DNA of 64,000 nucleotides from a virus, in the IMG/VR virus record IMGVR_UViG_3300048927_000250, positions 62,001 through 126,000 of that record; one strand, 5' to 3'. Position numbers and translations under genes: made by a program. Positions 1-64,000 of the stretch are shown piece after piece. A model generated the notes under the pieces. It worked only from the letters and a program-made list of their open reading frames with translations, was not told the DNA's origin and searched no databases. Each line of letters opens with the position of its first letter. Within the stretch, counting starts at the first letter, position 1.

Positions 1-436
1 CCGGTAATTCTGACACCGGGTCGTAGTCCGGGACATTACTGATTGCCTCGGTCTTGCATTTCTTGTCACTGATTTCTTTGGCGTCTTTGTACACCTTCAC
101 GCCTTCACGCCAGCTGCCGTCAGGGAGCGTAGCGGAATAGACTACGTAACTGATGTTACCTTTGATGAAGCGGTAATACATCCCACCACCACCGGAGAAT
201 GCCGTGTACGCGTAGCGCACATTAGTGCGGTTCCCGTAAATTGCAAGTTCAGTGGTGTCACCTTTATGGAAGGCGTACAGTGGGCCGTCAGCGTCGTCAA
301 TAATGGAGACGCTGTGTTGCGCATCAAGTTCACAATGGAAAATGAGTGGGACGTTAACAGGGATGTCTTCCGCATGGGCTTTTACTTGGTGAGCCAGGAA
401 CACCGCACAGATTGCCAATAACCATACACGAATCAT
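1..436 (-). CDS. Secreted protein, 3' end beyond the window
   Basis: The reading frame is open from an ATG at 436 to the left edge, so the gene is partial (145 codons seen). Residues 1-22 form a typical signal peptide: MIRVW, a hydrophobic stretch, then a likely cleavage after KAHA. The mature part starts EDIPVNVP, is rich in beta-prone residues and has two cysteines (one near residue 36, one in the KKCKTE segment near 128) that could pair in the periplasm. The start overlaps the stop of the 433-978 gene in an ATGA arrangement, so the two are probably translationally coupled. I do not recognise the family. A role in the host envelope, such as superinfection control or inhibition of a periplasmic enzyme, is only a guess. 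Confidence 0.75.
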   Translation of the reverse strand, partial: MIRVWLLAICAVFLAHQVKAHAEDIPVNVPLIFHCELDAQHSVSIIDDADGPLYAFHKGDTTELAIYGNRTNVRYAYTAFSGGGGMYYRFIKGNISYVVYSATLPDGSWREGVKVYKDAKEISDKKCKTEAISNVPDYDPVSELP

Positions 437-978
437 TTTGCTTCTCCTTCTACTGCAAAGCTTGGGTGAGTTAAGACGTAGAACTTACCGTGTACGCCCA
501 TTTTACCGCGGGCGACCGTAATACCGATGTGGTCCATGAGTCTTTCGGCTTCAAGGACAACGGCTTCAAAGAACAGGTTGAATTCCCAGCCGTCGAGGCG
601 TTTGGTTTCCACGCACTCCACCAATGCTCGCATTCCCGCCAGGGTTTCTGTTTTCGCTGCGTCCATGCGGTTCACTATTACCGCACTATTGATTTCGCTG
701 AGTGTCTGAGTTTCCAACTCGCCCAGACTCGGGTAGACCATGAGGTTAATTTCCTCTTCGTCCATCTTCCGTTTACGCAACGCCGACCACGTTTGGAAAT
801 ACGGGAGTTCCATCACCTTGGTCCGGCTGTCACGGCCACGGCGTAACTCCATGTAGAGAATATAGTGGGCGACCGAAGCGGGGGTGAAGCCACAGTAGAA
901 GCCTTCCAGTACTGCGCCAATGCGCCCAGTCATCAGGGTGTTGATGCGAATGTCTTTCGTGTCAGTGTTGGTGTTCAT
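433..978 (-). CDS. Unrecognised protein, 181 aa
   Basis: ATG start 9 bases after the GGAG of the repeated leader at 988-1003, which fixes the start. The protein is mostly helical with no membrane segment. Its N-terminal segment (IRINTLMTG) resembles that of the 1561-2427 protein (FKINTLIIG), which hints that the two are distantly related. It ends in an acidic tail (VEGEAK) and its stop overlaps the start of the secreted protein by ATGA. No function is assigned. Confidence 0.6.
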   Translation of the reverse strand: MNTNTDTKDIRINTLMTGRIGAVLEGFYCGFTPASVAHYILYMELRRGRDSRTKVMELPYFQTWSALRKRKMDEEEINLMVYPSLGELETQTLSEINSAVIVNRMDAAKTETLAGMRALVECVETKRLDGWEFNLFFEAVVLEAERLMDHIGITVARGKMGVHGKFYVLTHPSFAVEGEAK

Positions 979-987
979 CTTAAAATA

Positions 988-1003
988 CTCCGTAGTTTTA
1001 ACA
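988..1003 (-). promoter_or_regulatory. Repeated translation leader, copy 1
   Basis: Minus-strand sequence TGTTAAAACTACGGAG. The GGAG serves as ribosome site for the ATG at 978. The same 16 bases occur at 1516-1531 and 4285-4300, and with one change at 4680-4695. Confidence 0.7.
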
Positions 1004-1009
1004 GGTTAG

Positions 1010-1507
1010 TTACACAAGGCTGTAGCGTTGTGGGTTAATGAGTTTGTCTTCTTCGAGCGCGAGTAGGCATTCCCGGTATTGTTTATCTTGTTCGCATACC
1101 GCGGCAGTGGCAAAGTAATCACGCAGGGACTTAATGTCATTGGTGACGACCCAGTGCGCGAACTGGAGGTTGGTCACCAACTCTAACGGTGTGATGGGTA
1201 AGTTTCTGGTTCCACCGGTGAGCGACAGGGTAACCACCATCTCCTTCCCAATTCTAACCATCTCTTGCAAGGTTTCGACTTTGCGTCCTGCACCCAATAC
1301 GTAATCGTAGAAAGCGCGCCCCTGGTCAGTCTTAAGGCGTTGACCTTCGATAAGGCGGACTAAATCCGTGCGGTAGTTCGTCAATTCTTTTACGGTAAGT
1401 TCTCCGTAGCGCCCGCGGTTGATGGTCATCTCGAGTGATTCCATTGGGCGATTAGGGCGACCGCTGTTCAGGTTAAGTGTTCTTAAAAAATCTGTTTGTC
1501 TTGACAT
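1010..1507 (-). CDS. Unrecognised protein, 165 aa
   Basis: Start chosen at ATG 1507 (MSRQTDFL). An upstream GTG in the same frame lies inside the leader ribosome site and is unlikely to be used. The protein is soluble and mainly helical, with a basic N-terminal third rich in Arg and Asn. The stop lies 31 bases before the start of the 433-978 gene, and both genes carry the same leader, so they are probably co-expressed. No recognisable domain. Confidence 0.55.
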   Translation of the reverse strand: MSRQTDFLRTLNLNSGRPNRPMESLEMTINRGRYGELTVKELTNYRTDLVRLIEGQRLKTDQGRAFYDYVLGAGRKVETLQEMVRIGKEMVVTLSLTGGTRNLPITPLELVTNLQFAHWVVTNDIKSLRDYFATAAVCEQDKQYRECLLALEEDKLINPQRYSLV

Positions 1508-1515
1508 ATCGAGCA

Positions 1516-1531
1516 CTCCGTAGTTTTAACA
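1516..1531 (-). promoter_or_regulatory. Repeated translation leader, copy 2
   Basis: Identical 16-base minus-strand sequence TGTTAAAACTACGGAG, placing GGAG 8-9 bases before the ATG at 1507. It sits directly downstream of a GC-rich hairpin (1531-1553). Confidence 0.7.
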
Positions 1532-1553
1532 AGGGGACCGAAGTCCCCCTTTT
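1531..1553 (-). terminator. Hairpin between two minus-strand genes
   Basis: Inverted repeat AAGGGGAC / GTCCCCCTT with a CGAA loop on the plus strand (TTCG on the minus strand). The long T-run is on the plus-strand side. For the minus-strand transcript only TTGTTAAAAC follows, so termination would be weak. It could act as an attenuator or RNA-processing site. Confidence 0.5.
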
Positions 1554-1560
1554 TTTAAGG

Positions 1561-2427
1561 TTAGAAACCGGTGAAAGACACACCGTCGATTTTACCGCCT
1601 TTCAGCACCAGCACTACATTCGGGTTACGTGACTTGTTGGCACGTGTGTAATGCGGCACTGGGCGTTCGCCAGGAATATCAGAACGTTCACGACCACCCA
1701 AGGTGACGGCTACACGACTGGTACCGTACATCGCATCCACCGCAGAACCAATGCGGTCGAAGTCATCCAGAGACAGCGTCAGTTCGCTGATAGCCGGTGC
1801 ACTCTCTTTGGCGTTCACGCGGTTAACCAGATTTTCGATAGCATTACCCATTTCTTTCCAGGAATGAATATTCAGGTAATGGCCAAAATCCATGGTCGCC
1901 TTCAGGTCCATTTCGTTGGTAAAGTGTTTATCTACACAACGGTCAATGGCCTTCAATATCGGTTTAATCATTGGTGCGCAGGTACGGTTTTCGATGTAAT
2001 CGAGATAAGTGCCGATATCTTCCTGGCTACGGGTACGGGTGGCGATGGCGTAGTAGATAGTGGCAGTCATGAACTCGGCGAATGAACCTTTGAAGTTCAC
2101 GTCCGGGTAAGTGGTCGGTAACACCAACAACTCTTCCCCTTCTGGTATCGCCTTGTCGGCTTCGATTTCCCCCATGGTATCGGCGAAGTAGGTGCGGACT
2201 TGCTGGATGACCTCCTCCTCTTCCTGGGAGAGTTCGTAGTCTGGTTCGTCACGGTGCAAGCGGACCAGGTTGCGCAGTACCTCAGCGCGCTGCTCCATGT
2301 CACCCTGAGCTTTACGACCGGATGCGGCTTTACCGATGTCAGTGGTATCACGCAGGTAGTTAGCGCTTTCTGCCAGTACGAGGGAACCAATAATCAGTGT
2401 GTTAATTTTAAATTCAGATACTTTCAT
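1561..2427 (-). CDS. Unrecognised protein, 288 aa
   Basis: Start ATG at 2427 (MKVSEFKINTLI) follows a second kind of repeated leader (2430-2446). Residues 60-100 are strongly acidic (QEEEEV, EIEADKAIPEGEE). The C-terminal 60 residues are basic and proline- or glycine-rich. Similarity of the first 15 residues to the 433-978 protein suggests a family relationship. No catalytic motif seen. Confidence 0.6.
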   Translation of the reverse strand: MKVSEFKINTLIIGSLVLAESANYLRDTTDIGKAASGRKAQGDMEQRAEVLRNLVRLHRDEPDYELSQEEEEVIQQVRTYFADTMGEIEADKAIPEGEELLVLPTTYPDVNFKGSFAEFMTATIYYAIATRTRSQEDIGTYLDYIENRTCAPMIKPILKAIDRCVDKHFTNEMDLKATMDFGHYLNIHSWKEMGNAIENLVNRVNAKESAPAISELTLSLDDFDRIGSAVDAMYGTSRVAVTLGGRERSDIPGERPVPHYTRANKSRNPNVVLVLKGGKIDGVSFTGF

Positions 2428-2429
2428 GA

Positions 2430-2446
2430 GACAACCCCTTATTTAA
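2430..2446 (-). promoter_or_regulatory. Second repeated leader, copy 1
   Basis: Minus-strand sequence TTAAATAAGGGGTTGTC, with AAGGGG upstream of the ATG at 2427. The same 17 bases recur at 48807-48823 and 51422-51438. Here the TAA inside it is the stop codon of the upstream gene (2439-3065). Confidence 0.65.
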
Positions 2447-3065
2447 GTGTCAGTTTTTTGCGGACGTTGGCTTTAAAGTGCGAGCCGCAGGCCAGCGCTT
2501 GATAGTACAGTGCGGTGAACGGAAATATCCGTCCGATAGGTTTCTGTTCTTGCACGCTCCCTTCCTTGAAGGTAAAGCGGTAAATCACGCCACCACAACG
2601 TTCGTCGTGACGTATTGCCGTGGCCACGTATAGCCACGCTGCCAATACGCATTGGCTAATGTGGGTAACACGTTCTTTTGCATCACCCAAAATGATGGTG
2701 CTTTCCGGCGGGTACTCGATAAGCGTCCCGTCTAATGATGCGACGTAAATCGGACCATCGGTGATAATCAACTGTTCGCCCTTCATCCCTTCTTCCAGAA
2801 TCAGAAAGCGAGAGGTGTCGGCGTAGCTGAGGAATCCTGTCTCCTCTTTTGCAGCCATCAGTTGATAACGATAATCCCAGGCACGGGCCATGATGTTACT
2901 CCCGACGTAAGCCCAGAGTAAGACCTTATGACCATGAAAGGTAAAGGGGCCGTGAGGGTAACGGTACTTACGCCCACTGTCTTCAGTGTGCATCTTCCCG
3001 CCATGGGCTACAACAACGCGAGAGTCAACGGCCAATTCCCCGCGTGTATAAACCAGTATGCTCAT
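2439..3065 (-). CDS. Possible Ntn-hydrolase-like protein, 208 aa
   Basis: The N-terminal layout (VYTRGELAVDSRVVV, then a short strand block and a segment like KVLLWAYVGSNIMARAW) is reminiscent of proteasome/HslV-type Ntn hydrolases, where an AxDSR-like motif follows the first strand and a G-S/G-G turn follows the third. The usual N-terminal threonine nucleophile is not obvious at a processed end, so this is a weak suggestion. Start ATG at 3065 overlaps the stop of the 3062-3262 gene by ATGA. Soluble, no signal peptide. Confidence 0.35.
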   Translation of the reverse strand: MSILVYTRGELAVDSRVVVAHGGKMHTEDSGRKYRYPHGPFTFHGHKVLLWAYVGSNIMARAWDYRYQLMAAKEETGFLSYADTSRFLILEEGMKGEQLIITDGPIYVASLDGTLIEYPPESTIILGDAKERVTHISQCVLAAWLYVATAIRHDERCGGVIYRFTFKEGSVQEQKPIGRIFPFTALYYQALACGSHFKANVRKKLTLK

Positions 3066-3262
3066 TTTATTCGGCTCTCCAATAACTGCCGCATTAACTC
3101 AGCCTCCAGCCGAGCTGTTGCCAGTGTGTGCTCTGTGAGTTCTGCGCGTCGCACCGGCGATTGAGCCATCGCCTCCGCCATGTAGTGAACGAAGGACTTG
3201 ACGGTTGAATCGACCTGCTGGCGTTTGTGCTCGGAACGGATTAAAGCGTCTAAGTCCTTCAT
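3062..3262 (-). CDS. Small helical protein, 66 aa
   Basis: A short, highly charged, probably all-helical protein (MKDLDALIRSEHKRQQ at the start; TARLEAELMRQLLESRIK at the end). Its stop overlaps the next start by ATGA, so it is coupled to 2439-3065. Function unknown. Overlap and spacing support it as a real gene. Confidence 0.5.
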   Translation of the reverse strand: MKDLDALIRSEHKRQQVDSTVKSFVHYMAEAMAQSPVRRAELTEHTLATARLEAELMRQLLESRIK

Positions 3263-3272
3263 GTTGAATTCC

Positions 3273-3440
3273 TTATTCGCCTAAGCGATAAACGTCGTCA
3301 CCGCCGAAGATACGACTGAAGTCTTCTTCGAAACGGGTACGGTCCAGGGGTACGTCATCGAACTCGCCTGGCGCTGCTTTGTCGTAGTCCCCGGTACCAG
3401 GGAGTGTACGTGGTGCTGGAACAGTTTCATTTCTTGCCAT
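3273..3440 (-). CDS. Small acidic protein, 55 aa
   Basis: A short gene with a good ribosome site (AGAGGA, 8 bases before ATG 3440). It encodes an acidic, proline-rich, probably disordered peptide (PAPRTLPGTGDYDKAAPGEF, then RFEEDF and FGGDDVY). The stop is 11 bases before the start of the 66-aa gene. It lies just downstream of a terminator-like hairpin at 3461-3486. Function unknown. Confidence 0.55.
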   Translation of the reverse strand: MARNETVPAPRTLPGTGDYDKAAPGEFDDVPLDRTRFEEDFSRIFGGDDVYRLGE

Positions 3441-3460
3441 TGTCAGGTTCCTCTATGGAA

Positions 3461-3486
3461 TAAAAAGGTGGGGGCGGCACGCCCCC
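3461..3486 (-). terminator. Minus-strand intrinsic terminator
   Basis: Stem GGGGGC / GCCCCC (3470-3475 with 3481-3486) with a five-base loop, followed on the minus strand by CACCTTTTTATT. It ends the unit that includes 3529-3852. Confidence 0.7.
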
Positions 3487-3528
3487 TGTCGGTAATGTCC
3501 CGACCAAACGAAGAGAACTTTTTAGTGA

Positions 3529-3852
3529 TTAGTGTACGAGGCGAGTTTCGCCGTCAACAACGCGGTGAGAGTCGCGGTCAGCTTCGGTCACGGCGATGTA
3601 TTCGACCGTACCGGTGAAGCCCATCTGACGCCCGTAGGTGTCTTCGTAAAACTCGGTCAGTTCACGAACATCGTTCGGAAGCGGACCGTCCACCTGGAAG
3701 AACTTCAGTTCCTGGTCCATGGTGGTGACCATCAGGTACTTCTGACCGACGCGCAGGTTCTGACGGTCGGTTGGGTGCATGTTCAACGAGAACACCTGGT
3801 TATCGTCGTTGGACAGTTCGATGCGGTTGATGTAGTTACGAATGATTTGCAT
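3529..3852 (-). CDS. Unrecognised protein, 107 aa
   Basis: Start ATG 3852 with AGGAGT ribosome site. Beta-rich sequence (IELSNDDNQVFSLNM, KYLMVTTMDQELKFF, FTGTVEYIAVTEADR) with no membrane segment. It looks like a small beta-barrel or OB-type fold, but no family is recognised. Followed by a terminator. Confidence 0.55.
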   Translation of the reverse strand: MQIIRNYINRIELSNDDNQVFSLNMHPTDRQNLRVGQKYLMVTTMDQELKFFQVDGPLPNDVRELTEFYEDTYGRQMGFTGTVEYIAVTEADRDSHRVVDGETRLVH

Positions 3853-3894
3853 GATAAAACTCCTGAAAGAATAGTTAGGATTGTAGAATGGGGA

Positions 3895-4275
3895 TTAGTT
3901 AACTTTACGGTAGACTGGCATCTTGCTCAGGGTGTCGGTGTGAACCGTGAACTCTTTGTCAATCCCTTTGTTCAGTTTATAGGCCAGGTAAGCACGCAGA
4001 CGCAGTGCATCACCCCATGTGAACATCCACTCGGTGTCCCGTTTCCAGAACCACGAGTTAAAGCGACCGAACTGTGATTGCATCACGTAGATACGGTCGT
4101 ACATCTTACCGGATAACTCTTCTTCCAGAATCTCCAGTAACTTCGCGGCTTCTTTCGGGTTCAAGGTGATTTCCTTGACGCCCTTCAACGCACGGTTCTT
4201 TTCGAAGTCCGCTTGCTCTTTCGCTACTGCCTTCGCTTCATCAACCAGAATCAAACTCATTAATAAATTCAACAT
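3895..4275 (-). CDS. Unrecognised protein, 126 aa
   Basis: Start chosen at ATG 4275 (MLNLLMSLILVDEAKAV), 9 bases after GGAG of leader copy 3. Upstream in-frame codons belong to the neighbouring gene region. Helical N-terminal half with an amphipathic Lys/Glu stretch, then an aromatic-rich segment (FNSWFWKRDTEWMFTW). No known domain. Confidence 0.55.
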   Translation of the reverse strand: MLNLLMSLILVDEAKAVAKEQADFEKNRALKGVKEITLNPKEAAKLLEILEEELSGKMYDRIYVMQSQFGRFNSWFWKRDTEWMFTWGDALRLRAYLAYKLNKGIDKEFTVHTDTLSKMPVYRKVN

Positions 4276-4284
4276 GTTCTTAAT

Positions 4285-4300
4285 CTCCGTAGTTTTAACA
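4285..4300 (-). promoter_or_regulatory. Repeated translation leader, copy 3
   Basis: Minus-strand TGTTAAAACTACGGAG, identical to copies 1 and 2, giving the ribosome site of the gene starting at 4275. Confidence 0.7.
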
Positions 4301-4307
4301 GGGGTAC

Positions 4308-4670
4308 TTAGTGAATCTGCATCATGACTTCGGTGAGGGCAGGGGACGCCTTCCCAACGATGGTGTAGGTCCGCTCGGTGTCGAGCGCCATTGCTGCTAC
4401 ACATTCTTCTTTCAACTTTTCCGTGACGATAATGCGGCGTTGCTCATCCGTGAAGTGAATGAGGGAATGGGTGGTGGGGTCGAAGAAGTAGCTCCCCGCC
4501 ACTTTGCTGAGCGTGAATTCAAAATCACACACGCCGACGGCAATGTATTCTTTAAAGGCGTGCTGCATGGCCTCTATCAACTTGTGGTTAATGCGCACTT
4601 CCACATCGCATTCATTATCCACGACATTCAATTTACCCTGGGTGTGAATGCAAAAATGATACTGTTGCAT
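4308..4670 (-). CDS. Unrecognised protein, 120 aa
   Basis: Start chosen at ATG 4670 (MQQYHFCIHTQG), 9 bases after the GGAG of leader copy 4. Alternating strands and helices suggest a small alpha/beta fold. It contains four cysteines (in FCIHT, DNECDVE, GVCDFEF and EECVAAM) but no evident CxxC pair. First gene of the minus run that continues to position 1. Confidence 0.5.
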   Translation of the reverse strand: MQQYHFCIHTQGKLNVVDNECDVEVRINHKLIEAMQHAFKEYIAVGVCDFEFTLSKVAGSYFFDPTTHSLIHFTDEQRRIIVTEKLKEECVAAMALDTERTYTIVGKASPALTEVMMQIH

Positions 4671-4679
4671 GAGGTTATT

Positions 4680-4695
4680 CTCCGTAGTTGTAACA
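4680..4695 (-). promoter_or_regulatory. Repeated translation leader, copy 4
   Basis: Minus-strand TGTTACAACTACGGAG, one base different from the other three copies, upstream of ATG 4670. Confidence 0.6.
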
Positions 4696-4732
4696 TTGAT
4701 ATCTAGGGGTTTAGTACCCTTATTCACCGAGA

Positions 4733-4741
4733 GAATATATA
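4733..4741 (-). promoter_or_regulatory. Promoter candidate (TATATATTC)
   Basis: Minus-strand AGTATATATTCTC, about 63 bases upstream of ATG 4670. It resembles the TATATTAC-type octamer seen before other minus units. Confidence 0.3.
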
Positions 4742-4913
4742 CTTCAAAATCCTTTAGATAGGGAATAAAGAAAGAATCTCCCCTCCAGCCAAAAGACGTA
4801 AAGTCTCTTGACTAAAGGGGTGCGAGCCTAATAGCAGGAAGATGCTGAACGGGAGACTTTACAACCGTTCTCATCCACTCGCATAAAGAGTGGACCGGCT
4901 GTAAAAAATGAGT
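4742..4913 (-). ncRNA. Structured intergenic element
   Basis: 172 bases without a gene. Perfect 10-bp inverted repeat GTAAAGTCTC (4798-4807) / GAGACTTTAC (4853-4862) encloses a small hairpin AGCA-GGAAGA-TGCT (4833-4846). A second structure, TCCACTC / GAGTGGA (4874-4880 with 4888-4894) inside an outer pairing ACAACCG / CGGCTGT (4861-4867 with 4896-4902), lies between it and the stop at 4914. There is no good T-run after the stems on the minus strand, so this is not a standard terminator. It may be a structured leader or a small RNA. Confidence 0.35.
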
Positions 4914-5981
4914 TTAAGCAATGGCGGCGTAAGGGTACATCTGCTTCGCCAGGGATTTCAAACTGGTGGTCGCAGTGAAGTGACCGGAGACAGTGAGCAT
5001 CCGATTGTACAACGTATCGGTAACCATCAGCTTCTTCACGTCGTTTGACGCGCCATTGAACACAGAGAGGTTGCGGGGGTTGGTGGCTTTGAAAGACAGG
5101 CGGTCCCAGTTCGCATTGAAGCGGGTGAGAATCGCCACCAGTTCGTTCTTGTACTTGCTGTAGTCAGCGGCCAGTGCCCCTACCGGTAAACGGTAGTAGC
5201 TGATGATGTCGGTCACCGCCGTCGGGTAACGTTGCAGAACGAAGTCGACCCCGAGGTGGTCGAGCATACTGTTGAGGATGGTGACGTCGCCGTTCTGTAC
5301 TGCGAAATCGAACTGGTCGATTAACGCCGTTTTCATTACCACGTCATTCGGGTTGGTGCTCATCACCCGGTCAATGATGTTGGTCATCCCCAGACGGGCG
5401 GCGTTGGTCAGGATACTGACACGCATCGCGTAATCCGAGGCACTGTCTTTGATGCGCCCGAATTCTTCACCTGGCAAATCCAGCAAACGGTTACTGGTTT
5501 CAATCAGGTTGTTGATTTCGGGGACAGTGGCACCCAAAGCAACCTTGAGGAAACTGTTCCCGTTCTGTACCTGGTCGAAGGGAAGTTTGTTCAGGTTATT
5601 CAACTGACCCTGTATCTGACTTTGCAGGTCACTGGACATCCCTTTGATGGTCCCGATGGTTCCATCCAGTGCCGAGTTCAACTGAGTGGTCAGGGCAGTG
5701 ACGTCTTCCCGTACTTCTTTCGCCGTAGCCAATGCATCGTTCAGGGAACCGAGGTCCCCAATCTTCGTGTTGAAGAGGAAGTTCTTGGCGGCGGCTATCT
5801 TGTTCTGGATGGTGTTCGACATCCCGGTGAGGGTGTCTTTCGCTGTCTTCCCGTAACCATCGACCGTCATCAACGCGTCTTTGGCTTTGGTGGTCATCAG
5901 CGTACTGCCTGCCTGCACCGACTTCGTGGCACTGCTGGCTGCCGTTTTGGCGTCGCTCAATTTGCTGGTAATGTCTACCAT
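4914..5981 (-). CDS. Probable virion protein, helical N-terminus, 355 aa
   Basis: Start ATG 5981 with GAGGA ribosome site. Residues 1-140 are a long amphipathic, Ala/Thr/Lys-rich helical region of tail or apolipoprotein type (SKLSDAKTAASSATKSV, then QNKIAAAKNF and QSQIQGQLNNLNK). The C-terminal 200 residues look globular (FDFAVQNGDVTILNSMLDHL, repeating helix-turn units). Size, low Cys content and composition fit a structural or internal virion protein, but no family is recognised. Confidence 0.45.
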   Translation of the reverse strand: MVDITSKLSDAKTAASSATKSVQAGSTLMTTKAKDALMTVDGYGKTAKDTLTGMSNTIQNKIAAAKNFLFNTKIGDLGSLNDALATAKEVREDVTALTTQLNSALDGTIGTIKGMSSDLQSQIQGQLNNLNKLPFDQVQNGNSFLKVALGATVPEINNLIETSNRLLDLPGEEFGRIKDSASDYAMRVSILTNAARLGMTNIIDRVMSTNPNDVVMKTALIDQFDFAVQNGDVTILNSMLDHLGVDFVLQRYPTAVTDIISYYRLPVGALAADYSKYKNELVAILTRFNANWDRLSFKATNPRNLSVFNGASNDVKKLMVTDTLYNRMLTVSGHFTATTSLKSLAKQMYPYAAIA

Positions 5982-6001
5982 GGTAGCGTCCTCGATGAGA
6001 C

Positions 6002-6028
6002 AAAAAAAGAACCGGGGTTTCCCCCGGT
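6002..6028 (-). terminator. Minus-strand intrinsic terminator
   Basis: Stem ACCGGGG / CCCCGGT (6011-6017 with 6022-6028), loop GAAA on the minus strand, then TCTTTTTTTG. It ends the 6035-6820 gene. Confidence 0.8.
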
Positions 6029-6034
6029 CGTAAA

Positions 6035-6820
6035 CTATTCTTCTCCTTCTACCGCCACCAGTGCGTTACCGGCTACCTGAATGTGGTGAGAAGTCGAGCG
6101 GCCGCCAGAGTATTCCAGGCGCACCTTAAAATAGATTTGTTTTGGGTTCAGTACTTTGAGCCCTTTAGTGAACACTTTGATAGACATGTCCGGGTTACTC
6201 AACCCACGGGTTAAGTTACTGCGCTCCGAACTCCGCTTACCACCGTTCACGACTGAAGACTTCACCCCACTGTCCGCTACCGTTGTTTCGACGAAACCGT
6301 TCAGTGGGTTATTGAGATACGCCGACATCAGCTTACGCCATTGCTCGTCATTAATCTCCAAGGTGTTCTTAATGTTACGGAACATGGTCGCCAGGAAGTT
6401 TTGGCGGTCCGGGTATTTCTCGTTATGGAAAGGCAGGTACAGCATTTCTTCGTCAATGTTGACGCTGGTCGATACGGTTACCTCGTTGTCGAATTCCAGG
6501 TCCATCTTCAGTGTCACCTTGAGCGGTGCCAATAAGCGTAGACCTTTCATGAAGTTTTTGAACGTCAGTCCCGGGTTGGTCAACCCACGGTTGAGATTGC
6601 TGCGTTCCGAAGAACGTCCACGACTGGTTTGCAGCACCTCGTTCCGGGGGTCTTTCAAATACTGATTCATCAGCATTGACCACCGATGGGAGGAGATGTT
6701 CAGGTCACCTTTTATCTGGCGGAACATCAAAGCCAAGATGTTCATGCCACTAATGTTCTCCTCTTCTGGCTCGTTGAGTAGAGCGCCGAGTGCGAAGCGA
6801 AGTGGTAGACTACTCCTCAT
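6035..6820 (-). CDS. Protein with an internal duplication, 261 aa
   Basis: Start chosen at the second ATG (6820), with AAGG about 7 bases upstream; ATG 6826 is possible. The protein consists of two related halves. Each has a WxxLMxxYLxxP motif, a short linker, the signature RSSERSNLxRGLxNP, then FxKGLxxLxP and a beta strand ending in an aromatic. The first copy lies near residues 40-115, the second near 155-245. The duplication implies a pseudo-twofold molecule or a tandem binding module. I know no family with this signature. Confidence 0.6.
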   Translation of the reverse strand: MRSSLPLRFALGALLNEPEEENISGMNILALMFRQIKGDLNISSHRWSMLMNQYLKDPRNEVLQTSRGRSSERSNLNRGLTNPGLTFKNFMKGLRLLAPLKVTLKMDLEFDNEVTVSTSVNIDEEMLYLPFHNEKYPDRQNFLATMFRNIKNTLEINDEQWRKLMSAYLNNPLNGFVETTVADSGVKSSVVNGGKRSSERSNLTRGLSNPDMSIKVFTKGLKVLNPKQIYFKVRLEYSGGRSTSHHIQVAGNALVAVEGEE

Positions 6821-6833
6821 GTGCATACCTTAT

Positions 6834-7355
6834 TTACGTAGAGTGAGCCCTCCGCAGAATACTCTCGCAGAAGGTCATAATGTCACAATACACGTAATAC
6901 ATTTCACCGATACGGTAATTGTACACGTGCTCCGCCTCAGTCTCCCGGGAGAGGTCCATCGCTTCCACATTGTCCTTGATAAGTTCCTCAAGTTCCAGTA
7001 AGAAGGAGACGGCTTCCAGGTGGCTCCCTTGTTTATCGCTCAGCCAAAAGCGTAGGGAACTCGAATTGATTTCGGGCGGGTAGTGAGTGCGCGGCGGTTC
7101 TTCCGTGCGGGCGAAATACAACGTGCCTTTTTCTAAACGCTCGGCTACGTCGTACGCCTGATAATAGAAGTCGCCTTGAATCGGGAGCAGTAGTAGCAAC
7201 TCTTCCTCAGAGAGACGGAGTGCTCTTAACCCTTTCCATAGGATAAGCATGGTTTCCGGACTGACCTCTATTTCCCCGTCGATGCCACCCAGTAGGGCGT
7301 ACGCCTTGTTCAACTGACGGGATTGCAAGTAACGCCGTAACATTTTTGCTAACAT
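6834..7355 (-). CDS. Unrecognised protein, 173 aa
   Basis: Start ATG 7355 with AGGAG. Leu-rich helical protein (LRRYLQSRQLNKAYALLGG; SEEELLLLLPIQG; FLLELEELIKDNVEAMDL). Basic at the start and acidic in the middle. No membrane or signal segment. First gene of its unit, reading from a promoter-like palindrome near 7397. Confidence 0.55.
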   Translation of the reverse strand: MLAKMLRRYLQSRQLNKAYALLGGIDGEIEVSPETMLILWKGLRALRLSEEELLLLLPIQGDFYYQAYDVAERLEKGTLYFARTEEPPRTHYPPEINSSSLRFWLSDKQGSHLEAVSFLLELEELIKDNVEAMDLSRETEAEHVYNYRIGEMYYVYCDIMTFCESILRRAHST

Positions 7356-7392
7356 TCTGTGTAACTCCTGTGATACAAGTAGCTGAAGTCAA

Positions 7393-7405
7393 TTCTATAA
7401 TATAG
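7393..7405. promoter_or_regulatory. Divergent promoter candidate
   Basis: TTCTATAATATAG is close to a perfect palindrome and lies between divergent genes (7355 minus, 7435 plus). Minus strand reads CTATATTATAG, 42 bases before ATG 7355. Plus strand reads CTATAATATAG, 30 bases before GTG 7435. Confidence 0.4.
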
Positions 7406-7434
7406 ACCTGTTCCGTTTTTAGGAGGACCTAGCC

Positions 7435-7983
7435 GTGAGCGCTATTGAGTTTGTTGAACCCGAAGACTTGGCGAAGAAGGCTGGGGCTTTACCGCAAGTC
7501 GTTGACCAGAATGAACTACCGGAGACTGAACCGGCCGGACAGTCTGAAGAAGACCGTGTGGACGACGACCGTCTTGAGTTTACCCAGAATGTCCGTGAGC
7601 AAATTGTTACCGGACTGATGCCAACAGGGAAAGCCCCGACTGACCTGAAAGAGATTGACCGTTTGCTGGCCACCCTTGATGGCATTGACCGTGCTGTCCA
7701 CACCAAACGTCGTACTAAGCAGGCGGATAAGCAAGTCCAGAATGACACCATGATTGCGAAGATTCTGGAGAAAGCCCAACTGGAATTGGAACGTAAGCAG
7801 TTGACGGGTTCCAACTCCGCACCGACCCGTGCGGCCAATGCACTTGACCCAAGCTTCCTGTCCCAACCGGTAACGCTGGAAGGGGAGTTCAAAGAACAGG
7901 TGGAACAAGAAACCTCCGCCGACTTCTTCGAACGTATGGAAAACGACCACCCCGAATTGCGTCGCGGGGAGAAAGAAGAATAG
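7435..7983 (+). CDS. Unrecognised acidic helical protein, 182 aa
   Basis: GTG start with AGGAGG 9 bases upstream. Acidic N-terminus (residues 1-50, many Glu/Asp), central helical region rich in Lys/Arg (TKRRTKQADKQVQND, then LEKAQLELERKQ), disordered C-terminus ending ELRRGEKEE. Length and layout resemble small adaptor proteins such as terminase small subunits or scaffold-like proteins, but there is no clear helix-turn-helix and the match is only general. It is a single-gene unit between a divergent promoter and a UUCG-loop terminator. Confidence 0.5.
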   Translation: MSAIEFVEPEDLAKKAGALPQVVDQNELPETEPAGQSEEDRVDDDRLEFTQNVREQIVTGLMPTGKAPTDLKEIDRLLATLDGIDRAVHTKRRTKQADKQVQNDTMIAKILEKAQLELERKQLTGSNSAPTRAANALDPSFLSQPVTLEGEFKEQVEQETSADFFERMENDHPELRRGEKEE

Positions 7984-7987
7984 AAGG

Positions 7988-8013
7988 CCCAGAGGAGCTT
8001 CGGCTCCTCTGGG
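7988..8013. terminator. Convergent terminator
   Basis: Stem CCCAGAGGAGC / GCTCCTCTGGG with TTCG loop, followed by TTCTATACC on the plus strand. It serves the convergent genes 7435-7983 and 8023-8733. Confidence 0.75.
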
Positions 8014-8022
8014 TTCTATACC

Positions 8023-8733
8023 CTACCGGTTGGGGGCACACCAGTAATCCACTTTTTCAAAGCGCAGGTTCATCGCCGGAGCCATGAACTGTTCCGCCAA
8101 TTCCAGAATCCCCATTTCCTTAATCATCGGCTCAAAGACTTTGGTGTCTTCGGGCGATGGCAGGTCTTTCAGCAGGGCCGCAGCCACCACTGTCACGGCC
8201 AGCAGGTTTCCAGGTTCATCGGTGTCCTTGTGCGTCTCCATCCAATCGGTGAAGTCGTACAGGATAAAGTGGGTGCAGTGTTCGGCCAGGTACTTCGGGG
8301 ACAGCCGTTTCTTGGCCACACGGACAAAGCGGATTTTGGTTTCCGGCCCCAGCAGTTGTTTCATCACCGCAATCTGTTCGTTCTGCACGGGCTTACTCAG
8401 GCGATACGGCCATTCGTTTACCAACACTTCGAAGTTAGCAGTTTGCGCATCCTGCCACGGGGCGCTGTTCGATTCCCGTTTCAGGTCAACCAGCAGGTTG
8501 TACATCTTACTGCGCGATGCCCGCATCAATACCAGGTCAGGACGTTTACGGAACCGTTCTTTCCATTGTTCTTCGGTCATCCCCGCATGTTCGTACACCA
8601 TGTGGTCCGATGTCCGCTTTCCGTATCCGGCTTGCACGCAGGTAATTGCCCGGTGCACCGACAGACTGGCCAGAAACGACAACCGGGTGTCGTACAGGTC
8701 GTCCATACTGACGAGGACTTTAATCGGTTCCAT
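8023..8733 (-). CDS. Unrecognised protein, 236 aa
   Basis: Start chosen at ATG 8733 (MEPIKVLVSMDDLYDTR) with CCGGAG upstream. The longer frame upstream has Trp/Cys/Arg-rich sequence from the antisense of the neighbour and is not coding. The N-terminus (strand, then MDDLYD) and the segment KIRFVRVAKKRLSPKYL suggest an alpha/beta protein. Last gene of the RecA-like / RNA polymerase operon, overlapping its upstream neighbour by 14 bases. Function unknown. Confidence 0.55.
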   Translation of the reverse strand: MEPIKVLVSMDDLYDTRLSFLASLSVHRAITCVQAGYGKRTSDHMVYEHAGMTEEQWKERFRKRPDLVLMRASRSKMYNLLVDLKRESNSAPWQDAQTANFEVLVNEWPYRLSKPVQNEQIAVMKQLLGPETKIRFVRVAKKRLSPKYLAEHCTHFILYDFTDWMETHKDTDEPGNLLAVTVVAAALLKDLPSPEDTKVFEPMIKEMGILELAEQFMAPAMNLRFEKVDYWCAPNR

Positions 8734-9208
8734 TGTGCGCTGACTCCGGCAGTTCCGCCCAGGATAGCACCAACAGCGGCAGCAACCAACGGTTCGCCCG
8801 CAGACGGTTTGCAATGTCCTGGTCAGTGACCTTGAACCGTGCGTCGTCTGTAGGGCCCACAGCGAACTCCTGGACCTTCTGGTTGGCATCGTACACCACC
8901 ACCGGCGCAATGCCGTAAGAGAGGTGCTCAATGACTTCCTCGGTACCTTTACGACCGAACGGGGTCAGGACCACCATCTGGAGGTCATAGACGAAGTTCT
9001 GATAGACCAGGTTACCGTGCACCTGTTCCGCCAACTGAACCAGCGAGGATTCAGTCACCAGGTTCATGTACTGACTACCTGCATAGAAGCTGGAGAGGAA
9101 TTCCCGCAGCTTCTGGTCTTCGGCTTTCGGCGAATCTTGCAGATAATCAATCACGGCCCCAGCAGACGTGGACACGAACTGTTCAAAGGTTGAGATTTCT
9201 TTTTCCAT
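8720..9208 (-). CDS. Unrecognised protein, 162 aa
   Basis: Start chosen at ATG 9208 (MEKEISTFEQF), immediately after the stop of the polymerase fragment. The upstream extension is not plausible coding sequence. Soluble protein with a helical N-terminal half and a strand-rich middle (YDLQMVVLTPFGRKG, GIAPVVVYDANQK). Tight coupling to the RNA polymerase beta C-terminal gene suggests a shared expression time, but no domain is recognised. Confidence 0.5.
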   Translation of the reverse strand: MEKEISTFEQFVSTSAGAVIDYLQDSPKAEDQKLREFLSSFYAGSQYMNLVTESSLVQLAEQVHGNLVYQNFVYDLQMVVLTPFGRKGTEEVIEHLSYGIAPVVVYDANQKVQEFAVGPTDDARFKVTDQDIANRLRANRWLLPLLVLSWAELPESAHNGTD

Positions 9209-9209
9209 C

Positions 9210-9887
9210 TTAACGCCCTTTATCCAAAGTGGTATCCAGATGCGCCACACGGAAGTAGGTCGCCATGTTCTGGGTAGAGGTGGTTCCTTCCCCGGCATCC
9301 AGCGCACGATTCAACGACCCGCTACCGGACGTCATGATATCGTACTCCAGCTGACGGTTAGCGGCGTCATCACCCCCACGAACAGAGATGGCTTCCAGAA
9401 TGGCTGCATCGTGTCCACGGGCGTGTAGCACCCCGATTTCCGGGAAGGAGAGACGTGACCCTTTCGAGTCCCCGGTCACCTGACCGGTCAGTTCATCGGT
9501 CGACAAGTTGTCTTCCGGAATCGACATCTTCGTCTCTTGCATCTGAGACAGGCGAGTAACATGGATTTTAATCACCATGTACTTGAGCGGGGTAATCATC
9601 TCCCGCCCCGTATCAGGGTCTGTCACCACCAGGCGGTGGAATAACTCGACGCCCCATTTCTTGGCCACGTTCTTCAGGTGGTCAACCGTCAGGGTGTGTT
9701 TGGTCAAGTTGGGGAGAATAGCAGATGGAGTTTGCGTCCCGTCTCCAAAGCCTTTCATCAGCGCGGCAAATTGCGCCGGGCTGAGGGCATCAAGGTCCTT
9801 CTTAAATTGTTCGGCATTACCGGTCCCGGGGAACAACTCGGCCATTCTTTGCACGCCAAGCGCCGTTACCTCTTCTCTTTTTCCCAT
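9210..9887 (-). CDS. RNA polymerase beta subunit, C-terminal fragment
   Basis: Residues 98-180 match the C-terminal clamp of bacterial RpoB in order. [15 protein letters not shown] and QETKMS align with VGYMYMLKLNHL and [29 protein letters not shown] aligns with [36 protein letters not shown] aligns with TLQEMLTVKSDD. The last strand ([11 protein letters not shown]) corresponds to FNVLLKEIRSLG. phiKZ-like phages encode multisubunit polymerases whose beta and beta' chains are split. As I recall phiKZ, gp149 (virion polymerase, beta C part) sits near gp152, a RecA-like gene, as here. At 225 aa it lacks the catalytic double-psi barrel, so that part must be encoded elsewhere. Start ATG 9887 has GAGGAG. 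Confidence 0.75.
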   Translation of the reverse strand: [225 protein letters not shown]

Positions 9888-10263
9888 TGGGATTCTCCTC
9901 AGGAATCTTCACCACGCGTAAGCTTACGTCATACTTAGTCGCTTCTTTAACCACGTGGCCCGTGCCGCGACTGTAACCGTCCCAGAAGGCAACGCCATAG
10001 CGGGCGATTTCCATCATCTCCGCGTTACGGATGTAGCCTGCGGACTTACCGTGTTCGTCCCAATCGGCATCGTAGGTGGCGTGCGCCAGCTTGCGACGGC
10101 GGGCGTACAGATACGCCAGGTAATCGGTCCCCCTGGCACCCCCTTCAATCAGAACCACCTTCTCCCGGTCAAAGTTCTTGAGGAGGTGGTCCATGCGCTT
10201 GGCAAACTGCCAGTAGGATGTATAATGTCTACACCCACTGACCATGACGTATATTAAGTCCAT
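9817..10263 (-). CDS. SLOG-superfamily (YspA/DUF2493-like) protein, 148 aa
   Basis: The classic signature is present: VSGCRHY (8-14), EGGARGTDYLAYLYA (40-54), ADWDEHGKSAGYIRNAEM (67-83) and FWDGYSRGTGH (93-103). This is the Rossmann-like SLOG fold, whose members bind nucleotides or nucleotide-derived ligands. The molecular role of phage copies is mostly unknown. Start ATG 10263 with GGAGG. The last 24 residues (Lys/Arg/Gly/Asn-rich) overlap the start of the polymerase fragment by 71 bases, so that tail may be an addition. Confidence 0.8.
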   Translation of the reverse strand: MDLIYVMVSGCRHYTSYWQFAKRMDHLLKNFDREKVVLIEGGARGTDYLAYLYARRRKLAHATYDADWDEHGKSAGYIRNAEMMEIARYGVAFWDGYSRGTGHVVKEATKYDVSLRVVKIPEENPNGKKRRGNGAWRAKNGRVVPRDR

Positions 10264-10276
10264 ACGTCCTCCGTCA

Positions 10277-10561
10277 TCAATGAATGATGCGCACCAGGTC
10301 GTCTACCAGTTCCCGTTCAAAGGCACGAATCCATTGGTCAATGGAGCCTTCTACCGGAAGTTCCCTGGCACGTTTAGCGGCCACTGGGTCTTTCTCATCG
10401 AGGAAGACGGTGAACCACTCGTTGATTTCGCGCATCTCGGACTTGTTGCTGCTGCGCTCACGCGGGGCGTGTTCGAACCGACGCTCAAAATAGTTGGCGA
10501 CACGGTTGGAGTAACGCGACAGCATCATCACGAGATGAAAGCGGGCGTCTTGCTTAACCAT
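10277..10561 (-). CDS. Unrecognised small protein, 94 aa
   Basis: Start ATG 10561, immediately downstream of the RecA-like gene. Helical, with many Arg residues in the first half (SRYSNRVANYFERRFEHAPRER) and an acidic C-terminal helix (FERELVDDLVRIIH). No domain recognised. Operon position supports reality. Confidence 0.5.
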   Translation of the reverse strand: MVKQDARFHLVMMLSRYSNRVANYFERRFEHAPRERSSNKSEMREINEWFTVFLDEKDPVAAKRARELPVEGSIDQWIRAFERELVDDLVRIIH

Positions 10562-10573
10562 TTCTCTGCTCTC

Positions 10574-12001
10574 TTATTTTTTCTTCAGCGGCTGCATCCA
10601 GTACGGATGGTATTCGCCAGCTGCCATACGGAGGAGGTCCAAAGCCGACAGGAACTGTTTGTCTTCTTTGATACCGTTAAACTGCCAGTGGCCGCGCGTT
10701 CCACCCAGGATTTCATCCCAGTCGTAACCCATCTCTTTCAGCTTCTGGAAGATGTCCGGTGGCGTCTGGTGCACGATGTCACCCAAGTACCACATGACGC
10801 GCTTAATCTGGCACAGCCCGGCGGTCAATTCCAGGGCACGGCACAGCTTCGCATCTTCTTTGATTTTGTCACGGATGGAGTTACGGGTGAACTTGCCGTC
10901 CGGGTAAATTTCCATGGACATGTTGACCATGTTGCTACCCATGCCGTACTGACCATTCTCACGCAGGTAGCAGAGTTCTGTCAGGTGCGGCTGTAATCCT
11001 TCGGTCTGTGAGAAGATAACCTTGAACGGGGCACCGGATTGACCGAACTTACCGCGCAGGTTGAGCATCTTCACTTCAACCAGGTCTTTGTCGTACTGCT
11101 CACCTTTCTCACCGCGACCGTACATCGGGATACCTTCTTTATCCAGGTGCGGTTTCTGCGAGTGGCACATCCACATGTTGTTCGGGATGTAGGTGAACTT
11201 TTCGGTGGCGTTCTTAATCTTGGTACCCGCCTGCATGTGCGCCATGATTTTCTCAGGCGGACTGTTCGGGTCCATGTTAAACGCATCGCCCAGGTGCGCG
11301 GTCATGACGCTGTAGAAGCCTGTGCGACCGTTCACGCCCGGCATGGCCATGATGATACGGGTTTTGTACATCCCGTCGTTGGCGAACAACATGTTGTTTT
11401 TGCTGTCGGCGACGTTCTTGGCTTTATCGGCTTTCTTCTCCAACGCTTCGAAGTTCAGCATCGACCAGGAGTCAATCTCTTCAAAGGTTGGGGCCAGGAC
11501 CTGGATGAAGCTACCATCGGCATTCAGGAACGGGGTTTCAAGCATCGCACCTTTGGTGGCGACTTTCTTCTTCCCGTATTCCTTACGTTTTTCCCAGTAG
11601 TCTTCCGCCGATATCTTAATCATGTTCGTCAAGAACATTTTCGGGTTACCGATAACCCCGGCTTCCTGGATGCGCGGGAATTGTCCCATACGGAACTCCA
11701 GGCCTTCCAGGTCACGAGAACCTTCGGTTTCTTTATAGAAGCTGTTACCCACGTCGTAGTAGTTGTTCTGGGCAGCGGCCATGAAATAGTCAGCCGTCGT
11801 GGACTTATACTGGTTGTTCTTACCCACGATAGCGGTGATGTGAGACATACCGCCGTTCAGCAAGGATTCACCGTGTGCACCGCGGGTATAACGGCCGGAG
11901 AAATGGTCAAAAAGGCAACCCACGTTCAGTTTTGGCGTAGAGGCATCGGCTTGTTGCGTTGCTTCCATTACGCCATCCATTGGGTCTAAGAAAAAGGACA
12001 T
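10574..12001 (-). CDS. RecA/UvsX-like P-loop ATPase, 475 aa
   Basis: The P-loop is VGKNNQYKST (59-68, Lys66). It lacks the glycine before the lysine, like the SFKS form of T4 UvsX. It follows a short strand (HITAIVG) as in RecA-core proteins. A later strand, TRIIMAMPGVNG, could be the second core strand. The 300-residue C-terminal half is alpha-helical with no other motif I recognise. Likely a recombinase or related DNA motor. phiKZ gp152 is RecA-like by my recollection and lies next to the virion polymerase piece. First gene of the operon ending at 8023, with start ATG 12001 after AAGGA. Its long size for a RecA core is unusual. Confidence 0.55.
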   Translation of the reverse strand: MSFFLDPMDGVMEATQQADASTPKLNVGCLFDHFSGRYTRGAHGESLLNGGMSHITAIVGKNNQYKSTTADYFMAAAQNNYYDVGNSFYKETEGSRDLEGLEFRMGQFPRIQEAGVIGNPKMFLTNMIKISAEDYWEKRKEYGKKKVATKGAMLETPFLNADGSFIQVLAPTFEEIDSWSMLNFEALEKKADKAKNVADSKNNMLFANDGMYKTRIIMAMPGVNGRTGFYSVMTAHLGDAFNMDPNSPPEKIMAHMQAGTKIKNATEKFTYIPNNMWMCHSQKPHLDKEGIPMYGRGEKGEQYDKDLVEVKMLNLRGKFGQSGAPFKVIFSQTEGLQPHLTELCYLRENGQYGMGSNMVNMSMEIYPDGKFTRNSIRDKIKEDAKLCRALELTAGLCQIKRVMWYLGDIVHQTPPDIFQKLKEMGYDWDEILGGTRGHWQFNGIKEDKQFLSALDLLRMAAGEYHPYWMQPLKKK

Positions 12002-12028
12002 GGTGCGATTCCTTAAGCTGGTTAGAGT

Positions 12029-12084
12029 GATTCTGTCATCTAATATGGGCTATACATTTAATTTTATGTAATTTAACCCCGGAG
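12029..12084. promoter_or_regulatory. Divergent AT-rich promoter region
   Basis: Between minus ATG 12001 and plus ATG 12096. Plus strand has CTATACATTTAATTTTATG before the CGGAGG ribosome site (12080-12085). Minus strand has GTATAGCCCATATTAGATG. No host-type -35/-10 pair with proper spacing is obvious. Confidence 0.35.
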
Positions 12085-12095
12085 GTTGTACCCCC

Positions 12096-12953
12096 ATGAA
12101 CAACAATTTGAGTACGTTTCGTACGAGAGCCGTCATTATCGCACTGGAAGGGAAGTCACTGGTCTCGACCGAATCCCTTTCCGTACACCGTCCTCTTGCC
12201 GGGACAGTTGCCAAACTTTCTGGTTTCCTGAAAGAGCTGGGCGATGACTTAGGGTATCGTGTTAGTGGTATTCAGGACACCTTATTTAAGACGGACGTAA
12301 AAACTAAAAAGGGTCAGGAGCTGTTACTGTCACGCCTGCCTGGTACTGACTACCTGAACCTGGCACCAATTCGTGTCCCTGTGTTACCGGGTCTGCGTGT
12401 GACGTGGCTGGACCTGCTCCACAACATGAAACCTGGTGTTGAGTTCTCGGTCAGTTTGCAAGAGAACGTGATTCACCCGTTCAAGCAGTTTGTCGCCACC
12501 GCCCTGACCAACCCAGAGAAGTTCTCCTCCAGCGCCCTGAACTCCACCGTCAACTTCGTGGATTACGAGCTGCTGAAGAAGTCTCTGGGTGCCTCGGTCA
12601 GCGGGAACGCTTCTGTGAACGTGCGCAAGTACGGTGAGTGTGTGGCGCGTAACTCGGACATGGCAGAAGTTCTGGACCTGACCAACAACTTCGAGCACGT
12701 CTTCATGAACTCCAATCCACAGATGCTGATGGCGGAGATTGATGAGCTGCGTGAGTTGTTCGGTCAACTGTCGGCCAACATTACGGATACCAACCAACAG
12801 TTCCGTCTGAACGGCAAGACCATCTCTAACCTGGCCACGGCTGCGTACAACGTGGCAGAGTCAGTGGAGTACTACGCGGCAGTCAGAACCCTGTTCATCA
12901 ACCATGCGAACGCCATGAAGGCCGCGGTTGACAAACTGGTCAAAGCGGTGTAA
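12096..12953 (+). CDS. Probable abundant virion protein, 285 aa
   Basis: A monocistronic gene with its own promoter region, strong CGGAGG site and strong bidirectional terminator. Codon use (CTG, CGT, AAC, ACC preferred) is typical of a highly expressed gene. The protein has mixed alpha/beta sequence with a Leu/Asn-rich helical C-terminal half (DTNQQFRLNGKTISNL onward). In phiKZ a head inner-body protein (gp153) lies between the RecA-like and RNase H genes. Position here matches, but I cannot show homology. Confidence 0.45.
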   Translation: MNNNLSTFRTRAVIIALEGKSLVSTESLSVHRPLAGTVAKLSGFLKELGDDLGYRVSGIQDTLFKTDVKTKKGQELLLSRLPGTDYLNLAPIRVPVLPGLRVTWLDLLHNMKPGVEFSVSLQENVIHPFKQFVATALTNPEKFSSSALNSTVNFVDYELLKKSLGASVSGNASVNVRKYGECVARNSDMAEVLDLTNNFEHVFMNSNPQMLMAEIDELRELFGQLSANITDTNQQFRLNGKTISNLATAAYNVAESVEYYAAVRTLFINHANAMKAAVDKLVKAV

Positions 12954-12966
12954 CAAAAAAAATAAC

Positions 12967-12992
12967 CCCAGGGGACCCGAAGGTCCCCTGGG
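12967..12992. terminator. Convergent terminator
   Basis: Stem CCCAGGGGACC / GGTCCCCTGGG with CGAA loop, preceded by an A-run (12955-12962) and followed by TTTTATGC. It serves both 12096-12953 and 12995-13360. Confidence 0.85.
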
Positions 12993-12994
12993 TT

Positions 12995-13360
12995 TTATGC
13001 CATCGTGCGCGCGATGCGTACGATTTGCTTAACATCGTTATCCAGGTCGTATTTGCACTGGTCAGAGTAATGTAACCAGCACGGAGCAATACGGCGCAGA
13101 TAGCGTTCCAACGTCGGAGGAGCAATGTGTCGGAAGTCACGCTTTTTGACTTCCCCGCGCCAGGCTTTCGTCAGTAGTCCACAAAGGAGGAATCCCCGTT
13201 CGTCCTGCAAGAAACGGAGTTCATCATTCAGGACCTTGAAGTCAGCCTTGCGCTCACATCTGTCCGTTAAGAGGAGATAAAGTGACCCCGTTAACAAAAT
13301 CCTCCGTGACTTGTCACTGAGGAATCGTTTACTGAGGTGCAGCAGTATGGTCGTCTTCAT
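12995..13360 (-). CDS. Unrecognised protein, 121 aa
   Basis: Start ATG 13360 overlaps the stop of the RNase H gene by ATGA. Basic, Leu/Arg-rich helical protein (LHLSKRFLSDKSRRILL; PPTLERYLRRIAPCW). It could bind nucleic acid. No domain recognised. The last codons (GCA TAA) lie in the conserved TTTATGC flank of the terminator. Confidence 0.5.
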   Translation of the reverse strand: MKTTILLHLSKRFLSDKSRRILLTGSLYLLLTDRCERKADFKVLNDELRFLQDERGFLLCGLLTKAWRGEVKKRDFRHIAPPTLERYLRRIAPCWLHYSDQCKYDLDNDVKQIVRIARTMA

Positions 13361-14937
13361 ACACGCTTTCCAATTAACACTATTAGGTTGGACTTAAACG
13401 ACGCACTGAGGAGAAGGTCCCCATCGGTTTCCACAATCGTGGCATACCGGAACGAAGTTGCCGTTTCACGCCAAGTAATCGCCTTCACTGTGGTATTCGG
13501 CCCTGCGACGGCCACCAAAGTGTTACGCGTTGGAATGTCAGCACCCAGCTTAAACTTCACCGGACGTTGTTCAACGGTCTTCAGGTCCACGCAGAAATCC
13601 AAGGTAAACGTCGCCGTGTTATGCGGCGGGTCAATCTCTTTACGAGCCTTGTAAACCTGCTTGTTCTTCTCTTCGATTACCTGATAAACCTTATCAGTTA
13701 AATCGGTCACTACCAGGGCGTCGTCACCTGCGAGATAACGCTCGATAATCCGCACCAGACTCTCAAAGTGTCCCACTAGGTGGAAACCGTGGTAAGCCGG
13801 ACGGAGGGTCTTCAACACGGGGCAACGGTCAGGAGTTACAACAACCTCCTCATTCCATTTCGGGAACAGGATATCTTCCTTCTCCTCCAAAATGGCCGCA
13901 TAGCGTTCGGTGTTAAGAATGTTGCTCAGATTACCGAGCGTCACTTCACTGACCCCGCGATAGTATCGCTTCTCGAGGCTGCTCGCGAGCAAATCCAGTA
14001 CCGGTTCTGGCTCGCTGCTGACCCATACGGCGACTTTCGCTGTGGCGGTATCCTTGCCCACCAAATCGTCTTCGACGTCCGCTTTACCGTGGTTGCCGAA
14101 GAAATATACCGACTTGTCCTTAAATGCGTAGTCTGTGGCTTTGCGGTCAGAAAGCCCATACCACCAGTTGTGCTCCATGATACGGTTGCTCAACTTCGTT
14201 TTCTGAACGTATCCTTTCGGTGAAGAGCAACGGTATTCGTCGGTGAAAACTCCGCGGATACCACGAACTTGTCCCTTCGTGGAGTTCCAGTCGGCTCGGT
14301 CGTTACCCGGGTCGCCGGAGTGTGCTTCCGCTTTGGCGAAGTAAATGGAGATACCCTTCTTGATGGCATCCAGGTACAAGGTTGCTAACGTCTGCCACCA
14401 TGCCCAGTGTGCCACCGGTTTCCCGGTCGAAGTTAATCCCCCACGCTTCAGCCAGTTGGGGTAATCCCGAGTGATTCCGTCTAAGACGTATTGTGAATCC
14501 CCCAGGATTACCACCTGTTTTGGATGATACTTGTTTACAAAGGTCAACGCCTCAATCATGGCGTTTATTTCACCCTGACTGACGGTCCATTCCTCGCGAC
14601 CACCATACCAGTCAAAGAAGAAATCTGGTTCTACCGGTCTCGCCGCAGGCGGGCTCGGATAGGGCATCAACAATCCGTTGTAAAAAGGCTCGGTCTGTTC
14701 ACGTGAGGTGTCCTTGAACTCCTTCGTGTACTGTCCCAGCCGCCCATCCACGTAACCCAGGTGACTCGGCGCGTTCTTCTTCTTCGTGAATTTGTTTTTC
14801 TTTTCTTCTACCAGGCTATACGTGTACCCGTGGAGACCCCAGCTACCAACACGGTAACCTGAGTGACTGCCTCCATCAACGTACAGTACGGCACCAAATT
14901 CGCCTGGTTGCGCCGTAAAGTCCTGCGACAATTCCAT
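13357..14937 (-). CDS. RNase H1 domain fused to an unknown C-terminal region, 526 aa
   Basis: Residues 15-220 are an RNase HI fold: YVDGGS with D21, a helix starting QGEINAMIEAL with E123, ILGDSQYVLDGI with D147, and EAHSGDPGNDRADW with H206 and D213. All catalytic residues are in place, so cleavage of RNA in RNA:DNA hybrids is expected. An insertion of about 80 residues (30-110) separates the first strand from the second. Residues 230-526 match nothing I know. They are beta-rich and could bind substrate. Start ATG 14937 with CGAGG. phiKZ has an RNase H-like gene in a comparable position (gp155, from memory). Confidence 0.8.
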   Translation of the reverse strand: MELSQDFTAQPGEFGAVLYVDGGSHSGYRVGSWGLHGYTYSLVEEKKNKFTKKKNAPSHLGYVDGRLGQYTKEFKDTSREQTEPFYNGLLMPYPSPPAARPVEPDFFFDWYGGREEWTVSQGEINAMIEALTFVNKYHPKQVVILGDSQYVLDGITRDYPNWLKRGGLTSTGKPVAHWAWWQTLATLYLDAIKKGISIYFAKAEAHSGDPGNDRADWNSTKGQVRGIRGVFTDEYRCSSPKGYVQKTKLSNRIMEHNWWYGLSDRKATDYAFKDKSVYFFGNHGKADVEDDLVGKDTATAKVAVWVSSEPEPVLDLLASSLEKRYYRGVSEVTLGNLSNILNTERYAAILEEKEDILFPKWNEEVVVTPDRCPVLKTLRPAYHGFHLVGHFESLVRIIERYLAGDDALVVTDLTDKVYQVIEEKNKQVYKARKEIDPPHNTATFTLDFCVDLKTVEQRPVKFKLGADIPTRNTLVAVAGPNTTVKAITWRETATSFRYATIVETDGDLLLSASFKSNLIVLIGKRV

Positions 14938-14982
14938 GATTACCTCGAAATAAATGCTTCGGTCAAAGGAAGTAACCGTGGA

Positions 14983-15489
14983 TTATTTTTTAACATCATT
15001 AACAATAGCGGAAGATTGCTCACTGAGCCCCGGTCCGGTGGGCTCTGGTTCTTCCTGCGGATGCAACCGTTCAACCTTCTCGATAAGCTTTTTGGTCAGC
15101 ACCCCGCACTTCTCAGGGTCCTTCGCACAAGCCTCCCTAACCTTCTCCAGCAACATTTCGTTGTAGATACCCAGCTCGGTATTCTTATGACTAAGCTCAT
15201 CCATGTCATGGTCGTACTGTGTGCGTAAAATATAGTCCGCCGGTTTCCCCACTACGCTATCTTTTACCTTTTGTACCTCGACCAGGCAGAGCCCCAACGC
15301 GTCAGCGTCTTTCCGGTAACGGAAGTACCCAAAAATCGAACCCAGTATTAACGCAGCAACCAGAATGGCGACGTACGTCCGATACTTTGTTCGCTTGCTG
15401 GGTGGTAACTCTTCTTCCATATCCCGGCGGTGACTCTCCTTTATGAAGTAGTAAAGGTATGGGATTAAACGAACCAAGAGTGAAAACAC
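14983..15489 (-). CDS. Membrane protein with long soluble tail, 168 aa
   Basis: Start chosen at GTG 15489 because AGGAGG lies 5 bases before it; the longer frame begins upstream of that site. Two hydrophobic segments: an N-terminal one (FSLLVRLIPYLYYFI) and a strong one (YVAILVAALILGSIFGYF) flanked by Lys/Arg. The C-terminal 110 residues are charged, probably coiled coil, with a Pro/Glu end (HPQEEPEPTGP). It could be a holin-like, spanin-like or envelope protein. The sequence does not decide. Confidence 0.5.
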   Translation of the reverse strand: MFSLLVRLIPYLYYFIKESHRRDMEEELPPSKRTKYRTYVAILVAALILGSIFGYFRYRKDADALGLCLVEVQKVKDSVVGKPADYILRTQYDHDMDELSHKNTELGIYNEMLLEKVREACAKDPEKCGVLTKKLIEKVERLHPQEEPEPTGPGLSEQSSAIVNDVKK

Positions 15490-15512
15490 GTGACCTCCTG
15501 CGTTAAACAACC

Positions 15513-15540
15513 CTTTCTTTATAATAGTTTTTTCGGAGAC
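15513..15540 (+). promoter_or_regulatory. Promoter candidate before the 15549 unit
   Basis: AT-rich TTTATAATAGTTTTTT, about 25 bases upstream of the ATG, with CGGAG as ribosome site. A TATAAT-like box is visible without a clear -35. Confidence 0.35.
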
Positions 15541-15548
15541 GATACAAC

Positions 15549-16850
15549 ATGTACAGCTTATACGGTTTTGTGGGTATCCCCAACTTCAAAAACAACGGAC
15601 CCGGTAAGACTGCCACCATTGGTGAGCTGGAAGATATAGGTTTCCAGTACAGTACCGAAGTCGGTACTTATCGCACGGGCACCTATTCCAACGTCGTATT
15701 TCACAGCATCGACTCGCGCCGCGACGATGTTCTTGTCGAAGTCGGATTGACGTATTACGATACGATTCTTCACATCTCGCAGTGGCTGTATGACCGGTCC
15801 ATTCAGGGCGCAGTTGGTCAAGACTCGGTTGCCCTGAAGCAGGCACTGACCGCCGAGTTCGGCGACAGCGTTGAATTCGTTGCTGTGGGACCCATCTTAC
15901 TCCAGGGTCATTACTACTACCCGGCAAGCATGGAGATTAAGGTTAACAACTCCGGCGAAACGAATGACTTGTTCGTCTGGTTTGCGAACGATAACTTCCT
16001 TGCTGAGTATCCGGGCAAGGAGTTCCGAATCGTCCCTGCCCTGGAACCCGTAGACCAATTCTTCAATCAACGTGATGCTGTCCTGGCCATGCTCAAGGCC
16101 ATCACCAGTGAAAGCCACAACGCCAAAGTGCAGGCTGCGATTGGTAAGAAACCGCAGTCGTACATCTGGACGAAGAACTTCAACTGGCACGACATTGATA
16201 ACGAGGACGTGACCTGGCCTGCGCCATTCACCGCGATTATCAACGGGCAAGCTGGCGTCAACATTGATTACATCAAAGAGGCGATTCGCGCGTACATCCT
16301 GGCAAATTCCGAACACACCGAATCCGAATGGGCTAAGGTGTTACCGGAAATCTTTACGCCAACGGAATTCTACATCGTGCCCATCTGGGACCGCTATAGT
16401 TTACCGAACCAGGCACTGGAGACTGGGGTTTACAGTCCGACCATCCCGTATTCGGACCAGATGACGTATGCCCTGAAGTACTTTAAAGGCTACCTCCCTG
16501 CGCACATTACGGCAAACCTCTGCGTTACAAGTTGCTCATATCAGTCGTTGCAGTTCCTCAGTTGCGGGAACCAGTTGAACTACGGTGCCGATACCCGCTT
16601 CGACCGCGAGTGGCCTAAGTACGCGAACGTACCGCCGGTCTCCGCTGAATTTGCGAAACTGCCGCCCGACACCCAGACGTTCATCACGAAGTTAATTACC
16701 CTTCTGATGGCCGCCGAGGTGGCAACGCCGCAGAGCATCATACCGACTGACATGACTCGTACGCAACGTGACGGGGTATATTACCTCACAACAACCGTCG
16801 GAGCAGTGCAGTACCTGGTACCAATTAAGCAAGGCTTTGCTCTGAGCTAA
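15549..16850 (+). CDS. Possible virion protein, 433 aa
   Basis: Start ATG 15549 after CGGAG. Beta-rich, aromatic-rich protein without signal peptide or membrane segment, rich in Tyr/Phe/Asn (MYSLYGFVGIPNFKNNGPG; YYPASMEIKVNNSGE; RYSLPNQALETGVY). Composition and size fit a tail or head accessory protein. It forms a two-gene plus-strand unit with 16861-17478. No family recognised. Confidence 0.45.
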   Translation: MYSLYGFVGIPNFKNNGPGKTATIGELEDIGFQYSTEVGTYRTGTYSNVVFHSIDSRRDDVLVEVGLTYYDTILHISQWLYDRSIQGAVGQDSVALKQALTAEFGDSVEFVAVGPILLQGHYYYPASMEIKVNNSGETNDLFVWFANDNFLAEYPGKEFRIVPALEPVDQFFNQRDAVLAMLKAITSESHNAKVQAAIGKKPQSYIWTKNFNWHDIDNEDVTWPAPFTAIINGQAGVNIDYIKEAIRAYILANSEHTESEWAKVLPEIFTPTEFYIVPIWDRYSLPNQALETGVYSPTIPYSDQMTYALKYFKGYLPAHITANLCVTSCSYQSLQFLSCGNQLNYGADTRFDREWPKYANVPPVSAEFAKLPPDTQTFITKLITLLMAAEVATPQSIIPTDMTRTQRDGVYYLTTTVGAVQYLVPIKQGFALS

Positions 16851-16860
16851 GGGGTTTCTG

Positions 16861-17478
16861 ATGGCAACGAGAATCACGCCGTTACCAAACATGCGCGGGT
16901 TGTACACACTGCGGATGCCATGGACAACGGACAACAAGGTCTTGTACACCTGTACGGCCCTGCGTACCTTTAGGGAATTGATTGCAAACGGCAATGACGT
17001 GTTCGTCACGTATTACCAGCCGAAGGGGTTGCAACAAAGCGACTACGAAGCTGACAATGCCGCCGGAGCAATCCTTTGTGTCTTGCAAGGGGACGACGGG
17101 AGTATCATTAATGTCCCGGACACCTACGTCGTTTCTTATCCTGACTCATCAGTGCCTGCTGTCGGCCACTTTGTATTGAGCGCGAGTATTGGACCCATGC
17201 GAATGGATGTCAATATGGACTTTTTACGCTCGAAAGTGGGAGAGGTAATCTCGGATACTATCGGAGTCGTCCCGGAAGTGTTCGTTGACGTCCTGGATAG
17301 CAGTACGGTCATGACACGGGAAGAATACGACGCTATGGAAGCGGCCCGCACTGCGGCTATCAAGAACCGTTCCACAACTTATGCCCTGCTGTTGCAAGAA
17401 CAGGCACGTACGACTGTCTTGCAGAATAAGGTGGCGGAACTTCAGTCCTTGTTAGAGCAGAAGCAGCAAAATCCTTAA
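16861..17478 (+). CDS. Unrecognised protein with C-terminal coiled coil, 205 aa
   Basis: ATG 10 bases after the upstream stop with AAGGGG. Beta-rich N-terminal 130 residues (NVPDTYVVSYPDSSVPAVGH) followed by a charged helix likely to form a coiled coil (AARTAAIKNRSTTYALLLQE, then LQNKVAELQSLLEQKQQ). The layout suggests an oligomeric structural or accessory protein. Followed by a strong terminator. Confidence 0.45.
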   Translation: MATRITPLPNMRGLYTLRMPWTTDNKVLYTCTALRTFRELIANGNDVFVTYYQPKGLQQSDYEADNAAGAILCVLQGDDGSIINVPDTYVVSYPDSSVPAVGHFVLSASIGPMRMDVNMDFLRSKVGEVISDTIGVVPEVFVDVLDSSTVMTREEYDAMEAARTAAIKNRSTTYALLLQEQARTTVLQNKVAELQSLLEQKQQNP

Positions 17479-17500
17479 CTCAGGAAAACAACAAAAAAAA

Positions 17501-17524
17501 AAGAGAGGGCGAAAGCCCTCTCTT
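17501..17524. terminator. Convergent terminator
   Basis: Stem AAGAGAGGGC / GCCCTCTCTT with GAAA loop, preceded by a 10-base A-run and followed by ATTCTGCTTTTTT. Serves the convergent genes on both sides. Confidence 0.85.
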
Positions 17525-17535
17525 ATTCTGCTTTT

Positions 17536-18171
17536 TTATTCTGCTTCTTCGCTGAACATTGGGTTGTCAGCATCGCGAAGTGCCGTCAGCGTTTGGTGCA
17601 GACGGGAGTTGATGTACACGCGGGAGTCGATTTCGTTGTGGCCGTAGCCGAACGGACCACCGAAACGGTAGCGGTTACTGTTCGTAAAGTTCTGCGGGTA
17701 GTAGCCGTGGATAACACATTGGCGCAGCTCTGGGTAGATGCTGTAGACCTTGTGGTCCAGACAGAACTGATTGAAAGCTTTCTGTACGCGGGTGCCGTAG
17801 AACACTTCGGTAGCATGACCTGCTTCGGAATGCAGTGCACCGTCAACCATCTGCTGTACCATGTTCTGAATCAGACTGATAGTTGCATCCAGTTCCCGGG
17901 AGTCGTACTTGTGCTGCAAGTCCAGAGACCAGTCTTTCACCACGCGAATGATTTCACGGAAACCACCAACGGTTTGCGGCAGACCGGTAATGTCGATTTT
18001 CGGTGCGTTGGTTTCAATAGCGTGTTCCGCCAGACGCTCGCACAGTTCCAGTGTCGCATCGTCTTTCAGACGCAACCACACGGTTGCCAGACGCTCTTCC
18101 CACTCAGCCTGCGTGTACAATTCTTTTTCCAGTACATCGGCCAGGTCTAAACAAATCTTGCGCTTATCCAT
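17536..18171 (-). CDS. Unrecognised protein, 211 aa
   Basis: Start ATG 18171 with AAGGAT. Helical protein with a Gly/Tyr/Asn-rich C-terminal section (FTNSNRYRFGGPFGYGHNE) and an acidic end. Codon use is regular and strongly biased, suggesting good expression. Last gene of a minus run from 23111. No family recognised. Confidence 0.5.
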   Translation of the reverse strand: MDKRKICLDLADVLEKELYTQAEWEERLATVWLRLKDDATLELCERLAEHAIETNAPKIDITGLPQTVGGFREIIRVVKDWSLDLQHKYDSRELDATISLIQNMVQQMVDGALHSEAGHATEVFYGTRVQKAFNQFCLDHKVYSIYPELRQCVIHGYYPQNFTNSNRYRFGGPFGYGHNEIDSRVYINSRLHQTLTALRDADNPMFSEEAE

Positions 18172-18180
18172 TACCTATCC

Positions 18181-18852
18181 TTACAGTGATTGAAGTTGTT
18201 GAGTGATTTCACTCAGTTCATACTGACGATTCACGTTACGGACCGAGAAATCGAGAGTGTTGAGTTTCGCCATTAACGCGTCAATACGGATGACACGTTC
18301 GTCCATCGGCCAATACTGTTTCAATGACCAGAGTACCAGCGCCGTCCAGTGGAGCAACTTGATGTAGCTGTGTTGCACCGTGAAGTAACTGTGGACCACG
18401 TTACCGAGAGTTTGACGCCCTGGTAGTTTCTGGCGTTGGTTGAGCCAGCCGTACGCCTGTGCCCTGGCATGATGAACCACGCTGACTGCCGCATCACCTT
18501 TACGTTCTTTCCACACCTTGTTCAGGGTGGCACCGCCTTGTTCACCAGAATCTTTGGCAATCACGGTGAAGAAGTCTGACGTATCAGCAACGAAGATGTC
18601 TTGGTAGTTCACCCCCAGCTTCATCATATCTCTGACGAGGTGGTCGAAAATAAACTCGCTGTCGTGCTTGTACCACATCTGGTCGTAATTGCTAAACCAG
18701 AAGTGGACCTGTTCCATCAATTGTGGGCCCGTCAAAGCACCCAGTTCCCGAAGCGCGTCCAATGGGTAGATTTGTAAGCGGAGTTCGCTTACGTCAATAC
18801 CCTCGTACGTTTCTTCTTCGAGCTCTTCGTCAATCATCACTTTTTCTGTCAT
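18181..18852 (-). CDS. Unrecognised protein, 223 aa
   Basis: Start ATG 18852 overlaps the upstream stop by ATGA. Acidic first 20 residues (DEELEEETYEG), then a helical, aromatic- and His-rich protein (QVHFWFSNYDQMWYKHDSEF; VHSYFTVQHSYIKLLHW). No metal-binding pattern of a known type. Function unknown. Confidence 0.5.
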   Translation of the reverse strand: MTEKVMIDEELEEETYEGIDVSELRLQIYPLDALRELGALTGPQLMEQVHFWFSNYDQMWYKHDSEFIFDHLVRDMMKLGVNYQDIFVADTSDFFTVIAKDSGEQGGATLNKVWKERKGDAAVSVVHHARAQAYGWLNQRQKLPGRQTLGNVVHSYFTVQHSYIKLLHWTALVLWSLKQYWPMDERVIRIDALMAKLNTLDFSVRNVNRQYELSEITQQLQSL

Positions 18853-19202
18853 TTGTTTCCTGCCCTGTCAATCTTTAAAGAAATCGCTTCCGGCGTCATC
18901 ACCAGAACCTCATTCTTCATCATGGTGGGGTAGCTTGCGGCTACAATGTCAATCAACCCAAACATCCGGGTTTCGATGCGCAGGTGAGGACCGTCTTCAC
19001 GGTCCACTTGATTCCCGCCACGAAACTCCTGGACTAGCTTGCTGAACACCCGTTTGTCAACCTGGATGTTCATGGCAAGTGTAGCGTTACCGTCACCGTG
19101 CACGACATGTGCCGCGGGCAGCACAACAGCGTACTGTCCGAGGTTGGTCTTGAATGCCATTTGCAGGTTACGGTACGCGAATTGTATTTCTTTCAGGTTC
19201 AC
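18849..19202 (-). CDS. Degenerate relative of the nucleotidyltransferase-like neighbour, 117 aa
   Basis: GTG start at 19202 with GGAG. Residues 21-53 align without gaps to the 19206-19625 protein (shared AAxVVHG and NIQVD/DIQVD). The predicted catalytic features are lost: Ser-Gly at 28-29 is Leu-Pro, and the two aspartates at 43 and 45 are Ala and Asn. It starts 4 bases after the other gene, so both are made together. It is probably a non-catalytic partner or regulator produced by tandem duplication. Confidence 0.6.
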   Translation of the reverse strand: MNLKEIQFAYRNLQMAFKTNLGQYAVVLPAAHVVHGDGNATLAMNIQVDKRVFSKLVQEFRGGNQVDREDGPHLRIETRMFGLIDIVAASYPTMMKNEVLVMTPEAISLKIDRAGNK

Positions 19203-19205
19203 TGA

Positions 19206-19625
19206 TTAATTCTCCTTAGTTTCTTCCAGGTGTGCGGCAATAAGTTCGAGGTCGAAGGCATCTTTACGACGCCCCCAAACCTCTTTCGCACGAGCAATAC
19301 TGTCCAGTGTCTGCACATGGACGCCGTCAACCATTTCGGTATGGAAGCGGGTGTTGGTAATCTTCACACGGTAATCGTCCCCTTCTGGTCCTACCGTGAA
19401 AGATAAGAATTGGGGGAAGCCGTGCACGTACTGCATGTTGGCACCAAAGCGCCACTCGAGTGAGTGCCAGACTTCCTCGTCCACTTGGATGTCGATGTCG
19501 GTACAATTGTCGCGCACCCCGTGGACGACTAACGCTGCTCCTGAGGTGAGCGCAAAGTTACCTAACGACCGTGGAAGTTGTGCAACGAATTGGTCCAGAG
19601 TTTCTAAAACTTGGTCAATGTTCAT
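19206..19625 (-). CDS. Nucleotidyltransferase-like protein, 139 aa
   Basis: The sequence has the minimal nucleotidyltransferase pattern: ALTSGAALVVHG (25-36, with Ser-Gly), then CTDIDIQVD (41-49) carrying the D-x-D pair D43/D45 and D49. The C-terminal part (VQTLDSIARAKEVWGRRKDAFDL) is typical of MNT/AbiEii-type toxin-related nucleotidyltransferases, where it follows the third acidic strand. Known relatives add nucleotides to tRNA, RNA or protein. The target here is unknown. No matching HEPN partner is next to it; the neighbour is a degenerate copy of itself. Confidence 0.55.
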   Translation of the reverse strand: MNIDQVLETLDQFVAQLPRSLGNFALTSGAALVVHGVRDNCTDIDIQVDEEVWHSLEWRFGANMQYVHGFPQFLSFTVGPEGDDYRVKITNTRFHTEMVDGVHVQTLDSIARAKEVWGRRKDAFDLELIAAHLEETKEN

Positions 19626-19680
19626 CTTCTTTCCTTAAGCAGGTGTTGGTATTTGCGATATAGTTGGTTTGGTCACCCCA

Positions 19681-19688
19681 GTTATATA
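19681..19688 (-). promoter_or_regulatory. Promoter candidate (TATATAAC)
   Basis: Minus-strand AGTCTATATAACTG, 56 bases upstream of ATG 19625, one base from the TATATTAC octamer at 20622-20629. Confidence 0.4.
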
Positions 19689-19692
19689 GACT

Positions 19693-20286
19693 TTAAATGT
19701 GCTTAGACCACGCTTTCTGGGCGCTGTATTCCAGCCCCGTCATCATGTTCTTTAGCAGCACATCCCGTAATGCTGAGTCAGGTCCCCCGACGGTGTAGTA
19801 CGTTACCGCACCCTGTTCCAGTCCACGCATGTACTGATGATGGCGTTCTGGGTGAGTGAAGGTAGTTTGTGGAGTGGTGTTTCGAAACGGGAAGAGGTGC
19901 CAAGTAACTTTGTTCAACCGTATTGGTTGACGAATGATACACGGCATGGCGTTGGGATACTTAGATGGGTCAGCTTCGTATCCTTTCATCGCTTCCAGAC
20001 TCGGGGAACGACGGTACGGTTCTTTCGGGTCTTTCACCAGATACTTTACCTCCGGGGCAATCTTGAGGAGATACGGCGGTTCATCAAACCCAGGGTAGTT
20101 ACGGAGGAAGCCATCCAATGTACTGACGTGCTTAATCTCCCGTACCCGCCCGTCGAGTAACGGAGAGGAGGGCACACCTAAGCAATTCTCCACCCAGTAA
20201 GGGAAGGCATGATTCCAGAAGTTGTTTTCCCGGCGCTGCGCCTCACGTAAGACATCATCACTGGGCATTTCGAAGTTATCTGACAT
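19693..20286 (-). CDS. Unrecognised protein, 197 aa
   Basis: Start ATG 20286 overlaps the upstream TAA (TAATG). Soluble, proline- and aromatic-rich protein (NFWNHAFPYWVENCLGVPSS; KVTWHLFPFRNTTPQTTF) with a helical C-terminus (LRDVLLKNMMTGLEYSAQKAW). No family recognised. Confidence 0.5.
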   Translation of the reverse strand: MSDNFEMPSDDVLREAQRRENNFWNHAFPYWVENCLGVPSSPLLDGRVREIKHVSTLDGFLRNYPGFDEPPYLLKIAPEVKYLVKDPKEPYRRSPSLEAMKGYEADPSKYPNAMPCIIRQPIRLNKVTWHLFPFRNTTPQTTFTHPERHHQYMRGLEQGAVTYYTVGGPDSALRDVLLKNMMTGLEYSAQKAWSKHI

Positions 20287-20588
20287 TATACATTCTCCTT
20301 GCTACCCAGGTTAAGAACCACTGTATTCGCCCGCTCCTTTTCTGTCAGGAGACGGTAGTGTTGGTCACCACCGCCCCAGTTACGTAACCCCTCCAGGGCC
20401 AACAGGGCGTTATTCAGTTCGATGAATTCAGGGGTATAGACGTAATAGAGTTTACCCCCGTACGTTTCCGTCGTGCGGTGTTTCCCCGCCGCAATCATCT
20501 CTGTTTTCTTTTCCTGAAGTTTCAGGTACTCCACGTCACTTTCAAAATCGCGGAGGATGAACGGGACAACCAGATGGTTAGCTATCAT
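20286..20588 (-). CDS. Unrecognised small protein, 100 aa
   Basis: Start ATG 20588, preceded by a TATATTAC promoter candidate. Helix-rich with a Tyr/Lys patch (KHRTTETYGGKLYYVYTPEF). Coupled to 19693-20286. Function unknown. Confidence 0.5.
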   Translation of the reverse strand: MIANHLVVPFILRDFESDVEYLKLQEKKTEMIAAGKHRTTETYGGKLYYVYTPEFIELNNALLALEGLRNWGGGDQHYRLLTEKERANTVVLNLGSKENV

Positions 20589-20621
20589 GACACAATCCTT
20601 TTAGTTAAGGTTCTCACTTGA

Positions 20622-20629
20622 GTAATATA
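20622..20629 (-). promoter_or_regulatory. TATATTAC promoter candidate
   Basis: Minus-strand GGTCTATATTACTC, 34 bases upstream of ATG 20588. This exact octamer is the early-promoter core reported for phiKZ. It overlaps the intergenic space just after the SbcC-like stop (20634). Confidence 0.5.
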
Positions 20630-20633
20630 GACC

Positions 20634-23111
20634 TCAAGCGAGTTGGGCTACTTTGTTGTAATCCGGATGGGATTTGTGCAGACCCACTTCCAGTACGTCG
20701 TGGAAAGGTAACGCACCCCATGCTGCTTCATGGTGACTAATCAGGAACACTTGCGAGAAGACGTTATTCTCGATGAGTTCTTTCACGTAGTTCATGAGCC
20801 TGGTCTTGTGAGCCACTTCCAACGGCCTGTCAGTTTCATCCAGGAGTAATGGTGCTCCCTCCTGACCCAGCTGTAACAACGCCACTACCTTGAAAGCGAA
20901 GTCGATGATTTCCACCTGGCCATCGGAACATTGGTTCACGTCCTTCGCCGGGTGACTGTCATCTTCGTTTACCACTACTGGGAACACGTACGTCAGTTCC
21001 GCATTGTCATCGAACCCACACGGCATCACTTCCAGCGGTGTGGTCCAAATCTGGCGGATGATACTGTTCATCTCGTTGATGAAGTTATTGATGGCACCGG
21101 TCATGTGTTTGGCAATCAGACCGTTGGCTGGCGACAGTCCTTCAATCGCAAACTTATACCCCGCAATCTTCTCCTCCTCCAGACGAATCTGTTCCATCGC
21201 ATCCTTAATGGCTTCGCGGTTAGTGTGGATATCGTTCAGCTCTTTGGTGAGCGTCCCAATCCACCCCTGTAAATCCTCGATAGCAATTTTACGGATACGG
21301 TTGAACATGGCTTCCAGTGCAACCTGAACATCCCCACCTAATGCTTCCACCTGACCCGTCAGGCTGTCCACGTAGCGACTGTACATATCGGCTTGTTCCA
21401 GACGCGCCTGGTCGCGCTTAATCAATTCGTGGAGGTACACCCGAGCGTAGACCACGTCCTCAATTTGTTTACTGAGCTGTTCCATCCGTGCCCGTAACTG
21501 ACCAGTTCCCTTGATGTCCTTTTCCTGCAAGGTCAACAAGAGTTTCTCTTTGTCCGCGTGTTCACGGGAGAGTTTGGCGTATTGCGCATGGTGTTCTAAG
21601 TCAACCGCCAGGTTACCGGCAATCGACACCAGAAGCATCGGACTCTTCATGATGTCAGCGGCATGGAAGAGGGTGCTGAAGTACAACTTGAGACTAGGGT
21701 TCGACTGTTCGAAAGACATCACGCGTTCATACGCACGAATCCACTCGGTAATCTTCCCTTGTTGCTCCTCCAGCTCTACCAGACGCTTTCCGTAGGTCTC
21801 CCGTTGGGTTCGCATGACCCCCAACTTCTCGGTGAGCACACGGGCCTCTGAGGCGCGTTTCTCTTCATTCGAGGAGTAACCACACTTCGGACATTTCGCG
21901 TCATGTTCTTCATTGAGGTGGTGCAGTCGTGCCTCGGCTTGTGCAATCTCATTCTCCACCTTGGAGAGCAAGGAGCGACCACGAGACAACGACTGGTTCG
22001 TTTCGTGCAACGCATTGGCGTTGTACTGATTATCGGCATTGACGGGCAGGTTGAACAATGCATCCTGAAGAGACGGAAGAATGGCGCTGATGGAATCCCA
22101 CGCCGCTTCCGGGTTAGGGTACTCCATCCCCGGTTGGAACCAGGTGACATTACGGAAGCTCACCAACTGTTGTTCCAACCGACGAACTTCTTCTTCCAGG
22201 TTATCCACGGAACCGTCACCGACCAACTGCTCGAGGGTGGTATTAAGAGAATCGTACTGTTCCTGATACGCTTTCTCTTTGGTGGCATACTCCTGGTACT
22301 CCAGTTGCAGTCCACCCAGACGGTCCGTGTACATGTCACGGTTAGACGCATCGAGAGGCGCATCCGGAATTAACTTCTTCCCGTGCTCCAGTGCTTTATC
22401 CCCGATGGTCTCCAAACGCGCTACAATCGCTTCTAAGGCGTCGGCATGTTTGTCTTCAATATCAGGTCGGTACTCTTGCAGAAGCTCTGTAACCGTGTCC
22501 TGGTAGCCTTTAAGGCGTTGCTTGAGGACTTCGTGCTCCTCCTCGGAGATATCACGGGTCTGACGTTGAACCAAAGACTCTTCCAAGCCGCGTTTGTAAC
22601 CGACCGCATCACGCAACTTCCCTTTCAGGCGGTTGTAGACCTTATACGCAAACGTAACGTCTGTTCCGCCAATACGGGAGAACAACTCCTGACGTTTCGC
22701 AGGCCCCAGGCGTGTCAGACGGATTTCCCCGGTGAGGATTTCGTGAACGTCTTGAGTGTAGTTAAATTCCAGGGCGTACAAATCCCGCTGGACGGTACGG
22801 GTACCGCCTTCGTTCAATTCCCGTCCGTTCTTTTTAAACGAGTAGCGCACGCCTTTACCTGCGGCTTCGGCGACTATTTCGTAGTCGGATTCATTTGCGT
22901 GTATTTTTGTACGCATGAATCCTTGTTTATGAAAGTCCCCTGCCTCGGGGTTGTATGACGTCAGCATTTTGAGGAGTGTACTCTTACCTGAACCATTCTT
23001 TCCAACAATCACTTGATACGGAGATTGGGGACGGTAAAGGATGCGGCTGACAGCATTCAGCATCAGACGTTTGTTTTTCACTACCTCGGATTCGGTTATC
23101 CGGTAAGCCAT
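20634..23111 (-). CDS. SbcC/Rad50/T4 gp46-like recombination ATPase, 825 aa
   Basis: A full SMC-type ATPase: Walker A GKNGSGKST (37-45), long coiled-coil arms, a zinc hook CPKC (C407 and C410), the signature CSDGQ (728-732) where SbcC family members have a related motif, and Walker B LLLDE (D758/E759). It works with an SbcD/gp47-type nuclease to process DNA ends in replication and recombination. No nuclease partner is in the window, so it should be elsewhere in the genome. Start ATG 23111 after CGAGGA. Probably soluble, associated with replicating DNA. Confidence 0.92.
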   Translation of the reverse strand: MAYRITESEVVKNKRLMLNAVSRILYRPQSPYQVIVGKNGSGKSTLLKMLTSYNPEAGDFHKQGFMRTKIHANESDYEIVAEAAGKGVRYSFKKNGRELNEGGTRTVQRDLYALEFNYTQDVHEILTGEIRLTRLGPAKRQELFSRIGGTDVTFAYKVYNRLKGKLRDAVGYKRGLEESLVQRQTRDISEEEHEVLKQRLKGYQDTVTELLQEYRPDIEDKHADALEAIVARLETIGDKALEHGKKLIPDAPLDASNRDMYTDRLGGLQLEYQEYATKEKAYQEQYDSLNTTLEQLVGDGSVDNLEEEVRRLEQQLVSFRNVTWFQPGMEYPNPEAAWDSISAILPSLQDALFNLPVNADNQYNANALHETNQSLSRGRSLLSKVENEIAQAEARLHHLNEEHDAKCPKCGYSSNEEKRASEARVLTEKLGVMRTQRETYGKRLVELEEQQGKITEWIRAYERVMSFEQSNPSLKLYFSTLFHAADIMKSPMLLVSIAGNLAVDLEHHAQYAKLSREHADKEKLLLTLQEKDIKGTGQLRARMEQLSKQIEDVVYARVYLHELIKRDQARLEQADMYSRYVDSLTGQVEALGGDVQVALEAMFNRIRKIAIEDLQGWIGTLTKELNDIHTNREAIKDAMEQIRLEEEKIAGYKFAIEGLSPANGLIAKHMTGAINNFINEMNSIIRQIWTTPLEVMPCGFDDNAELTYVFPVVVNEDDSHPAKDVNQCSDGQVEIIDFAFKVVALLQLGQEGAPLLLDETDRPLEVAHKTRLMNYVKELIENNVFSQVFLISHHEAAWGALPFHDVLEVGLHKSHPDYNKVAQLA

Positions 23112-23154
23112 TATTCTTATTCCTCGTGAGGCTAAAGTTAAGCGGTCTAACAGA

Positions 23155-23187
23155 TACGCTTGCTATGTAAAAAATCATATTAGCGAG
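23155..23187 (+). promoter_or_regulatory. Promoter candidate before the spike gene
   Basis: Plus strand GCTATGTAAAAAATCATATTAGCGAGG. AT-rich block with CATATTAG 10-17 bases before ATG 23194. It lies between divergent genes. Confidence 0.35.
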
Positions 23188-23193
23188 GACGTC

Positions 23194-24174
23194 ATGGCCA
23201 GCAAAGAAGATTCCTCTCCCTGGAGACTCTTTTGTATTGGGGTGGTGGCTGAGAACAAACCCCTCAGTACGAATAACATTCTCTTTACGCCTTTAGAGAA
23301 AACCCCGCTGATGCAGGGTGACTTGATGGCGAATGCGCAGCAGATAAAAGTAGAAGGGACGGATGCCTCAGGGAACAAGTTCCAGGCCCAGGCAAACACC
23401 GACGCTGCGATGGAAGCGACCTGGCTCCCGTCTGATGCAAACCGCGACACGGCCCCCGATGTGATGCGTGGGGAGAAAGTCTTCATCTATCGTTACGCCG
23501 ACGGCAAGACGTACTTCTGGCGAGAGATGAACACCGACCGTAAACTGCGCCGTGGGGAAACGATTCGTTGGTCTGCCTCTGCAACCCTTGACCCGAACGG
23601 TACCGGGGAAGTCACCGAAGACACTCACTACCTCTTTGAACTCTCTGGACACACCGGGGCGATTAACCTACTCACCAGTCAGGCAAATGGTGAGAAGAGT
23701 CGTTACCAGTTTACCATCGACGGAAAAGGGGGTTTGATTCTCTTGGGGGATGGTGAAGGGAACCGCTTCAGTCTGGACACGGTTAACACGGTGGTACAGT
23801 TAATGAACGCCATGGAAACAGTGCTTCAATTGAACCAACGTGACTTTCTTGTCTCGGCGGATGAAGATGGGGTGATGCAATTTGCCCGGATGTTAATCGA
23901 CCTGAAACAGAACGGGACGATTCAAGCCAAAGACTTCATCAAGATTCTCGGCGGGAAACGTATCGAGTTAGAAGCCATCGACATCCTGTTAAACGGTATC
24001 CTGCACCTGAACGGTCCGATTGTTCAGGACGACGGTGTGGCAGGTGGTTACGTGGCGCAGATGAAGGGGCCGCTTACCGTGGAGAAAGAAGGTACGTTCA
24101 ACAACGTCTCCGTCTCCGGTCACGACCACGACGAGACTGGCAGCAGAACCAAAAAACCCAACCAGGGAACATAA
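23194..24174 (+). CDS. Central tail spike (membrane-piercing tip) candidate, 326 aa
   Basis: The C-terminal end has GHDHDETGSRTKKPNQ with an HxH motif (H310, H312). In P2 gpV and phi92 gp138 such histidines hold an iron ion at the needle tip. Before it, residues 150-300 contain beta-strand repeats suited to a three-stranded beta-helix (LLNGILHLNGPIVQDDG, KGPLTVEKEGTFNNVSVSG). The N-terminal half with FIYRYADGKTYFWREM could be the OB-like domain. Length agrees with simple spikes. Monocistronic, next to the fibre genes. Assignment rests on layout and motif only; the tip could also be a fibre-tip protein. Confidence 0.65.
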   Translation: MASKEDSSPWRLFCIGVVAENKPLSTNNILFTPLEKTPLMQGDLMANAQQIKVEGTDASGNKFQAQANTDAAMEATWLPSDANRDTAPDVMRGEKVFIYRYADGKTYFWREMNTDRKLRRGETIRWSASATLDPNGTGEVTEDTHYLFELSGHTGAINLLTSQANGEKSRYQFTIDGKGGLILLGDGEGNRFSLDTVNTVVQLMNAMETVLQLNQRDFLVSADEDGVMQFARMLIDLKQNGTIQAKDFIKILGGKRIELEAIDILLNGILHLNGPIVQDDGVAGGYVAQMKGPLTVEKEGTFNNVSVSGHDHDETGSRTKKPNQGT

Positions 24175-24181
24175 GAGCACT

Positions 24182-24205
24182 CCTCCTGCCTTTCGGGGCA
24201 GGAGG
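24182..24205. terminator. Convergent terminator
   Basis: Stem CCTCCTGCC / GGCAGGAGG with six-base loop, followed by AGGCTTTATGC. Serves the spike and the 24220-26040 fibre gene. Confidence 0.8.
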
Positions 24206-24219
24206 AGGCTTTATGCTGC

Positions 24220-26040
24220 TTACACGCGGGAGATTAGCGTAGAGCCTTGTTTGGTGATGGTGATTTCACCGCTCATGCTCCAGTTGGTTCCACGACCGGT
24301 ATCGTTGTAGACCTTGATGTAGTTCCAGCGACCAACCCCAACAGCTGGCAGGTTGAATGGACCCACGTTCACGGTACCGGAGTTACGTCCGTTGTTACCG
24401 GTATCTTTGTACATCACCTGCGCATCACCAATACCGTCACCGCCACTGTAGACGTAGAAGTATTGACGTTCACCGGAACCGCAGTACACGTTCAGACCAG
24501 AAAGCGTACGCGCGAAGTTTGCACCCGGAATACGGTAGATGGCCGTTGGTGTACGGATAGCTCCGCCCTGAGACCAACCAGGGAGCGTCTGGTTACCCGT
24601 CTGCCCCTCTGCTTCGTTCATCATGCGCGTTACCAGCAGTGAACCACCACGTGGCGTCAGGTAACGGTCAGAGGCCGTACCTGCTTGCGCTTCCGCATCG
24701 TTAGCCGTCAGGAAGTTATTGACGTTACCCAACCCAACCTGAGCTTTCGTAACGTTGTGTGGGTTGTCCTGACGGTTGGCGTGGGCGTTAATCAGTGGCA
24801 CTGCCAGCACGTTAATCGCTTGTGCAGTACGCAGCGGTGTCATGTACGTGGCATTGTCCGCCCCGACTTGTGCCTGCGACTGACTGGCGATACCGTAGTT
24901 CTGCACTGCACCCAAACCAACTTGTGCCGCCGTCACGCCGTGTGGGTTAGAGCGGTTGTTGATGTGGGCGTTCAACGGAATCAACGCCTGTTTCGAAACA
25001 GCCTGGGCCGTACGAAGAGGCGTCATGTACAGGACGTTACTGGTTCCGTTCTCAGCATCAAGCTGGGTGGCAATCCCGTAGTTCTCAACGGAGCCTAACC
25101 CGACTTGCGCTTTGGTTGTCGCATGGGGGTTGTTCTTATCGTTGATGTGGGCTTGAATCACCGGAGTGATGTTAAGCGCGGTGTACTTGGCGATTTCCTG
25201 CCAGGTAGTCAGTGGCGTCATGTACAACGTAGACGAGGTGCCCGCTTCCGCTTCCGCCTGAGTAGCAGGACGGTAGTTTTCCACAATCCCTAAGCCAACC
25301 TGCGCCTTGGTGGTATTGTGGGGGTTGTTCTTGTCTGCGATGTGTGCGTTGAGGTTCGCTTCCACTTGCGCCAGGTGTTGCTCAATAGCCAGGCAACGAG
25401 CATCCAGGCGATTGACGTTGGCGTACAGGTCAGCATCCACTGCATCGAGACGCGCCACTTCATCCAACATCTGCTGACGAACACGGTTGATGTATTCGTA
25501 GATAACGTTGTGCGAAGCGACGTCACCCTGAATCACCGCCCGCGTCAACTCTTCCAGCGCCAGCACCACGTACTCCAGGGAGTACAGGTCAGTGGCAGCA
25601 TGTAAGTGCTTGCTCGGGTTGAAGGTCAGCGGTTTACCCCAGATGTTACCCCAGGAGACCACACGGTCGTCCTGCATCAAATCGTTCATCATTTTCACGA
25701 TGGCGTCGATGCTGTAGGAGTAAGGTCCGCCCACAACCTGATACGTCAGCAACACGGTATCGTAGTCGCGGTTCACCAGGTTCAGGATGTTGTACACCGG
25801 TAAACCCAGGTTCTGGGTGGCTTCAACGTACGGGTAAATCAGGGTGTAGTCGGTACCGAGGTCGAGTTTCTTCCCACTGGCTTTGTCAGTAACGACCATG
25901 GAGTCGCCGTAGAACGGACCACCAAAAGGCTGAAACGCTCGGTTAAACTGTTTATCGACGGTGCGCTCTTCACCGATTACTCGGTTAGCCGCACTCTGCC
26001 CCGTTCTGTCCAACGGGTACTTGGGTTTGGTTAAGGCCAT
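24220..26040 (-). CDS. Tail fibre with NPHxTKAQVGLG repeats, 606 aa
   Basis: Residues 1-200 form an N-terminal attachment region that resembles the start of the 30535-33111 fibre (WGNIWGKPLTFNPSKHLHA versus WAAVVDIPDELPPVPHRH). It is followed by four copies of a roughly 65-residue repeat, each with NPHxxTKAQVGLGxVxNY and YMTPLRTAQ (about residues 240-480). The C-terminal 120 residues (NLPAVGVGRWNYIKVYNDTGRGTNW) are a separate beta-rich tip. Such repeats are trimeric fibre shafts of enterobacterial phages. Start ATG 26040 with GGGAG. Confidence 0.85.
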   Translation of the reverse strand: MALTKPKYPLDRTGQSAANRVIGEERTVDKQFNRAFQPFGGPFYGDSMVVTDKASGKKLDLGTDYTLIYPYVEATQNLGLPVYNILNLVNRDYDTVLLTYQVVGGPYSYSIDAIVKMMNDLMQDDRVVSWGNIWGKPLTFNPSKHLHAATDLYSLEYVVLALEELTRAVIQGDVASHNVIYEYINRVRQQMLDEVARLDAVDADLYANVNRLDARCLAIEQHLAQVEANLNAHIADKNNPHNTTKAQVGLGIVENYRPATQAEAEAGTSSTLYMTPLTTWQEIAKYTALNITPVIQAHINDKNNPHATTKAQVGLGSVENYGIATQLDAENGTSNVLYMTPLRTAQAVSKQALIPLNAHINNRSNPHGVTAAQVGLGAVQNYGIASQSQAQVGADNATYMTPLRTAQAINVLAVPLINAHANRQDNPHNVTKAQVGLGNVNNFLTANDAEAQAGTASDRYLTPRGGSLLVTRMMNEAEGQTGNQTLPGWSQGGAIRTPTAIYRIPGANFARTLSGLNVYCGSGERQYFYVYSGGDGIGDAQVMYKDTGNNGRNSGTVNVGPFNLPAVGVGRWNYIKVYNDTGRGTNWSMSGEITITKQGSTLISRV

Positions 26041-26057
26041 CGTAAGGCTCCCTTTGG

Positions 26058-26090
26058 GGTTACTTCAAGCGAATATAAAGCGGGTCAGTC
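26058..26090 (-). promoter_or_regulatory. AT-rich promoter candidate
   Basis: Minus strand TTTTATAGACTGACCCGCTTTATATTCG, 35-45 bases upstream of ATG 26040. Two TATA-like blocks. Confidence 0.3.
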
Positions 26091-26103
26091 TATAAAATGA
26101 GAC

Positions 26104-27198
26104 TTACGGCGGAGTGATGTTCGACAAGACACCGTCTTCCTTGGTGAAGTAGAGTTGCTTGTCCACGGTGGAACTGAACAGGCGACCCTGCGGCATCTCC
26201 ATGACGGCCTTTGGGTTACCCGCAGCATACTTGACCCAGGCACGGTTTTCGTACTTCCAGGTGGAGTTGTCACGGGCGTCGATAATCGGTTTATTGCTAC
26301 CCGGTGACTGGAACACCTTGAAGGTAGCCTGTGGCTGACTGAATGCAATGTAACCAATCTTTGCCGGTTGCTGGAAGCGTTTCAGGTCAGCGCTGGTCAA
26401 TGGGATGACCAATGAGTTGGCTTCGCTGTACACAGTCGGTGAACCCACGTCGGAGGCCCAGATTTTAATCTGCGTTGCCGTACGTTCCACCTTCAGTCGC
26501 ACAGGTCCTGCTGTACCCCAACTTCCCTTCCCGCCGTTGGTGGTAATCCCTTCCGCAGGAATCACTGAACCATCCGCATGGTGCAGGGTACCGGTCACGC
26601 CACCGATGTACTTCATGGTACCGGTCGGACTCGCCGGGTTCAGTACCACGTACACCGGGTCAATGCGGTAACTGGCGTCATGGGGGACAACCGTGGAGAA
26701 AGTGCGGTACACCATCAACGACATCGGGACGCCGTTCTCTTCCAGATACGCCAGGCACAGACCGATAGCATCGTCATCGCCATCCGCACTGGACAATTCG
26801 ACTTCAAAGATGTAGCTGTCGTATTTGTCAGGAGACAGGAAGCCGGTGGTGTACACGGAGTTCACGGTGCAGACAATCGCATCGTTCGCTGAGTCGTAGT
26901 TCCACGCAGCGGCTTCGGCCGGGTCCGTCATCTTGTTGGCCCCGTTCAGTGAGATGCGCTCCCACTGGTTGAACACGGTTCCAAAGCTGGCACTCTTTTG
27001 GTCGTTCAGTTGAGCATCCGTGTTGACGATAGGATAAAAGTTTACCAGTGGTCCGGAAACTACGCTCGGCGTACCGTCCTCAACTTTGCTGAACAACGCA
27101 TCACCCTTACTCCAGTTAGGGCGGTCAAGGAGGTCGTAAATACCGGTATTCACCAACACCTTAAATTGCTGGTAAAATTCCCGCAAACTAATTTTCAT
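26104..27198 (-). CDS. Fibre or adhesin-type protein, 364 aa
   Basis: Start ATG 27198 with AGAAGG. The N-terminus MKISLREFYQQFKVLV resembles the MKVSLRAVLKPVLDFV start of 29918-30472, suggesting the same mounting site. The body is beta-rich (SYIFEVELSSADGDDDAIGL; KYIGGVTGTLHHADGS) and has a lectin-like or LamG-like feel (FVNQWERIS, PVRLKVERTATQIKIWASD). The C-terminus (RLFSSTVDKQLYFTKEDG) is short. Probably a receptor-binding or fibre-side protein. Confidence 0.6.
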   Translation of the reverse strand: MKISLREFYQQFKVLVNTGIYDLLDRPNWSKGDALFSKVEDGTPSVVSGPLVNFYPIVNTDAQLNDQKSASFGTVFNQWERISLNGANKMTDPAEAAAWNYDSANDAIVCTVNSVYTTGFLSPDKYDSYIFEVELSSADGDDDAIGLCLAYLEENGVPMSLMVYRTFSTVVPHDASYRIDPVYVVLNPASPTGTMKYIGGVTGTLHHADGSVIPAEGITTNGGKGSWGTAGPVRLKVERTATQIKIWASDVGSPTVYSEANSLVIPLTSADLKRFQQPAKIGYIAFSQPQATFKVFQSPGSNKPIIDARDNSTWKYENRAWVKYAAGNPKAVMEMPQGRLFSSTVDKQLYFTKEDGVLSNITPP

Positions 27199-27242
27199 CG
27201 CAACACCCTTCTAAATTGGTCTCCGTCCGTGGAGAAGAGTCC

Positions 27243-29924
27243 TTAAGGGAAGGTCCAGTTTAAAGCACCGGTGGTTGTCGGGTTACCGCTCGAGGCCGGG
27301 ATAGCGAACGGAGCCTTATCGAACGACAAGGAGAAGCCGTCAATCCCTACCACTTTAAAGACTGTTACACTGACAACGTGCGTCGTGTCCGTGGCGACAG
27401 TCCCTACGAGTAATCGGTTCCGGTCAGCGCTTTGTGGACCATTGGTGACCAGGTAGTCAAACTGCCCATCGGTCAACTGAACGTAAATGTAAAAGGTTTT
27501 GTTACTGGGGTCAGCTATTACGCTGGCCAGGTTGACGGTTTTCTTCGGCGCGCGACCTTTGATACCCGCAATCTGGCAATACACCTCTTCTGAGAAGTAT
27601 ACGTTCCAGCTCCCCTTCACTGCCTGTGTTGCAATTACCTTGGCTTTGGCGGTTGCCCCTGACAATACACTCGTCTTGGTTCGTCCGTACGACATCACCG
27701 TCAGGGTGGTTTGTACGAATAAACTGTCGACACTGGTGTTCATCGCCACCACCCCTAAAGAGGAGGGGAGAGCAAAGAGTTCGTCTTGGTTCGCGTACCC
27801 ATGACCTTGGTAATCTCGAATGGCGAACATCGCCCCATCGCTGTCATTGAATCCCACCGCCTGCGTCGGATGTCCAGAGTTACCCGGATAACTGGCGGAG
27901 AATGGAATTGACCCGCCCACAAAGGTGTAGTCGGTTTGTTCAGCAATGGTCATCCCGATACCACCGGCTCCCACGTTCACCACGGAGATAACACCCGTCG
28001 CGACTTGCGCAGACAATCGTTTTTGAGTAATCGACACCGCAGACAACGTCCCACCCGACCATCCGGTTTTATCCCCCATTGTCAGGAAACTAAAACCTGC
28101 CCCATCGCCCATGATAATCAAAGTCAGTGATACGAACTTGTTGGCCAACTTCTTCGTCAGAATGCGCGGGATGGCGACCACCGTGTGCATACTGCGAATT
28201 GTCCCTACCCCGCCCAACTCAGCGCGAGCAGATGCTTCAATTGCATCGAAGACAGCCGCCGTCACTGTAGTATCATTCGTCCCTATCCCGTATTGGTCAA
28301 GGTTAGAAGACCCACTGGGTGCGTCGCGGGTAAACGTATTGGACAACCGGACATTAAAGTTGACATCAATCTCCGTTAACATCCGGGAAGTTTCCATCCC
28401 CCCAGTCGCTTCCCTCCCCGTGTCCAATGCCCACGTCGAGGTGGTGCCGTCCGGGTAGTTGAACACCGTGGTATCGTTGTAGTTGATGCCGGTGATGTTC
28501 GCCTGCCCGCCATCGAAAGAGACGCGGAGTTTATCCTTCGCTAGCACTTTCGGGATACGGATACTCACCGTCAGGGGCGTAGGGTAGTTACCTTTATACG
28601 CATACGGTGGTTTCCCACTGAAGTTACGTTGTTTCGGGTCCAACCACACCGCATCAGGAACCACCCCAAGGTACTGTTGTTGGGAAGTCCCGTAGACCAC
28701 AGAGTTGGTTTGTGTCAACACTTCTTTCGTGCGCGGGCAGCGGCCAAACGACGGTCTGACGTTACCCAGCCCCGAAAGACCGTACTTAACTGTATCCGGG
28801 TAAGAAGCCAAACCATTGATAACGATGCTGTTGGCGTTGGTGTCACCGACCGCTTGTGTCGGACCCAACGAGTTGGGTTGCCAGGTAAAGGTCTTCGTTA
28901 TCAGGTTAACATCCACTTGACGACTGACCAGAACACGGATGGAAGCACCGCTCGCCAAACTCACCCATTGTTCATGGACGAAGAAAAGACGATACGTATC
29001 ACCCGACAAGAATGTGGCGTGGATACTCGGCGGCTGAATCATCGGTGCGGTTGCTGGGAGGTTATCCGTCCATTCGAAATAGACCGAGTCATTCCCTAAA
29101 CCAGGTACCCCAGTGATGTAGTACTTTGACACCGCAATCGCATCCCAGCTGTTGAACTGGTTGCCGTGAATGTCTTTACCCGTCCAACCTAAGAGTTGGG
29201 TTGCAGCACTTGCTGGGTTACCCGTGTACGTTTCCATTTTATCCACCACGATAGACAAGGCTACACCTTGCGTGTCGTTGAGGTTGTAATGGAAATGGTA
29301 GAGACTACCCTTGTGCGCCAGTACGCAAGAAAGGCTCGGGGTCCAGGTGCTACCGATAATCCCTTTCAGTCCGGTTGCGTGGGCAGCCGGGTCCAGTGTC
29401 CCCGTACGCTCACTGACCGCAAAGAAAGAACGGTTGTTTACACTATCCCTGACCAGCAATGCTACCTGCGTCTCCAGGCCGTTTATCACGGCGATAGGAC
29501 GTTGGGTGTCAGGTAGGTACGACGGTTGCCAGATGTTCGCTAACGGGCTGTATCCTTCGACATTCCCTAACGCATTGACATTGTACTTACAGAGGTAAAC
29601 TCCGTACTGCGAACCGTCGCATCCTGCCCGAAGATAGTTACGTGACCCGTCTGCTTCGACGTTGTACGCAATCCCTGGGTTGTAAGTCGCCGCCCCTTCG
29701 TACTTCACCGAGATATTTGGCGGGATGAACCCCAGGTCGCCGAACTGGGACAACGGAAGGTCACCGGAACCTGCTATCAGGGCGAGTTTCGCATCCACCT
29801 GGTCTTTGGTGTACGTCCCGACTTGGTCCGTGGTAACCTCGTTTGGGTTTGCCCCGTCATCAATGGCCTGCTGGTAATCGGTCACCGATTTGATGGTCTC
29901 ACCAACACTCACCGATTTTACCAT
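27243..29924 (-). CDS. Large tail fibre protein, 893 aa
   Basis: Start ATG 29924 overlaps the stop of 29918-30472 (ATGGTAA). The N-terminal region (YTKDQVDAKLALIAG, DLPLSQFG) matches the neighbour (YTKTEIDSLLSAKLQ, DVPISYWG), as do the last 80 residues in layout (FYIYVQLTDGQFDYLVTNGP versus NFIYLKADVGALTYMVSATE). The 750-residue middle is beta-rich, with segments that look like propeller or adhesin blades. It is the largest fibre in the window and a prime receptor-binding candidate. Confidence 0.75.
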   Translation of the reverse strand: MVKSVSVGETIKSVTDYQQAIDDGANPNEVTTDQVGTYTKDQVDAKLALIAGSGDLPLSQFGDLGFIPPNISVKYEGAATYNPGIAYNVEADGSRNYLRAGCDGSQYGVYLCKYNVNALGNVEGYSPLANIWQPSYLPDTQRPIAVINGLETQVALLVRDSVNNRSFFAVSERTGTLDPAAHATGLKGIIGSTWTPSLSCVLAHKGSLYHFHYNLNDTQGVALSIVVDKMETYTGNPASAATQLLGWTGKDIHGNQFNSWDAIAVSKYYITGVPGLGNDSVYFEWTDNLPATAPMIQPPSIHATFLSGDTYRLFFVHEQWVSLASGASIRVLVSRQVDVNLITKTFTWQPNSLGPTQAVGDTNANSIVINGLASYPDTVKYGLSGLGNVRPSFGRCPRTKEVLTQTNSVVYGTSQQQYLGVVPDAVWLDPKQRNFSGKPPYAYKGNYPTPLTVSIRIPKVLAKDKLRVSFDGGQANITGINYNDTTVFNYPDGTTSTWALDTGREATGGMETSRMLTEIDVNFNVRLSNTFTRDAPSGSSNLDQYGIGTNDTTVTAAVFDAIEASARAELGGVGTIRSMHTVVAIPRILTKKLANKFVSLTLIIMGDGAGFSFLTMGDKTGWSGGTLSAVSITQKRLSAQVATGVISVVNVGAGGIGMTIAEQTDYTFVGGSIPFSASYPGNSGHPTQAVGFNDSDGAMFAIRDYQGHGYANQDELFALPSSLGVVAMNTSVDSLFVQTTLTVMSYGRTKTSVLSGATAKAKVIATQAVKGSWNVYFSEEVYCQIAGIKGRAPKKTVNLASVIADPSNKTFYIYVQLTDGQFDYLVTNGPQSADRNRLLVGTVATDTTHVVSVTVFKVVGIDGFSLSFDKAPFAIPASSGNPTTTGALNWTFP

Positions 29925-30472
29925 GACGTATTCCCCGCACTGTTCGAAACAGGGATGGCATTCCCACGGCGGGTGTTAGACAGACGCTTACCGCCAATCT
30001 GGATGACTGGAGTAAAATCGGTCAACGTTGCACTGGTACCTGTCCCCACTGCTTTACCGAGGTACATCAACGTATTCGACTCAGCCTGTTCAGTCGCACT
30101 GACCATATAGGTCAACGCCCCCACGTCTGCCTTCAGGTAAATGAAGTTCGTTGCCCCGGAGGTTTTGGTGATAGTCAGGGTACTGACCGGAAGAACCACA
30201 CGGATACCCGCCAGCAGGGAAGGAACGGCAGTGTTAATCTTCAGCCCTGCGCTATCGACCGCCACGGAAATGGCGAAGGTGTCGGATTGTCCCCAGTAAG
30301 AAATGGGAACGTCACTCAACTGGAGTTTGGCGGACAGCAGAGAATCAATTTCGGTTTTGGTGTACGCATTGATTTGAGCGGCAGTAACGTTGGTCGGGTT
30401 ATTGGTGTTATTAACGAATTGAGTAACAAAATCTAATACGGGCTTGAGTACCGCTCTGAGAGATACTTTCAT
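29918..30472 (-). CDS. Small fibre paralog, 184 aa
   Basis: Has the same beginning and end type as the 893-aa fibre next door but no long middle: NPTNVTAAQINAYTKTEID near residue 25, then NFIYLKADVGALTYMVSATE near 110. Start ATG 30472. This looks like a minimal fibre of N- and C-terminal modules only. It could be a short fibre in its own right, an attachment adaptor for the long one, or a remnant of a deletion. The intact frame favours a working protein. Confidence 0.6.
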   Translation of the reverse strand: MKVSLRAVLKPVLDFVTQFVNNTNNPTNVTAAQINAYTKTEIDSLLSAKLQLSDVPISYWGQSDTFAISVAVDSAGLKINTAVPSLLAGIRVVLPVSTLTITKTSGATNFIYLKADVGALTYMVSATEQAESNTLMYLGKAVGTGTSATLTDFTPVIQIGGKRLSNTRRGNAIPVSNSAGNTSW

Positions 30473-30504
30473 GTTACACCCTTTATGGTTTAATCAGAAT
30501 AAAG

Positions 30505-30524
30505 AGAGGGGACGAATCCCCTCT
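30505..30524 (-). terminator. Minus-strand terminator
   Basis: Stem AGAGGGGA / TCCCCTCT with TTCG loop on the minus strand, followed by CTTTATTC. Ends the 30535-33111 unit. Confidence 0.65.
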
Positions 30525-30534
30525 TCTTAGATTA

Positions 30535-33111
30535 CTACGCGGTGGTACCATCGTCGTACTTGATATCACCGTTGACGGTCAGGTCGCGGTCGACTGTACC
30601 GGTCAGCGCCAGAGATACGCCGTAACCATTGCTGGTCGCTTTGATTTCCGTGCTGTCTGCGATACCGAAGGTCGGCGACGCCATCAACATCACACGCTCA
30701 GTGCTCAGTGCCATGAAGACTTCGTTCGTGTACTCGTTAAAGTAGAAACGAGATTTACGAAGCGGACCTTCGAAGCCTGCCACATTGGTCCAAACACCTT
30801 TGGCGTAACTGTAGGTCTTCGCCCCAACAACGTCAGTGAAGACGAAGTTCAGGCTCGGCCAGTTATCCGGTTTGAAGGTGACATCAGCCAGGTCAGTGGT
30901 TGGGGTCAGTATGCCAGCACCGAAGACGTATGCCAGGTCAGTCAACGTCAGACCCGTTTCGGTCAGGATGTTGGTCAACGGATACGTTGCGGTGAAGATT
31001 TGCGTAGCCCCGTTCTTCAGGATAATCTGAAGGTTAACGCCACGGGTGATTTTCGCGCTGTAAGTCAGGGTTGCTCCTGCGGCGGCACTTAACGCAGCTT
31101 CTGCTTTCGCATCCACCAACGTCCCTTGGCTGTCCAGGTACACTTCCGTCACGCCGGTGGTACGAATACGCGCCGCCATGAAGTTGTCTTCCATGTTACC
31201 GGACCCGGTATCCACCTGGTAGTGCACTAACGGTAAGTACACCGCAATGCCCGCACGCATGGTGAATGTCCCGGTGAAGGTCAGGACGGACGGTAAGACG
31301 TCGTACTCGTTGTCCGTGAACTGCCACGCCAGGGTTGGGGTACCGGTGCTGTTCCCTTTGGTCACGAGACCCAAACGAGACGCAGTCCAGTCGCCTTCCA
31401 CGGTGGAGTCAGCCAGCAGGCCTTCAAACGGGGCACGGGAGATGATGTCGTTCACCCAACCGGTGTTCGCCGTCAAGTGATAACCATCAACCAACAGTGT
31501 ATCCAGCAAAGCGCCGGCCGTTGATGGAATCATGTACTTGTCTGGCGCACCATTTAGTACATCCGTTTCCGACGCTGCCGCGTAGTTCTGTACCTGACCC
31601 AACCCAATCGAGTCTTTGGTTACAGGTTCAGCACCCGCTGCAATCATGTCGTGCACGGGACCGTTCAGGAAGATACGCAGGTCAGCCGCAGAGACGTATT
31701 TGTCGTCTGCTGTCATCGCCAGAATATCAGCGTCTTCTGCCATACCGTAGTTCTGAACATTGCCGAGGCCGACCTGTGCTTTGGTCGTGTTATGCGGGTT
31801 GTTGTAATCCGCGATGTGCGCAGCAATACCATCGCTACCGGTGGCTTTCAGAATCTGGTTCACCAGGTAAGCGGTCATCAGCTTATCGGTGGCCGTCCCT
31901 GCAATGGCTTCCTGTAGCGTTGCCACCCCGTAGTTTGGCACGTTACCTAAACCTACCTGGTCTTTGGTGACCTGGTGCGGGTTACTGAAGTCCAACAAGT
32001 GTGCGGAGAGACCCTGACCCGAACCGTTGGAGATAGCTTGCGCTACCAGGTACGGAGACATAAAGGTGGTGGTACTGGTTCCCGAAATCGCTTCGGCCAA
32101 TGTCGCCATCGCATAGTTCGGTACGCTACCCAGACCCACTTGCGCCTTCGTGACGTTATGCGGGTTGTTGGTGTTCCCGGTGTGTGACGCCAGCGCCAAC
32201 GGAGCCAATACGTCAATGGCCGCTTTAGTCAATGCAGGTGTCATGAAGCGGTTGGTTGCTACGCCCGCCTGTGCCTCCACAACGGTCGCCGTCTGGTAGT
32301 TGTCAACTGACCCTAAACCAACCTGGGCTTTCGTTGTACCGTGCGGGTTATCCGTCCGATTCGCGTGCGCATTAATCATCGGAACAATGAACTTGTTAGT
32401 GAAGTCCATCACACGCAATGACGTCATGTACTTGACGTTGTCAGTACCGGTCTCGGCTTCTTCTTTACTGGCCGGAACCAGGTTACCCAGGTCATCAATA
32501 CCCAAGTCAGCCAAGGTAATGTGGTGCGGGTTGGCGTGGTCAGCAATGTGCTCAAGAAGAGCCTGAAGCGCTTTGTTGTACCCGGCTTCCTGTGCGTCAA
32601 TCAAGTCATACAGGCGAGCCACCACTTCATTCATCCCGACCATGTCGTCCACATTGTGACGATGCGGTACCGGTGGTAACTCATCCGGGATGTCCACTAC
32701 CGCAGCCCAGGTCACGGTGCGCGGGTCAAGCTGTTTGTTGGCCAGCAGCGTCGTAATCTGGTTGATATCCAGAACGAACTCGCCACCCAGCGTCTGATAA
32801 TCAATTTCGACTATCAGGTTTGCCTGCGGGTCGTTCATGACGATAGCACCGTAAATAGGTTGCATCGCCCCCGACAGAATCATCTGGTCAAAACGGAAAC
32901 CGAAGTAATAGTCGTACCCTGGACGTAACGGCAACTGGGTTGCGGCATTCCGTAGCACGAAACCACGTCGGTGAAACGGTCCCTTGGTAGGGATAAAGAA
33001 GTTCGTCTGACCGTTGCCCACAGGCGTAATGGTATGACGCTCCTTAGTAATCTTGTTGTTCGTATTCGTCCCGTATGGGTCAAACTCGAACTCGTACGCT
33101 TTCGTTACCAT
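30535..33111 (-). CDS. Tail fibre with six NPHxTKAQVGLG repeats, 858 aa
   Basis: Start chosen at ATG 33111 with CGAGGA; a GTG 27 bases upstream has no good site. The N-terminal 190 residues are an attachment domain (TKGPFHRRGFVLRN, LILDINQITTLLANK-like region, PPVPHRHNVDD). Residues 190-560 hold about six repeats with NPHxxTKAQVGLGxVxNY. The first copy (NPHHITLADLGIDDLGN) and last (VTKDSIGLGQVQNYAA) are worn. The C-terminal 300 residues are beta-rich with a small trimer-type tip (YLNGDIKYDDGTTA-like end). It is a paralog of the 24220 fibre. Confidence 0.85.
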   Translation of the reverse strand: MVTKAYEFEFDPYGTNTNNKITKERHTITPVGNGQTNFFIPTKGPFHRRGFVLRNAATQLPLRPGYDYYFGFRFDQMILSGAMQPIYGAIVMNDPQANLIVEIDYQTLGGEFVLDINQITTLLANKQLDPRTVTWAAVVDIPDELPPVPHRHNVDDMVGMNEVVARLYDLIDAQEAGYNKALQALLEHIADHANPHHITLADLGIDDLGNLVPASKEEAETGTDNVKYMTSLRVMDFTNKFIVPMINAHANRTDNPHGTTKAQVGLGSVDNYQTATVVEAQAGVATNRFMTPALTKAAIDVLAPLALASHTGNTNNPHNVTKAQVGLGSVPNYAMATLAEAISGTSTTTFMSPYLVAQAISNGSGQGLSAHLLDFSNPHQVTKDQVGLGNVPNYGVATLQEAIAGTATDKLMTAYLVNQILKATGSDGIAAHIADYNNPHNTTKAQVGLGNVQNYGMAEDADILAMTADDKYVSAADLRIFLNGPVHDMIAAGAEPVTKDSIGLGQVQNYAAASETDVLNGAPDKYMIPSTAGALLDTLLVDGYHLTANTGWVNDIISRAPFEGLLADSTVEGDWTASRLGLVTKGNSTGTPTLAWQFTDNEYDVLPSVLTFTGTFTMRAGIAVYLPLVHYQVDTGSGNMEDNFMAARIRTTGVTEVYLDSQGTLVDAKAEAALSAAAGATLTYSAKITRGVNLQIILKNGATQIFTATYPLTNILTETGLTLTDLAYVFGAGILTPTTDLADVTFKPDNWPSLNFVFTDVVGAKTYSYAKGVWTNVAGFEGPLRKSRFYFNEYTNEVFMALSTERVMLMASPTFGIADSTEIKATSNGYGVSLALTGTVDRDLTVNGDIKYDDGTTA

Positions 33112-33144
33112 GGAAAAAGTTCCTCGAGGTTTATTCACCCGGCC

Positions 33145-33178
33145 GGATGGGTAGACATAGAATTTAACCGTTTTCAGG
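33145..33178 (+). promoter_or_regulatory. Promoter candidate before 33188
   Basis: Plus strand GTAGACATAGAATTTAACCG, then TTCAGGAG ribosome site. Divergent with the 33111 fibre gene. No classic spacing. Confidence 0.3.
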
Positions 33179-33187
33179 AGTTAGCTC

Positions 33188-34441
33188 ATGCTACGTGTGA
33201 TTTCCGCCCAAGTTATAGCCGCCGGGACATCTGGCGGGTGGCAAACCGCCAACTTGGCGGACGTGCCGATGTTTCAATCGTTTAAGCGCTACTCGGCCGC
33301 TATCGTACGGGTGTACGACACCGTAGCCGATACCAACGGCTACCTCGACCTTTATTCTCTCCCGGTGGTGACCCGCAGTTCAGCCATGACCCTGAAGGCC
33401 TACCTGGAGATTGCGGTAGGGTTAATCGTCTTAACCGACAGTCCCGCTACCCGCTCAACGACTCCCCGTGTGGCGTCCTATTACGCCGGGGCATACGGCT
33501 ACGCACTGAAAGGGTTCAACAACAACTTCCACCCGGATACCGAATTGCTTCCGGACCAGAAGATTGACTTGTTGGTCTACCATAATGATATCAGTGATTA
33601 TCGACGCCTCCAGGCGAATGCGCTCTTTGCAGTCAACGGATTGTTCCACAAGTCTGACTACACCGAAGACGGTATCGTGTTGTTTGACGGTGGCCGTACA
33701 GTCACCAAAGGGAATGACAACCGAGTAACGGTACTGGACTTCTCGTCATTGGGTGGGGTAACGCTGTTACCGATTACCAACGAGATGATTCGTTCCACCA
33801 AAGACACCATCGGCCTTGAAGACAGCCTGTACATTGACCTCCCGGAAACGCTGGAAGGGAAAACCCTGTTCGTGGTTATCGGCGGGATGCTGTATCCCCT
33901 GAACTCATCATTCGACATGGTGAGCTCCACTCGGGTCCGGTTGACTCTGAAACACTACGACCTGGTTGAGTGGTTCATCGACAACTATACCCTGATGGAT
34001 TTGTCGGCACTGCCAATGACCATGGACGTTAATGACCCGGCCAAGTTCGTGGAAGGGGAGTTCCACACCGATGCGTTTGTGCGTGCTGTACTGACCATGA
34101 GTCAAACGTTCTTTGTGGTTATCCCGACGACGGGTATCACCGTGGAGAAGGTTCGCCTTGGTGAGACTGACCAACCGGGTTTATACCGTGCACCTAACGA
34201 CGCTGACCCCGACGTCCCGGTGATGATTGGCAACGGGTATGTGGTGGCGTACAACGTCAGTTACCAATGGGGGTTCAATGCCCTGGCGGTACCGAACAAC
34301 CAGATGTTCAACCGCATCTGGAAAACAACAACCAAGGAAGACAACCTCGGTACGAACTACCAACTGTTGCGTGACCAGAACGAGACTAACCGTCCGCTCA
34401 AACGTCCCGCAGCGCATTTGCTCTACATCAGCAAACCGTAA
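33188..34441 (+). CDS. Probable tail or baseplate protein, 417 aa
   Basis: Start ATG 33188 with CAGGAG. Beta- and loop-rich protein (FKRYSAAIVRVYDTVADTNG; DSLYIDLPETLEGKTLFVV; NGYVVAYNVSYQWGFN) without membrane segments or signal peptide. Composition and place, directly before the spanin pair and opposite the fibres, fit a virion structural role. No family recognised. Confidence 0.45.
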   Translation: MLRVISAQVIAAGTSGGWQTANLADVPMFQSFKRYSAAIVRVYDTVADTNGYLDLYSLPVVTRSSAMTLKAYLEIAVGLIVLTDSPATRSTTPRVASYYAGAYGYALKGFNNNFHPDTELLPDQKIDLLVYHNDISDYRRLQANALFAVNGLFHKSDYTEDGIVLFDGGRTVTKGNDNRVTVLDFSSLGGVTLLPITNEMIRSTKDTIGLEDSLYIDLPETLEGKTLFVVIGGMLYPLNSSFDMVSSTRVRLTLKHYDLVEWFIDNYTLMDLSALPMTMDVNDPAKFVEGEFHTDAFVRAVLTMSQTFFVVIPTTGITVEKVRLGETDQPGLYRAPNDADPDVPVMIGNGYVVAYNVSYQWGFNALAVPNNQMFNRIWKTTTKEDNLGTNYQLLRDQNETNRPLKRPAAHLLYISKP

Positions 34442-34450
34442 GGTGTAACC

Positions 34451-35035
34451 ATGTTCGAAAAACTGGAAGCGGCTGTCGGCAGTAAAGTGTTGTACGGGGT
34501 CATCTGGATTGCGACCCTGACCTTCACGTACTGGTTCGGCGGACACATTGAAAAAGAGAAGACCACGGCGGTCGACTCGGCGGTCTCGAGTGTCTCCACG
34601 CAATTGGGGACTATCCTGACCAATCAAATTAACACGCAGGTCGGTGGGATAAACGCCAGACTGCTTGGAGATACCAATGCGATTAACCTCATTCTTCAAG
34701 GTGGCTTCAAAAACAATGACGATGCTGATGCTCGTCTGCATAACCTCACTAATGCTGGGGTGTACGTCAAAGCCAGTCCTGGTACCCCAGGCGAAACCAA
34801 AGCCGCTGGTACTGCCGCCGCTGGACCCGGCAATAATGCAACCTATCGAGCCCAACTTTCAGACCAGGCTCGAGACTTTTTTGCAGGCGAAGCTAAACGC
34901 GCCAACCAATGTGCCGTTCAACTCAAAGGCGCTCAAGATACCCTCTTGAGTTGGCAGCGCGCTGTTGATGAGTACAACCGAACTGTTGCTGACCCCAATG
35001 GTTACGACCGCGTTCAACTGCCCGATAAAAAATAA
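34451..35035 (+). CDS. Rz: Rz-type inner-membrane spanin, 194 aa
   Basis: N-terminal membrane anchor (VLYGVIWIATLTFTYWFG, residues 14-31) after a short cytoplasmic end, then a long periplasmic helical region (KEKTTAVDSAVSSVSTQL onward) with an Ala/Pro/Gly segment near 115-140. A smaller lipoprotein frame (34677-34949) lies wholly inside it in the +1 frame. This is the embedded Rz/Rz1 arrangement: inner-membrane spanin and outer-membrane lipoprotein link through the periplasm and fuse the membranes at lysis. ATG with AAGGTG. I found no neighbouring endolysin. Confidence 0.8.
   Translation: MFEKLEAAVGSKVLYGVIWIATLTFTYWFGGHIEKEKTTAVDSAVSSVSTQLGTILTNQINTQVGGINARLLGDTNAINLILQGGFKNNDDADARLHNLTNAGVYVKASPGTPGETKAAGTAAAGPGNNATYRAQLSDQARDFFAGEAKRANQCAVQLKGAQDTLLSWQRAVDEYNRTVADPNGYDRVQLPDKK
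34677..34949 (+). CDS. Rz1: Rz1-type outer-membrane lipoprotein spanin, 90 aa
   Basis: Lies inside the Rz gene in the +1 frame. Start chosen at ATG 34677 (GGAG 8 bases upstream); a TTG 12 bases upstream is less likely. MRLTSFFKVASKTMTMLMLV begins a signal peptide, and LMLGC gives a lipobox with Cys29. The mature part is proline-rich (VPQAKPKPLVLPPLDPAIMQP), as in known Rz1 proteins. The mature lipoprotein should be 62 residues in the outer membrane. Confidence 0.85.
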   Translation: MRLTSFFKVASKTMTMLMLVCITSLMLGCTSKPVLVPQAKPKPLVLPPLDPAIMQPIEPNFQTRLETFLQAKLNAPTNVPFNSKALKIPS

Positions 35036-35047
35036 AAAAAAGAACCT

Positions 35048-35071
35048 CCTGAGGACCCGAAGGTCCTCAGG
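35048..35071. terminator. Convergent terminator
   Basis: Stem CCTGAGGACC / GGTCCTCAGG with CGAA loop, after an A-run and before GGTTTTATGC. It ends the spanin unit and the 35076 gene. Confidence 0.85.
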
Positions 35072-35075
35072 GGTT

Positions 35076-35783
35076 TTATGCTGCGATGGGAAAGGAAGGT
35101 GTGAAGTTGGCGCTATACCTTGCCTTGCGATAGCAGGCAAACTCCGGGATATAAAGGTTGGAAGCAGTACCATCGCCAATCTGAAAGATGGTTGACGCCG
35201 CAATGTTGGTCAACGAGTCCCGTTCAGTCAGACTGTAATCGCTCCCCGTGAATACTGCTAACCCTTGCTTCACCCCATTCAGGTAGACGGAGATTTTCCC
35301 GTTACGTCGCTGCATGACGAAATGTATCCAGCGATTGGTTCCGGTTGCTCGCGTTGTACTGGTTGAGTAGTTCGAGTTACCTATATCAGGTTGGGTCGAA
35401 ACCTGTAAGCGGTTACCGTACCCGTTATCCCCAAAGCGAATGATTAACCCGCCCCAACTGGATGTATTCGGGCGTTGGTACATCAAAGTCGTGTAACCAT
35501 TACTGGTCTGGGTACAATAGAAAGGAAATTCAATCGTGAAATCCCCGGTCCCTACATCCATTGACGTCAATGGGATGATGGGGAACTGTTTGGTTCCCGT
35601 GAACAGTGCCTTACTGTACCCCGAAAGGGCTACCGGTGGTGTGACCACATCACTAGCAACCAGGTTAGTGAGACTGATAACCTGTTTCCCGGTCGATAGT
35701 CCTTTCTCGAAATTATAACCGATATAGGGCTGCTCACCCGGAACAAATCCGTTCTTCTTACCGAGGAGTATGGCTTCTAACAT
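35076..35783 (-). CDS. Tip protein, shared N-terminal peptide plus LamG-like domain, 235 aa
   Basis: Begins MLEAILLGKKNG, a peptide shared in form by the three genes upstream. The rest reads as a concanavalin A/LamG-type jelly roll: FTIEFPFYCTQTSNGYTTL, SSWGGLIIRFGDN, WIHFVMQRRNGKISVYLNGV, ASTIFQIGDG. Those strands with the YLNGV hairpin are typical of Laminin_G_3 carbohydrate-binding domains. Probably a carbohydrate-binding module mounted by its N-terminal peptide. Confidence 0.7.
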   Translation of the reverse strand: MLEAILLGKKNGFVPGEQPYIGYNFEKGLSTGKQVISLTNLVASDVVTPPVALSGYSKALFTGTKQFPIIPLTSMDVGTGDFTIEFPFYCTQTSNGYTTLMYQRPNTSSWGGLIIRFGDNGYGNRLQVSTQPDIGNSNYSTSTTRATGTNRWIHFVMQRRNGKISVYLNGVKQGLAVFTGSDYSLTERDSLTNIAASTIFQIGDGTASNLYIPEFACYRKARYSANFTPSFPIAA

Positions 35784-35793
35784 GGTCTACCCC

Positions 35794-36543
35794 TTAAGGA
35801 ATGATTTCCAAAACAGGACGCCAACCTAAATAGGCCTGAACGTCAGTGATAACAGGTGCACCCACTGTCCAGATGCTACTCCAGACGGTTGCAGCACGGG
35901 CTAGGCTATCGTTGGCATTGACCTGCTCACGACACAACTGTAATCCGCCGGGTGTAGTGGTGCCACCAATCAACATCAGGTCGTTGACCGGGTCATACGT
36001 TTCCCATTTCGGACCTTCCTGCGCAGAAACAGTAGTGGAGACAATATTGGGAATCAACCGCATCCAATCCGACCCCAACATCTCCGTTCGGTTAGTGTAG
36101 TTCCCGTTATAAGGGAGTTTACCCAGACCGGGTTGCAGGACGTTCCACAACATGACCTTGTACGTAACCCCGTTCAATACGATGGTCCGTAACTGGTTAC
36201 GCGGCGTTCCGTTGTTGAACAGCCCGTTGTCGTTTGACCCCCAGACTAAACCCGAAGAGTAAAGCGCACTCCACCCGTAAGCAGAGGTGATGGGTTTCTT
36301 CGGTGTATAGAGGAGGCGACCGTCAATCCCGAATTTCAACCACGGGATGGTTGTGTTGATAGCCGACCCCACATTACCCCCGAGTGCTCGCAATGCGGCT
36401 ACTGAGGGCATAGCGCTGTTCGCCACCTCTCCGTAGAACTCCGTAAAACGCGCACTGTTGTTGGGGTCGACGTATCGCCCAATGGGCGTGGTCGCGCCGG
36501 GGTATCTACCGCTTTTCTTCCCAGCTAACAAAAGTTCTTGCAT
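35794..36543 (-). CDS. Tip protein with shared N-terminal peptide, 249 aa
   Basis: Start chosen at ATG 36543 (MQELLLAGKKSG, GAGG upstream). The N-terminal peptide is the same kind as in the neighbours. The body is different: SAINTTIPWLKFGIDGRLLY, SYGWSALYSSGLVW-like segments, MLWNVLQPGLGKLPYNG, and a WxxYDPVNDLMLIGG stretch. Some sections resemble tail-associated adhesins, but no family is clear. Starts just after the 36557 gene's stop. Confidence 0.6.
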   Translation of the reverse strand: MQELLLAGKKSGRYPGATTPIGRYVDPNNSARFTEFYGEVANSAMPSVAALRALGGNVGSAINTTIPWLKFGIDGRLLYTPKKPITSAYGWSALYSSGLVWGSNDNGLFNNGTPRNQLRTIVLNGVTYKVMLWNVLQPGLGKLPYNGNYTNRTEMLGSDWMRLIPNIVSTTVSAQEGPKWETYDPVNDLMLIGGTTTPGGLQLCREQVNANDSLARAATVWSSIWTVGAPVITDVQAYLGWRPVLEIIP

Positions 36544-36556
36544 GGTTTCATCCTCG

Positions 36557-37327
36557 TTACGCGCTGGGGTAAAGGGTTGCCGTGTCCGCAGTGAACCCGG
36601 TGGTCGGGAACAGTGCCCCGGCACGCAGTCGGTAACGTTCAACCATCCCCCTGACATCGGGACTGTTAGCCACAGACTGCGACATGATACCGACCTGTTG
36701 GTTACCCGTTGGAGTCAGAATCGTGTACGTCAACGTGTCAATCAACACCCCGTTACAGAAGAAGTAAACCTTGCCGCCAGAGTACATGACTGCAATGTGT
36801 TTCCAGTCGGTGCCGTAGAATGCATCGTTCTGTTTCGTTCCGTTGATTCTGGGCGCAGCCTGATTGTTCCAAATCCCAACCAAGCGGGCGGTGTTGGCGT
36901 ACCCCAAGGTACACTGTAACCGGTTGGTCCAGTAGCCGTTTACCGTGAGGTCGGGATAAACAATCAGGGGGACTAACGGTTGGTGTTTGTTAACCGGGGA
37001 AAGGACGTCCAAGTCCCGTTTCCAATAATCCACCGTCCAGGCACTGGTCACAAATCCTGGTGTAATAGTCCCGGGTGGAGTGGCGACAGAACCATGTCCC
37101 ATTTCCACACCCTTTCCGTATTGAAAACTTTCGGCACCCAATGAAGGTAATAGTGGGGGGACTGCTGCACCGGCGGTTGGGATAACACTGGTGACCTTCA
37201 AAGTTTTTCCGGTGTAATCGACAAAACCAGTGTCCCTGAAGATACTCGAGTCCCACGCCAACATCTCAGTGCCCAATGCCCACGCTGCGGACGGTTTCCT
37301 TCTTCCCATCAAGAGCGCTTCAATCAT
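36557..37327 (-). CDS. Tip protein, shared N-terminal peptide plus LamG-like domain, 256 aa
   Basis: Begins MIEALLMGRRKP. A jelly-roll-like layout follows: SAWTVDYWKRDLDVLSP, VNGYWTNRLQCTLGY, DWKHIAVMYSGGKVYFFCNG (strand, Gly-turn, strand as in LamG proteins), QQVGIMSQSVANSPDVRG. Start ATG 37327 with GGGGGAGG. Same mounting peptide, a diverged binding domain. Confidence 0.65.
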   Translation of the reverse strand: MIEALLMGRRKPSAAWALGTEMLAWDSSIFRDTGFVDYTGKTLKVTSVIPTAGAAVPPLLPSLGAESFQYGKGVEMGHGSVATPPGTITPGFVTSAWTVDYWKRDLDVLSPVNKHQPLVPLIVYPDLTVNGYWTNRLQCTLGYANTARLVGIWNNQAAPRINGTKQNDAFYGTDWKHIAVMYSGGKVYFFCNGVLIDTLTYTILTPTGNQQVGIMSQSVANSPDVRGMVERYRLRAGALFPTTGFTADTATLYPSA

Positions 37328-37336
37328 ACCTCCCCC

Positions 37337-38116
37337 TTATACGTCGTCTGCATTTTCAGGGAATGCGCGCGTGTCACCCCACATGATTCTTACGCCACCC
37401 ACACCTGCCCCGGCATACGCACGGGCGTTGTCACTCGAACGACGAGCCACCCCTGCGGATACACCACAGCGAGTACCTTTGACCAATGTCCCATACAGCT
37501 GTGAGCCTATCCCGTTGTTCCCGCCACTGATGTTCACGCCGTTGACGGTGTTACTGGTCATGGTACCAGCCTTACCCGCGGTCGTGTCGGTCGGAGTTGC
37601 CCCTGCTGTAGTACCACCGCCGTCTCCGTAGTACCCGCCCGTACCGGACCCCGGCGCACCTTGGGTACTACTGGTTGCAATCCTTACACCACCATCCCCG
37701 CCACCGGCTCCCAGAGAGTTGGCCACCATTGCATCTTTGGTTGCCCGACCACCAGACGCTTTCAAAAGCACGGTGGAACCGCGGAGGATACTGGTGTCCT
37801 TACCGTCTACCCAACCAATCCCACCGGTTGTATACCCAAGGTTACTGGTTCCCGCCCCGACAATGATGGTCAGTGTTTCACCGGGGGTAACTGAAATCGC
37901 ATTGTTGTAGCGCAGGGAGCCACCGACCCCACCAACGGTCGTGGTCACGCCGTCAAAGGTTCCGTACGCTGCATGTGCCCCTGCACCAATAGCCACTGCG
38001 CTGATACTCTTTACGCCGTCGGGTACAACCCAGTTAAAGGTTCCGGCGGCAATCCACATCGCCTGGCTAGGAAGAACCTCGACTTTCTTCTTCCCACCCA
38101 TCACCATTTCTAGCAT
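37337..38116 (-). CDS. Tip protein with glycine-rich adhesin-type body, 259 aa
   Basis: Start chosen at ATG 38116 (MLEMVMGGKKKV), after GAGG. After the shared peptide comes TFNWVVPDGVKSISAVAIGAG, which is how many glycine-rich phage tail proteins begin. Then there are many Gly-rich loops (GGVGGSLRYN, GAGGGDGGVR, GTGGYYGDGGG). Such bodies resemble the poly-glycine II sandwich of T4-like gp38 adhesins, where loops contact the receptor. Likely receptor-binding. Confidence 0.65.
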   Translation of the reverse strand: MLEMVMGGKKKVEVLPSQAMWIAAGTFNWVVPDGVKSISAVAIGAGAHAAYGTFDGVTTTVGGVGGSLRYNNAISVTPGETLTIIVGAGTSNLGYTTGGIGWVDGKDTSILRGSTVLLKASGGRATKDAMVANSLGAGGGDGGVRIATSSTQGAPGSGTGGYYGDGGGTTAGATPTDTTAGKAGTMTSNTVNGVNISGGNNGIGSQLYGTLVKGTRCGVSAGVARRSSDNARAYAGAGVGGVRIMWGDTRAFPENADDV

Positions 38117-38178
38117 ACGCACCTCGAAGCATAAAAGAATGACAGCGCTACCCGAAGGTAACGCCGCCATTGTTAGCG

Positions 38179-38748
38179 TTAGACTTTTCGTCGTGTGGCC
38201 AGGAAGTCAAAGAAGGCCCCAACAAATCCACCACCTGCCTGGCTGTCACCTAACACCACCGACATCAGGTCACGGCGCTCTTTGTTGATTAAGCCCATGA
38301 ACAACCAACCAATCCCCATCACAGGACCAACCACCACCAGAACCAGGAACCAGTCCGGGAACTCTTTGCGGTCGATGGACACCCAACAGATAGTGGCCGC
38401 GAACATCAGCGCCATGAGGGCGAGAACCACACACATGGTCACACCAATCACGGCCCGGACTTTCGCTTCCCGTTGGTATTCAGGGGACACGGTTAACGGC
38501 GGTACCGCGTTGGGTGTTTTCTCCACCGTTTTATCATCTACGTCCAGACTCATGAATTCCTCCTGGTGCTCTGGGGTCAAAAGAGCGACAGAATCAATCA
38601 CGTGTTGCAACATTAAGCAGTCGCTACACGCGACGGCAAGCTCTTCGTATCCCTGGAGGGTTTCTACTAAGCTCTTACCGTTACTGAGCTGAATCCCCGA
38701 GACGCCCAGCGTCGTCGGTTTCACTTGTAACAGCTCGCTTACTTTCAT
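38179..38748 (-). CDS. Membrane protein with two hydrophobic helices, 189 aa
   Basis: Start ATG 38748, overlapping the thymidylate kinase gene by 68 bases. The first 95 residues are soluble, with a CSDCLM segment. Two transmembrane helices follow: VIGVTMCVVLALMALMFAATICWV and WFLVLVVVGPVMGIGWLFMGLI. A short basic tail ends RRKV. A holin role is possible, given a neighbouring spanin region 3 kb away, but the long soluble front is unusual for a holin. Confidence 0.5.
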   Translation of the reverse strand: MKVSELLQVKPTTLGVSGIQLSNGKSLVETLQGYEELAVACSDCLMLQHVIDSVALLTPEHQEEFMSLDVDDKTVEKTPNAVPPLTVSPEYQREAKVRAVIGVTMCVVLALMALMFAATICWVSIDRKEFPDWFLVLVVVGPVMGIGWLFMGLINKERRDLMSVVLGDSQAGGGFVGAFFDFLATRRKV

Positions 38749-39430
38749 TTTCGTTCAGCCTCGCTTGCACCTTGCTAATCGCTTCCATTGCTTTAGCAAA
38801 GACTGTGCTCATCGGTTGACGTGCATCCAATGTCACAGCATTAGGAGCGTTAGCAGCAAGATTTTGGTAGACTAAGCGAGCGGATTCGTAGCGGGTATCG
38901 AGCTTGGCTTCGATGTCACAGGGTTCATCCCGTCGCGGTACGCCGGGGAACAATTCTTCCCAGTGTGCATCATCCTGCGCTTTACGCCGAGCCAGGGACG
39001 TTTTGTGGTCCAGGTCCAGATAAATAATCAGGTCCGGTTCCAGGTCATTCCCTAACAGCACGTGGAGCTGTTGTGCGAGCTCGTACGTCTCTGGGTCTGT
39101 GTAGGCCAGGGTTGACCAGAAGAAACGGTCACAGAGCACTACAGAGCCTTTGGCGAGGTGTGGACGAATAACGTGTTCCAGGTGTTGACTGCGACTGGCG
39201 TTCAGGAGACAGAGGCGAGTCTGTTCCGTCATCGGTTCATTGTACTTAGACTGCCCGTACTTGACCAGGTCACGGAACTGTTCCGCCAACGGCGTACCGC
39301 CGGGCTCACGAGCCAGAACGACATCGTAGCCCTGGTCTTGTAAAGCAACACTAATCAGATTGCGCAACGTTGTTTTTCCTGCACCATCAAGACCTTCGAT
39401 GTCCAGGAAGAAAGGAATCAATTTATCCAC
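38681..39430 (-). CDS. tmk: Thymidylate (dTMP) kinase, 249 aa
   Basis: P-loop GLDGAGKTT (13-21), then AREPGGTPLAEQFR, a hallmark of dTMP kinases (REPGGT), and CDRFFWSTLAY in the position of the DR(Y/F)xxS motif. Adds phosphate to dTMP to give dTDP, feeding phage DNA synthesis; cytoplasmic. GTG start at 39430 with CGGAG. The last 30 residues overlap the next gene and are rich in Asp/Glu/Lys, so they may be an extension. phiKZ also has a dTMP kinase. Confidence 0.9.
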   Translation of the reverse strand: MDKLIPFFLDIEGLDGAGKTTLRNLISVALQDQGYDVVLAREPGGTPLAEQFRDLVKYGQSKYNEPMTEQTRLCLLNASRSQHLEHVIRPHLAKGSVVLCDRFFWSTLAYTDPETYELAQQLHVLLGNDLEPDLIIYLDLDHKTSLARRKAQDDAHWEELFPGVPRRDEPCDIEAKLDTRYESARLVYQNLAANAPNAVTLDARQPMSTVFAKAMEAISKVQARLNENESKRAVTSETDDAGRLGDSAQ

Positions 39431-39433
39431 GGG

Positions 39434-39994
39434 TTACTCCGGTTGGTTTTCTTCTATCCAGCGCTTGAGTCCCCACCACCCGATGGCAACGGAGTCAACG
39501 CTGTGTTCGTCTAACAAGTCCACTTCTACCTCAAAGGCAAAGTCCTTGTTCTTCAAGAGGGCATCCCGTACCGCATCTTTACCACCACCACGCCCCGGTG
39601 CACCGACGGCAATCTTCGCCGTCGGCGGGTCCACTAACCACAAACGGGTCTCTTCATTCCAGGCGTACACGGCGTTCTGAATACAGACCACCCCTTCGAC
39701 CAGTGAACGAAACGCCGCAGGGAAGCGCCCCAGGTACGCATCTTCACAACAGACGATGTGGGGATTCAGTTCGGTCAATTGACGCGTGATGAACTCACCG
39801 CACAACCGCAACCTTTTCCCGCGCACACCGAAGATATCAAACCGGGGATTCGACTTCATCACCGATTCCGCATGGAAGGTACGGGCAAACTTTAACCGGG
39901 GGTCGTTGGTTTCGATGTTGTGCTCAAAGTACGAGAACCCCAGTGACTGGCTACCGGGGTCAATCCCGACAACACGTAAAATATTCCCGTCCAC
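39434..39994 (-). CDS. RuvC-like Holliday junction resolvase, 186 aa
   Basis: Start chosen at GTG 39994, with AGGAGG 6 bases upstream; a TTG 18 bases upstream would cover the ribosome site. VVGIDPGSQSLGFSYFE carries D12. IVCCEDAYLGRFP carries E84. The end has DLLDEHSVDSVAIG with D162, H164 and D167. This is the D-E-(D/H)-D set of the RuvC family. Should cut four-way or branched DNA before packaging. Stop touches the dTMP kinase start region, so the two are co-transcribed. Confidence 0.85.
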   Translation of the reverse strand: MDGNILRVVGIDPGSQSLGFSYFEHNIETNDPRLKFARTFHAESVMKSNPRFDIFGVRGKRLRLCGEFITRQLTELNPHIVCCEDAYLGRFPAAFRSLVEGVVCIQNAVYAWNEETRLWLVDPPTAKIAVGAPGRGGGKDAVRDALLKNKDFAFEVEVDLLDEHSVDSVAIGWWGLKRWIEENQPE

Positions 39995-40013
39995 GGGCAA
40001 CCTCCTGAACAAA

Positions 40014-40040
40014 AAATAAAAGCGGGGGACTGTGCCCCCG
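40014..40040 (-). terminator. Minus-strand terminator
   Basis: Stem CGGGGG / CCCCCG (40023-40028 with 40035-40040), followed on the minus strand by GCTTTTATTTTTTG. It ends the RyR-domain unit. The RuvC ribosome site follows right after. Confidence 0.8.
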
Positions 40041-40045
40041 TCTTT

Positions 40046-40396
40046 TTAGTAGAACGGTTTACATACCGCAATGAAAAGGATGTCTTTTACCTTTTCGGTT
40101 TCAGGCAGCTGGTCGTACGGCACGAGATTAGGGTGTTTCTTCCCTTCTCTGTCGTAGTCACCGTGTTCCCACCCTTGTTCCATCATCCAGGTTGACCACT
40201 GTTTGTGGGCATCCGCTGGACTGGAGAGTTTGGAATCAATGGCGTTGGCCACCGCGTGGATGTAATGCTCTTTATCGTCCTGTGACAGGGTGTTCCATTC
40301 CGGACGGGTTTCGTTACCGACTTCTTTGGTCCAGACGTTGTTCACGGCATGGGCCTGCTCAGCAATTTTTGCCAAGATTTGAATTGGTGGTTTCAT
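40046..40396 (-). CDS. RyR-domain protein, 116 aa
   Basis: The C-terminal half matches the RyR repeat: QWSTWMMEQGWEHGDYDREG (67-86), then KKHPNLVPYDQLPETEKVKD (86-105), close to the HPxLxPYxxLPxxEK core of that domain. The upstream half is a helical segment (NTLSQDDKEHYIHAVANAI). RyR domains occur in ryanodine receptors and in phage and bacterial proteins, where they may bind nucleotide-type ligands. Function in phages is unknown. Start ATG 40396 overlaps the upstream stop (ATGA). Confidence 0.8.
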   Translation of the reverse strand: MKPPIQILAKIAEQAHAVNNVWTKEVGNETRPEWNTLSQDDKEHYIHAVANAIDSKLSSPADAHKQWSTWMMEQGWEHGDYDREGKKHPNLVPYDQLPETEKVKDILFIAVCKPFY

Positions 40397-40992
40397 TCGG
40401 GTTGCTCATCGTCTGGGAGGCTGGGGTAACGGTAGCCAGCGAGCGTAGGGTAGATAATCGCTTCACTGAGGTCGTTGTTCGGCGGCGTAAAGCCATCGAG
40501 GTCGGTGGTCTTAATCGCAGTGTTCAGGTGCGGTACGCCGTCCCAGAGACCGATGTCAAGAATCCCGTGCCAACCGAGCGAGTCATCGGCGAATATCGCC
40601 GTGAGGTTCCCTCTTCCATCAATAAGATGGACGGTTTGCGTAAAAAGCGAGGAGTCTTCAAAGTCGGTAGCCAGGTACTGCGGTAACCCGTATTGGATAC
40701 AGAAGCGCTTGAGGACGGCTGCAACCGTTTCCCCTTCACGAACCTGCACCATAGGAGTTATCCCTTTGAACAAGAGCGAGAATTCCACCCGGTGGTATTC
40801 GAAATCGCGGTAGCTGAAGAACCGGTTGGTCAAGTCACGGACCCAGATGGTGTTGTTGTCCGTCTGGGAATCGTAAGACTTGTACTCGATAGACAACTCA
40901 GTGGGAGCCCAGTTTGGCCCCTCAGGATTTGCCACCTTAATCAACCGGACCAGCTCGTCACGAATAACCCCCGTTTGCGTCAGGTTATCCAT
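40393..40992 (-). CDS. Unrecognised protein, 199 aa
   Basis: ATG 40992 follows AAGGGGG; GTG 40995 is an alternative. Alpha/beta sequence with a strand-rich centre (YRDFEYHRVEFSLLFKG). The end is proline-rich (YPSLPDDEQPE). Coupled to the RyR gene by ATGA. Its position between head/tail genes and RyR suggests late expression. Function unknown. Confidence 0.5.
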   Translation of the reverse strand: MDNLTQTGVIRDELVRLIKVANPEGPNWAPTELSIEYKSYDSQTDNNTIWVRDLTNRFFSYRDFEYHRVEFSLLFKGITPMVQVREGETVAAVLKRFCIQYGLPQYLATDFEDSSLFTQTVHLIDGRGNLTAIFADDSLGWHGILDIGLWDGVPHLNTAIKTTDLDGFTPPNNDLSEAIIYPTLAGYRYPSLPDDEQPE

Positions 40993-41004
40993 CACGCCCC
41001 CTTA

Positions 41005-41934
41005 TTAGCTGACGGTGATGTTAGAGAGCAGGGAAGAACGTGCCATCGCTAACAGGTCGTTGTTGGCCCCAGAAGACAGCGCAGAGCCCGTCAACATCGG
41101 TTCGGTCGCGCCGACTTCCATGTTGATGTTGAAGCCTTCGTTGTCGATGGACAGTTGTTTGTAGGTGGTCACGTGCGTAATCACCTGGCAACCGATGACT
41201 TCTTTAAAGTTGATGGCGGCACCACCGGCCCCAACGGTTTGGATGTTACGGTCAACACCGGAGCAGAACGCCAGCTCAGAGATGATAGCGCGCTTCTCAT
41301 TATTCCACAGCACCGCCGCCACGTTGAATAGCTCATTCACGTCGAACAGGTCGAAGGCGATGGTCACTGGCATGGTAGTGGACAGGAAGTCGTTAGCCGT
41401 CGTTGTGGCTTCATCCGGTAACACTACCGGGCGCACTGGGTTCAGGTTCGCATTACTGAACACGTACTCTTCGGGTTTAGGTACGCCGTTGACTATCGTG
41501 GTGTGCATGACTTTGGCGGATGTACCGGAAAGGTCAATACGCTTCAGGTAATACGCGAAGTAGTTCTTACCGTTGTGCTGTTCGCTGCGGCGCAGGCCGT
41601 AGTTCAAACGCAGGTCAGCCGACAGGTCGTTGGCTTCTTCACGCAGCACAAACGGGATATGGTTCCAGCACGCACAATCTTCGGGCGCATGTTTGTACAG
41701 GTCGATGATGGTATCGGTCCCGTCGACAATGCTCGAGGTGTGACCTTTGTTACCAATCGCGTAGTAACCAAAACGAGGATTTTCACCCTGGCCCAGAATC
41801 GCATTCTGCTGAATCTGGAGCAATTCGTTGAGGGTCGTACCGGCCAACAGGGGTTGTTGTTTCCCAGCCAGCAAGTTATCTTGCAGCAAGCTGCCAATCG
41901 CCGTCCGGGTTACCGGACTAATCTTAACGGCCAT
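41005..41934 (-). CDS. Probable virion protein, 309 aa
   Basis: Start chosen at ATG 41934 (MAVKISPVTRTAIGSLL), after CGGAGA; the upstream extension lacks a site. Mixed sequence with many Asn/Ala/Thr residues and few Lys in the second half, typical of abundant capsid or tail proteins. Followed by genes of the same minus unit (RyR, RuvC). Could be a tail-tube, neck or decoration protein; no family recognised. Confidence 0.4.
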   Translation of the reverse strand: MAVKISPVTRTAIGSLLQDNLLAGKQQPLLAGTTLNELLQIQQNAILGQGENPRFGYYAIGNKGHTSSIVDGTDTIIDLYKHAPEDCACWNHIPFVLREEANDLSADLRLNYGLRRSEQHNGKNYFAYYLKRIDLSGTSAKVMHTTIVNGVPKPEEYVFSNANLNPVRPVVLPDEATTTANDFLSTTMPVTIAFDLFDVNELFNVAAVLWNNEKRAIISELAFCSGVDRNIQTVGAGGAAINFKEVIGCQVITHVTTYKQLSIDNEGFNINMEVGATEPMLTGSALSSGANNDLLAMARSSLLSNITVS

Positions 41935-41980
41935 CAGAGTATTCTCCGGGTTGCTTATTAAAGGGTAGACACATAAGAAA

Positions 41981-42003
41981 CCGGTGGGATGCTCTCCCAC
42001 CGG
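41981..42003 (-). terminator. Minus-strand hairpin terminator
   Basis: Stem CCGGTGGGA / TCCCACCGG with a five-base loop, followed on the minus strand by TTTCTTATG. Lies between the 42013 and 41005 genes. Confidence 0.65.
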
Positions 42004-42012
42004 CTCTTAGGG

Positions 42013-42861
42013 CTATGACGGCAAGTTGTAATGCAACACCAGATACCCGGCAACGTTGTCGCACATGTTCTCATCAAGACTGATAACCACACAGTGCGTG
42101 TACCAGAGACTGTTCGCCGGAACCGGGGCTCCGCTAATCAGACCGTTCCACGTTACCAGTGAACCACGCAGGTTCCAGTCCTGTGGCGTTACCTCATTAA
42201 CCCATGGCGTTTCCACCTTGCGGTTAAAGGAGTCCAACGTTTCCCCGATGATTTCCTGCCCTTGTGGGAACAAGGCTTGTAGTTCATCGTAGGCGTACGA
42301 GAAGTCAAAGCCGTACAGGAACAACGGACCTTGAATCTTCACCGTCTGCATGGTTGGGTAGTTAATCCCCGCCAACAGATGGTTTGTCATCACGGTTTCC
42401 AACTGGAGCTTACGGCGTCCGATATGTACGGTGAGCTTCCCGGTAAACGCCGGGTTATTCTCACGCACAACGATATCAACACTGTATGGCACCAGCTGCG
42501 GATTCAAGTAACCGTCGTAGATGTCTGCGGCCGTTAACTGGAACCCAAAGCGCGCATTGATGTCCGATAACAGTTCAGACTTCTGGGTTTGTCCTTGCGG
42601 TGCTACCCAAACCTCAACGTCGGCAAAGATGACCCCGATGTCAGGACGGTTGTGGGTCAGTTCCCAGGTACCTTCGCGCCCGTACTCCGGAACACCAATC
42701 AGAGTGGACTTGGTATTCACTTCCGTATCGGAGGTAATGAACGGTGTGATATCAATCAGCTTCACTTCTTCAGCGGTGAAGTTAATGTTGGGGTTATCCA
42801 ACTTCAACTGGCGGAAAAAGAGTTGCCACGTGGGTAGATTGTAGTAGCCATCGGCAGTCAT
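42013..42861 (-). CDS. Probable virion (neck or tail) protein, 282 aa
   Basis: Start ATG 42861 with TGGAG. Beta-rich with proline turns (ITPFITSDTEVNTKSTL; YSVDIVVRENNPAFTGKLTVHIG; VKIQGPLFLYGFDFSY). Just downstream of the large 42879 gene and the portal block, so likely part of the head-to-tail structural set. No family recognised. Confidence 0.45.
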   Translation of the reverse strand: MTADGYYNLPTWQLFFRQLKLDNPNINFTAEEVKLIDITPFITSDTEVNTKSTLIGVPEYGREGTWELTHNRPDIGVIFADVEVWVAPQGQTQKSELLSDINARFGFQLTAADIYDGYLNPQLVPYSVDIVVRENNPAFTGKLTVHIGRRKLQLETVMTNHLLAGINYPTMQTVKIQGPLFLYGFDFSYAYDELQALFPQGQEIIGETLDSFNRKVETPWVNEVTPQDWNLRGSLVTWNGLISGAPVPANSLWYTHCVVISLDENMCDNVAGYLVLHYNLPS

Positions 42862-42878
42862 CGTTTGACTCCATTTAG

Positions 42879-45122
42879 TTAGTCGTCATCACCGGTGTCG
42901 GTGACTTTAATTAGTTTGAGGCCGGTTAAACGGGTGTTGTCTACCACGAAATTCGGCTCGTCGCCGGTAGCCGGGTAAACCTTTAACCCGTTTAGACGAT
43001 GGCGGTCCATGACGTCCGGGATGGTTGGGTCGAGCACCAGATTAAACCGTACGCCCGGCATGTACATCCGGTGACGGGTTTCCGAGATAGGCGACACCTT
43101 AATACCGGTACCACCACCAATCCGCACATTGAGGTGCGACTTCATCCCGATGTTGCTCAGCAGCGGACTGTTGGCAATGGGGAGTTCAATGCGCATCGAC
43201 GTGTGCTCGTTGGTCTCTTCAAAGAACCGAACGGAGTTGTCAAGGTACAGGTGCTGCCAGCTTTCTTCGCTCTTCACATTGAAGCGCATCGCTAACCGGT
43301 CAGGGGTCAAGTACGGGCCGTCGTTGATTTCTTTCAGGAACTGGATACTGTACGAGGACAGCTGACTGACAATCCCGAGCATCGCCGCTTGAATCTCTTT
43401 CAAGGACGCCACGTGTTTCAGACTCATCCCGGTAACCAGAGCAAACAACGTCTCCTCAATCGCCGCAAAGTCTGCGGTTTTGAAATTGGAGAAGTCCAGT
43501 TGGTTTTCCGCCAACCACTGGTCGTACGTTTTGGTTGGGTCATCCACAATCGCCACACGAGTGTCGAAGTAGAACTGTTGCGTCAACCGTTCCAGGTAAC
43601 CACGACGAACCGGGTCTTCCTGCGTCGAGTACAACACCCGATGCGCTAACCGGTTTCCGTGAATCTGCACCATCGTCTTGTAGAACTCTTCCGTCGAGAT
43701 AATCTTCCCAACCGGGGTGTGTTCTGTTAACGCCAACATTACCATCGTTGGGGTCAAGACCGTCATGTCAGCATCGGCAACCAGTTCGGTGTACTTCGGA
43801 GCCATCACCCGCATGACACCCTGACAAAGAACCGTTGGAATCACGTCCGTAGGCAGCTCGTATTCCTTCAACAGGAAGTAAGTCCACAACACCAACGCCT
43901 GCTTGGCCGTTAACGTAATAGACGTCTGCGTTAAGGGGTTCTCCAGCGCTACAGTGGCGATGTAACGGTCTTGGGTAACCAACCACACCCATTCGTTGTA
44001 GATGGTCTCTACGAGCTTCACAGGCGTGGAATCCGTGTTGTCAATCATCTCGGACTTCACGACCTTGGTCGGCAGCGTTGACACGTAGGTGGAACTGGCG
44101 CGGACCGGAACATCAGACAGCTGGGCTTCCAGGTAATCACTGTTGTCACGCGCCATGGGGACCTGGGCACGGAGTACAGCCGCAATGGTGGTTTTCTCGA
44201 CTCCGGTTGCAGACGCGGCCAAATTGTTCAGTGGAATCTTCGCCACTTCCATTTCCGGGAGAATCTCCGACGGAATGTTTGCCGCGTTCTGCCAAAGTTC
44301 GTAAGCCGCCAGCGGGATATTGCGTTCCGTCAGGATGTTGGTAATCAACTCCTTGAACGTTTCCGCCTTCCCGGCGTTGTTCTCGTACCACGCAATGTTA
44401 CGGTATAAATGTAACGCTTGCTTGGTGGTCAGGTAGTCCTTATAAAGGTGCAACCTGCCGTGGGAACCGAGGTACGCCCAGATGTGATAGCTGTGCACGA
44501 AACGTGTGCCGCAGTTGGCCAACCGGATGTTGAGAATTGCGGGTCCCATCTGCATGAACAATGTTATCCAGAAGGACGCCGGATACATACTTTGGTTGAA
44601 ACCGATACGCGACATCCACCACCGGGTTGCGAACCCCTTTACCCACTTCTGGAGTTCGGACATCAGGTTAGATTCTTGTGACTCCACCAAACTGGTGTCC
44701 CAGGCAAGGATGGAGAAGTCATCGGCTGCTACCGCCACATTGATATCCACCGGATTGATAATCCCGCGAATCAAATCTTTCTGGTCCGGGTAGCGCTCCA
44801 TCAAGGCACGGTGGTAGTCGGAATCAATGCTGTAGGCCTTCGCCGTGGCGCGGTGCACCTGAAGGCTATCATATGTGAACGGGATTTCCTCCAGCGTATC
44901 GAGGGAGACGACAGTCATCACCTCGTCTATACCGTCAACGTATTGTCCCGCCAAATGTTTATAGTAGGGCTGTTGATTGAGCGGAAGTTCCGAAAAGTCA
45001 ACACCTTTGAGTTCTAAGTACGATTTGTTCTGCGCGTCGGAGTTGGCCGCGAACTTGAGCGTTATCGAACGCGCTAACTGGAGAACATTACTCCGATATA
45101 GCACTTGAGTGGTGTCTGCCAT
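42879..45122 (-). CDS. Large virion structural protein, 747 aa
   Basis: Start chosen at ATG 45122 (MADTTQVLYRSN). The 24 codons before it lack a ribosome site and overlap the portal promoter area. No catalytic motif. The protein has a Trp/Tyr-rich middle (FATRWWMSRIGFNQSMYPASF) and a C-terminal 200 residues with beta strands (HLNVRIGGGTGIKVSPISE). Divergently placed with the portal (41 bases apart). It probably belongs to the head-tail or baseplate structure, as phiKZ genes just after the portal do by my recollection. Confidence 0.5.
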   Translation of the reverse strand: MADTTQVLYRSNVLQLARSITLKFAANSDAQNKSYLELKGVDFSELPLNQQPYYKHLAGQYVDGIDEVMTVVSLDTLEEIPFTYDSLQVHRATAKAYSIDSDYHRALMERYPDQKDLIRGIINPVDINVAVAADDFSILAWDTSLVESQESNLMSELQKWVKGFATRWWMSRIGFNQSMYPASFWITLFMQMGPAILNIRLANCGTRFVHSYHIWAYLGSHGRLHLYKDYLTTKQALHLYRNIAWYENNAGKAETFKELITNILTERNIPLAAYELWQNAANIPSEILPEMEVAKIPLNNLAASATGVEKTTIAAVLRAQVPMARDNSDYLEAQLSDVPVRASSTYVSTLPTKVVKSEMIDNTDSTPVKLVETIYNEWVWLVTQDRYIATVALENPLTQTSITLTAKQALVLWTYFLLKEYELPTDVIPTVLCQGVMRVMAPKYTELVADADMTVLTPTMVMLALTEHTPVGKIISTEEFYKTMVQIHGNRLAHRVLYSTQEDPVRRGYLERLTQQFYFDTRVAIVDDPTKTYDQWLAENQLDFSNFKTADFAAIEETLFALVTGMSLKHVASLKEIQAAMLGIVSQLSSYSIQFLKEINDGPYLTPDRLAMRFNVKSEESWQHLYLDNSVRFFEETNEHTSMRIELPIANSPLLSNIGMKSHLNVRIGGGTGIKVSPISETRHRMYMPGVRFNLVLDPTIPDVMDRHRLNGLKVYPATGDEPNFVVDNTRLTGLKLIKVTDTGDDD

Positions 45123-45163
45123 GGCCGACTCCTGAAAAGCGGTTAAAGAGAAAGAGGACCAGT

Positions 45164-47941
45164 ATGGGCTACAAGAAAAATAAAGTTGCGCCAACGTCGG
45201 TACGGGTAAAAAGTCAGAACACCGACTTCTTCCACCGTAACCCGCGCGCAGCTGTCGTCGCCTCCAAAATGATTGCTGACCGCTACAGCGGACAGAACAA
45301 ACCTGGCCACGGTGTCGACGTACCGAACGAAAGCATCTTTGACGTCATCATCAACCGCCGCGGGCGGAAGAACCTTGACGCCGAAACTATCATGAACTTG
45401 CAGCCGGACATCAAGCTGATTAAAAGCCTGATTACCTCCATCGTCATGTCACCGATTGACATGGACTCCGGCGGCGTAACCTTTAAAATGACGGAATCCA
45501 CGGAACTCCCAGGGGTGGTCTATAACCCGTTGCTGGAAGTCATCCGTTCGCACTTCACCAGTTACTACGACCTCAACGAAGTGTTACCGTTGGCCGTCGG
45601 CGAAGCGCTCTTCGACCAAGGTGCCTCCATCCGCGTGGTGGTTCCCGAAGCCGCGGTCGACGACATGATTAACGGAACCACTCAGCGCGTCAGCACCGAA
45701 GACTATATTAACTCCCGTCTGGACGCTGACCGCCTGACGTTCCGTCCCCAAGGTTTCCTGGGTCCGGTAATGGCTGGCTGGAAAGACAATAAACGTATTC
45801 CGTTTGATGCCCACGCTGCGCAGAAGAAAGTGTCACTGGAGTCCGCCTTTACTATCCAGGCGTCCGCCACGAACACGCGCTTCAACAGCATGGCGACCAT
45901 CACCGACAATATCGAAATCCTGACGGTTCCCATACTAAAAGAGCGCACACGTGCCCGCATGTTGCGTAATGCTCAGATGGCGCGGTTGTATCAGGCGAAC
46001 CGGTCTGTCGCCACGGAAAGTAACCAGGCGCAAATCCGTACGTTAGCAGGAACGTTGTACAAACAAACGAACGGTCGCAGTCAGGTGAAGAACGTGGAAA
46101 TCATGTCCGCGGCACATTCTGCTTCCCGTTCCTCAATCGGTCACCCAATGGTCATGAAGTGGTCCTCCGACTCCCTGGTTCCGGCGTATGTCCCGGGGGA
46201 AGAAGAGAAACACCTGGGATACATCGGGGCAATTGATGAGAACGGTCACCCAATTGATGTCATGGAAGAGATGAAGCAAAATATCTCGAAGGGCATGGGG
46301 AACCTGGATAACCAACAGGCGATGAACCTGACCTCGACGTTGATTCAGCAAACGCAGATTCTTCAGTCGGGTTACAACGTCGACATGGACAAGCAGTCCG
46401 CTGCGGAACGTTTGCGGCTCTTCACTCAGGTGTACGAAGAGAACATCTTGAACCGCATCAAGTCGGGTATCTACGGGCACAACGTGAAGCTCGGTGACAA
46501 CGAATCCTTCTACAAGGTGATGTTGGCTCGCCACTTCGCAAACAACCACATCCACCTGGTGTTCATCCCAGCCGAACAGGTCGCGTACTTCGCGTACGAC
46601 TACGACAAGAACGGTATGGGTAAATCCCTGCTGGATGACGTGAAGCAGGTCAGTACCCTGCGTGTCATGACCACGTTTGCGAACTTCATGTCGGCGATTG
46701 CGAACGCTGTGGGCCGCACCAAAGTGACACTCAACATCGACCCGCGTTCTCCGGACCCGGAAAAGGATTACCATATCCTGATGGACGAGTATCTCCGTGG
46801 CCAGTCTAACGCCAGTCCAACTGACGTAACCTCGGCAGCTGAGATGTTCCGTACCATTCGTCAGATGGGCGTGAACTTTGAAGTGACCGGTAACGACCGT
46901 ATCCCGAACACCACGGTACAGGTTGACTCTTACCAGTCGCAGAAACAAATGATTGACCCGGAGTTTACCAACGAACTGAAAACCCAGCAGTACATGGGCC
47001 TGTTCGTGACCCCTGACATGGTGGACATGACCCAGCAAGGTGATTTCGCGATTACCCGCTGGACATCAAACCAACTGTTCGCTAAGCGTATCAAAACTAT
47101 CCAGCAGGCGACGTGTCGCCATGGGAAGAAACTGGTCACGGCATATACCCTGTCGTCCGGTGAATTGATTAAGCGCTTGCAGCAGGAAATCGACGGGATT
47201 AAGGACAAGCTTCCGGAGAAGTACAAGATAACAGAATCACAGGGTAACGTTATCCGGCACCAAGAGCTGATTGAAGACTTCATGGAAGACCTCATGCTCG
47301 AGTTGCCAACACCGTCCAGTACCAAGTACCAGACGCAGCTGGAAGAAATGAACAAGTACTCCGGCCTCCTTGATGAAGGTATCCGTCATTACGTAACCAA
47401 CGAACTGTTGGGTGGTGCAATGGCAGATGAAGACAGTTCTCACGTTGACCTGATGGTGAACTCCATTAAGTCGTACATGATGCGCGAGTACATGGCGCGT
47501 GAGGATATCTTGCCTGAGTTGCAGGAACTGGTGCGTAAAGGTACCGAGGACAATCCGTCACTCGACCTCTCCAAAGAGTACATGGTGCACATGACGAACA
47601 TCATGAACAACCTGGGGGATTGGGGTTCAGCGGTGAAACTGCGTCGTGAGAAGTATCTGGAAATGCTGCAATCCAAGAACCCGGATTACGCCGAGGCGAT
47701 TGGTAGCGCAGGAGCCAGTGCGGACTCTTCATCTTCGGATGACAGCAGTGACGACGGTGGGGATGATGAGTTCGACTTCGACAGCGAGCCACCAGGAATG
47801 GATGAGTTCGATGACGGTGGGGATACCGATGCGGAAGAGTCTCCGGATGAGACAGACACCGATACCACCGGGGAAGCGGACATGGCGGCAGAAGAAGAAC
47901 CTGCACAGGAACCAGCAGGGGGCGCGGAACCAACGCCATAA
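45164..47941 (+). CDS. Portal protein, 925 aa
   Basis: Layout of large jumbo-phage portal proteins: an N-terminal DAETIMNLQPDIKLIKSLITSIVMSPIDM segment, then a wing of mixed alpha/beta, then the stem/crown region HLVFIPAEQVAYFAYDYD, GMGKSLLDDVKQVSTLRVM and NFMSAIANAVGRTKVTLNID. A further helical stretch starts near residue 600 (SQKQMIDPEFTNELKTQQYM). The last 80 residues are Ser/Asp/Glu-rich (SSDDSSDDGGDDEFDFDSE), likely disordered. It forms the dodecameric DNA channel at one capsid vertex and binds the packaging terminase. In phiKZ this gene is gp129. Start ATG after AAAGAGGACC. Confidence 0.85.
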   Translation: MGYKKNKVAPTSVRVKSQNTDFFHRNPRAAVVASKMIADRYSGQNKPGHGVDVPNESIFDVIINRRGRKNLDAETIMNLQPDIKLIKSLITSIVMSPIDMDSGGVTFKMTESTELPGVVYNPLLEVIRSHFTSYYDLNEVLPLAVGEALFDQGASIRVVVPEAAVDDMINGTTQRVSTEDYINSRLDADRLTFRPQGFLGPVMAGWKDNKRIPFDAHAAQKKVSLESAFTIQASATNTRFNSMATITDNIEILTVPILKERTRARMLRNAQMARLYQANRSVATESNQAQIRTLAGTLYKQTNGRSQVKNVEIMSAAHSASRSSIGHPMVMKWSSDSLVPAYVPGEEEKHLGYIGAIDENGHPIDVMEEMKQNISKGMGNLDNQQAMNLTSTLIQQTQILQSGYNVDMDKQSAAERLRLFTQVYEENILNRIKSGIYGHNVKLGDNESFYKVMLARHFANNHIHLVFIPAEQVAYFAYDYDKNGMGKSLLDDVKQVSTLRVMTTFANFMSAIANAVGRTKVTLNIDPRSPDPEKDYHILMDEYLRGQSNASPTDVTSAAEMFRTIRQMGVNFEVTGNDRIPNTTVQVDSYQSQKQMIDPEFTNELKTQQYMGLFVTPDMVDMTQQGDFAITRWTSNQLFAKRIKTIQQATCRHGKKLVTAYTLSSGELIKRLQQEIDGIKDKLPEKYKITESQGNVIRHQELIEDFMEDLMLELPTPSSTKYQTQLEEMNKYSGLLDEGIRHYVTNELLGGAMADEDSSHVDLMVNSIKSYMMREYMAREDILPELQELVRKGTEDNPSLDLSKEYMVHMTNIMNNLGDWGSAVKLRREKYLEMLQSKNPDYAEAIGSAGASADSSSSDDSSDDGGDDEFDFDSEPPGMDEFDDGGDTDAEESPDETDTDTTGEADMAAEEEPAQEPAGGAEPTP

Positions 47942-47960
47942 CGAAAAAAAAAAGAAAGGC

Positions 47961-47988
47961 AACGCCACCGGGGAAACCCGGTGGCGTT
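47961..47988. terminator. Convergent terminator
   Basis: Stem AACGCCACCGGG / CCCGGTGGCGTT with GAAA loop, A-run before and TTATGCC after. It serves the portal and 47997-48176. Confidence 0.85.
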
Positions 47989-47996
47989 TATGCCGC

Positions 47997-48176
47997 TTAG
48001 TGATAACGGAAGATGCGATGCGCAATCAACGTTACAACCAAGGGCACAACCGTAATAAGGACAAACAGCCACAGGACGTTTGCCCGCTCAGGGGGAATGG
48101 AAACCATAATCAACGCACAGATAATCCATGCACCGAATCCACACCCCATAACGTAGCTAAACGCGCGCGGGGACAT
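47997..48176 (-). CDS. Small two-helix membrane protein, 59 aa
   Basis: Start ATG 48176 shares one base with the stop of the upstream gene (TGATG). Sequence begins MSPRAFSYVMGCGFGAW. Two hydrophobic helices: GFGAWIICALIMVSI and VLWLFVLITVVPLVVTLIA, separated by a short PPERAN turn, ending in a basic tail (HRIFRYH). Topology is like class II holins, with both ends inside. No partner lysis gene adjacent, so the holin idea is open. Confidence 0.5.
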   Translation of the reverse strand: MSPRAFSYVMGCGFGAWIICALIMVSIPPERANVLWLFVLITVVPLVVTLIAHRIFRYH

Positions 48177-48802
48177 CAGCTGTACGCCACGTCACGCCAG
48201 AAGCGGGAGAACTGAAGGTTCTCCAGCGCATCCACGTTCTGCTCGCGCAGTGCGGTTTCAGCGATTTCCAGAATCCCACGGCCGTCATCGGGTTCATCCG
48301 TTAAAAGTTCGGTGAGTTCTTTTTCGTTGCGGGCAAAGAGCGTGTACGCAACCTGGGTCAGCAGCGAGGAGTGGTCGTCCTCACGTGACGGAGATTTGTA
48401 CTGATTAGCGTCTTTGACGTACAGGTTGTCCTGTTCCAGGACGGTGACTTCAATCCCGAAGGAACTGTCACGCCAGGCATCGAAACACTGACGGACAACG
48501 CCCAGTACCGATTGGGGATTCTGTTGATAGAAACGTTTGAAGGCCAGGTAACGCGGGGAGTCAAAGAAACTGTTAGCGCGGGCCTGTGCCATCAAATCGG
48601 GAACGGACGTGTTACCGAAGATAGCAGTAACGATTGGGTTCACTTCAGACATAGCGGGTTCCTTCTCAGGTTTAGGTAAGAATGCGGGTTCAGGGCGAGG
48701 CTCGGTAGCTTCCTCAGCCGTGGCGATGCGATAGGGTACGACGTTACTGATTGTTGACGTGTCGATTTTACCCTGAGAAGATTTGTTATTTTTTCTACTC
48801 AT
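48176..48802 (-). CDS. Unrecognised protein, 208 aa
   Basis: Start chosen at ATG 48802 (MSRKNNKSSQGK) after the second type of leader (48807-48823). Basic N-terminus, then Pro/Glu-rich linker (EEATEPRPEPAFLPKPEKEP) and a helical C-terminal two-thirds (YLAFKRFYQQNPQSVLGVVRQ). Possibly a scaffold or internal virion protein. Function unknown. Confidence 0.5.
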   Translation of the reverse strand: MSRKNNKSSQGKIDTSTISNVVPYRIATAEEATEPRPEPAFLPKPEKEPAMSEVNPIVTAIFGNTSVPDLMAQARANSFFDSPRYLAFKRFYQQNPQSVLGVVRQCFDAWRDSSFGIEVTVLEQDNLYVKDANQYKSPSREDDHSSLLTQVAYTLFARNEKELTELLTDEPDDGRGILEIAETALREQNVDALENLQFSRFWRDVAYS

Positions 48803-48806
48803 GGTG

Positions 48807-48823
48807 GACAACCCCTTATTTAA
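48807..48823 (-). promoter_or_regulatory. Second repeated leader, copy 2
   Basis: Minus-strand TTAAATAAGGGGTTGTC, identical to the copy at 2430. It includes the stop of the upstream gene (48816) and the AAGGGG site for ATG 48802. Confidence 0.65.
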
Positions 48824-49205
48824 AATCAAACGTGATGATGTAGCTTGGGATAAAGACATCACTCCCAGGCTTCAATCTTTTTTGCTCAGAGAAGGCAAAG
48901 CCGTAGCCTGCTTCTTTAAGCTTTTCCATCAGGTAGTACAGGCAGCAGGTGTTGATGTTCCTGTTGCGCAGCACTATCCCGTCGAAACGTTGACCCTGAT
49001 TGAATTTACGTTCGTGCTCTACAATACCGTTGAAGATGGCAGGATATTCATTCATCAGTTTGTAGGCTGTGCGTCCCTTAAGTACGTACTCGTTAACGCG
49101 GTTGACAAACTCCTGTTCAGCTTGCACGATACGCAGGTTAGTCACCCCTGGCAATTTACCCATAGGGTCATCAATCAGGGAGAGTAATACCGGCTGTTTT
49201 GACAT
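48816..49205 (-). CDS. Unrecognised protein, 129 aa
   Basis: Start chosen at ATG 49205 (MSKQPVLLSLID) with CTGGAG upstream; the ATG 18 bases earlier is less well placed. Helical (VQAEQEFVNRVNEYVLKGRT), with two adjacent cysteines (NTCCLYY) in the middle and a beta-rich end. Stop is inside the second leader. No domain recognised. Confidence 0.5.
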   Translation of the reverse strand: MSKQPVLLSLIDDPMGKLPGVTNLRIVQAEQEFVNRVNEYVLKGRTAYKLMNEYPAIFNGIVEHERKFNQGQRFDGIVLRNRNINTCCLYYLMEKLKEAGYGFAFSEQKRLKPGSDVFIPSYIITFDFK

Positions 49206-49226
49206 ATGCTCTCCAGATGGCATAAC

Positions 49227-49248
49227 GCTGGGAGGTTGCCCTCCCAGC
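49227..49248 (-). terminator. Hairpin after the 49256 gene
   Basis: Stem GCTGGGAGG / CCTCCCAGC with a four-base loop, followed on the minus strand by GTTATGCC. There is no T-run, so it may be a processing hairpin. Confidence 0.5.
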
Positions 49249-49255
49249 TATGGGT

Positions 49256-51418
49256 TTAGTTGCTCAGGCGAACCAGGTATTCGCTCAGGCTTGGGTCGTA
49301 CCAGCTAACGAAGATTTCCATGTCCACACCGTCAGCCAGCAAGATACGGCGGCGGATAGCGAACAGTTCTTCTGCGATACCTTCGTGTTGACGCATCCCG
49401 TTAATGGCTTTAAACAGCAACGGAGAGGCTTCTTTGGTTACACGAGCGACACGCGTTGGCTTCCCGTTAGCACGCGGAGCCATCAGACCCAGTTCCATGG
49501 TAGAGAAGCTGGTCAGGATGGTGTCGAAACGTTCACGGTGATACACGCCACGATTAACTGCAACGTTGTCTTCACCGGCCGCAAACTCGATGCAGTGGAA
49601 CTGACGCATCAATTCACGGGCGAACTTGTTCAGACGTTCCACGGTTTGCACACCGAAGTCTTCTTTCAGGCGACCGAGGAATTCCACACCGTCAACGCCG
49701 AAGTCGTCAATCCAGCATGGCAGACCCAGGTTACCTTGCAGTGCACGGTTAACCGCAGCTGTGAACAGACGGTTGATGCCCACCCACAATGCCGGAGCAA
49801 TGGTCCCTTTCAGGTCCATCAGACGTTTGTGGTACTCCTGGTAGCTGTGGCCGTCGTGCCATTTGCTGGAGGTGAAGTCAATCAGCTGAAGCTTCAGGTC
49901 TTCGAACTCCGCATCGGTACGCGCAACGTACAGCAGTTCCATTTCGTTGGTGATACCCTGAATGGTAATTGGGTCAGAGTCTTCCGCCATGACGGTGTTC
50001 TCTGTTGCCAGCTGCCACATTTTCACCGTGAGGTCTTTCTTGCCCATGCCATAGACCGTGCCGTTTAACAGGACGGTATCCCCATTACGGGACGGCAGCT
50101 CCGGAGCGAAGGTCGGCATTGGTTCGCGTTCTTCTTCCGGCAGTTGCCCGTTGGCTTCTTCCCATTCCTTCATTTCGCGCTCGTGTTCCTTGCGCTGATG
50201 TTCTTCGTCTGCTTCGATATCGTTCAGACGGAAACGGGAAGTAGAAGCTACTTTGGTCAGCTGTGCACGAATCTGCGCAACTTCGTTCTCGTAGCTCTGT
50301 GGGCGACCTAAGTCAGGAATCACCGCATCATCGTAGTTCATGTCGACCTCAGTATACACGACATCCTGATAGCCATCTTCCGTCACCACTAAGCGCATAC
50401 GCACTACAGTCGGGTCGTACAGGACTGGCAGGTTTGGTTTGTTCGGGTCCAAAGGCTTACGCGGAAGCGTAGCAATGAATTCCGGGTTTTCGATGTCTGC
50501 ACCCAGCTCAATCAACTGTGCACGGGTCGGGCGGTCAGTCTTCGCCAACACTTTAGCTGGGTCCAGCGTTGCAGCATCACGAACAGGTTGTCCCATACGA
50601 CTTGGGCCGTTGTGGACAAACTTCACGGCTTCCGGTTCGCGGGCTGCGGCAGGTGCTACATTAACAACAGCTGGCTCTGGGAAATCCGGCACCGGTTGAG
50701 AGGCAGCCGGTTTTTCCTGAGTGATGCCACCACCTGCCAACTTCGCACGCATCTGTGCCAGTGCATCCTGGTTTTTATCCAGAACAGTGTTACCGGTAGA
50801 GCGTGGACGCTCTTCAGCGCGGCTGTAACGGTCAGAGACACGAGAAGGTTGTGCAGGTGCTCGGTCTTCTGGTAATGGACGGTCACGTAAGCGAGAACGC
50901 AATTCTTCACGTTCTTCACCACCGCGGGAAGAACGACGGGCGCTGCGGTCGTAATCACGACCACTGCTACGGTCACGTTCCTGACCACCACCAAAGCGGT
51001 CGCTTGGACGACCACGTTCGTCACGGTCATCGCGGTCACGACCGCGTCCACGGCCACCTCGACCACCACGGGCGTCTGAGAGCACGTCTTGCAGGTCTTC
51101 GGCTTTCTTGACGAACTTACGTGCGTCATCGTAGTCGCGGTCGTTCAGGTCGTCAGACAGACGTTTGTCCTTCAACACGAAGTCGGCGGCTTTCATGAAG
51201 ACCAGACCGGCGAGATGACGACTGTAGTCAAACTGACGGTCGTCGGACAGGTATTCCAGCGCATCAATTACCCACTTCATCAGCGAGTCAAATTCACGGT
51301 TAGTGAACTTGTCGATGCTCACTTCTTCGAAATACATTTCGATAACCATTGAACGGTCTTTCTTCAGAACATCAATCACGTCCAATTCGATATCACGGTC
51401 ACTTGGCAAACGGCTCAT
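49256..51418 (-). CDS. Arg/Asp/Gly-rich, partly disordered protein, 720 aa
   Basis: Residues 1-110 form a helical domain (DVIDVLKKDRSMVIEMYFEE; VFMKAADFVLKDKRLSDDLND). Residues 115-215 are low-complexity: ARGGRGGRGRGRDRDDRDER, then QERDRSSGRDYDRSARRSSR. A Pro/Ala/Glu linker follows, then a globular C-terminal half of about 400 residues with no motif I know (VYTEVDMNYDDAVIPDLG; FTSSKWHDGHSYQEY). RG-rich tracts often bind RNA or drive condensates. Start ATG 51418 after the second leader. Lies between the polymerase piece and the portal block, so likely late. Function unknown. Confidence 0.65.
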   Translation of the reverse strand: MSRLPSDRDIELDVIDVLKKDRSMVIEMYFEEVSIDKFTNREFDSLMKWVIDALEYLSDDRQFDYSRHLAGLVFMKAADFVLKDKRLSDDLNDRDYDDARKFVKKAEDLQDVLSDARGGRGGRGRGRDRDDRDERGRPSDRFGGGQERDRSSGRDYDRSARRSSRGGEEREELRSRLRDRPLPEDRAPAQPSRVSDRYSRAEERPRSTGNTVLDKNQDALAQMRAKLAGGGITQEKPAASQPVPDFPEPAVVNVAPAAAREPEAVKFVHNGPSRMGQPVRDAATLDPAKVLAKTDRPTRAQLIELGADIENPEFIATLPRKPLDPNKPNLPVLYDPTVVRMRLVVTEDGYQDVVYTEVDMNYDDAVIPDLGRPQSYENEVAQIRAQLTKVASTSRFRLNDIEADEEHQRKEHEREMKEWEEANGQLPEEEREPMPTFAPELPSRNGDTVLLNGTVYGMGKKDLTVKMWQLATENTVMAEDSDPITIQGITNEMELLYVARTDAEFEDLKLQLIDFTSSKWHDGHSYQEYHKRLMDLKGTIAPALWVGINRLFTAAVNRALQGNLGLPCWIDDFGVDGVEFLGRLKEDFGVQTVERLNKFARELMRQFHCIEFAAGEDNVAVNRGVYHRERFDTILTSFSTMELGLMAPRANGKPTRVARVTKEASPLLFKAINGMRQHEGIAEELFAIRRRILLADGVDMEIFVSWYDPSLSEYLVRLSN

Positions 51419-51421
51419 TTA

Positions 51422-51438
51422 GACAACCCCTTATTTAA
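51422..51438 (-). promoter_or_regulatory. Second repeated leader, copy 3
   Basis: Minus-strand TTAAATAAGGGGTTGTC upstream of ATG 51418. Unlike copies 1 and 2 it is not also an upstream stop codon; the upstream gene ends at 51449. Confidence 0.65.
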
Positions 51439-51448
51439 AGATACAAAG

Positions 51449-53101
51449 TTAGAAAGTTGAGATTTCATCTTTCATCATGTTCAGCAGGTTCACGTACTTC
51501 GGATTACGGATAAACATCCCGTCATCGTCAATCCACGCAAACGGATTCAGTTTGGTGCGGCCATCCGGAGACGGTTTCGGGAAGTTGCAGTAGCTGCCAC
51601 ATTCCACAACCGACGGGTGAAGATGGTAACTCACGTCGTTGACGTTGATTACTTTCTTCTTCTTCCCTTTCTGGATGACTGCGTTGGTCTGGCGGATGAT
51701 GTTACAGGTGTACTTAAACAAGTAACAGTCACCAGGGAACTGCACGCTGGTAATCTCACCGTGGCTACGGCGGCCCATGGGGAAGGAAAGAATGTTAATC
51801 TTCTTACCGAGTAACAGCTTGATTTTCTGTAACGAAATCGGATGCCGTTCGCGGTTTAAAGACCAACCCAGGTTAAAGATGGCGTCGGTAATGCTCGAAT
51901 ACACGTAACGGTTTACCATCAGGTACTTACCCCACATGTTACCCGGGTCAGCGTTGTTCATGCGTTGCTGAATCGTGTCGTTCATGTGGATAAAGAACTC
52001 GTAGATATCCCGCACATCTATACCGATGTTACGTAAATCTCGCCGTGCTTTCACGTCCACGTAGCGGTCCAGAGAATCCAGGTGGTTGTCGATTTTGTTC
52101 AACAGTTTCCCTTCGCTCTCGTTACTGCGGTGAATCGTGTAGCCCATTACCACCTTCCAGGAATCCGGATGGTCAATGTTCTGGGCGTTGAAGTACAGCG
52201 GGAAGTGGTCAACCACGTAGAAGAAGTGTGCCGCTGCCGTGTGGAAGTCGGTGTTCTTCATGGTCAACTGGTCGGTACGGAACACCAGGTTTAACTGGGT
52301 CGGCATCCCATATTTCTTCGGCGAGTGCACCGGACGTCCGATACCGCAAGCGTACTTGGAACTGAGCACGGTCCATTGCTCACCCTGATACATCTCACGC
52401 ACATCGTTGACGTCGCAGACGATTACGTCCAGGCCGTAGAAACGACGGAAGACATCAGTAACACCGTACTTACAGAACAGGTAGTGACCGGTTGTGGAAA
52501 TGGTCTTGGGTAAATGACGCACTTCACTGGCTTTGGTTTTAGGGCGGGCATTATGCGCCGTTACCTTCACCACGTAGCTGTTAACCGTTTCCCCATCCTG
52601 CAAGAGCTGGTACTGCTGCGTCTCCATAGTAAACTTCGCACGGGCGAAGATGACAAACACGTCACGGTCAGTTACCGTAAACACCGGGTCGCCTAACACG
52701 GATGCAATCGTGTTGGTAGTACCCGAGAGCATAAGGTTACCGGCCTCCCCAGCGAAAGGTAAGAAGATGGGCTTGGGAATCAGCGTCTCTTGTTTCGTTT
52801 TGGGGTCAGTATACTTGAACAGCATTTCTGCCAAGTACAGGTCAGATTCAGCAATGTCAAACTCACGCTTGCCGCTGTCGGATTTCATTAGGGTTTCTTT
52901 GACGGTTTCTAACGGCGATAACCGGCGTATACCCATGTAACGGAATTCCGGAGGAAAACCCTCATCAGCGCAGCGTGCCACCGAGTCAAGATACTCGAGG
53001 TCGCTTTCCATCGCCTCGCCCACAAAGCCTTCGCAGATGCGCGGGTTGAACTGCGGCAGGTCATCATGGATAAAATCAAATAGTTCGAGGTCGAAGCTCA
53101 C
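51449..53101 (-). CDS. RNA polymerase beta subunit, N-terminal/middle fragment, 550 aa
   Basis: Start chosen at GTG 53101 with GGAGG 5 bases upstream; ATG 53113 has no site. Residues 111-141 (PIFLPFAGEAGNLMLSGT and onward) align with the RpoB segment IPLMTDNGTFVINGTERV. The end, HPSVVECGSYCNFPKPSPDG (about 495-514) and KLNPFAWIDDDGMFIRNPKY, aligns with RpoB HPTHYGRVCPIETPEGPN and NSLSVYAQTNEYGFLETPY. So it covers the beta lobes and protrusion to about RpoB residue 600. It lies between capsid and portal genes, as phiKZ gp123 (non-virion polymerase beta part) does in my memory. The catalytic middle is not in this window. Confidence 0.7.
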   Translation of the reverse strand: MSFDLELFDFIHDDLPQFNPRICEGFVGEAMESDLEYLDSVARCADEGFPPEFRYMGIRRLSPLETVKETLMKSDSGKREFDIAESDLYLAEMLFKYTDPKTKQETLIPKPIFLPFAGEAGNLMLSGTTNTIASVLGDPVFTVTDRDVFVIFARAKFTMETQQYQLLQDGETVNSYVVKVTAHNARPKTKASEVRHLPKTISTTGHYLFCKYGVTDVFRRFYGLDVIVCDVNDVREMYQGEQWTVLSSKYACGIGRPVHSPKKYGMPTQLNLVFRTDQLTMKNTDFHTAAAHFFYVVDHFPLYFNAQNIDHPDSWKVVMGYTIHRSNESEGKLLNKIDNHLDSLDRYVDVKARRDLRNIGIDVRDIYEFFIHMNDTIQQRMNNADPGNMWGKYLMVNRYVYSSITDAIFNLGWSLNRERHPISLQKIKLLLGKKINILSFPMGRRSHGEITSVQFPGDCYLFKYTCNIIRQTNAVIQKGKKKKVINVNDVSYHLHPSVVECGSYCNFPKPSPDGRTKLNPFAWIDDDGMFIRNPKYVNLLNMMKDEISTF

Positions 53102-53119
53102 CTTATCCTCCATTGGTTG

Positions 53120-54160
53120 TCAAGAACGGAACCAATCCGCCAGCTTACTGATTACGGTAATTGCCCCGCCGATAATTCCGGCACTGGCAACAAACATCTT
53201 CAGGTGTTCGCTGTCGTCTTTACGGTCGAGGCTGCGGTATTCGAAATAGTCTTTGCGCTCGAGCGATTTCAGTTCGTTCTCATTCTTCAGGGTTAATATC
53301 TGTTTCTCGAAGTCTTGCTTCTCCCGCTCCCAGGCTTTCTCAGCTTCGGCGAAAATGTCACCGTGTGCTGCTGCTTCCGCCTGCGTCGGATAAAACTTTA
53401 TCGGACATTGTTCATCAGATGAGTGGAGCTCGTAAAAAACGATTTCCGTCCGCTTATCCACGTTTCCCGGAACGTAGACATAAATACCTGATGGCTGTAA
53501 CGGGTCAGTAACGGGTGACACCTTACAGACAAAGCCGTTGACGTTAATGTAGCGCGTTCCGAAAATGCCCTCATTATCTACCACGCCCATCATCAGTCCA
53601 GAGGTGGCCGATGACATGGTAGCAATACGCTCTTCAAACGCCAGTTGGAAATCCACGTTCTCTGACGGATGTTGAGGCAGGTGTTCGAGGCCATGCATGG
53701 AGACGACAACATCGAGTTCTTGCAGATATAACACCCCACCTTTATCCATTACATCTTTAGCGTCCAAGAAGTAATGATGCGTTAGCTTCGTGACCTGGAC
53801 AGAGGCCCCGTAGCGAGAAGGTTCAATTACTTGCGATACACGGGTACGGTCTAAAGTCATTCCGTTACCGGTGCGTCGCGTTACGTCATAATCCACTCCT
53901 TCTGTTGAGAAATACCCACAGGTATAGAACAGCCCTTTGCGTAGTTCCAGGACCACCTCTTTACTCGGGATGCGATGAACAATCCCGTCTCGTTCTCTCA
54001 CGTATAAGTCGATGCCCGTGTTGTTGACAATGCTCTTGGCACTCACATACCGCGGCAGAGTCTTTGGAATCTCCTCTTCTATAATGGTGCCTAAGACGGC
54101 TTTAAATGATGTAGCCTCCCGTCTGAAGCGGGGAGGTTTCCCGTGGTAGTGTGATTCCAT
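53120..54160 (-). CDS. Membrane-anchored or C-terminally hydrophobic protein, 346 aa
   Basis: Start ATG 54160. Beta-rich N-terminal 240 residues (GIDLYVRERDGIVHRIPS; GVLYLQELDVVVSMHG), then a charged coiled-coil stretch (EKAWEREKQDFEKQILTLKN) and one hydrophobic segment near the end (FVASAGIIGGAITVISKLADWF). It could insert its tail in a membrane or act in capsid assembly. Between the capsid and RNA polymerase genes. Function unknown. Confidence 0.5.
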   Translation of the reverse strand: MESHYHGKPPRFRREATSFKAVLGTIIEEEIPKTLPRYVSAKSIVNNTGIDLYVRERDGIVHRIPSKEVVLELRKGLFYTCGYFSTEGVDYDVTRRTGNGMTLDRTRVSQVIEPSRYGASVQVTKLTHHYFLDAKDVMDKGGVLYLQELDVVVSMHGLEHLPQHPSENVDFQLAFEERIATMSSATSGLMMGVVDNEGIFGTRYINVNGFVCKVSPVTDPLQPSGIYVYVPGNVDKRTEIVFYELHSSDEQCPIKFYPTQAEAAAHGDIFAEAEKAWEREKQDFEKQILTLKNENELKSLERKDYFEYRSLDRKDDSEHLKMFVASAGIIGGAITVISKLADWFRS

Positions 54161-54163
54161 AAT

Positions 54164-54238
54164 TTATCGCCCTGCGGGATAAACGCCGTTTGTTCCAAAT
54201 CGCTGATGAGCAGAAGTTCCTAAAGTTCTGTCTAACAT
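54164..54238 (-). CDS. Possible leader peptide, 24 aa
   Basis: A small frame (MLDRTLGTSAHQRFGTNGVY, then PAGR) with GGAACGGGG before ATG 54238. It ends 3 bases before ATG 54160. The ribosome site is close and imperfect, and there is no conservation evidence, so it is weak. Confidence 0.2.
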   Translation of the reverse strand: MLDRTLGTSAHQRFGTNGVYPAGR

Positions 54239-54269
54239 CCCCGTTCCATTAACGGAATCGTTCAAGTAG

Positions 54270-54277
54270 GTAATATA
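54270..54277 (-). promoter_or_regulatory. TATATTAC promoter candidate
   Basis: Minus strand AAGAATATATTACCTAC, 110 bases upstream of ATG 54160, right after the capsid terminator. Exact TATATTAC octamer. Confidence 0.5.
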
Positions 54278-54300
54278 TTCTTGAAAGTTCTTTACATCGA

Positions 54301-54351
54301 CCGAAAACAAAAAAAAGAAAATAAAGCCCGGGAGCCCCGAAGGGCTCCCGG
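54301..54351 (-). terminator. Strong minus-strand terminator after the capsid gene
   Basis: Stem CCGGGAGCCC / GGGCTCCCGG (54328-54337 with 54342-54351), TTCG loop on the minus strand, then CTTTATTTTC and an 8-base T-run. Confidence 0.9.
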
Positions 54352-54474
54352 TACTTCAACTACGGCACTCTACACTGTCGCCGGAGGGTCTCGCCAACGA
54401 ACCCTCGGTGGGGCGTATCACGGTTTAGTGAAACCGTTCAACTGTGGGTTGACGATAGCCTGGCTGAGTGGAGT
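54352..54474 (-). other. Capsid gene 3' untranslated region with hairpins
   Basis: 123 bases with no gene between the capsid stop and its terminator. Two hairpins: CGGTTT / AAACCG (54421-54436) and GAGGGT / ACCCTC (54384-54406). It may stabilise the capsid mRNA or yield a small RNA. A plus-strand frame across it is not credible. Confidence 0.4.
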
Positions 54475-56775
54475 TCAAGGAGCTGGAGTAGCATCAGTGG
54501 TGGTGATGTCGCCAGATACCTTAGCAATAGTGCTGTAGGTAGTACGTTCTGCGATTGCAGCTTCCAGGTTCAGCACGTCGATGACAATCATCAGCGGCAG
54601 GAAGTGGAAGTGACGGTAGCGAGGCGTCAGACGGATTTCGTTCGCGATACGCTGTTCACGAATCATCGCGAAGTTAACGATGTACTCTGGAATCATGCCC
54701 AGGATGCCGTGGTCCAGCGGATGAATTTCGCTTTCACGTGGCAGGGTGAAGGTCATGATGACTTTGTCTTTCATACGCAGGTCAGAGATTGACGCTACGG
54801 TGAAGTCGAAGCCAATACCAGTGGTACGGTCGTCGCCCTGAATCATCAGGTAGTTCGGCAGACGTTTGTCAGTACCGATTGCAACGTGCGGTTTCGGGTT
54901 AGAGCCCGGGAACGCAGTTTCCAGCGCCGCAGAGTAACCGGTTTTCAGGTCAGCACGGTAGATAGCTTCCTGAATCACGGATACGAACAGACCCTGGATG
55001 TCTTCCACGCGGCCAGCAGAGTTGGTGCTGTTCAGTTCTGCCTGAACGTCCAGCTTGATGCGGCGGAAGTACGGACGAACGTAGTACTGACCCAGACCTT
55101 CCAGACCCGGCTGAGATTCCAGCGGATGTGCAGTGTCCTGGCCCAGGTAACGTTCCAGGGTGTCAACGCGGTTCAGCAGGGTGGTAACACCCGCGTTACG
55201 CAGTTGCAGACGGTATGCGTTTTGCAGCGCTTCCATACGCGGATAGACTTTTTCGTCGTCAGTCAGCGCAGGTTTCATGATGCACAGCGGGCTCAGAGTT
55301 GGAATCATGAAGCCGTGTTTCATCACGTCGGAGTCAATCAGCAGACCACGTTCCAGCTGGTTGATGTTGGTCAGGCGGCTTTCCAGGCTGTAACCAGCCG
55401 GAGAGAACGTGATACCAGCAATCAGCGGAGCCAGAGTTGCGTCGGACAGAGCCACTTCCTGACCCTGGGCGTTGAACGCTTTCGCGATGCGCAGTTCAGG
55501 TGCACGAGTGTCACCGTTACCGCTTTCAACGTTCATCTCACCGTCAACCTTGATGCTCAGGTGGATGGTGTAGCCAGCATCTTGCAGCGGCTTCAGGATA
55601 GCAGAAGCAGCTTTAGAGTGCAGCTTGGTGTCCGGGGTAATCGGCAGGCTGTCGTTGTGGAACTTAACAGTGGTCTGACGGAAGTTCATTTCGCGGGTAG
55701 CCAGGTACTGCGCGAAGTTAGAACGGTTCACGTCGAAGTCAACTGCTTCGTTCACGCCACCTTTGCTGACTTTAACAATCAGCTCACCCAGCGCGATACG
55801 GCTGTCCAGTGAATCGGTGTGGTTCGGCGTACCCTTCTGCATACGAGAAGGAGTCTGCGCCAGGTTGATGAGACTGAAGCTACCAGCGTTGAACGCCAGG
55901 TAGTTAGTCTGGAACTCTTCACCAGACTGCTCAACAGTGGTCGGAGCAACCAGAGTTGGGTCGATGAAGTATTTGTCGTTTTTGCCGGTTTGCAGGCACG
56001 GAATCAGGTCGGTAGTATCCGTTTCCAGGATTTCGTGGTTCAGCAGACCTTCCAGGATGTTACGCTTCTGGAAGTCACCAGCATCGCCAGACTGGTCAGG
56101 AGCTTTCCAACCGTCCCAGACTACGTTACGACGCACGGTCATGATGAAGCCCGCGTTGTCCGGAGTCAGGATTTGGGTTTTGTAGAACAGCTCGTTGAAC
56201 TCGTGCTGTTTCGCCGCCGTCATCGCGATGGAGTAAGAGTGCTGACGCCATTCGTCAGTTACTTTCTCATCGAATGATTCCATTGCTGGAAGTGCGCGCG
56301 AAGGAACAACAGGAATCGCACCAGCCGGACCAGAAGTAATCTGCTCGTGGCGGATTACGTCGTCAGCTTTAAAGCCAGCACCGGTTTCACCGATGTTGCT
56401 GTAGTAGCCGCCAACGTTGTTGTGACCTTGCAGCAGCACAGCGGCCGCTTCAGTGGCAACACGCTTCTGGGCAGCACGGATGTGCGGTACGGCGAAACCG
56501 TACGCTGCACCGCCCTGGGTGTCAGCTTCAGAAGCCAGCGCGAACGCAGACTCGGTTGCTACACGCTGAACTTCACCGAAAGCGGTGTCGTAGCTGTGTT
56601 GGAATGCATCGCGGTCGATACCGAAATCGCTGAAGGATTCAACGGCCACGGCCACCGCACCCGCCTGCTGCTTGTTCGGCAGGACGTTCAAGGTGTCATT
56701 TACCACTGAACCCAGTTTTTCGAAAAGGTCGCGGTAACCAGAGTTGCCCGCGGCTTTGGATTTGACAATAGCCAT
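54475..56775 (-). CDS. Major capsid protein candidate, 766 aa
   Basis: Start chosen at ATG 56775 (MAIVKSKAAGNSGYRDLF) after GGAAAG. The 21-codon extension upstream includes palindromic leader sequence and is unlikely to be coding. Codon use is the most extreme in the window (CTG, CGT, AAC, GGT), fitting the most abundant virion protein. N-terminal 150 residues are helical and Ala/Gln-rich, like a scaffold-type prodomain. The remainder has HK97-like mixed strands and a spine helix (QNAYRLQLRNAGVTTLLNRV). Own promoter region, terminator and long leader. Size and place match phiKZ gp120 as I recall it. Homology is not shown by motif. Confidence 0.65.
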   Translation of the reverse strand: MAIVKSKAAGNSGYRDLFEKLGSVVNDTLNVLPNKQQAGAVAVAVESFSDFGIDRDAFQHSYDTAFGEVQRVATESAFALASEADTQGGAAYGFAVPHIRAAQKRVATEAAAVLLQGHNNVGGYYSNIGETGAGFKADDVIRHEQITSGPAGAIPVVPSRALPAMESFDEKVTDEWRQHSYSIAMTAAKQHEFNELFYKTQILTPDNAGFIMTVRRNVVWDGWKAPDQSGDAGDFQKRNILEGLLNHEILETDTTDLIPCLQTGKNDKYFIDPTLVAPTTVEQSGEEFQTNYLAFNAGSFSLINLAQTPSRMQKGTPNHTDSLDSRIALGELIVKVSKGGVNEAVDFDVNRSNFAQYLATREMNFRQTTVKFHNDSLPITPDTKLHSKAASAILKPLQDAGYTIHLSIKVDGEMNVESGNGDTRAPELRIAKAFNAQGQEVALSDATLAPLIAGITFSPAGYSLESRLTNINQLERGLLIDSDVMKHGFMIPTLSPLCIMKPALTDDEKVYPRMEALQNAYRLQLRNAGVTTLLNRVDTLERYLGQDTAHPLESQPGLEGLGQYYVRPYFRRIKLDVQAELNSTNSAGRVEDIQGLFVSVIQEAIYRADLKTGYSAALETAFPGSNPKPHVAIGTDKRLPNYLMIQGDDRTTGIGFDFTVASISDLRMKDKVIMTFTLPRESEIHPLDHGILGMIPEYIVNFAMIREQRIANEIRLTPRYRHFHFLPLMIVIDVLNLEAAIAERTTYSTIAKVSGDITTTDATPAP

Positions 56776-56784
56776 TCTTCTCTT

Positions 56785-56849
56785 TCCTTCAACGTTGAAA
56801 GGTTTTGGTGTCAAGTACTTGACGAGTGATATTATCACATACCATAATA
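56785..56849 (-). promoter_or_regulatory. Capsid gene leader with palindromes and promoter candidate
   Basis: The capsid leader contains three short palindromes: TTCAACGTTGAA (56788-56799), GTCAAGTACTTGAC (56810-56823) and the near-palindrome GTGATATTATCAC (56826-56838). Minus strand TATGTGATAATATCACTC may be the promoter. They could be operators or mRNA hairpins. Confidence 0.4.
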
Positions 56850-56867
56850 GGCGCTAGTACTAGCGCC
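56850..56867 (-). terminator. Palindromic hairpin with embedded stop codon
   Basis: Perfect 18-base palindrome GGCGCTAGTACTAGCGCC. The TAG stop of the 56860 gene is inside the stem. Followed by TATTATGG on the minus strand, so only a weak T-run. Confidence 0.5.
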
Positions 56868-57435
56868 CGCTCACGGCGTGACGGAGATAGCGTCTGAAAA
56901 CCTCAAGTTCTTTGAACTCGGGGAATTCCGCAATCCCACTTAACGATTCGATAACGGCATTGTAAAATGCACGGTCATCTTGGTACACCGGTGTAGTGCT
57001 CCCTATAAGAAGCAGGGTATTCGCGTCGACACGCACCGGTGTGTAAAACTCGGCATCGAGCGGATTGGTTTCTAACACACCAATAGCAGAATCTCCACCG
57101 GTCACTTCTTTCAGCTTCGCGTCGCGGTACAATTTCTCCTTCAACGCTTCAATTGCTTTCTCGTGCTCGAGGTAGAACGCTGCGTTTTCATCGCAGTCTG
57201 CTATGGTATGGAAGTCGGAAAAAACTTTATCTGTCAGACGATGGAGGTCGCGTTGGACGAGCGTGTAAATAAATACTTCGTCCAGTGTTACTATAGACGC
57301 TTGACCTTCACACGCCACCAATTTGGGAAAAGACAGCACGTCGAGGTACGTACAGTTTTTGGTTTCGCTAATTGCTGATGCGAGCCAAGACGGCACAATA
57401 CCTACGCGGAGCTGCTTGAGCAACTTGTTTCGCAT
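56860..57435 (-). CDS. Unrecognised protein, 191 aa
   Basis: Start chosen at ATG 57435 with CTGGAG 7 bases before it; a GTG 27 bases upstream is weaker. Helical with a short strand segment (FYTPVRVDANTLLLIGSTTP). C-terminal RRYLRHAVSGR is basic. Lies just upstream of the capsid gene with a palindromic stop. Function unknown. Confidence 0.5.
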   Translation of the reverse strand: MRNKLLKQLRVGIVPSWLASAISETKNCTYLDVLSFPKLVACEGQASIVTLDEVFIYTLVQRDLHRLTDKVFSDFHTIADCDENAAFYLEHEKAIEALKEKLYRDAKLKEVTGGDSAIGVLETNPLDAEFYTPVRVDANTLLLIGSTTPVYQDDRAFYNAVIESLSGIAEFPEFKELEVFRRYLRHAVSGR

Positions 57436-57461
57436 ACGGGTCTCCAGATGGGATTTCTGCA

Positions 57462-57483
57462 CATATCATAAAACTGTCGGGGT
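57462..57483 (+). promoter_or_regulatory. Promoter candidate before the helicase gene
   Basis: Plus strand CATATCATAAAACTGTCGGGG. AT-rich CATATCATAAA and a GGGG site close to the ATG. Confidence 0.3.
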
Positions 57484-59052
57484 ATGGGGATGAATTACAA
57501 ACTCGTCATCATTAACACACTATTATTGCTTTATTGGGAACAACAGCTGGACAATGGTGCAGACAACGCTACTCTGGTCAAGAACATTCTCAAAGAAATA
57601 CGTCCAGAACGCGGGATGGCTGACACCGACCCGAGTTACCCTTCTTTACAAGGCCTGCAAGTTATCATCGCTAAACAGGTCCTGAATTACGGTAACAAGA
57701 TTTCAAGGGAGTTCTTGGTATCACAAGTCAGAATGGTTTGCGCGGACGATACGAGCACCCGTGACCTGGTTCTTGATTCCATCGAACAGGAATTGGACCA
57801 GACGGGCGTTCGTAACTATTGCCTATCTCTCGTTCGTGAGCTGAAAACGTACCAACGTAAACAAGCCTTCCAGAAACAACTGAACGAATTGGGCGGGAAA
57901 ATCCTGTACGGCCAGGAAGAATACGACCTGACCACCAAAGCTCGTGAGTTGGTTTCTGCCTTTGAACGCTTTACTGAACAGGAAGGTGAAGACCTTCGTT
58001 CTATCCACGGAGTGAGCGAGTTCCTCGACTTCAATGACGAAGAGCTGCTGCGTAAATACTTCAAGGACAGTAAAGAGTCCGTCAGTCCCGATGAAATCAT
58101 CAAGTTCCCGATTCAGGCCGTTAACCGTCTGTTTGGGGCACAAGGCGGCGGTCGCCGTAAAGAGATGATTATGATTGGCGGTTTGCAGCACCACTTTAAA
58201 TCCGGTCTGGCAATGTTGATGACCCGTGGTGCGGCAATGTACAACAAACCGAAACTACGCGACCCGGCGAAGAAACCGGCAATCGTCATGCTGTCCACTG
58301 AGAACCAGCTGATGATTAACCTGCGCACCATGTACAAGCAAATCATGGAACCGCTGGTTGGTAAGAAGATTCGTTTCAACGAAATCGACCCTGCCGAAGC
58401 CGCAAGCTTCATGAAAGAGAAGTTCATGGAAAACGGTTGGCACTTCCTGATGGCGCAAGTCGACCCCGAGTACTTCGGTTACGACGAACTGCAACAGACG
58501 GTGCTGAAACTGGAAGCGATGGGTTACGAGATTATCGTACTGACCGTCGACTACCTCGGAATGTGTTCGACCAAAGGGTTGACTCACAGTGGCATCACCG
58601 GACGTGACAAACAAGCTTTGTACAACCGCAGCCGTAACCTGATGCTTCGTCACGACTATCTTATGATAACGCCTCACCAGTTATCAACCGAAGCCCTGGC
58701 GATTCACCGTGACCGACCGAAGAACTTCTTAAACGAGGTTCTGAACTGTGCGTACTACCACGACTGTAAGACGCTTGCGCAGGAAGTGGACATGGAAATC
58801 AACTTGCAGAAGTTGGTTCTCGAAGGAAAGACGTATTTGAACATCGGACGCGGTAAACACCGTGGTGTGGATGACACGCCATTGGATGACCAGCGTGCAA
58901 CCTTGCTGTTTGGTGACTTCGGTATTCCGGATGACATCAATGGCCAAGACCAGAGCATGAAACGCCCTGGTGACGGCATGGCAAGTGAAGGTGGTGCAGT
59001 CGCCTGGCATAATGGCGCACTGGACGACATGGGTGGGTACTCCATCAATTAA
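57484..59052 (+). CDS. DnaB-like replicative helicase, 522 aa
   Basis: N-terminal 180 residues are helical, as in the DnaB N-terminal domain. Then a RecA-type core: MIMIGGLQHHFKSGLAML with K239 and no glycine before it, strand IVMLSTENQ, and Walker B YEIIVLTVDYLG with D356. STENQLMINLRTMYKQ and the late HRDRPKNFLNEV fit the DnaB layout. Unwinds DNA at the phage replication fork. ATG 57484 or 57490. Single plus-strand gene. The altered P-loop resembles the RecA-like protein of this window. Confidence 0.8.
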   Translation: MGMNYKLVIINTLLLLYWEQQLDNGADNATLVKNILKEIRPERGMADTDPSYPSLQGLQVIIAKQVLNYGNKISREFLVSQVRMVCADDTSTRDLVLDSIEQELDQTGVRNYCLSLVRELKTYQRKQAFQKQLNELGGKILYGQEEYDLTTKARELVSAFERFTEQEGEDLRSIHGVSEFLDFNDEELLRKYFKDSKESVSPDEIIKFPIQAVNRLFGAQGGGRRKEMIMIGGLQHHFKSGLAMLMTRGAAMYNKPKLRDPAKKPAIVMLSTENQLMINLRTMYKQIMEPLVGKKIRFNEIDPAEAASFMKEKFMENGWHFLMAQVDPEYFGYDELQQTVLKLEAMGYEIIVLTVDYLGMCSTKGLTHSGITGRDKQALYNRSRNLMLRHDYLMITPHQLSTEALAIHRDRPKNFLNEVLNCAYYHDCKTLAQEVDMEINLQKLVLEGKTYLNIGRGKHRGVDDTPLDDQRATLLFGDFGIPDDINGQDQSMKRPGDGMASEGGAVAWHNGALDDMGGYSIN

Positions 59053-59187
59053 TCGGTACCGTAAAGCAAAAGCTTACGACCAGCCAACCTCAACCAACCG
59101 ACAACCGACTTCTTAGACTCGCGGTGGCATAAATGCCAGACTGGACTGGGTATCGTCCCAGTCCAGTCCCGCGGGCTTTATGCTCTT
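59053..59187. terminator. Intergenic structured region with convergent terminator
   Basis: 135 bases without a gene. Main stem ACTGGACTGGG / CCCAGTCCAGT (59140-59150 with 59157-59167), a small hairpin GGCAT / ATGCC (59125-59136), and CCGCGGGCTTTATGC at the end. Serves the helicase and 59188-60012. Confidence 0.7.
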
Positions 59188-60012
59188 TTACGCTTTCCCG
59201 GTGACGGCTATCCGCTGACACCAGTAGTAGTTACTGAAGTACACACCGTACAACAACCGTTCAATCCGTTCGTACCAACCGTCGTTCTTGAACTGGGTTT
59301 GTTGCGCAGTGGTCAGGCTTACGTTCAACCATCCTTTCAGGGAACGCAGGTGGGCATCCATCATCCCTTGCGCCTTCCAGGTTTCCGGTTTAGGGTAAAC
59401 GCTGGTTGGTGCAGTGGCGTTCAGGTTAAGGCTTTCCCCACTGGCGGTGACGAAGACATTTCCCGGTTTACCCACGTGACGGGCTAGAGCCGCCACAAAC
59501 GCACTCAGGACGTACTTTGACCCCGCAGCGATATAATCCCTGTCTGGATAGAGTGGACCGGCTCCTGAGGCCGCCCAGGCCGTGAGAGGGGCGGTGAACA
59601 ACAGGTTATTAAAGATATCCTCGCTCCGGTAGCGGGGAACCAGCAACGGCACGTTCCCGTTATGGTAAGCCCGGTCCCAGAACCGTTCACTGACCCCTTC
59701 CTGCATCACCCCGTCAACGATGACTTCAATCTTCCGATGGGGGAGCGCCAACTTCACTTCATGAGCCGCTTCCACCGCCGCAAAGTGAATCTCGTTATCC
59801 CGGATACCACCCTGAACCAGCGCTGTCCCGATGTACGCATCGTTCAAGAGCAACACTTCGGTCTCATTGAACTCAACTCCGGTACGACCAAAGAACGGTT
59901 GACGAACCAACAGGTTTTTGATGTACGCCGCATTTTCAGGGGCGCGACTGATGACGCCGTCAACCATGGTCAGGAAGGAGGCGACGTTAGCGACGTTGTA
60001 TGGATAAATCAT
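59188..60012 (-). CDS. Probable tail or baseplate protein, 274 aa
   Basis: Start chosen at ATG 60012 (MIYPYNVANVASFL) 2 bases after the upstream stop. Mixed alpha/beta with Asn/Pro-rich loops (QPFFGRTGVEFNETEVLLLN; GSGAGPLYPDRDYIAAG-type). Last gene of a five-gene minus operon that reads as structural. No family recognised. Confidence 0.45.
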   Translation of the reverse strand: MIYPYNVANVASFLTMVDGVISRAPENAAYIKNLLVRQPFFGRTGVEFNETEVLLLNDAYIGTALVQGGIRDNEIHFAAVEAAHEVKLALPHRKIEVIVDGVMQEGVSERFWDRAYHNGNVPLLVPRYRSEDIFNNLLFTAPLTAWAASGAGPLYPDRDYIAAGSKYVLSAFVAALARHVGKPGNVFVTASGESLNLNATAPTSVYPKPETWKAQGMMDAHLRSLKGWLNVSLTTAQQTQFKNDGWYERIERLLYGVYFSNYYWCQRIAVTGKA

Positions 60013-60014
60013 GG

Positions 60015-61358
60015 TTACTCCGAATTCTTCGACAGGAACATCACCATCCCCGCCACTGACGTCTGGGTTTGGTCGGAAAGACCGGGACGTTCGAGAGCCC
60101 ACTGTTCATCAATCTGGAACATGGTCCCACCGTACTTCTTAATCTTTCCGCCGATATCGTGGTAGACCTGCACCGGCATTCCCGGGAACACCAGGTCCGC
60201 ATTCGAGTTCTGCCAGGTGGTAGTAAACAACTGACCGTCATTCGCTGCCAGCTTCGACATTTCAAACGGCACGTTGTTGGTTGCCTTCACACTGGACATG
60301 CCCGCAATGGCAAACCCATCCTCACGCGTGGAGTCCTGAAACTCCGCCATGTACTTACTGCGGTTCAGCAGTGCGGTGTTTTCCGTTTGGGCGGTAGGTG
60401 CAGCCATCAGCTCGTCGGCGCGAATGAATCGCACCCCGTTACCGTATTCAAAATTCCCCGAGACCGAGATATCCTGAATAGAGGGGGAGCCCGTACAAAC
60501 CACGTACAGTGTATCTCCATCCTGGTACGACGTGTTGTCCAGTAACGGCACCACGTTGGTCGGTACCTGGAACACCACAAGCTTCTTCACTGCGGTCTTC
60601 AGGTGGTTCGTCCGGTACAGCGGATAGATGTACCAAATCCCGTCCTGGATAAACGACCCCAACCCTTTATCGTAAAGCCCGTTCTCATTCTCCTGAATCC
60701 ACCCAGGGACGTCAATGAGCGGGACACTGTGCGGTACCACAAAGTCCGGGGTAATCTCGCCTTTGTTCACCGACGGAACCATCTCGAATCCCTTCAAGTA
60801 AACCGACTGTTCCCCTTTCTCTGATTTCGCCGCCGTTAAGACCAACGCCTTCAGGAAATCCTCGTTGCTGTTATAGCGGGAGATACCCCCGCCAGAACGT
60901 ACAGACATGAACTCCGCTACCGGGTCGACCAACTGCACATGGAAGTAGCGCATGTCATCCTTCCCGTCCAGGTAAGTCCCCGACGTCATCGGGTTACCGT
61001 GTGGCAGGGTAGCATCGGCGTTGTCCACCAGGAAGGCGCGGTACGTGTACGACGTGGTGATGCCCCCAATCACGTCTACCCCAGAAACCGGGTCGACCTG
61101 AATCTTCTGGAGCACGCACTTCAGGTTATCACGTCGCGCGTACAACACATCCCGGTAATCCTTCACCGAGGTGGCCACCTGAATGGTCATGTCCCTACAG
61201 AAGCTGCTGACGTAATCGGCCGAGCTCCATTTCTCAATCACCGCTATCGCCGCGGCACTCCCGTTAGCACTCACAAAGGTGGCTTTGTGGCGAAAGCGCG
61301 GACCCCGCGCTTTAAGGAGGATGGCGTGAATGGTGTCGTACAGCAAGTTTGGGTTCAT
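60015..61358 (-). CDS. Baseplate hub-type protein candidate, 447 aa
   Basis: Start ATG 61358 with AGGAGT. The first 150 residues (SSFCRDMTIQVATSVKDYRD; VLYARRDNLKCVLQKIQVDP; TTSYTYRAFLVDNAD) are beta-rich with the strand, RRDxLxxxL, strand look of hub proteins of the gpD/gp27 sort. The end has PGMPVQVYHDIGGKIKKYGG, another turn of this kind. Assigned by general layout only. Confidence 0.4.
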   Translation of the reverse strand: MNPNLLYDTIHAILLKARGPRFRHKATFVSANGSAAAIAVIEKWSSADYVSSFCRDMTIQVATSVKDYRDVLYARRDNLKCVLQKIQVDPVSGVDVIGGITTSYTYRAFLVDNADATLPHGNPMTSGTYLDGKDDMRYFHVQLVDPVAEFMSVRSGGGISRYNSNEDFLKALVLTAAKSEKGEQSVYLKGFEMVPSVNKGEITPDFVVPHSVPLIDVPGWIQENENGLYDKGLGSFIQDGIWYIYPLYRTNHLKTAVKKLVVFQVPTNVVPLLDNTSYQDGDTLYVVCTGSPSIQDISVSGNFEYGNGVRFIRADELMAAPTAQTENTALLNRSKYMAEFQDSTREDGFAIAGMSSVKATNNVPFEMSKLAANDGQLFTTTWQNSNADLVFPGMPVQVYHDIGGKIKKYGGTMFQIDEQWALERPGLSDQTQTSVAGMVMFLSKNSE

Positions 61359-61367
61359 GGGTTACTC

Positions 61368-61985
61368 CTACGACGCCCCGTACCGTTTCCGTTTGCTCAG
61401 CCCGCTGTAGTTGACACGCTCCTGCAACGGTTTGTAATCGCCCGGACTTTCTTGTTTCTCGGACGTACCCTGGAGCAAATCGACCATCGAGGTTTTGAGC
61501 AGGTCTTTGAGGTCTTCCACCACCACGTCTTTGCGGGCTTTGAAGTCCACCGCCTTGTTGAACACCTGGCGGGCAAACTCATCCAGACGCATGGCGTACT
61601 TGAACGTCCTCTCGTACTTCTCTTTGTCCTTGAGTCGAATCCCACCCTTATGGTAGTTCTCACTGTACGCCTGGAACTCCATCAGGTAGTCCTGGATGAT
61701 TTGGTGAATCAACGGTAAGTCAATCTTGGCGTTCGCCAGGCGGAAGTTCCCGCCCCGGTGCCAGATTTCCATCATCTCGTTAATAGACCGTCCAGCCCGA
61801 CGTTCCTGGTACGGTAAACGCTGGTCCACATCACGCATCCCGGTAACGAAGGACCCGTAGGTGCGAATCTCACCGGTACTGGTTAACTCGTAATCCGCCG
61901 CGATGATGTAGAAGAGCGTCTTGAACAGTTTGTAGTGGGGGCGTTGGGATTCATGGACGGCTTTAAGAGTGTTCTCTCTGCCCAT
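61368..61985 (-). CDS. Unrecognised protein of the tail operon, 205 aa
   Basis: Start ATG 61985 with AGGAGC. Charged, helical protein (LKDKEKYERTFKYAMRLDEF; VDFKARKDVVVEDLKDLLKT) with a basic end (LSKRKRYGAS). Tight spacing (9 bases) to the hub-type gene. Possibly a chaperone or baseplate component. Confidence 0.45.
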   Translation of the reverse strand: MGRENTLKAVHESQRPHYKLFKTLFYIIAADYELTSTGEIRTYGSFVTGMRDVDQRLPYQERRAGRSINEMMEIWHRGGNFRLANAKIDLPLIHQIIQDYLMEFQAYSENYHKGGIRLKDKEKYERTFKYAMRLDEFARQVFNKAVDFKARKDVVVEDLKDLLKTSMVDLLQGTSEKQESPGDYKPLQERVNYSGLSKRKRYGAS

Positions 61986-61997
61986 CGGGTGCTCCTG

Positions 61998-63308
61998 TTA
62001 CGGTAAGCCACGCATCGCCGATGGAATCAGCGCGTAGAGTACCGGTAAAAGGTAGAACTGGCTCAGCGGTTCCCAGTCGTAGGACTTGTCCCACAACTTG
62101 ATGACCGAGGCCGGGTCTACGGTATTGTTATCAAACATCTGCCAGACCATGGCTTCCAGTAAAGACAGGTTCGTGGTGTCACGGTCGTAGAAGGCCTTAC
62201 TGAGGATGTAGTAACCATCCGCCATCACCGCTGGGATATCCCGTGAACCGTCAGTGTTAGGTTCTGGTGGTGGCGGTAAGCCACGTTCCGCCCAACTCTG
62301 TCCTTCCGTGATGTCCCCTGCCCGCGCATTCGGTGGGTAGACCACATCGTACAGACCGGAATAACGAATCCCGCCGTAATACGGGTTACGGTGGAACAGC
62401 CGGGTTGACAGCAACTTGATTTGTTTGTCTGCACGTTTCAAGGTACGGGGACGCAAATCCACGATGGCATCAAAGAGGGTTACCGGTAAGCGTTGACGGT
62501 CATCCATCACCGTAGGTTTGTTCAACCCTCGGGTAAAGACTTCCGTTACCTTATCCCCAAAGCAGGTATCGACGAAGGTGGTCAGGAACGGGTCGTATAC
62601 CCGGTCAAAGCCCGGGACCAACAACGTACTGAATTCCCGGTCGATATACTGGTTCAGGTATTCCTGCGGCAGGGCCTCACGCATCTCGAGTAACTGAACG
62701 TACTGTTCGTGGGCTTCGGTGGTAATCAGCGGGTTAATGCCGGTATCCAGGAAGTCACGGACGAAGTAGTATTCACGCACCGTCTTCTCAATCAGGTCCT
62801 GATGGTCCTCAGGGGTCAGGTACTGTTTGAGGGTGTACTCGATAGAGTAGGTGGTCTGGGTGAAGATGGTTTTCTGTTCCACCGGGGAAATCACGATGAA
62901 CAGACCAGGACGCCCGTCACCCAGGTCAGCGATAAACATGTCACCTGGGTTCGGAATCACCCCTGGGTACATGTTCGCTCGACCCCGGGCTTCGAACTCC
63001 GTTGCCTCGACGTTATAGGTCGGGTTAACCGGAATCGGGTCAGTAACCTTCAGTTCCAAATCGTTGATACGTTTGTACTGTTGGTTGATGGCTAAACGGC
63101 TGTCTTGCTGTGCCGCTGTCTCGCCGTCGCCCCCTAATACCTGGGAGAACCAAGTAACCACCCAACGACGGCCCTCAATGGCCGTCAGCAGCGTTTTCAG
63201 CGGAATAACCTGCGTATCTACCGGGACGCCTTTATAGGGCGTAGGATTGAGCACAGGCTGTTCTGGCTTAGGGATGGGCACGGACTCATCAACATCGAAT
63301 AAGGACAT
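61998..63308 (-). CDS. Probable baseplate protein, 436 aa
   Basis: Start ATG 63308. Proline-rich N-terminus (PIPKPEQPVLNPTPYKGVPV), then a beta-rich middle (PGDMFIADLGDGRPGLFIVI) followed by helix-rich sections (RADKQIKLLSTRLFHRNPYY). No catalytic motif. Second gene of the operon. Function is inferred only from context and composition. Confidence 0.45.
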   Translation of the reverse strand: MSLFDVDESVPIPKPEQPVLNPTPYKGVPVDTQVIPLKTLLTAIEGRRWVVTWFSQVLGGDGETAAQQDSRLAINQQYKRINDLELKVTDPIPVNPTYNVEATEFEARGRANMYPGVIPNPGDMFIADLGDGRPGLFIVISPVEQKTIFTQTTYSIEYTLKQYLTPEDHQDLIEKTVREYYFVRDFLDTGINPLITTEAHEQYVQLLEMREALPQEYLNQYIDREFSTLLVPGFDRVYDPFLTTFVDTCFGDKVTEVFTRGLNKPTVMDDRQRLPVTLFDAIVDLRPRTLKRADKQIKLLSTRLFHRNPYYGGIRYSGLYDVVYPPNARAGDITEGQSWAERGLPPPPEPNTDGSRDIPAVMADGYYILSKAFYDRDTTNLSLLEAMVWQMFDNNTVDPASVIKLWDKSYDWEPLSQFYLLPVLYALIPSAMRGLP

Positions 63309-63320
63309 GGTAAAACCCCA

Positions 63321-63980
63321 TTAAGTAAGATTGGCAACGATAACCATGTTCATCACCGTAGGCCACACGACCCGGGGACCGAACAGTTTCGCATCCGTTT
63401 GTTTCAGGTACTGAATACAGCGCCACCATTCATCGTCAGGAATCCAGATGTTCTTGAGCGACTTCGGCAGTAACCCCTGATTGTACATCTCGGGTTCCAG
63501 TACCGTGAAGATAAGGTTCGCCCACTCCGGGTTAGACCGTAAGGTATCGGTCGCCTCTTTGGTGAGGAACGCCAACTGGGTGTACAGGTTAATGCGCAGG
63601 TGATGGACGTCCGTGAGTTTCAACGGCACCGTGCTACGGACCACCAGGTTCTCATCGACGTACAACCGACTGGAATCCAGAGGGCGGTCCCCGATATAGA
63701 GGACGATGTTGACCACGGACTGGGTACGCTTGGTGAGCCCCTTATGGTCTTTGGTCATAATCCCCAACAGTTTCTCATTCCAGGTGAACCCCGGGATGTT
63801 CTTCAAGTCGAGGACCATCGTCGGGTCGTCTTTCACCTGAATCATGAACTGCACCAGGTTCGTCAAGTCATGTCCGATTTGGGTCGGCCAGAACTCATCG
63901 AAGAACGGGATAATCATCCCACCGCGAGAGTTGTGGTTCTTAAACCCGGCGGCTTCCATCAACTGATGGTAACGGGACAT
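63321..63980 (-). CDS. Probable baseplate or tail protein, 219 aa
   Basis: Start ATG 63980 (MSRYHQLMEAAGFKNHNS). Mixed fold with Trp/Asp-rich segments (FFDEFWPTQIGHDLTNLVQF; IPDDEWWRCIQYL). First complete gene of the operon in the window, 12 bases before the next gene. No family recognised. Confidence 0.45.
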   Translation of the reverse strand: MSRYHQLMEAAGFKNHNSRGGMIIPFFDEFWPTQIGHDLTNLVQFMIQVKDDPTMVLDLKNIPGFTWNEKLLGIMTKDHKGLTKRTQSVVNIVLYIGDRPLDSSRLYVDENLVVRSTVPLKLTDVHHLRINLYTQLAFLTKEATDTLRSNPEWANLIFTVLEPEMYNQGLLPKSLKNIWIPDDEWWRCIQYLKQTDAKLFGPRVVWPTVMNMVIVANLT

Positions 63981-63984
63981 GGAC

Positions 63985-64000
63985 TTACTCGCCGCTCCCC
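63985..64000 (-). CDS. 3' end of an upstream gene, beyond the window
   Basis: A TAA at 63987-63985 follows four sense codons (ending Ser-Gly-Glu) in the frame entering from the right edge. This would be the end of the gene upstream of 63321-63980. Too short to identify, and the frame could be chance. Confidence 0.3.

Follow-up and report, generated by a model that had tools for sequence, protein, structure and literature searches.

Why do four adjacent genes of a jumbo phage encode proteins that begin alike and then diverge? The genes lie on the minus strand (38116-35076) of the window, as we call the whole 64,000-nucleotide stretch analysed here, and their products all start with MxExx[LM]xG[KR][KR] (Table 1), referred to below as the tag. 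The virus is a PhiEaH1-like Erwinia jumbo phage; its record comprises 215,418 bases and shows 99% identity to PhiEaH1 in a 10-kb query. A purine-rich ribosome site stands ahead of all four starts, and two terminator-like hairpins flank the four-gene set, although the window overall is not enriched in such hairpins (5 seen vs 4.0 in shuffles). The public PhiEaH1 annotation starts g4 at the equivalent of 38170, within the upstream hairpin; 38116 is probably the better start, and the annotated one a start-site error. Nearby on the plus strand, an open reading frame with an N-terminal membrane segment (34451-35035) and a lipobox-containing frame (LMLGC) nested in it (34665-34949) look, by eye, like a spanin pair.

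Table 1. Features of the four-gene set, in window positions.
Feature	Position	Strand	Description
Terminator-like hairpin	38138..38171	-	TTCG loop then T-rich stretch; immediately 5' of g4
g4	37337..38116	-	259 aa; peptide MLEMVMGGKKK + Gly_rich_2 body
g4 docking peptide (putative)	38087..38116	-	MLEMVMGGKK
g3	36557..37327	-	256 aa; peptide MIEALLMGRRK + LamG body
g3 docking peptide (putative)	37298..37327	-	MIEALLMGRR
g2	35794..36543	-	249 aa; peptide MQELLLAGKKS + WRPVLE-type body (phrog_1062)
g2 docking peptide (putative)	36514..36543	-	MQELLLAGKK
g1	35076..35783	-	235 aa; peptide MLEAILLGKKN + LamG body
g1 docking peptide (putative)	35754..35783	-	MLEAILLGKK
Terminator-like hairpin	35048..35071	-	TTCG loop then T-rich stretch; immediately 3' of g1

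A chance origin of the shared start is ruled out by its counts. In six frames, the strict pattern M.E.[ILVM][LM].G[KR][KR] matches 4 of 1448 Met-led 10-mers, vs 0.0013 expected from residue composition. Recent DNA duplication is ruled out as its source by the codons; synonymous codons are unlike in 13 of the 25 shared-residue comparisons among the four genes, indicating that conservation acts on the protein rather than on a copied DNA repeat. The tag is also concentrated at candidate starts preceded by a ribosome site, matching at 10/503 of these vs 2/1320 internal methionines in PhiEaH1 (p 9e-5) and at 14/561 vs 4/1776 in Salmonella phage SA002 (p 2e-6). The sequence-only reading had proposed four genes with a common N-terminal peptide, and this is borne out, with the starts exactly where it placed them.

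Behind the tag, the bodies differ. Pfam assigns LamG_3 (PF13385) to g1 (E 1.7e-9) and g3 (E 1.3e-6) and Gly_rich_2 (PF21722) to g4 (E 5e-9), while a Pfam search with g2, whose fold has WRPVLE at its end, gave no match. BLASTP among the four proteins aligns only their first 10-22 residues, plus chance pieces. Two LamG bodies, one glycine-rich and one unassigned, as previously read from the sequence, are thus confirmed by Pfam and BLASTP, and a single conserved domain is ruled out by Pfam together with body clustering (below). In g4, the match to phrog_4474 begins at residue 1. The structural model of g2 (pLDDT 87, pTM 0.88) has low confidence in the first ten residues (pLDDT 53) and about 90 in the body. 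Foldseek against the PDB returned no significant match (E >= 0.1, TM ~0.3), but 5 of the top 6 were PvdO, TvpA or FGE entries, which suggests that the modelled body may lean towards an FGE/C-type-lectin-like fold (the Mtd, TvpA class). Among viral structures, it matches further virion proteins of jumbo phages.

The pattern extends far beyond the window. We collected relatives in named phages by tblastn and by a DNA pattern (below) and read their starts, arriving at ~60 tagged proteins from 14 phages, with up to ~14 in one genome and the tag on as many as about a dozen different bodies of sugar-binding type. The tag appears in Serratia phage PCH45 (VLEILTSKKS, MLEAMLTGRK), Salmonella phage SA002 (MLEIILGGAP, MFEILVGGVK), Rebecca (MLEMLFFGGK), Ea35-70 (MLEMIMAMPK, VFELLLNSSY), PhiPA3 (MFELLLGARL), 201phi2-1 (MIDLMLSLVQ, MIDLLMTTGG) and the Vequintavirinae phage SSBI34 (MLEMMSISIP, MLEILTAGEK), in four consecutive genes of SPLA10 (MLESMLTTAV, MLESMLTSEN, MLESMLLQGP, MIETMLGNGA) and, as a K-rich variant, in Burkholderia phages (MQDALLLKKK, MLSPMLLKKK). 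A loose DNA pattern matched 48 times in 17 whole records, vs 13 times for the reversed pattern, and reading the matches supplied many more of the ~60 proteins. Tagged genes are often in tandem. In PhiEaH1, a fifth member (L024, 417 aa) is of WRPVLE type, and a sixth starts MLESMTMSNG and has a LamG body (PF13385, E 3e-17); with at least these two members elsewhere in the genome, the earlier picture of a single compact cassette is not supported.

The ~60 proteins fall into 16 body clusters, but the singletons may be remotely related to each other, so the safe count is at least five fold types. The kinds of body found behind the tag are LamG, glycine-rich, WRPVLE, Kelch (supported in SNUABM_37, L037; weak in Ea35-70, L030) and RCC1-like (weak in SA002, L028; above the RCC1_2 cut-off in contig L121). 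Among the outcomes that the sequence-only reading had named as fatal to it, neither a peptide absent from homologs nor bodies that form one domain is what we see; the search of related jumbo phages that it proposed found homologs carrying the peptide with various bodies. In the literature that we searched, we found no description of such a shared peptide, although its absence there does not prove that none has been published.

We also approached the tag independently of the start pattern. A scan of IMG/VR with the C-terminal WRP[VI]LEL[VI] alone returned 77 loci, whose N-termini were the tag in 27, Fn3-like in 18, Mtd_N-like (by text pattern) in 4 and others in 28; the internal-Met control in this body-only search had the tag in 0/287 cases. 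Since 50 of the 77 loci carry another N-terminus, the tag would be one mount among several for the WRPVLE body, which elsewhere follows Fn3-like, DUF7941 or Mtd_N parts. PF18454 (Mtd_N) was above its cut-off in both loci scanned (L088 and L062). Single-protein IMG/VR scans with the LamG and Gly_rich bodies found few loci. WRPVLE proteins at six loci (L046, L064, L070, L107, L116, L119) have other short starts (MNPLxxAA..., MIHALxxAAHQARIR), perhaps more lineage-specific tags.

Among pairs of proteins with different bodies, the mean BLOSUM sum was +11.7 over residues 2-11 and -9.7 over residues 21-30; the protein set was partly gathered by DNA pattern, which inflates conservation at the patterned positions, but body-only sets control for this, and the comparison with 24 body-only proteins gave +11.1 and -9.3. 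Tags on different bodies are more similar within a phage than between phages (16.5 vs 11.2; permutation p 0.0005), a likeness that could also stem from gene duplication.

Tagged genes are gained and lost as units. The tagged gene gp162 is present in Rebecca and five related phages and absent from RAY, Ea35-70, Simmy50 and Special G, yet its flanks are ~96% identical between carriers and non-carriers. At this site in Ea35-70, the gene and its upstream spacer are essentially missing, with 42 bases in their place. In the PhiEaH1-like contig L121, a LamG gene that shares 53% identity with g1 precedes a tagged RCC1-like gene (MLEMMLSLKKKK), a body type absent from the window.

Mimasviruses and Eneladusviruses have the same kinds of body behind another common start, MLPFPxxxxYGN. 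The CBB homolog of g3, CBB_247, begins MLPFPRMFEYGN, and CBB (L022), XbC2 (L016) and pEa_SNUABM_12 (L021) have runs of ~ten genes with MLPF[PAST]xxxxYxN or near variants (MLPFPIISNT), followed by LamG, Kelch, RCC1-like or glycine-rich bodies. In CBB, the annotation marks proteins 247, 536, 537, 548, 549, 551, 552 and 553 as structural, and all have the MLPF start; CBB_247, 536, 537, 551 and 552 were named as virion proteins by mass spectrometry (PMC5259590). Nothing points more strongly to a mounting role of the short N-terminus than the occurrence of like bodies on two unrelated tags. CBB also has external tail whiskers (PMC5259590); these are unexplained, and the MLPFP-type proteins are candidates for them.

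Our preferred reading, to which we give a probability of roughly 0.6, is that the shared start serves as a short virion-docking tag, lineage-specific in form, behind which adhesin modules can be exchanged. The first ~ten residues, M-[LIF]-E-x-h-[LM]-x-G-[KRG], and a short linker would form a flexible N-terminal docking tag by which adhesin-type proteins, small and mostly beta-structured, are held at a single receiving site of the virion. If mounting depended on the tag alone, unrelated bodies could be gained, lost and swapped as whole genes with the rest of the particle unchanged. The tag presumably binds a virion protein, and the bodies presumably bind cell-surface glycans. Virion membership is recorded for relatives, both for the tag carriers gp452 and gp456 of 201phi2-1, which mass spectrometry places in the virion, and for the five CBB proteins with the MLPFP tag; the four proteins of the window are candidate virion proteins. 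The proposal of a common mounting peptide with exchangeable parts thus stands as far as the shared peptide, the various bodies and whole-gene gain and loss are concerned, whereas the mounting itself is what we infer. The label of a host-range cassette is not supported.

On which part of the particle would such a tag dock? The four had been described as tip proteins, but none of them is placed on a tail tip, and we dropped this placement because SPN3US paralog family B (gp138-154 and others), which includes relatives with the WRPVLE body, consists of head proteins according to tailless-mutant proteomics (PMC5694885, PMC5105663). Given these relatives, the docking site may be on the capsid rather than the tail. 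A reading in which the tag decorates the head exterior with adhesins, in the manner of T4 Hoc, is somewhat unlikely overall but is favoured by several observations: gp145, gp148, gp151 and gp146 of this family carry a WRPVLE-type body, every hexamer of the SPN3US capsid bears a Hoc-like protrusion (PMC7552025), and the tagged WRPVLE gene of Ea35-70 lies immediately 3' of the major capsid gene. However, the SPN3US family members lack the tag and are mounted by other N-termini, and the tagged genes of PCH45 and Noxifer come directly after genes for a collagen-like tail fibre and a DUF4376 protein. We consider the tail fibre or baseplate the likeliest site, at a little under even odds, then the capsid exterior, and with the smallest share somewhere else, including inside the head. 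The minus strand at 24220-33138 of the window encodes two proteins of 606 and 867 aa that look like fibres and contain repeats of the unit NPHxVTxxQVGLGxVxNY; they are possible receiving fibres for the tag.

The inside of the head has a precedent in T4, where internal proteins join the core via a common capsid targeting sequence (PMC5694885), and abundant members of SPN3US family B were marked 'Head ejection?' by the authors of the same study. That our peptide likewise directs proteins into the prohead for ejection is improbable, as the bodies have lectin and propeller folds of surface type and the phage of the CBB relatives bears external tail whiskers (PMC5259590). The four peptides also lack the prohead protease cleavage motif (A/S-X-E); they have M-L/I/Q-E, with M rather than A or S two residues ahead of E, where the sites reported for SPN3US include ATE, AQE and ASE. 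More doubtful still, and very improbable in our view, is that the peptide has no docking function and is a relic of translation starts or gene duplication, kept by chance. Tandem tagged genes could indeed have acquired a common 5' end through duplication, but synonymous codons differ among the four window genes, the peptide is retained over unrelated bodies in distant phages and shifts in a coordinated, lineage-specific manner, and an unrelated peptide has the same part in Mimasviruses and Eneladusviruses.

The docking tag that we favour has partial parallels in known systems. The same N-terminus is found here on different C-terminal bodies, as in modular phage receptor-binding proteins. The branched depolymerases of Klebsiella phage phiKp24 (PMC9700779) similarly comprise several receptor-binding proteins in which an attachment part carries an exchangeable distal part, and the N-terminal peptide of gp313 in that phage is short (51 aa) and believed to join another fibre (PMC9700779). 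However, they are long beta-helix fibres with mostly folded anchor domains, whereas we propose that ~ten residues suffice for bodies of 160-500 aa and at least five fold types. Capsid decoration adhesins such as T4 Hoc (PMC7602432) are modules that the particle displays but can do without; they touch cell surfaces and indicate a possible site for the tag, but Hoc is a single protein that binds the capsid through a folded domain, while the tag is one peptide on many unrelated bodies. The T4 capsid targeting sequence (PMC5694885) is also a short peptide common to otherwise unrelated proteins; unlike the tag, it directs proteins into the head and is cleaved, of which the tagged proteins give no sign.

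SPN3US family B (PMC5694885) resembles the tagged proteins in that its members are multi-copy and belong to the virion, and several of them have the WRPVLE-type body, but its N-terminal parts are DUF7941 (gp145, gp148, gp151) or Fn3-like (gp146, as in Noxifer_135) rather than a short tag. Among the four window proteins, only g2 has a WRPVLE-type body related to phrog_1062/3589, and it begins with the short peptide instead of a DUF7941 or Fn3-like part; g1, g3 and g4 lack the body too. Across SPN3US gp145-gp153 (L019, 3519-13657), DUF7941 and Fn3-like parts alternate among the WRPVLE-type head paralogs in a repeating three-gene order. The major tropism determinant is comparable in that its Mtd_N domain (PF18454) precedes the same WRPVLE body in IMG/VR loci, but the tagged proteins examined are without Mtd_N.

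More broadly, and tentatively, since we rate this somewhat below an even chance, large myoviruses may have a general plug-in display, in which a ~ten-residue lineage-specific tag and one repeated virion site allow many adhesin folds to be shown at once and to come and go one gene at a time; for the same body repertoire, at least two unrelated tags would have evolved, one of MLE type and one of MLPFP type. If true, this would explain why jumbo phages retain many small genes of unrelated fold annotated as 'hypothetical' or 'virion structural', and annotators could spot virion adhesins by their first ten residues alone. It would also provide a naturally tested short tag for displaying proteins on phage particles, and would turn the attachment partner of accessory virion proteins into a directly testable question.
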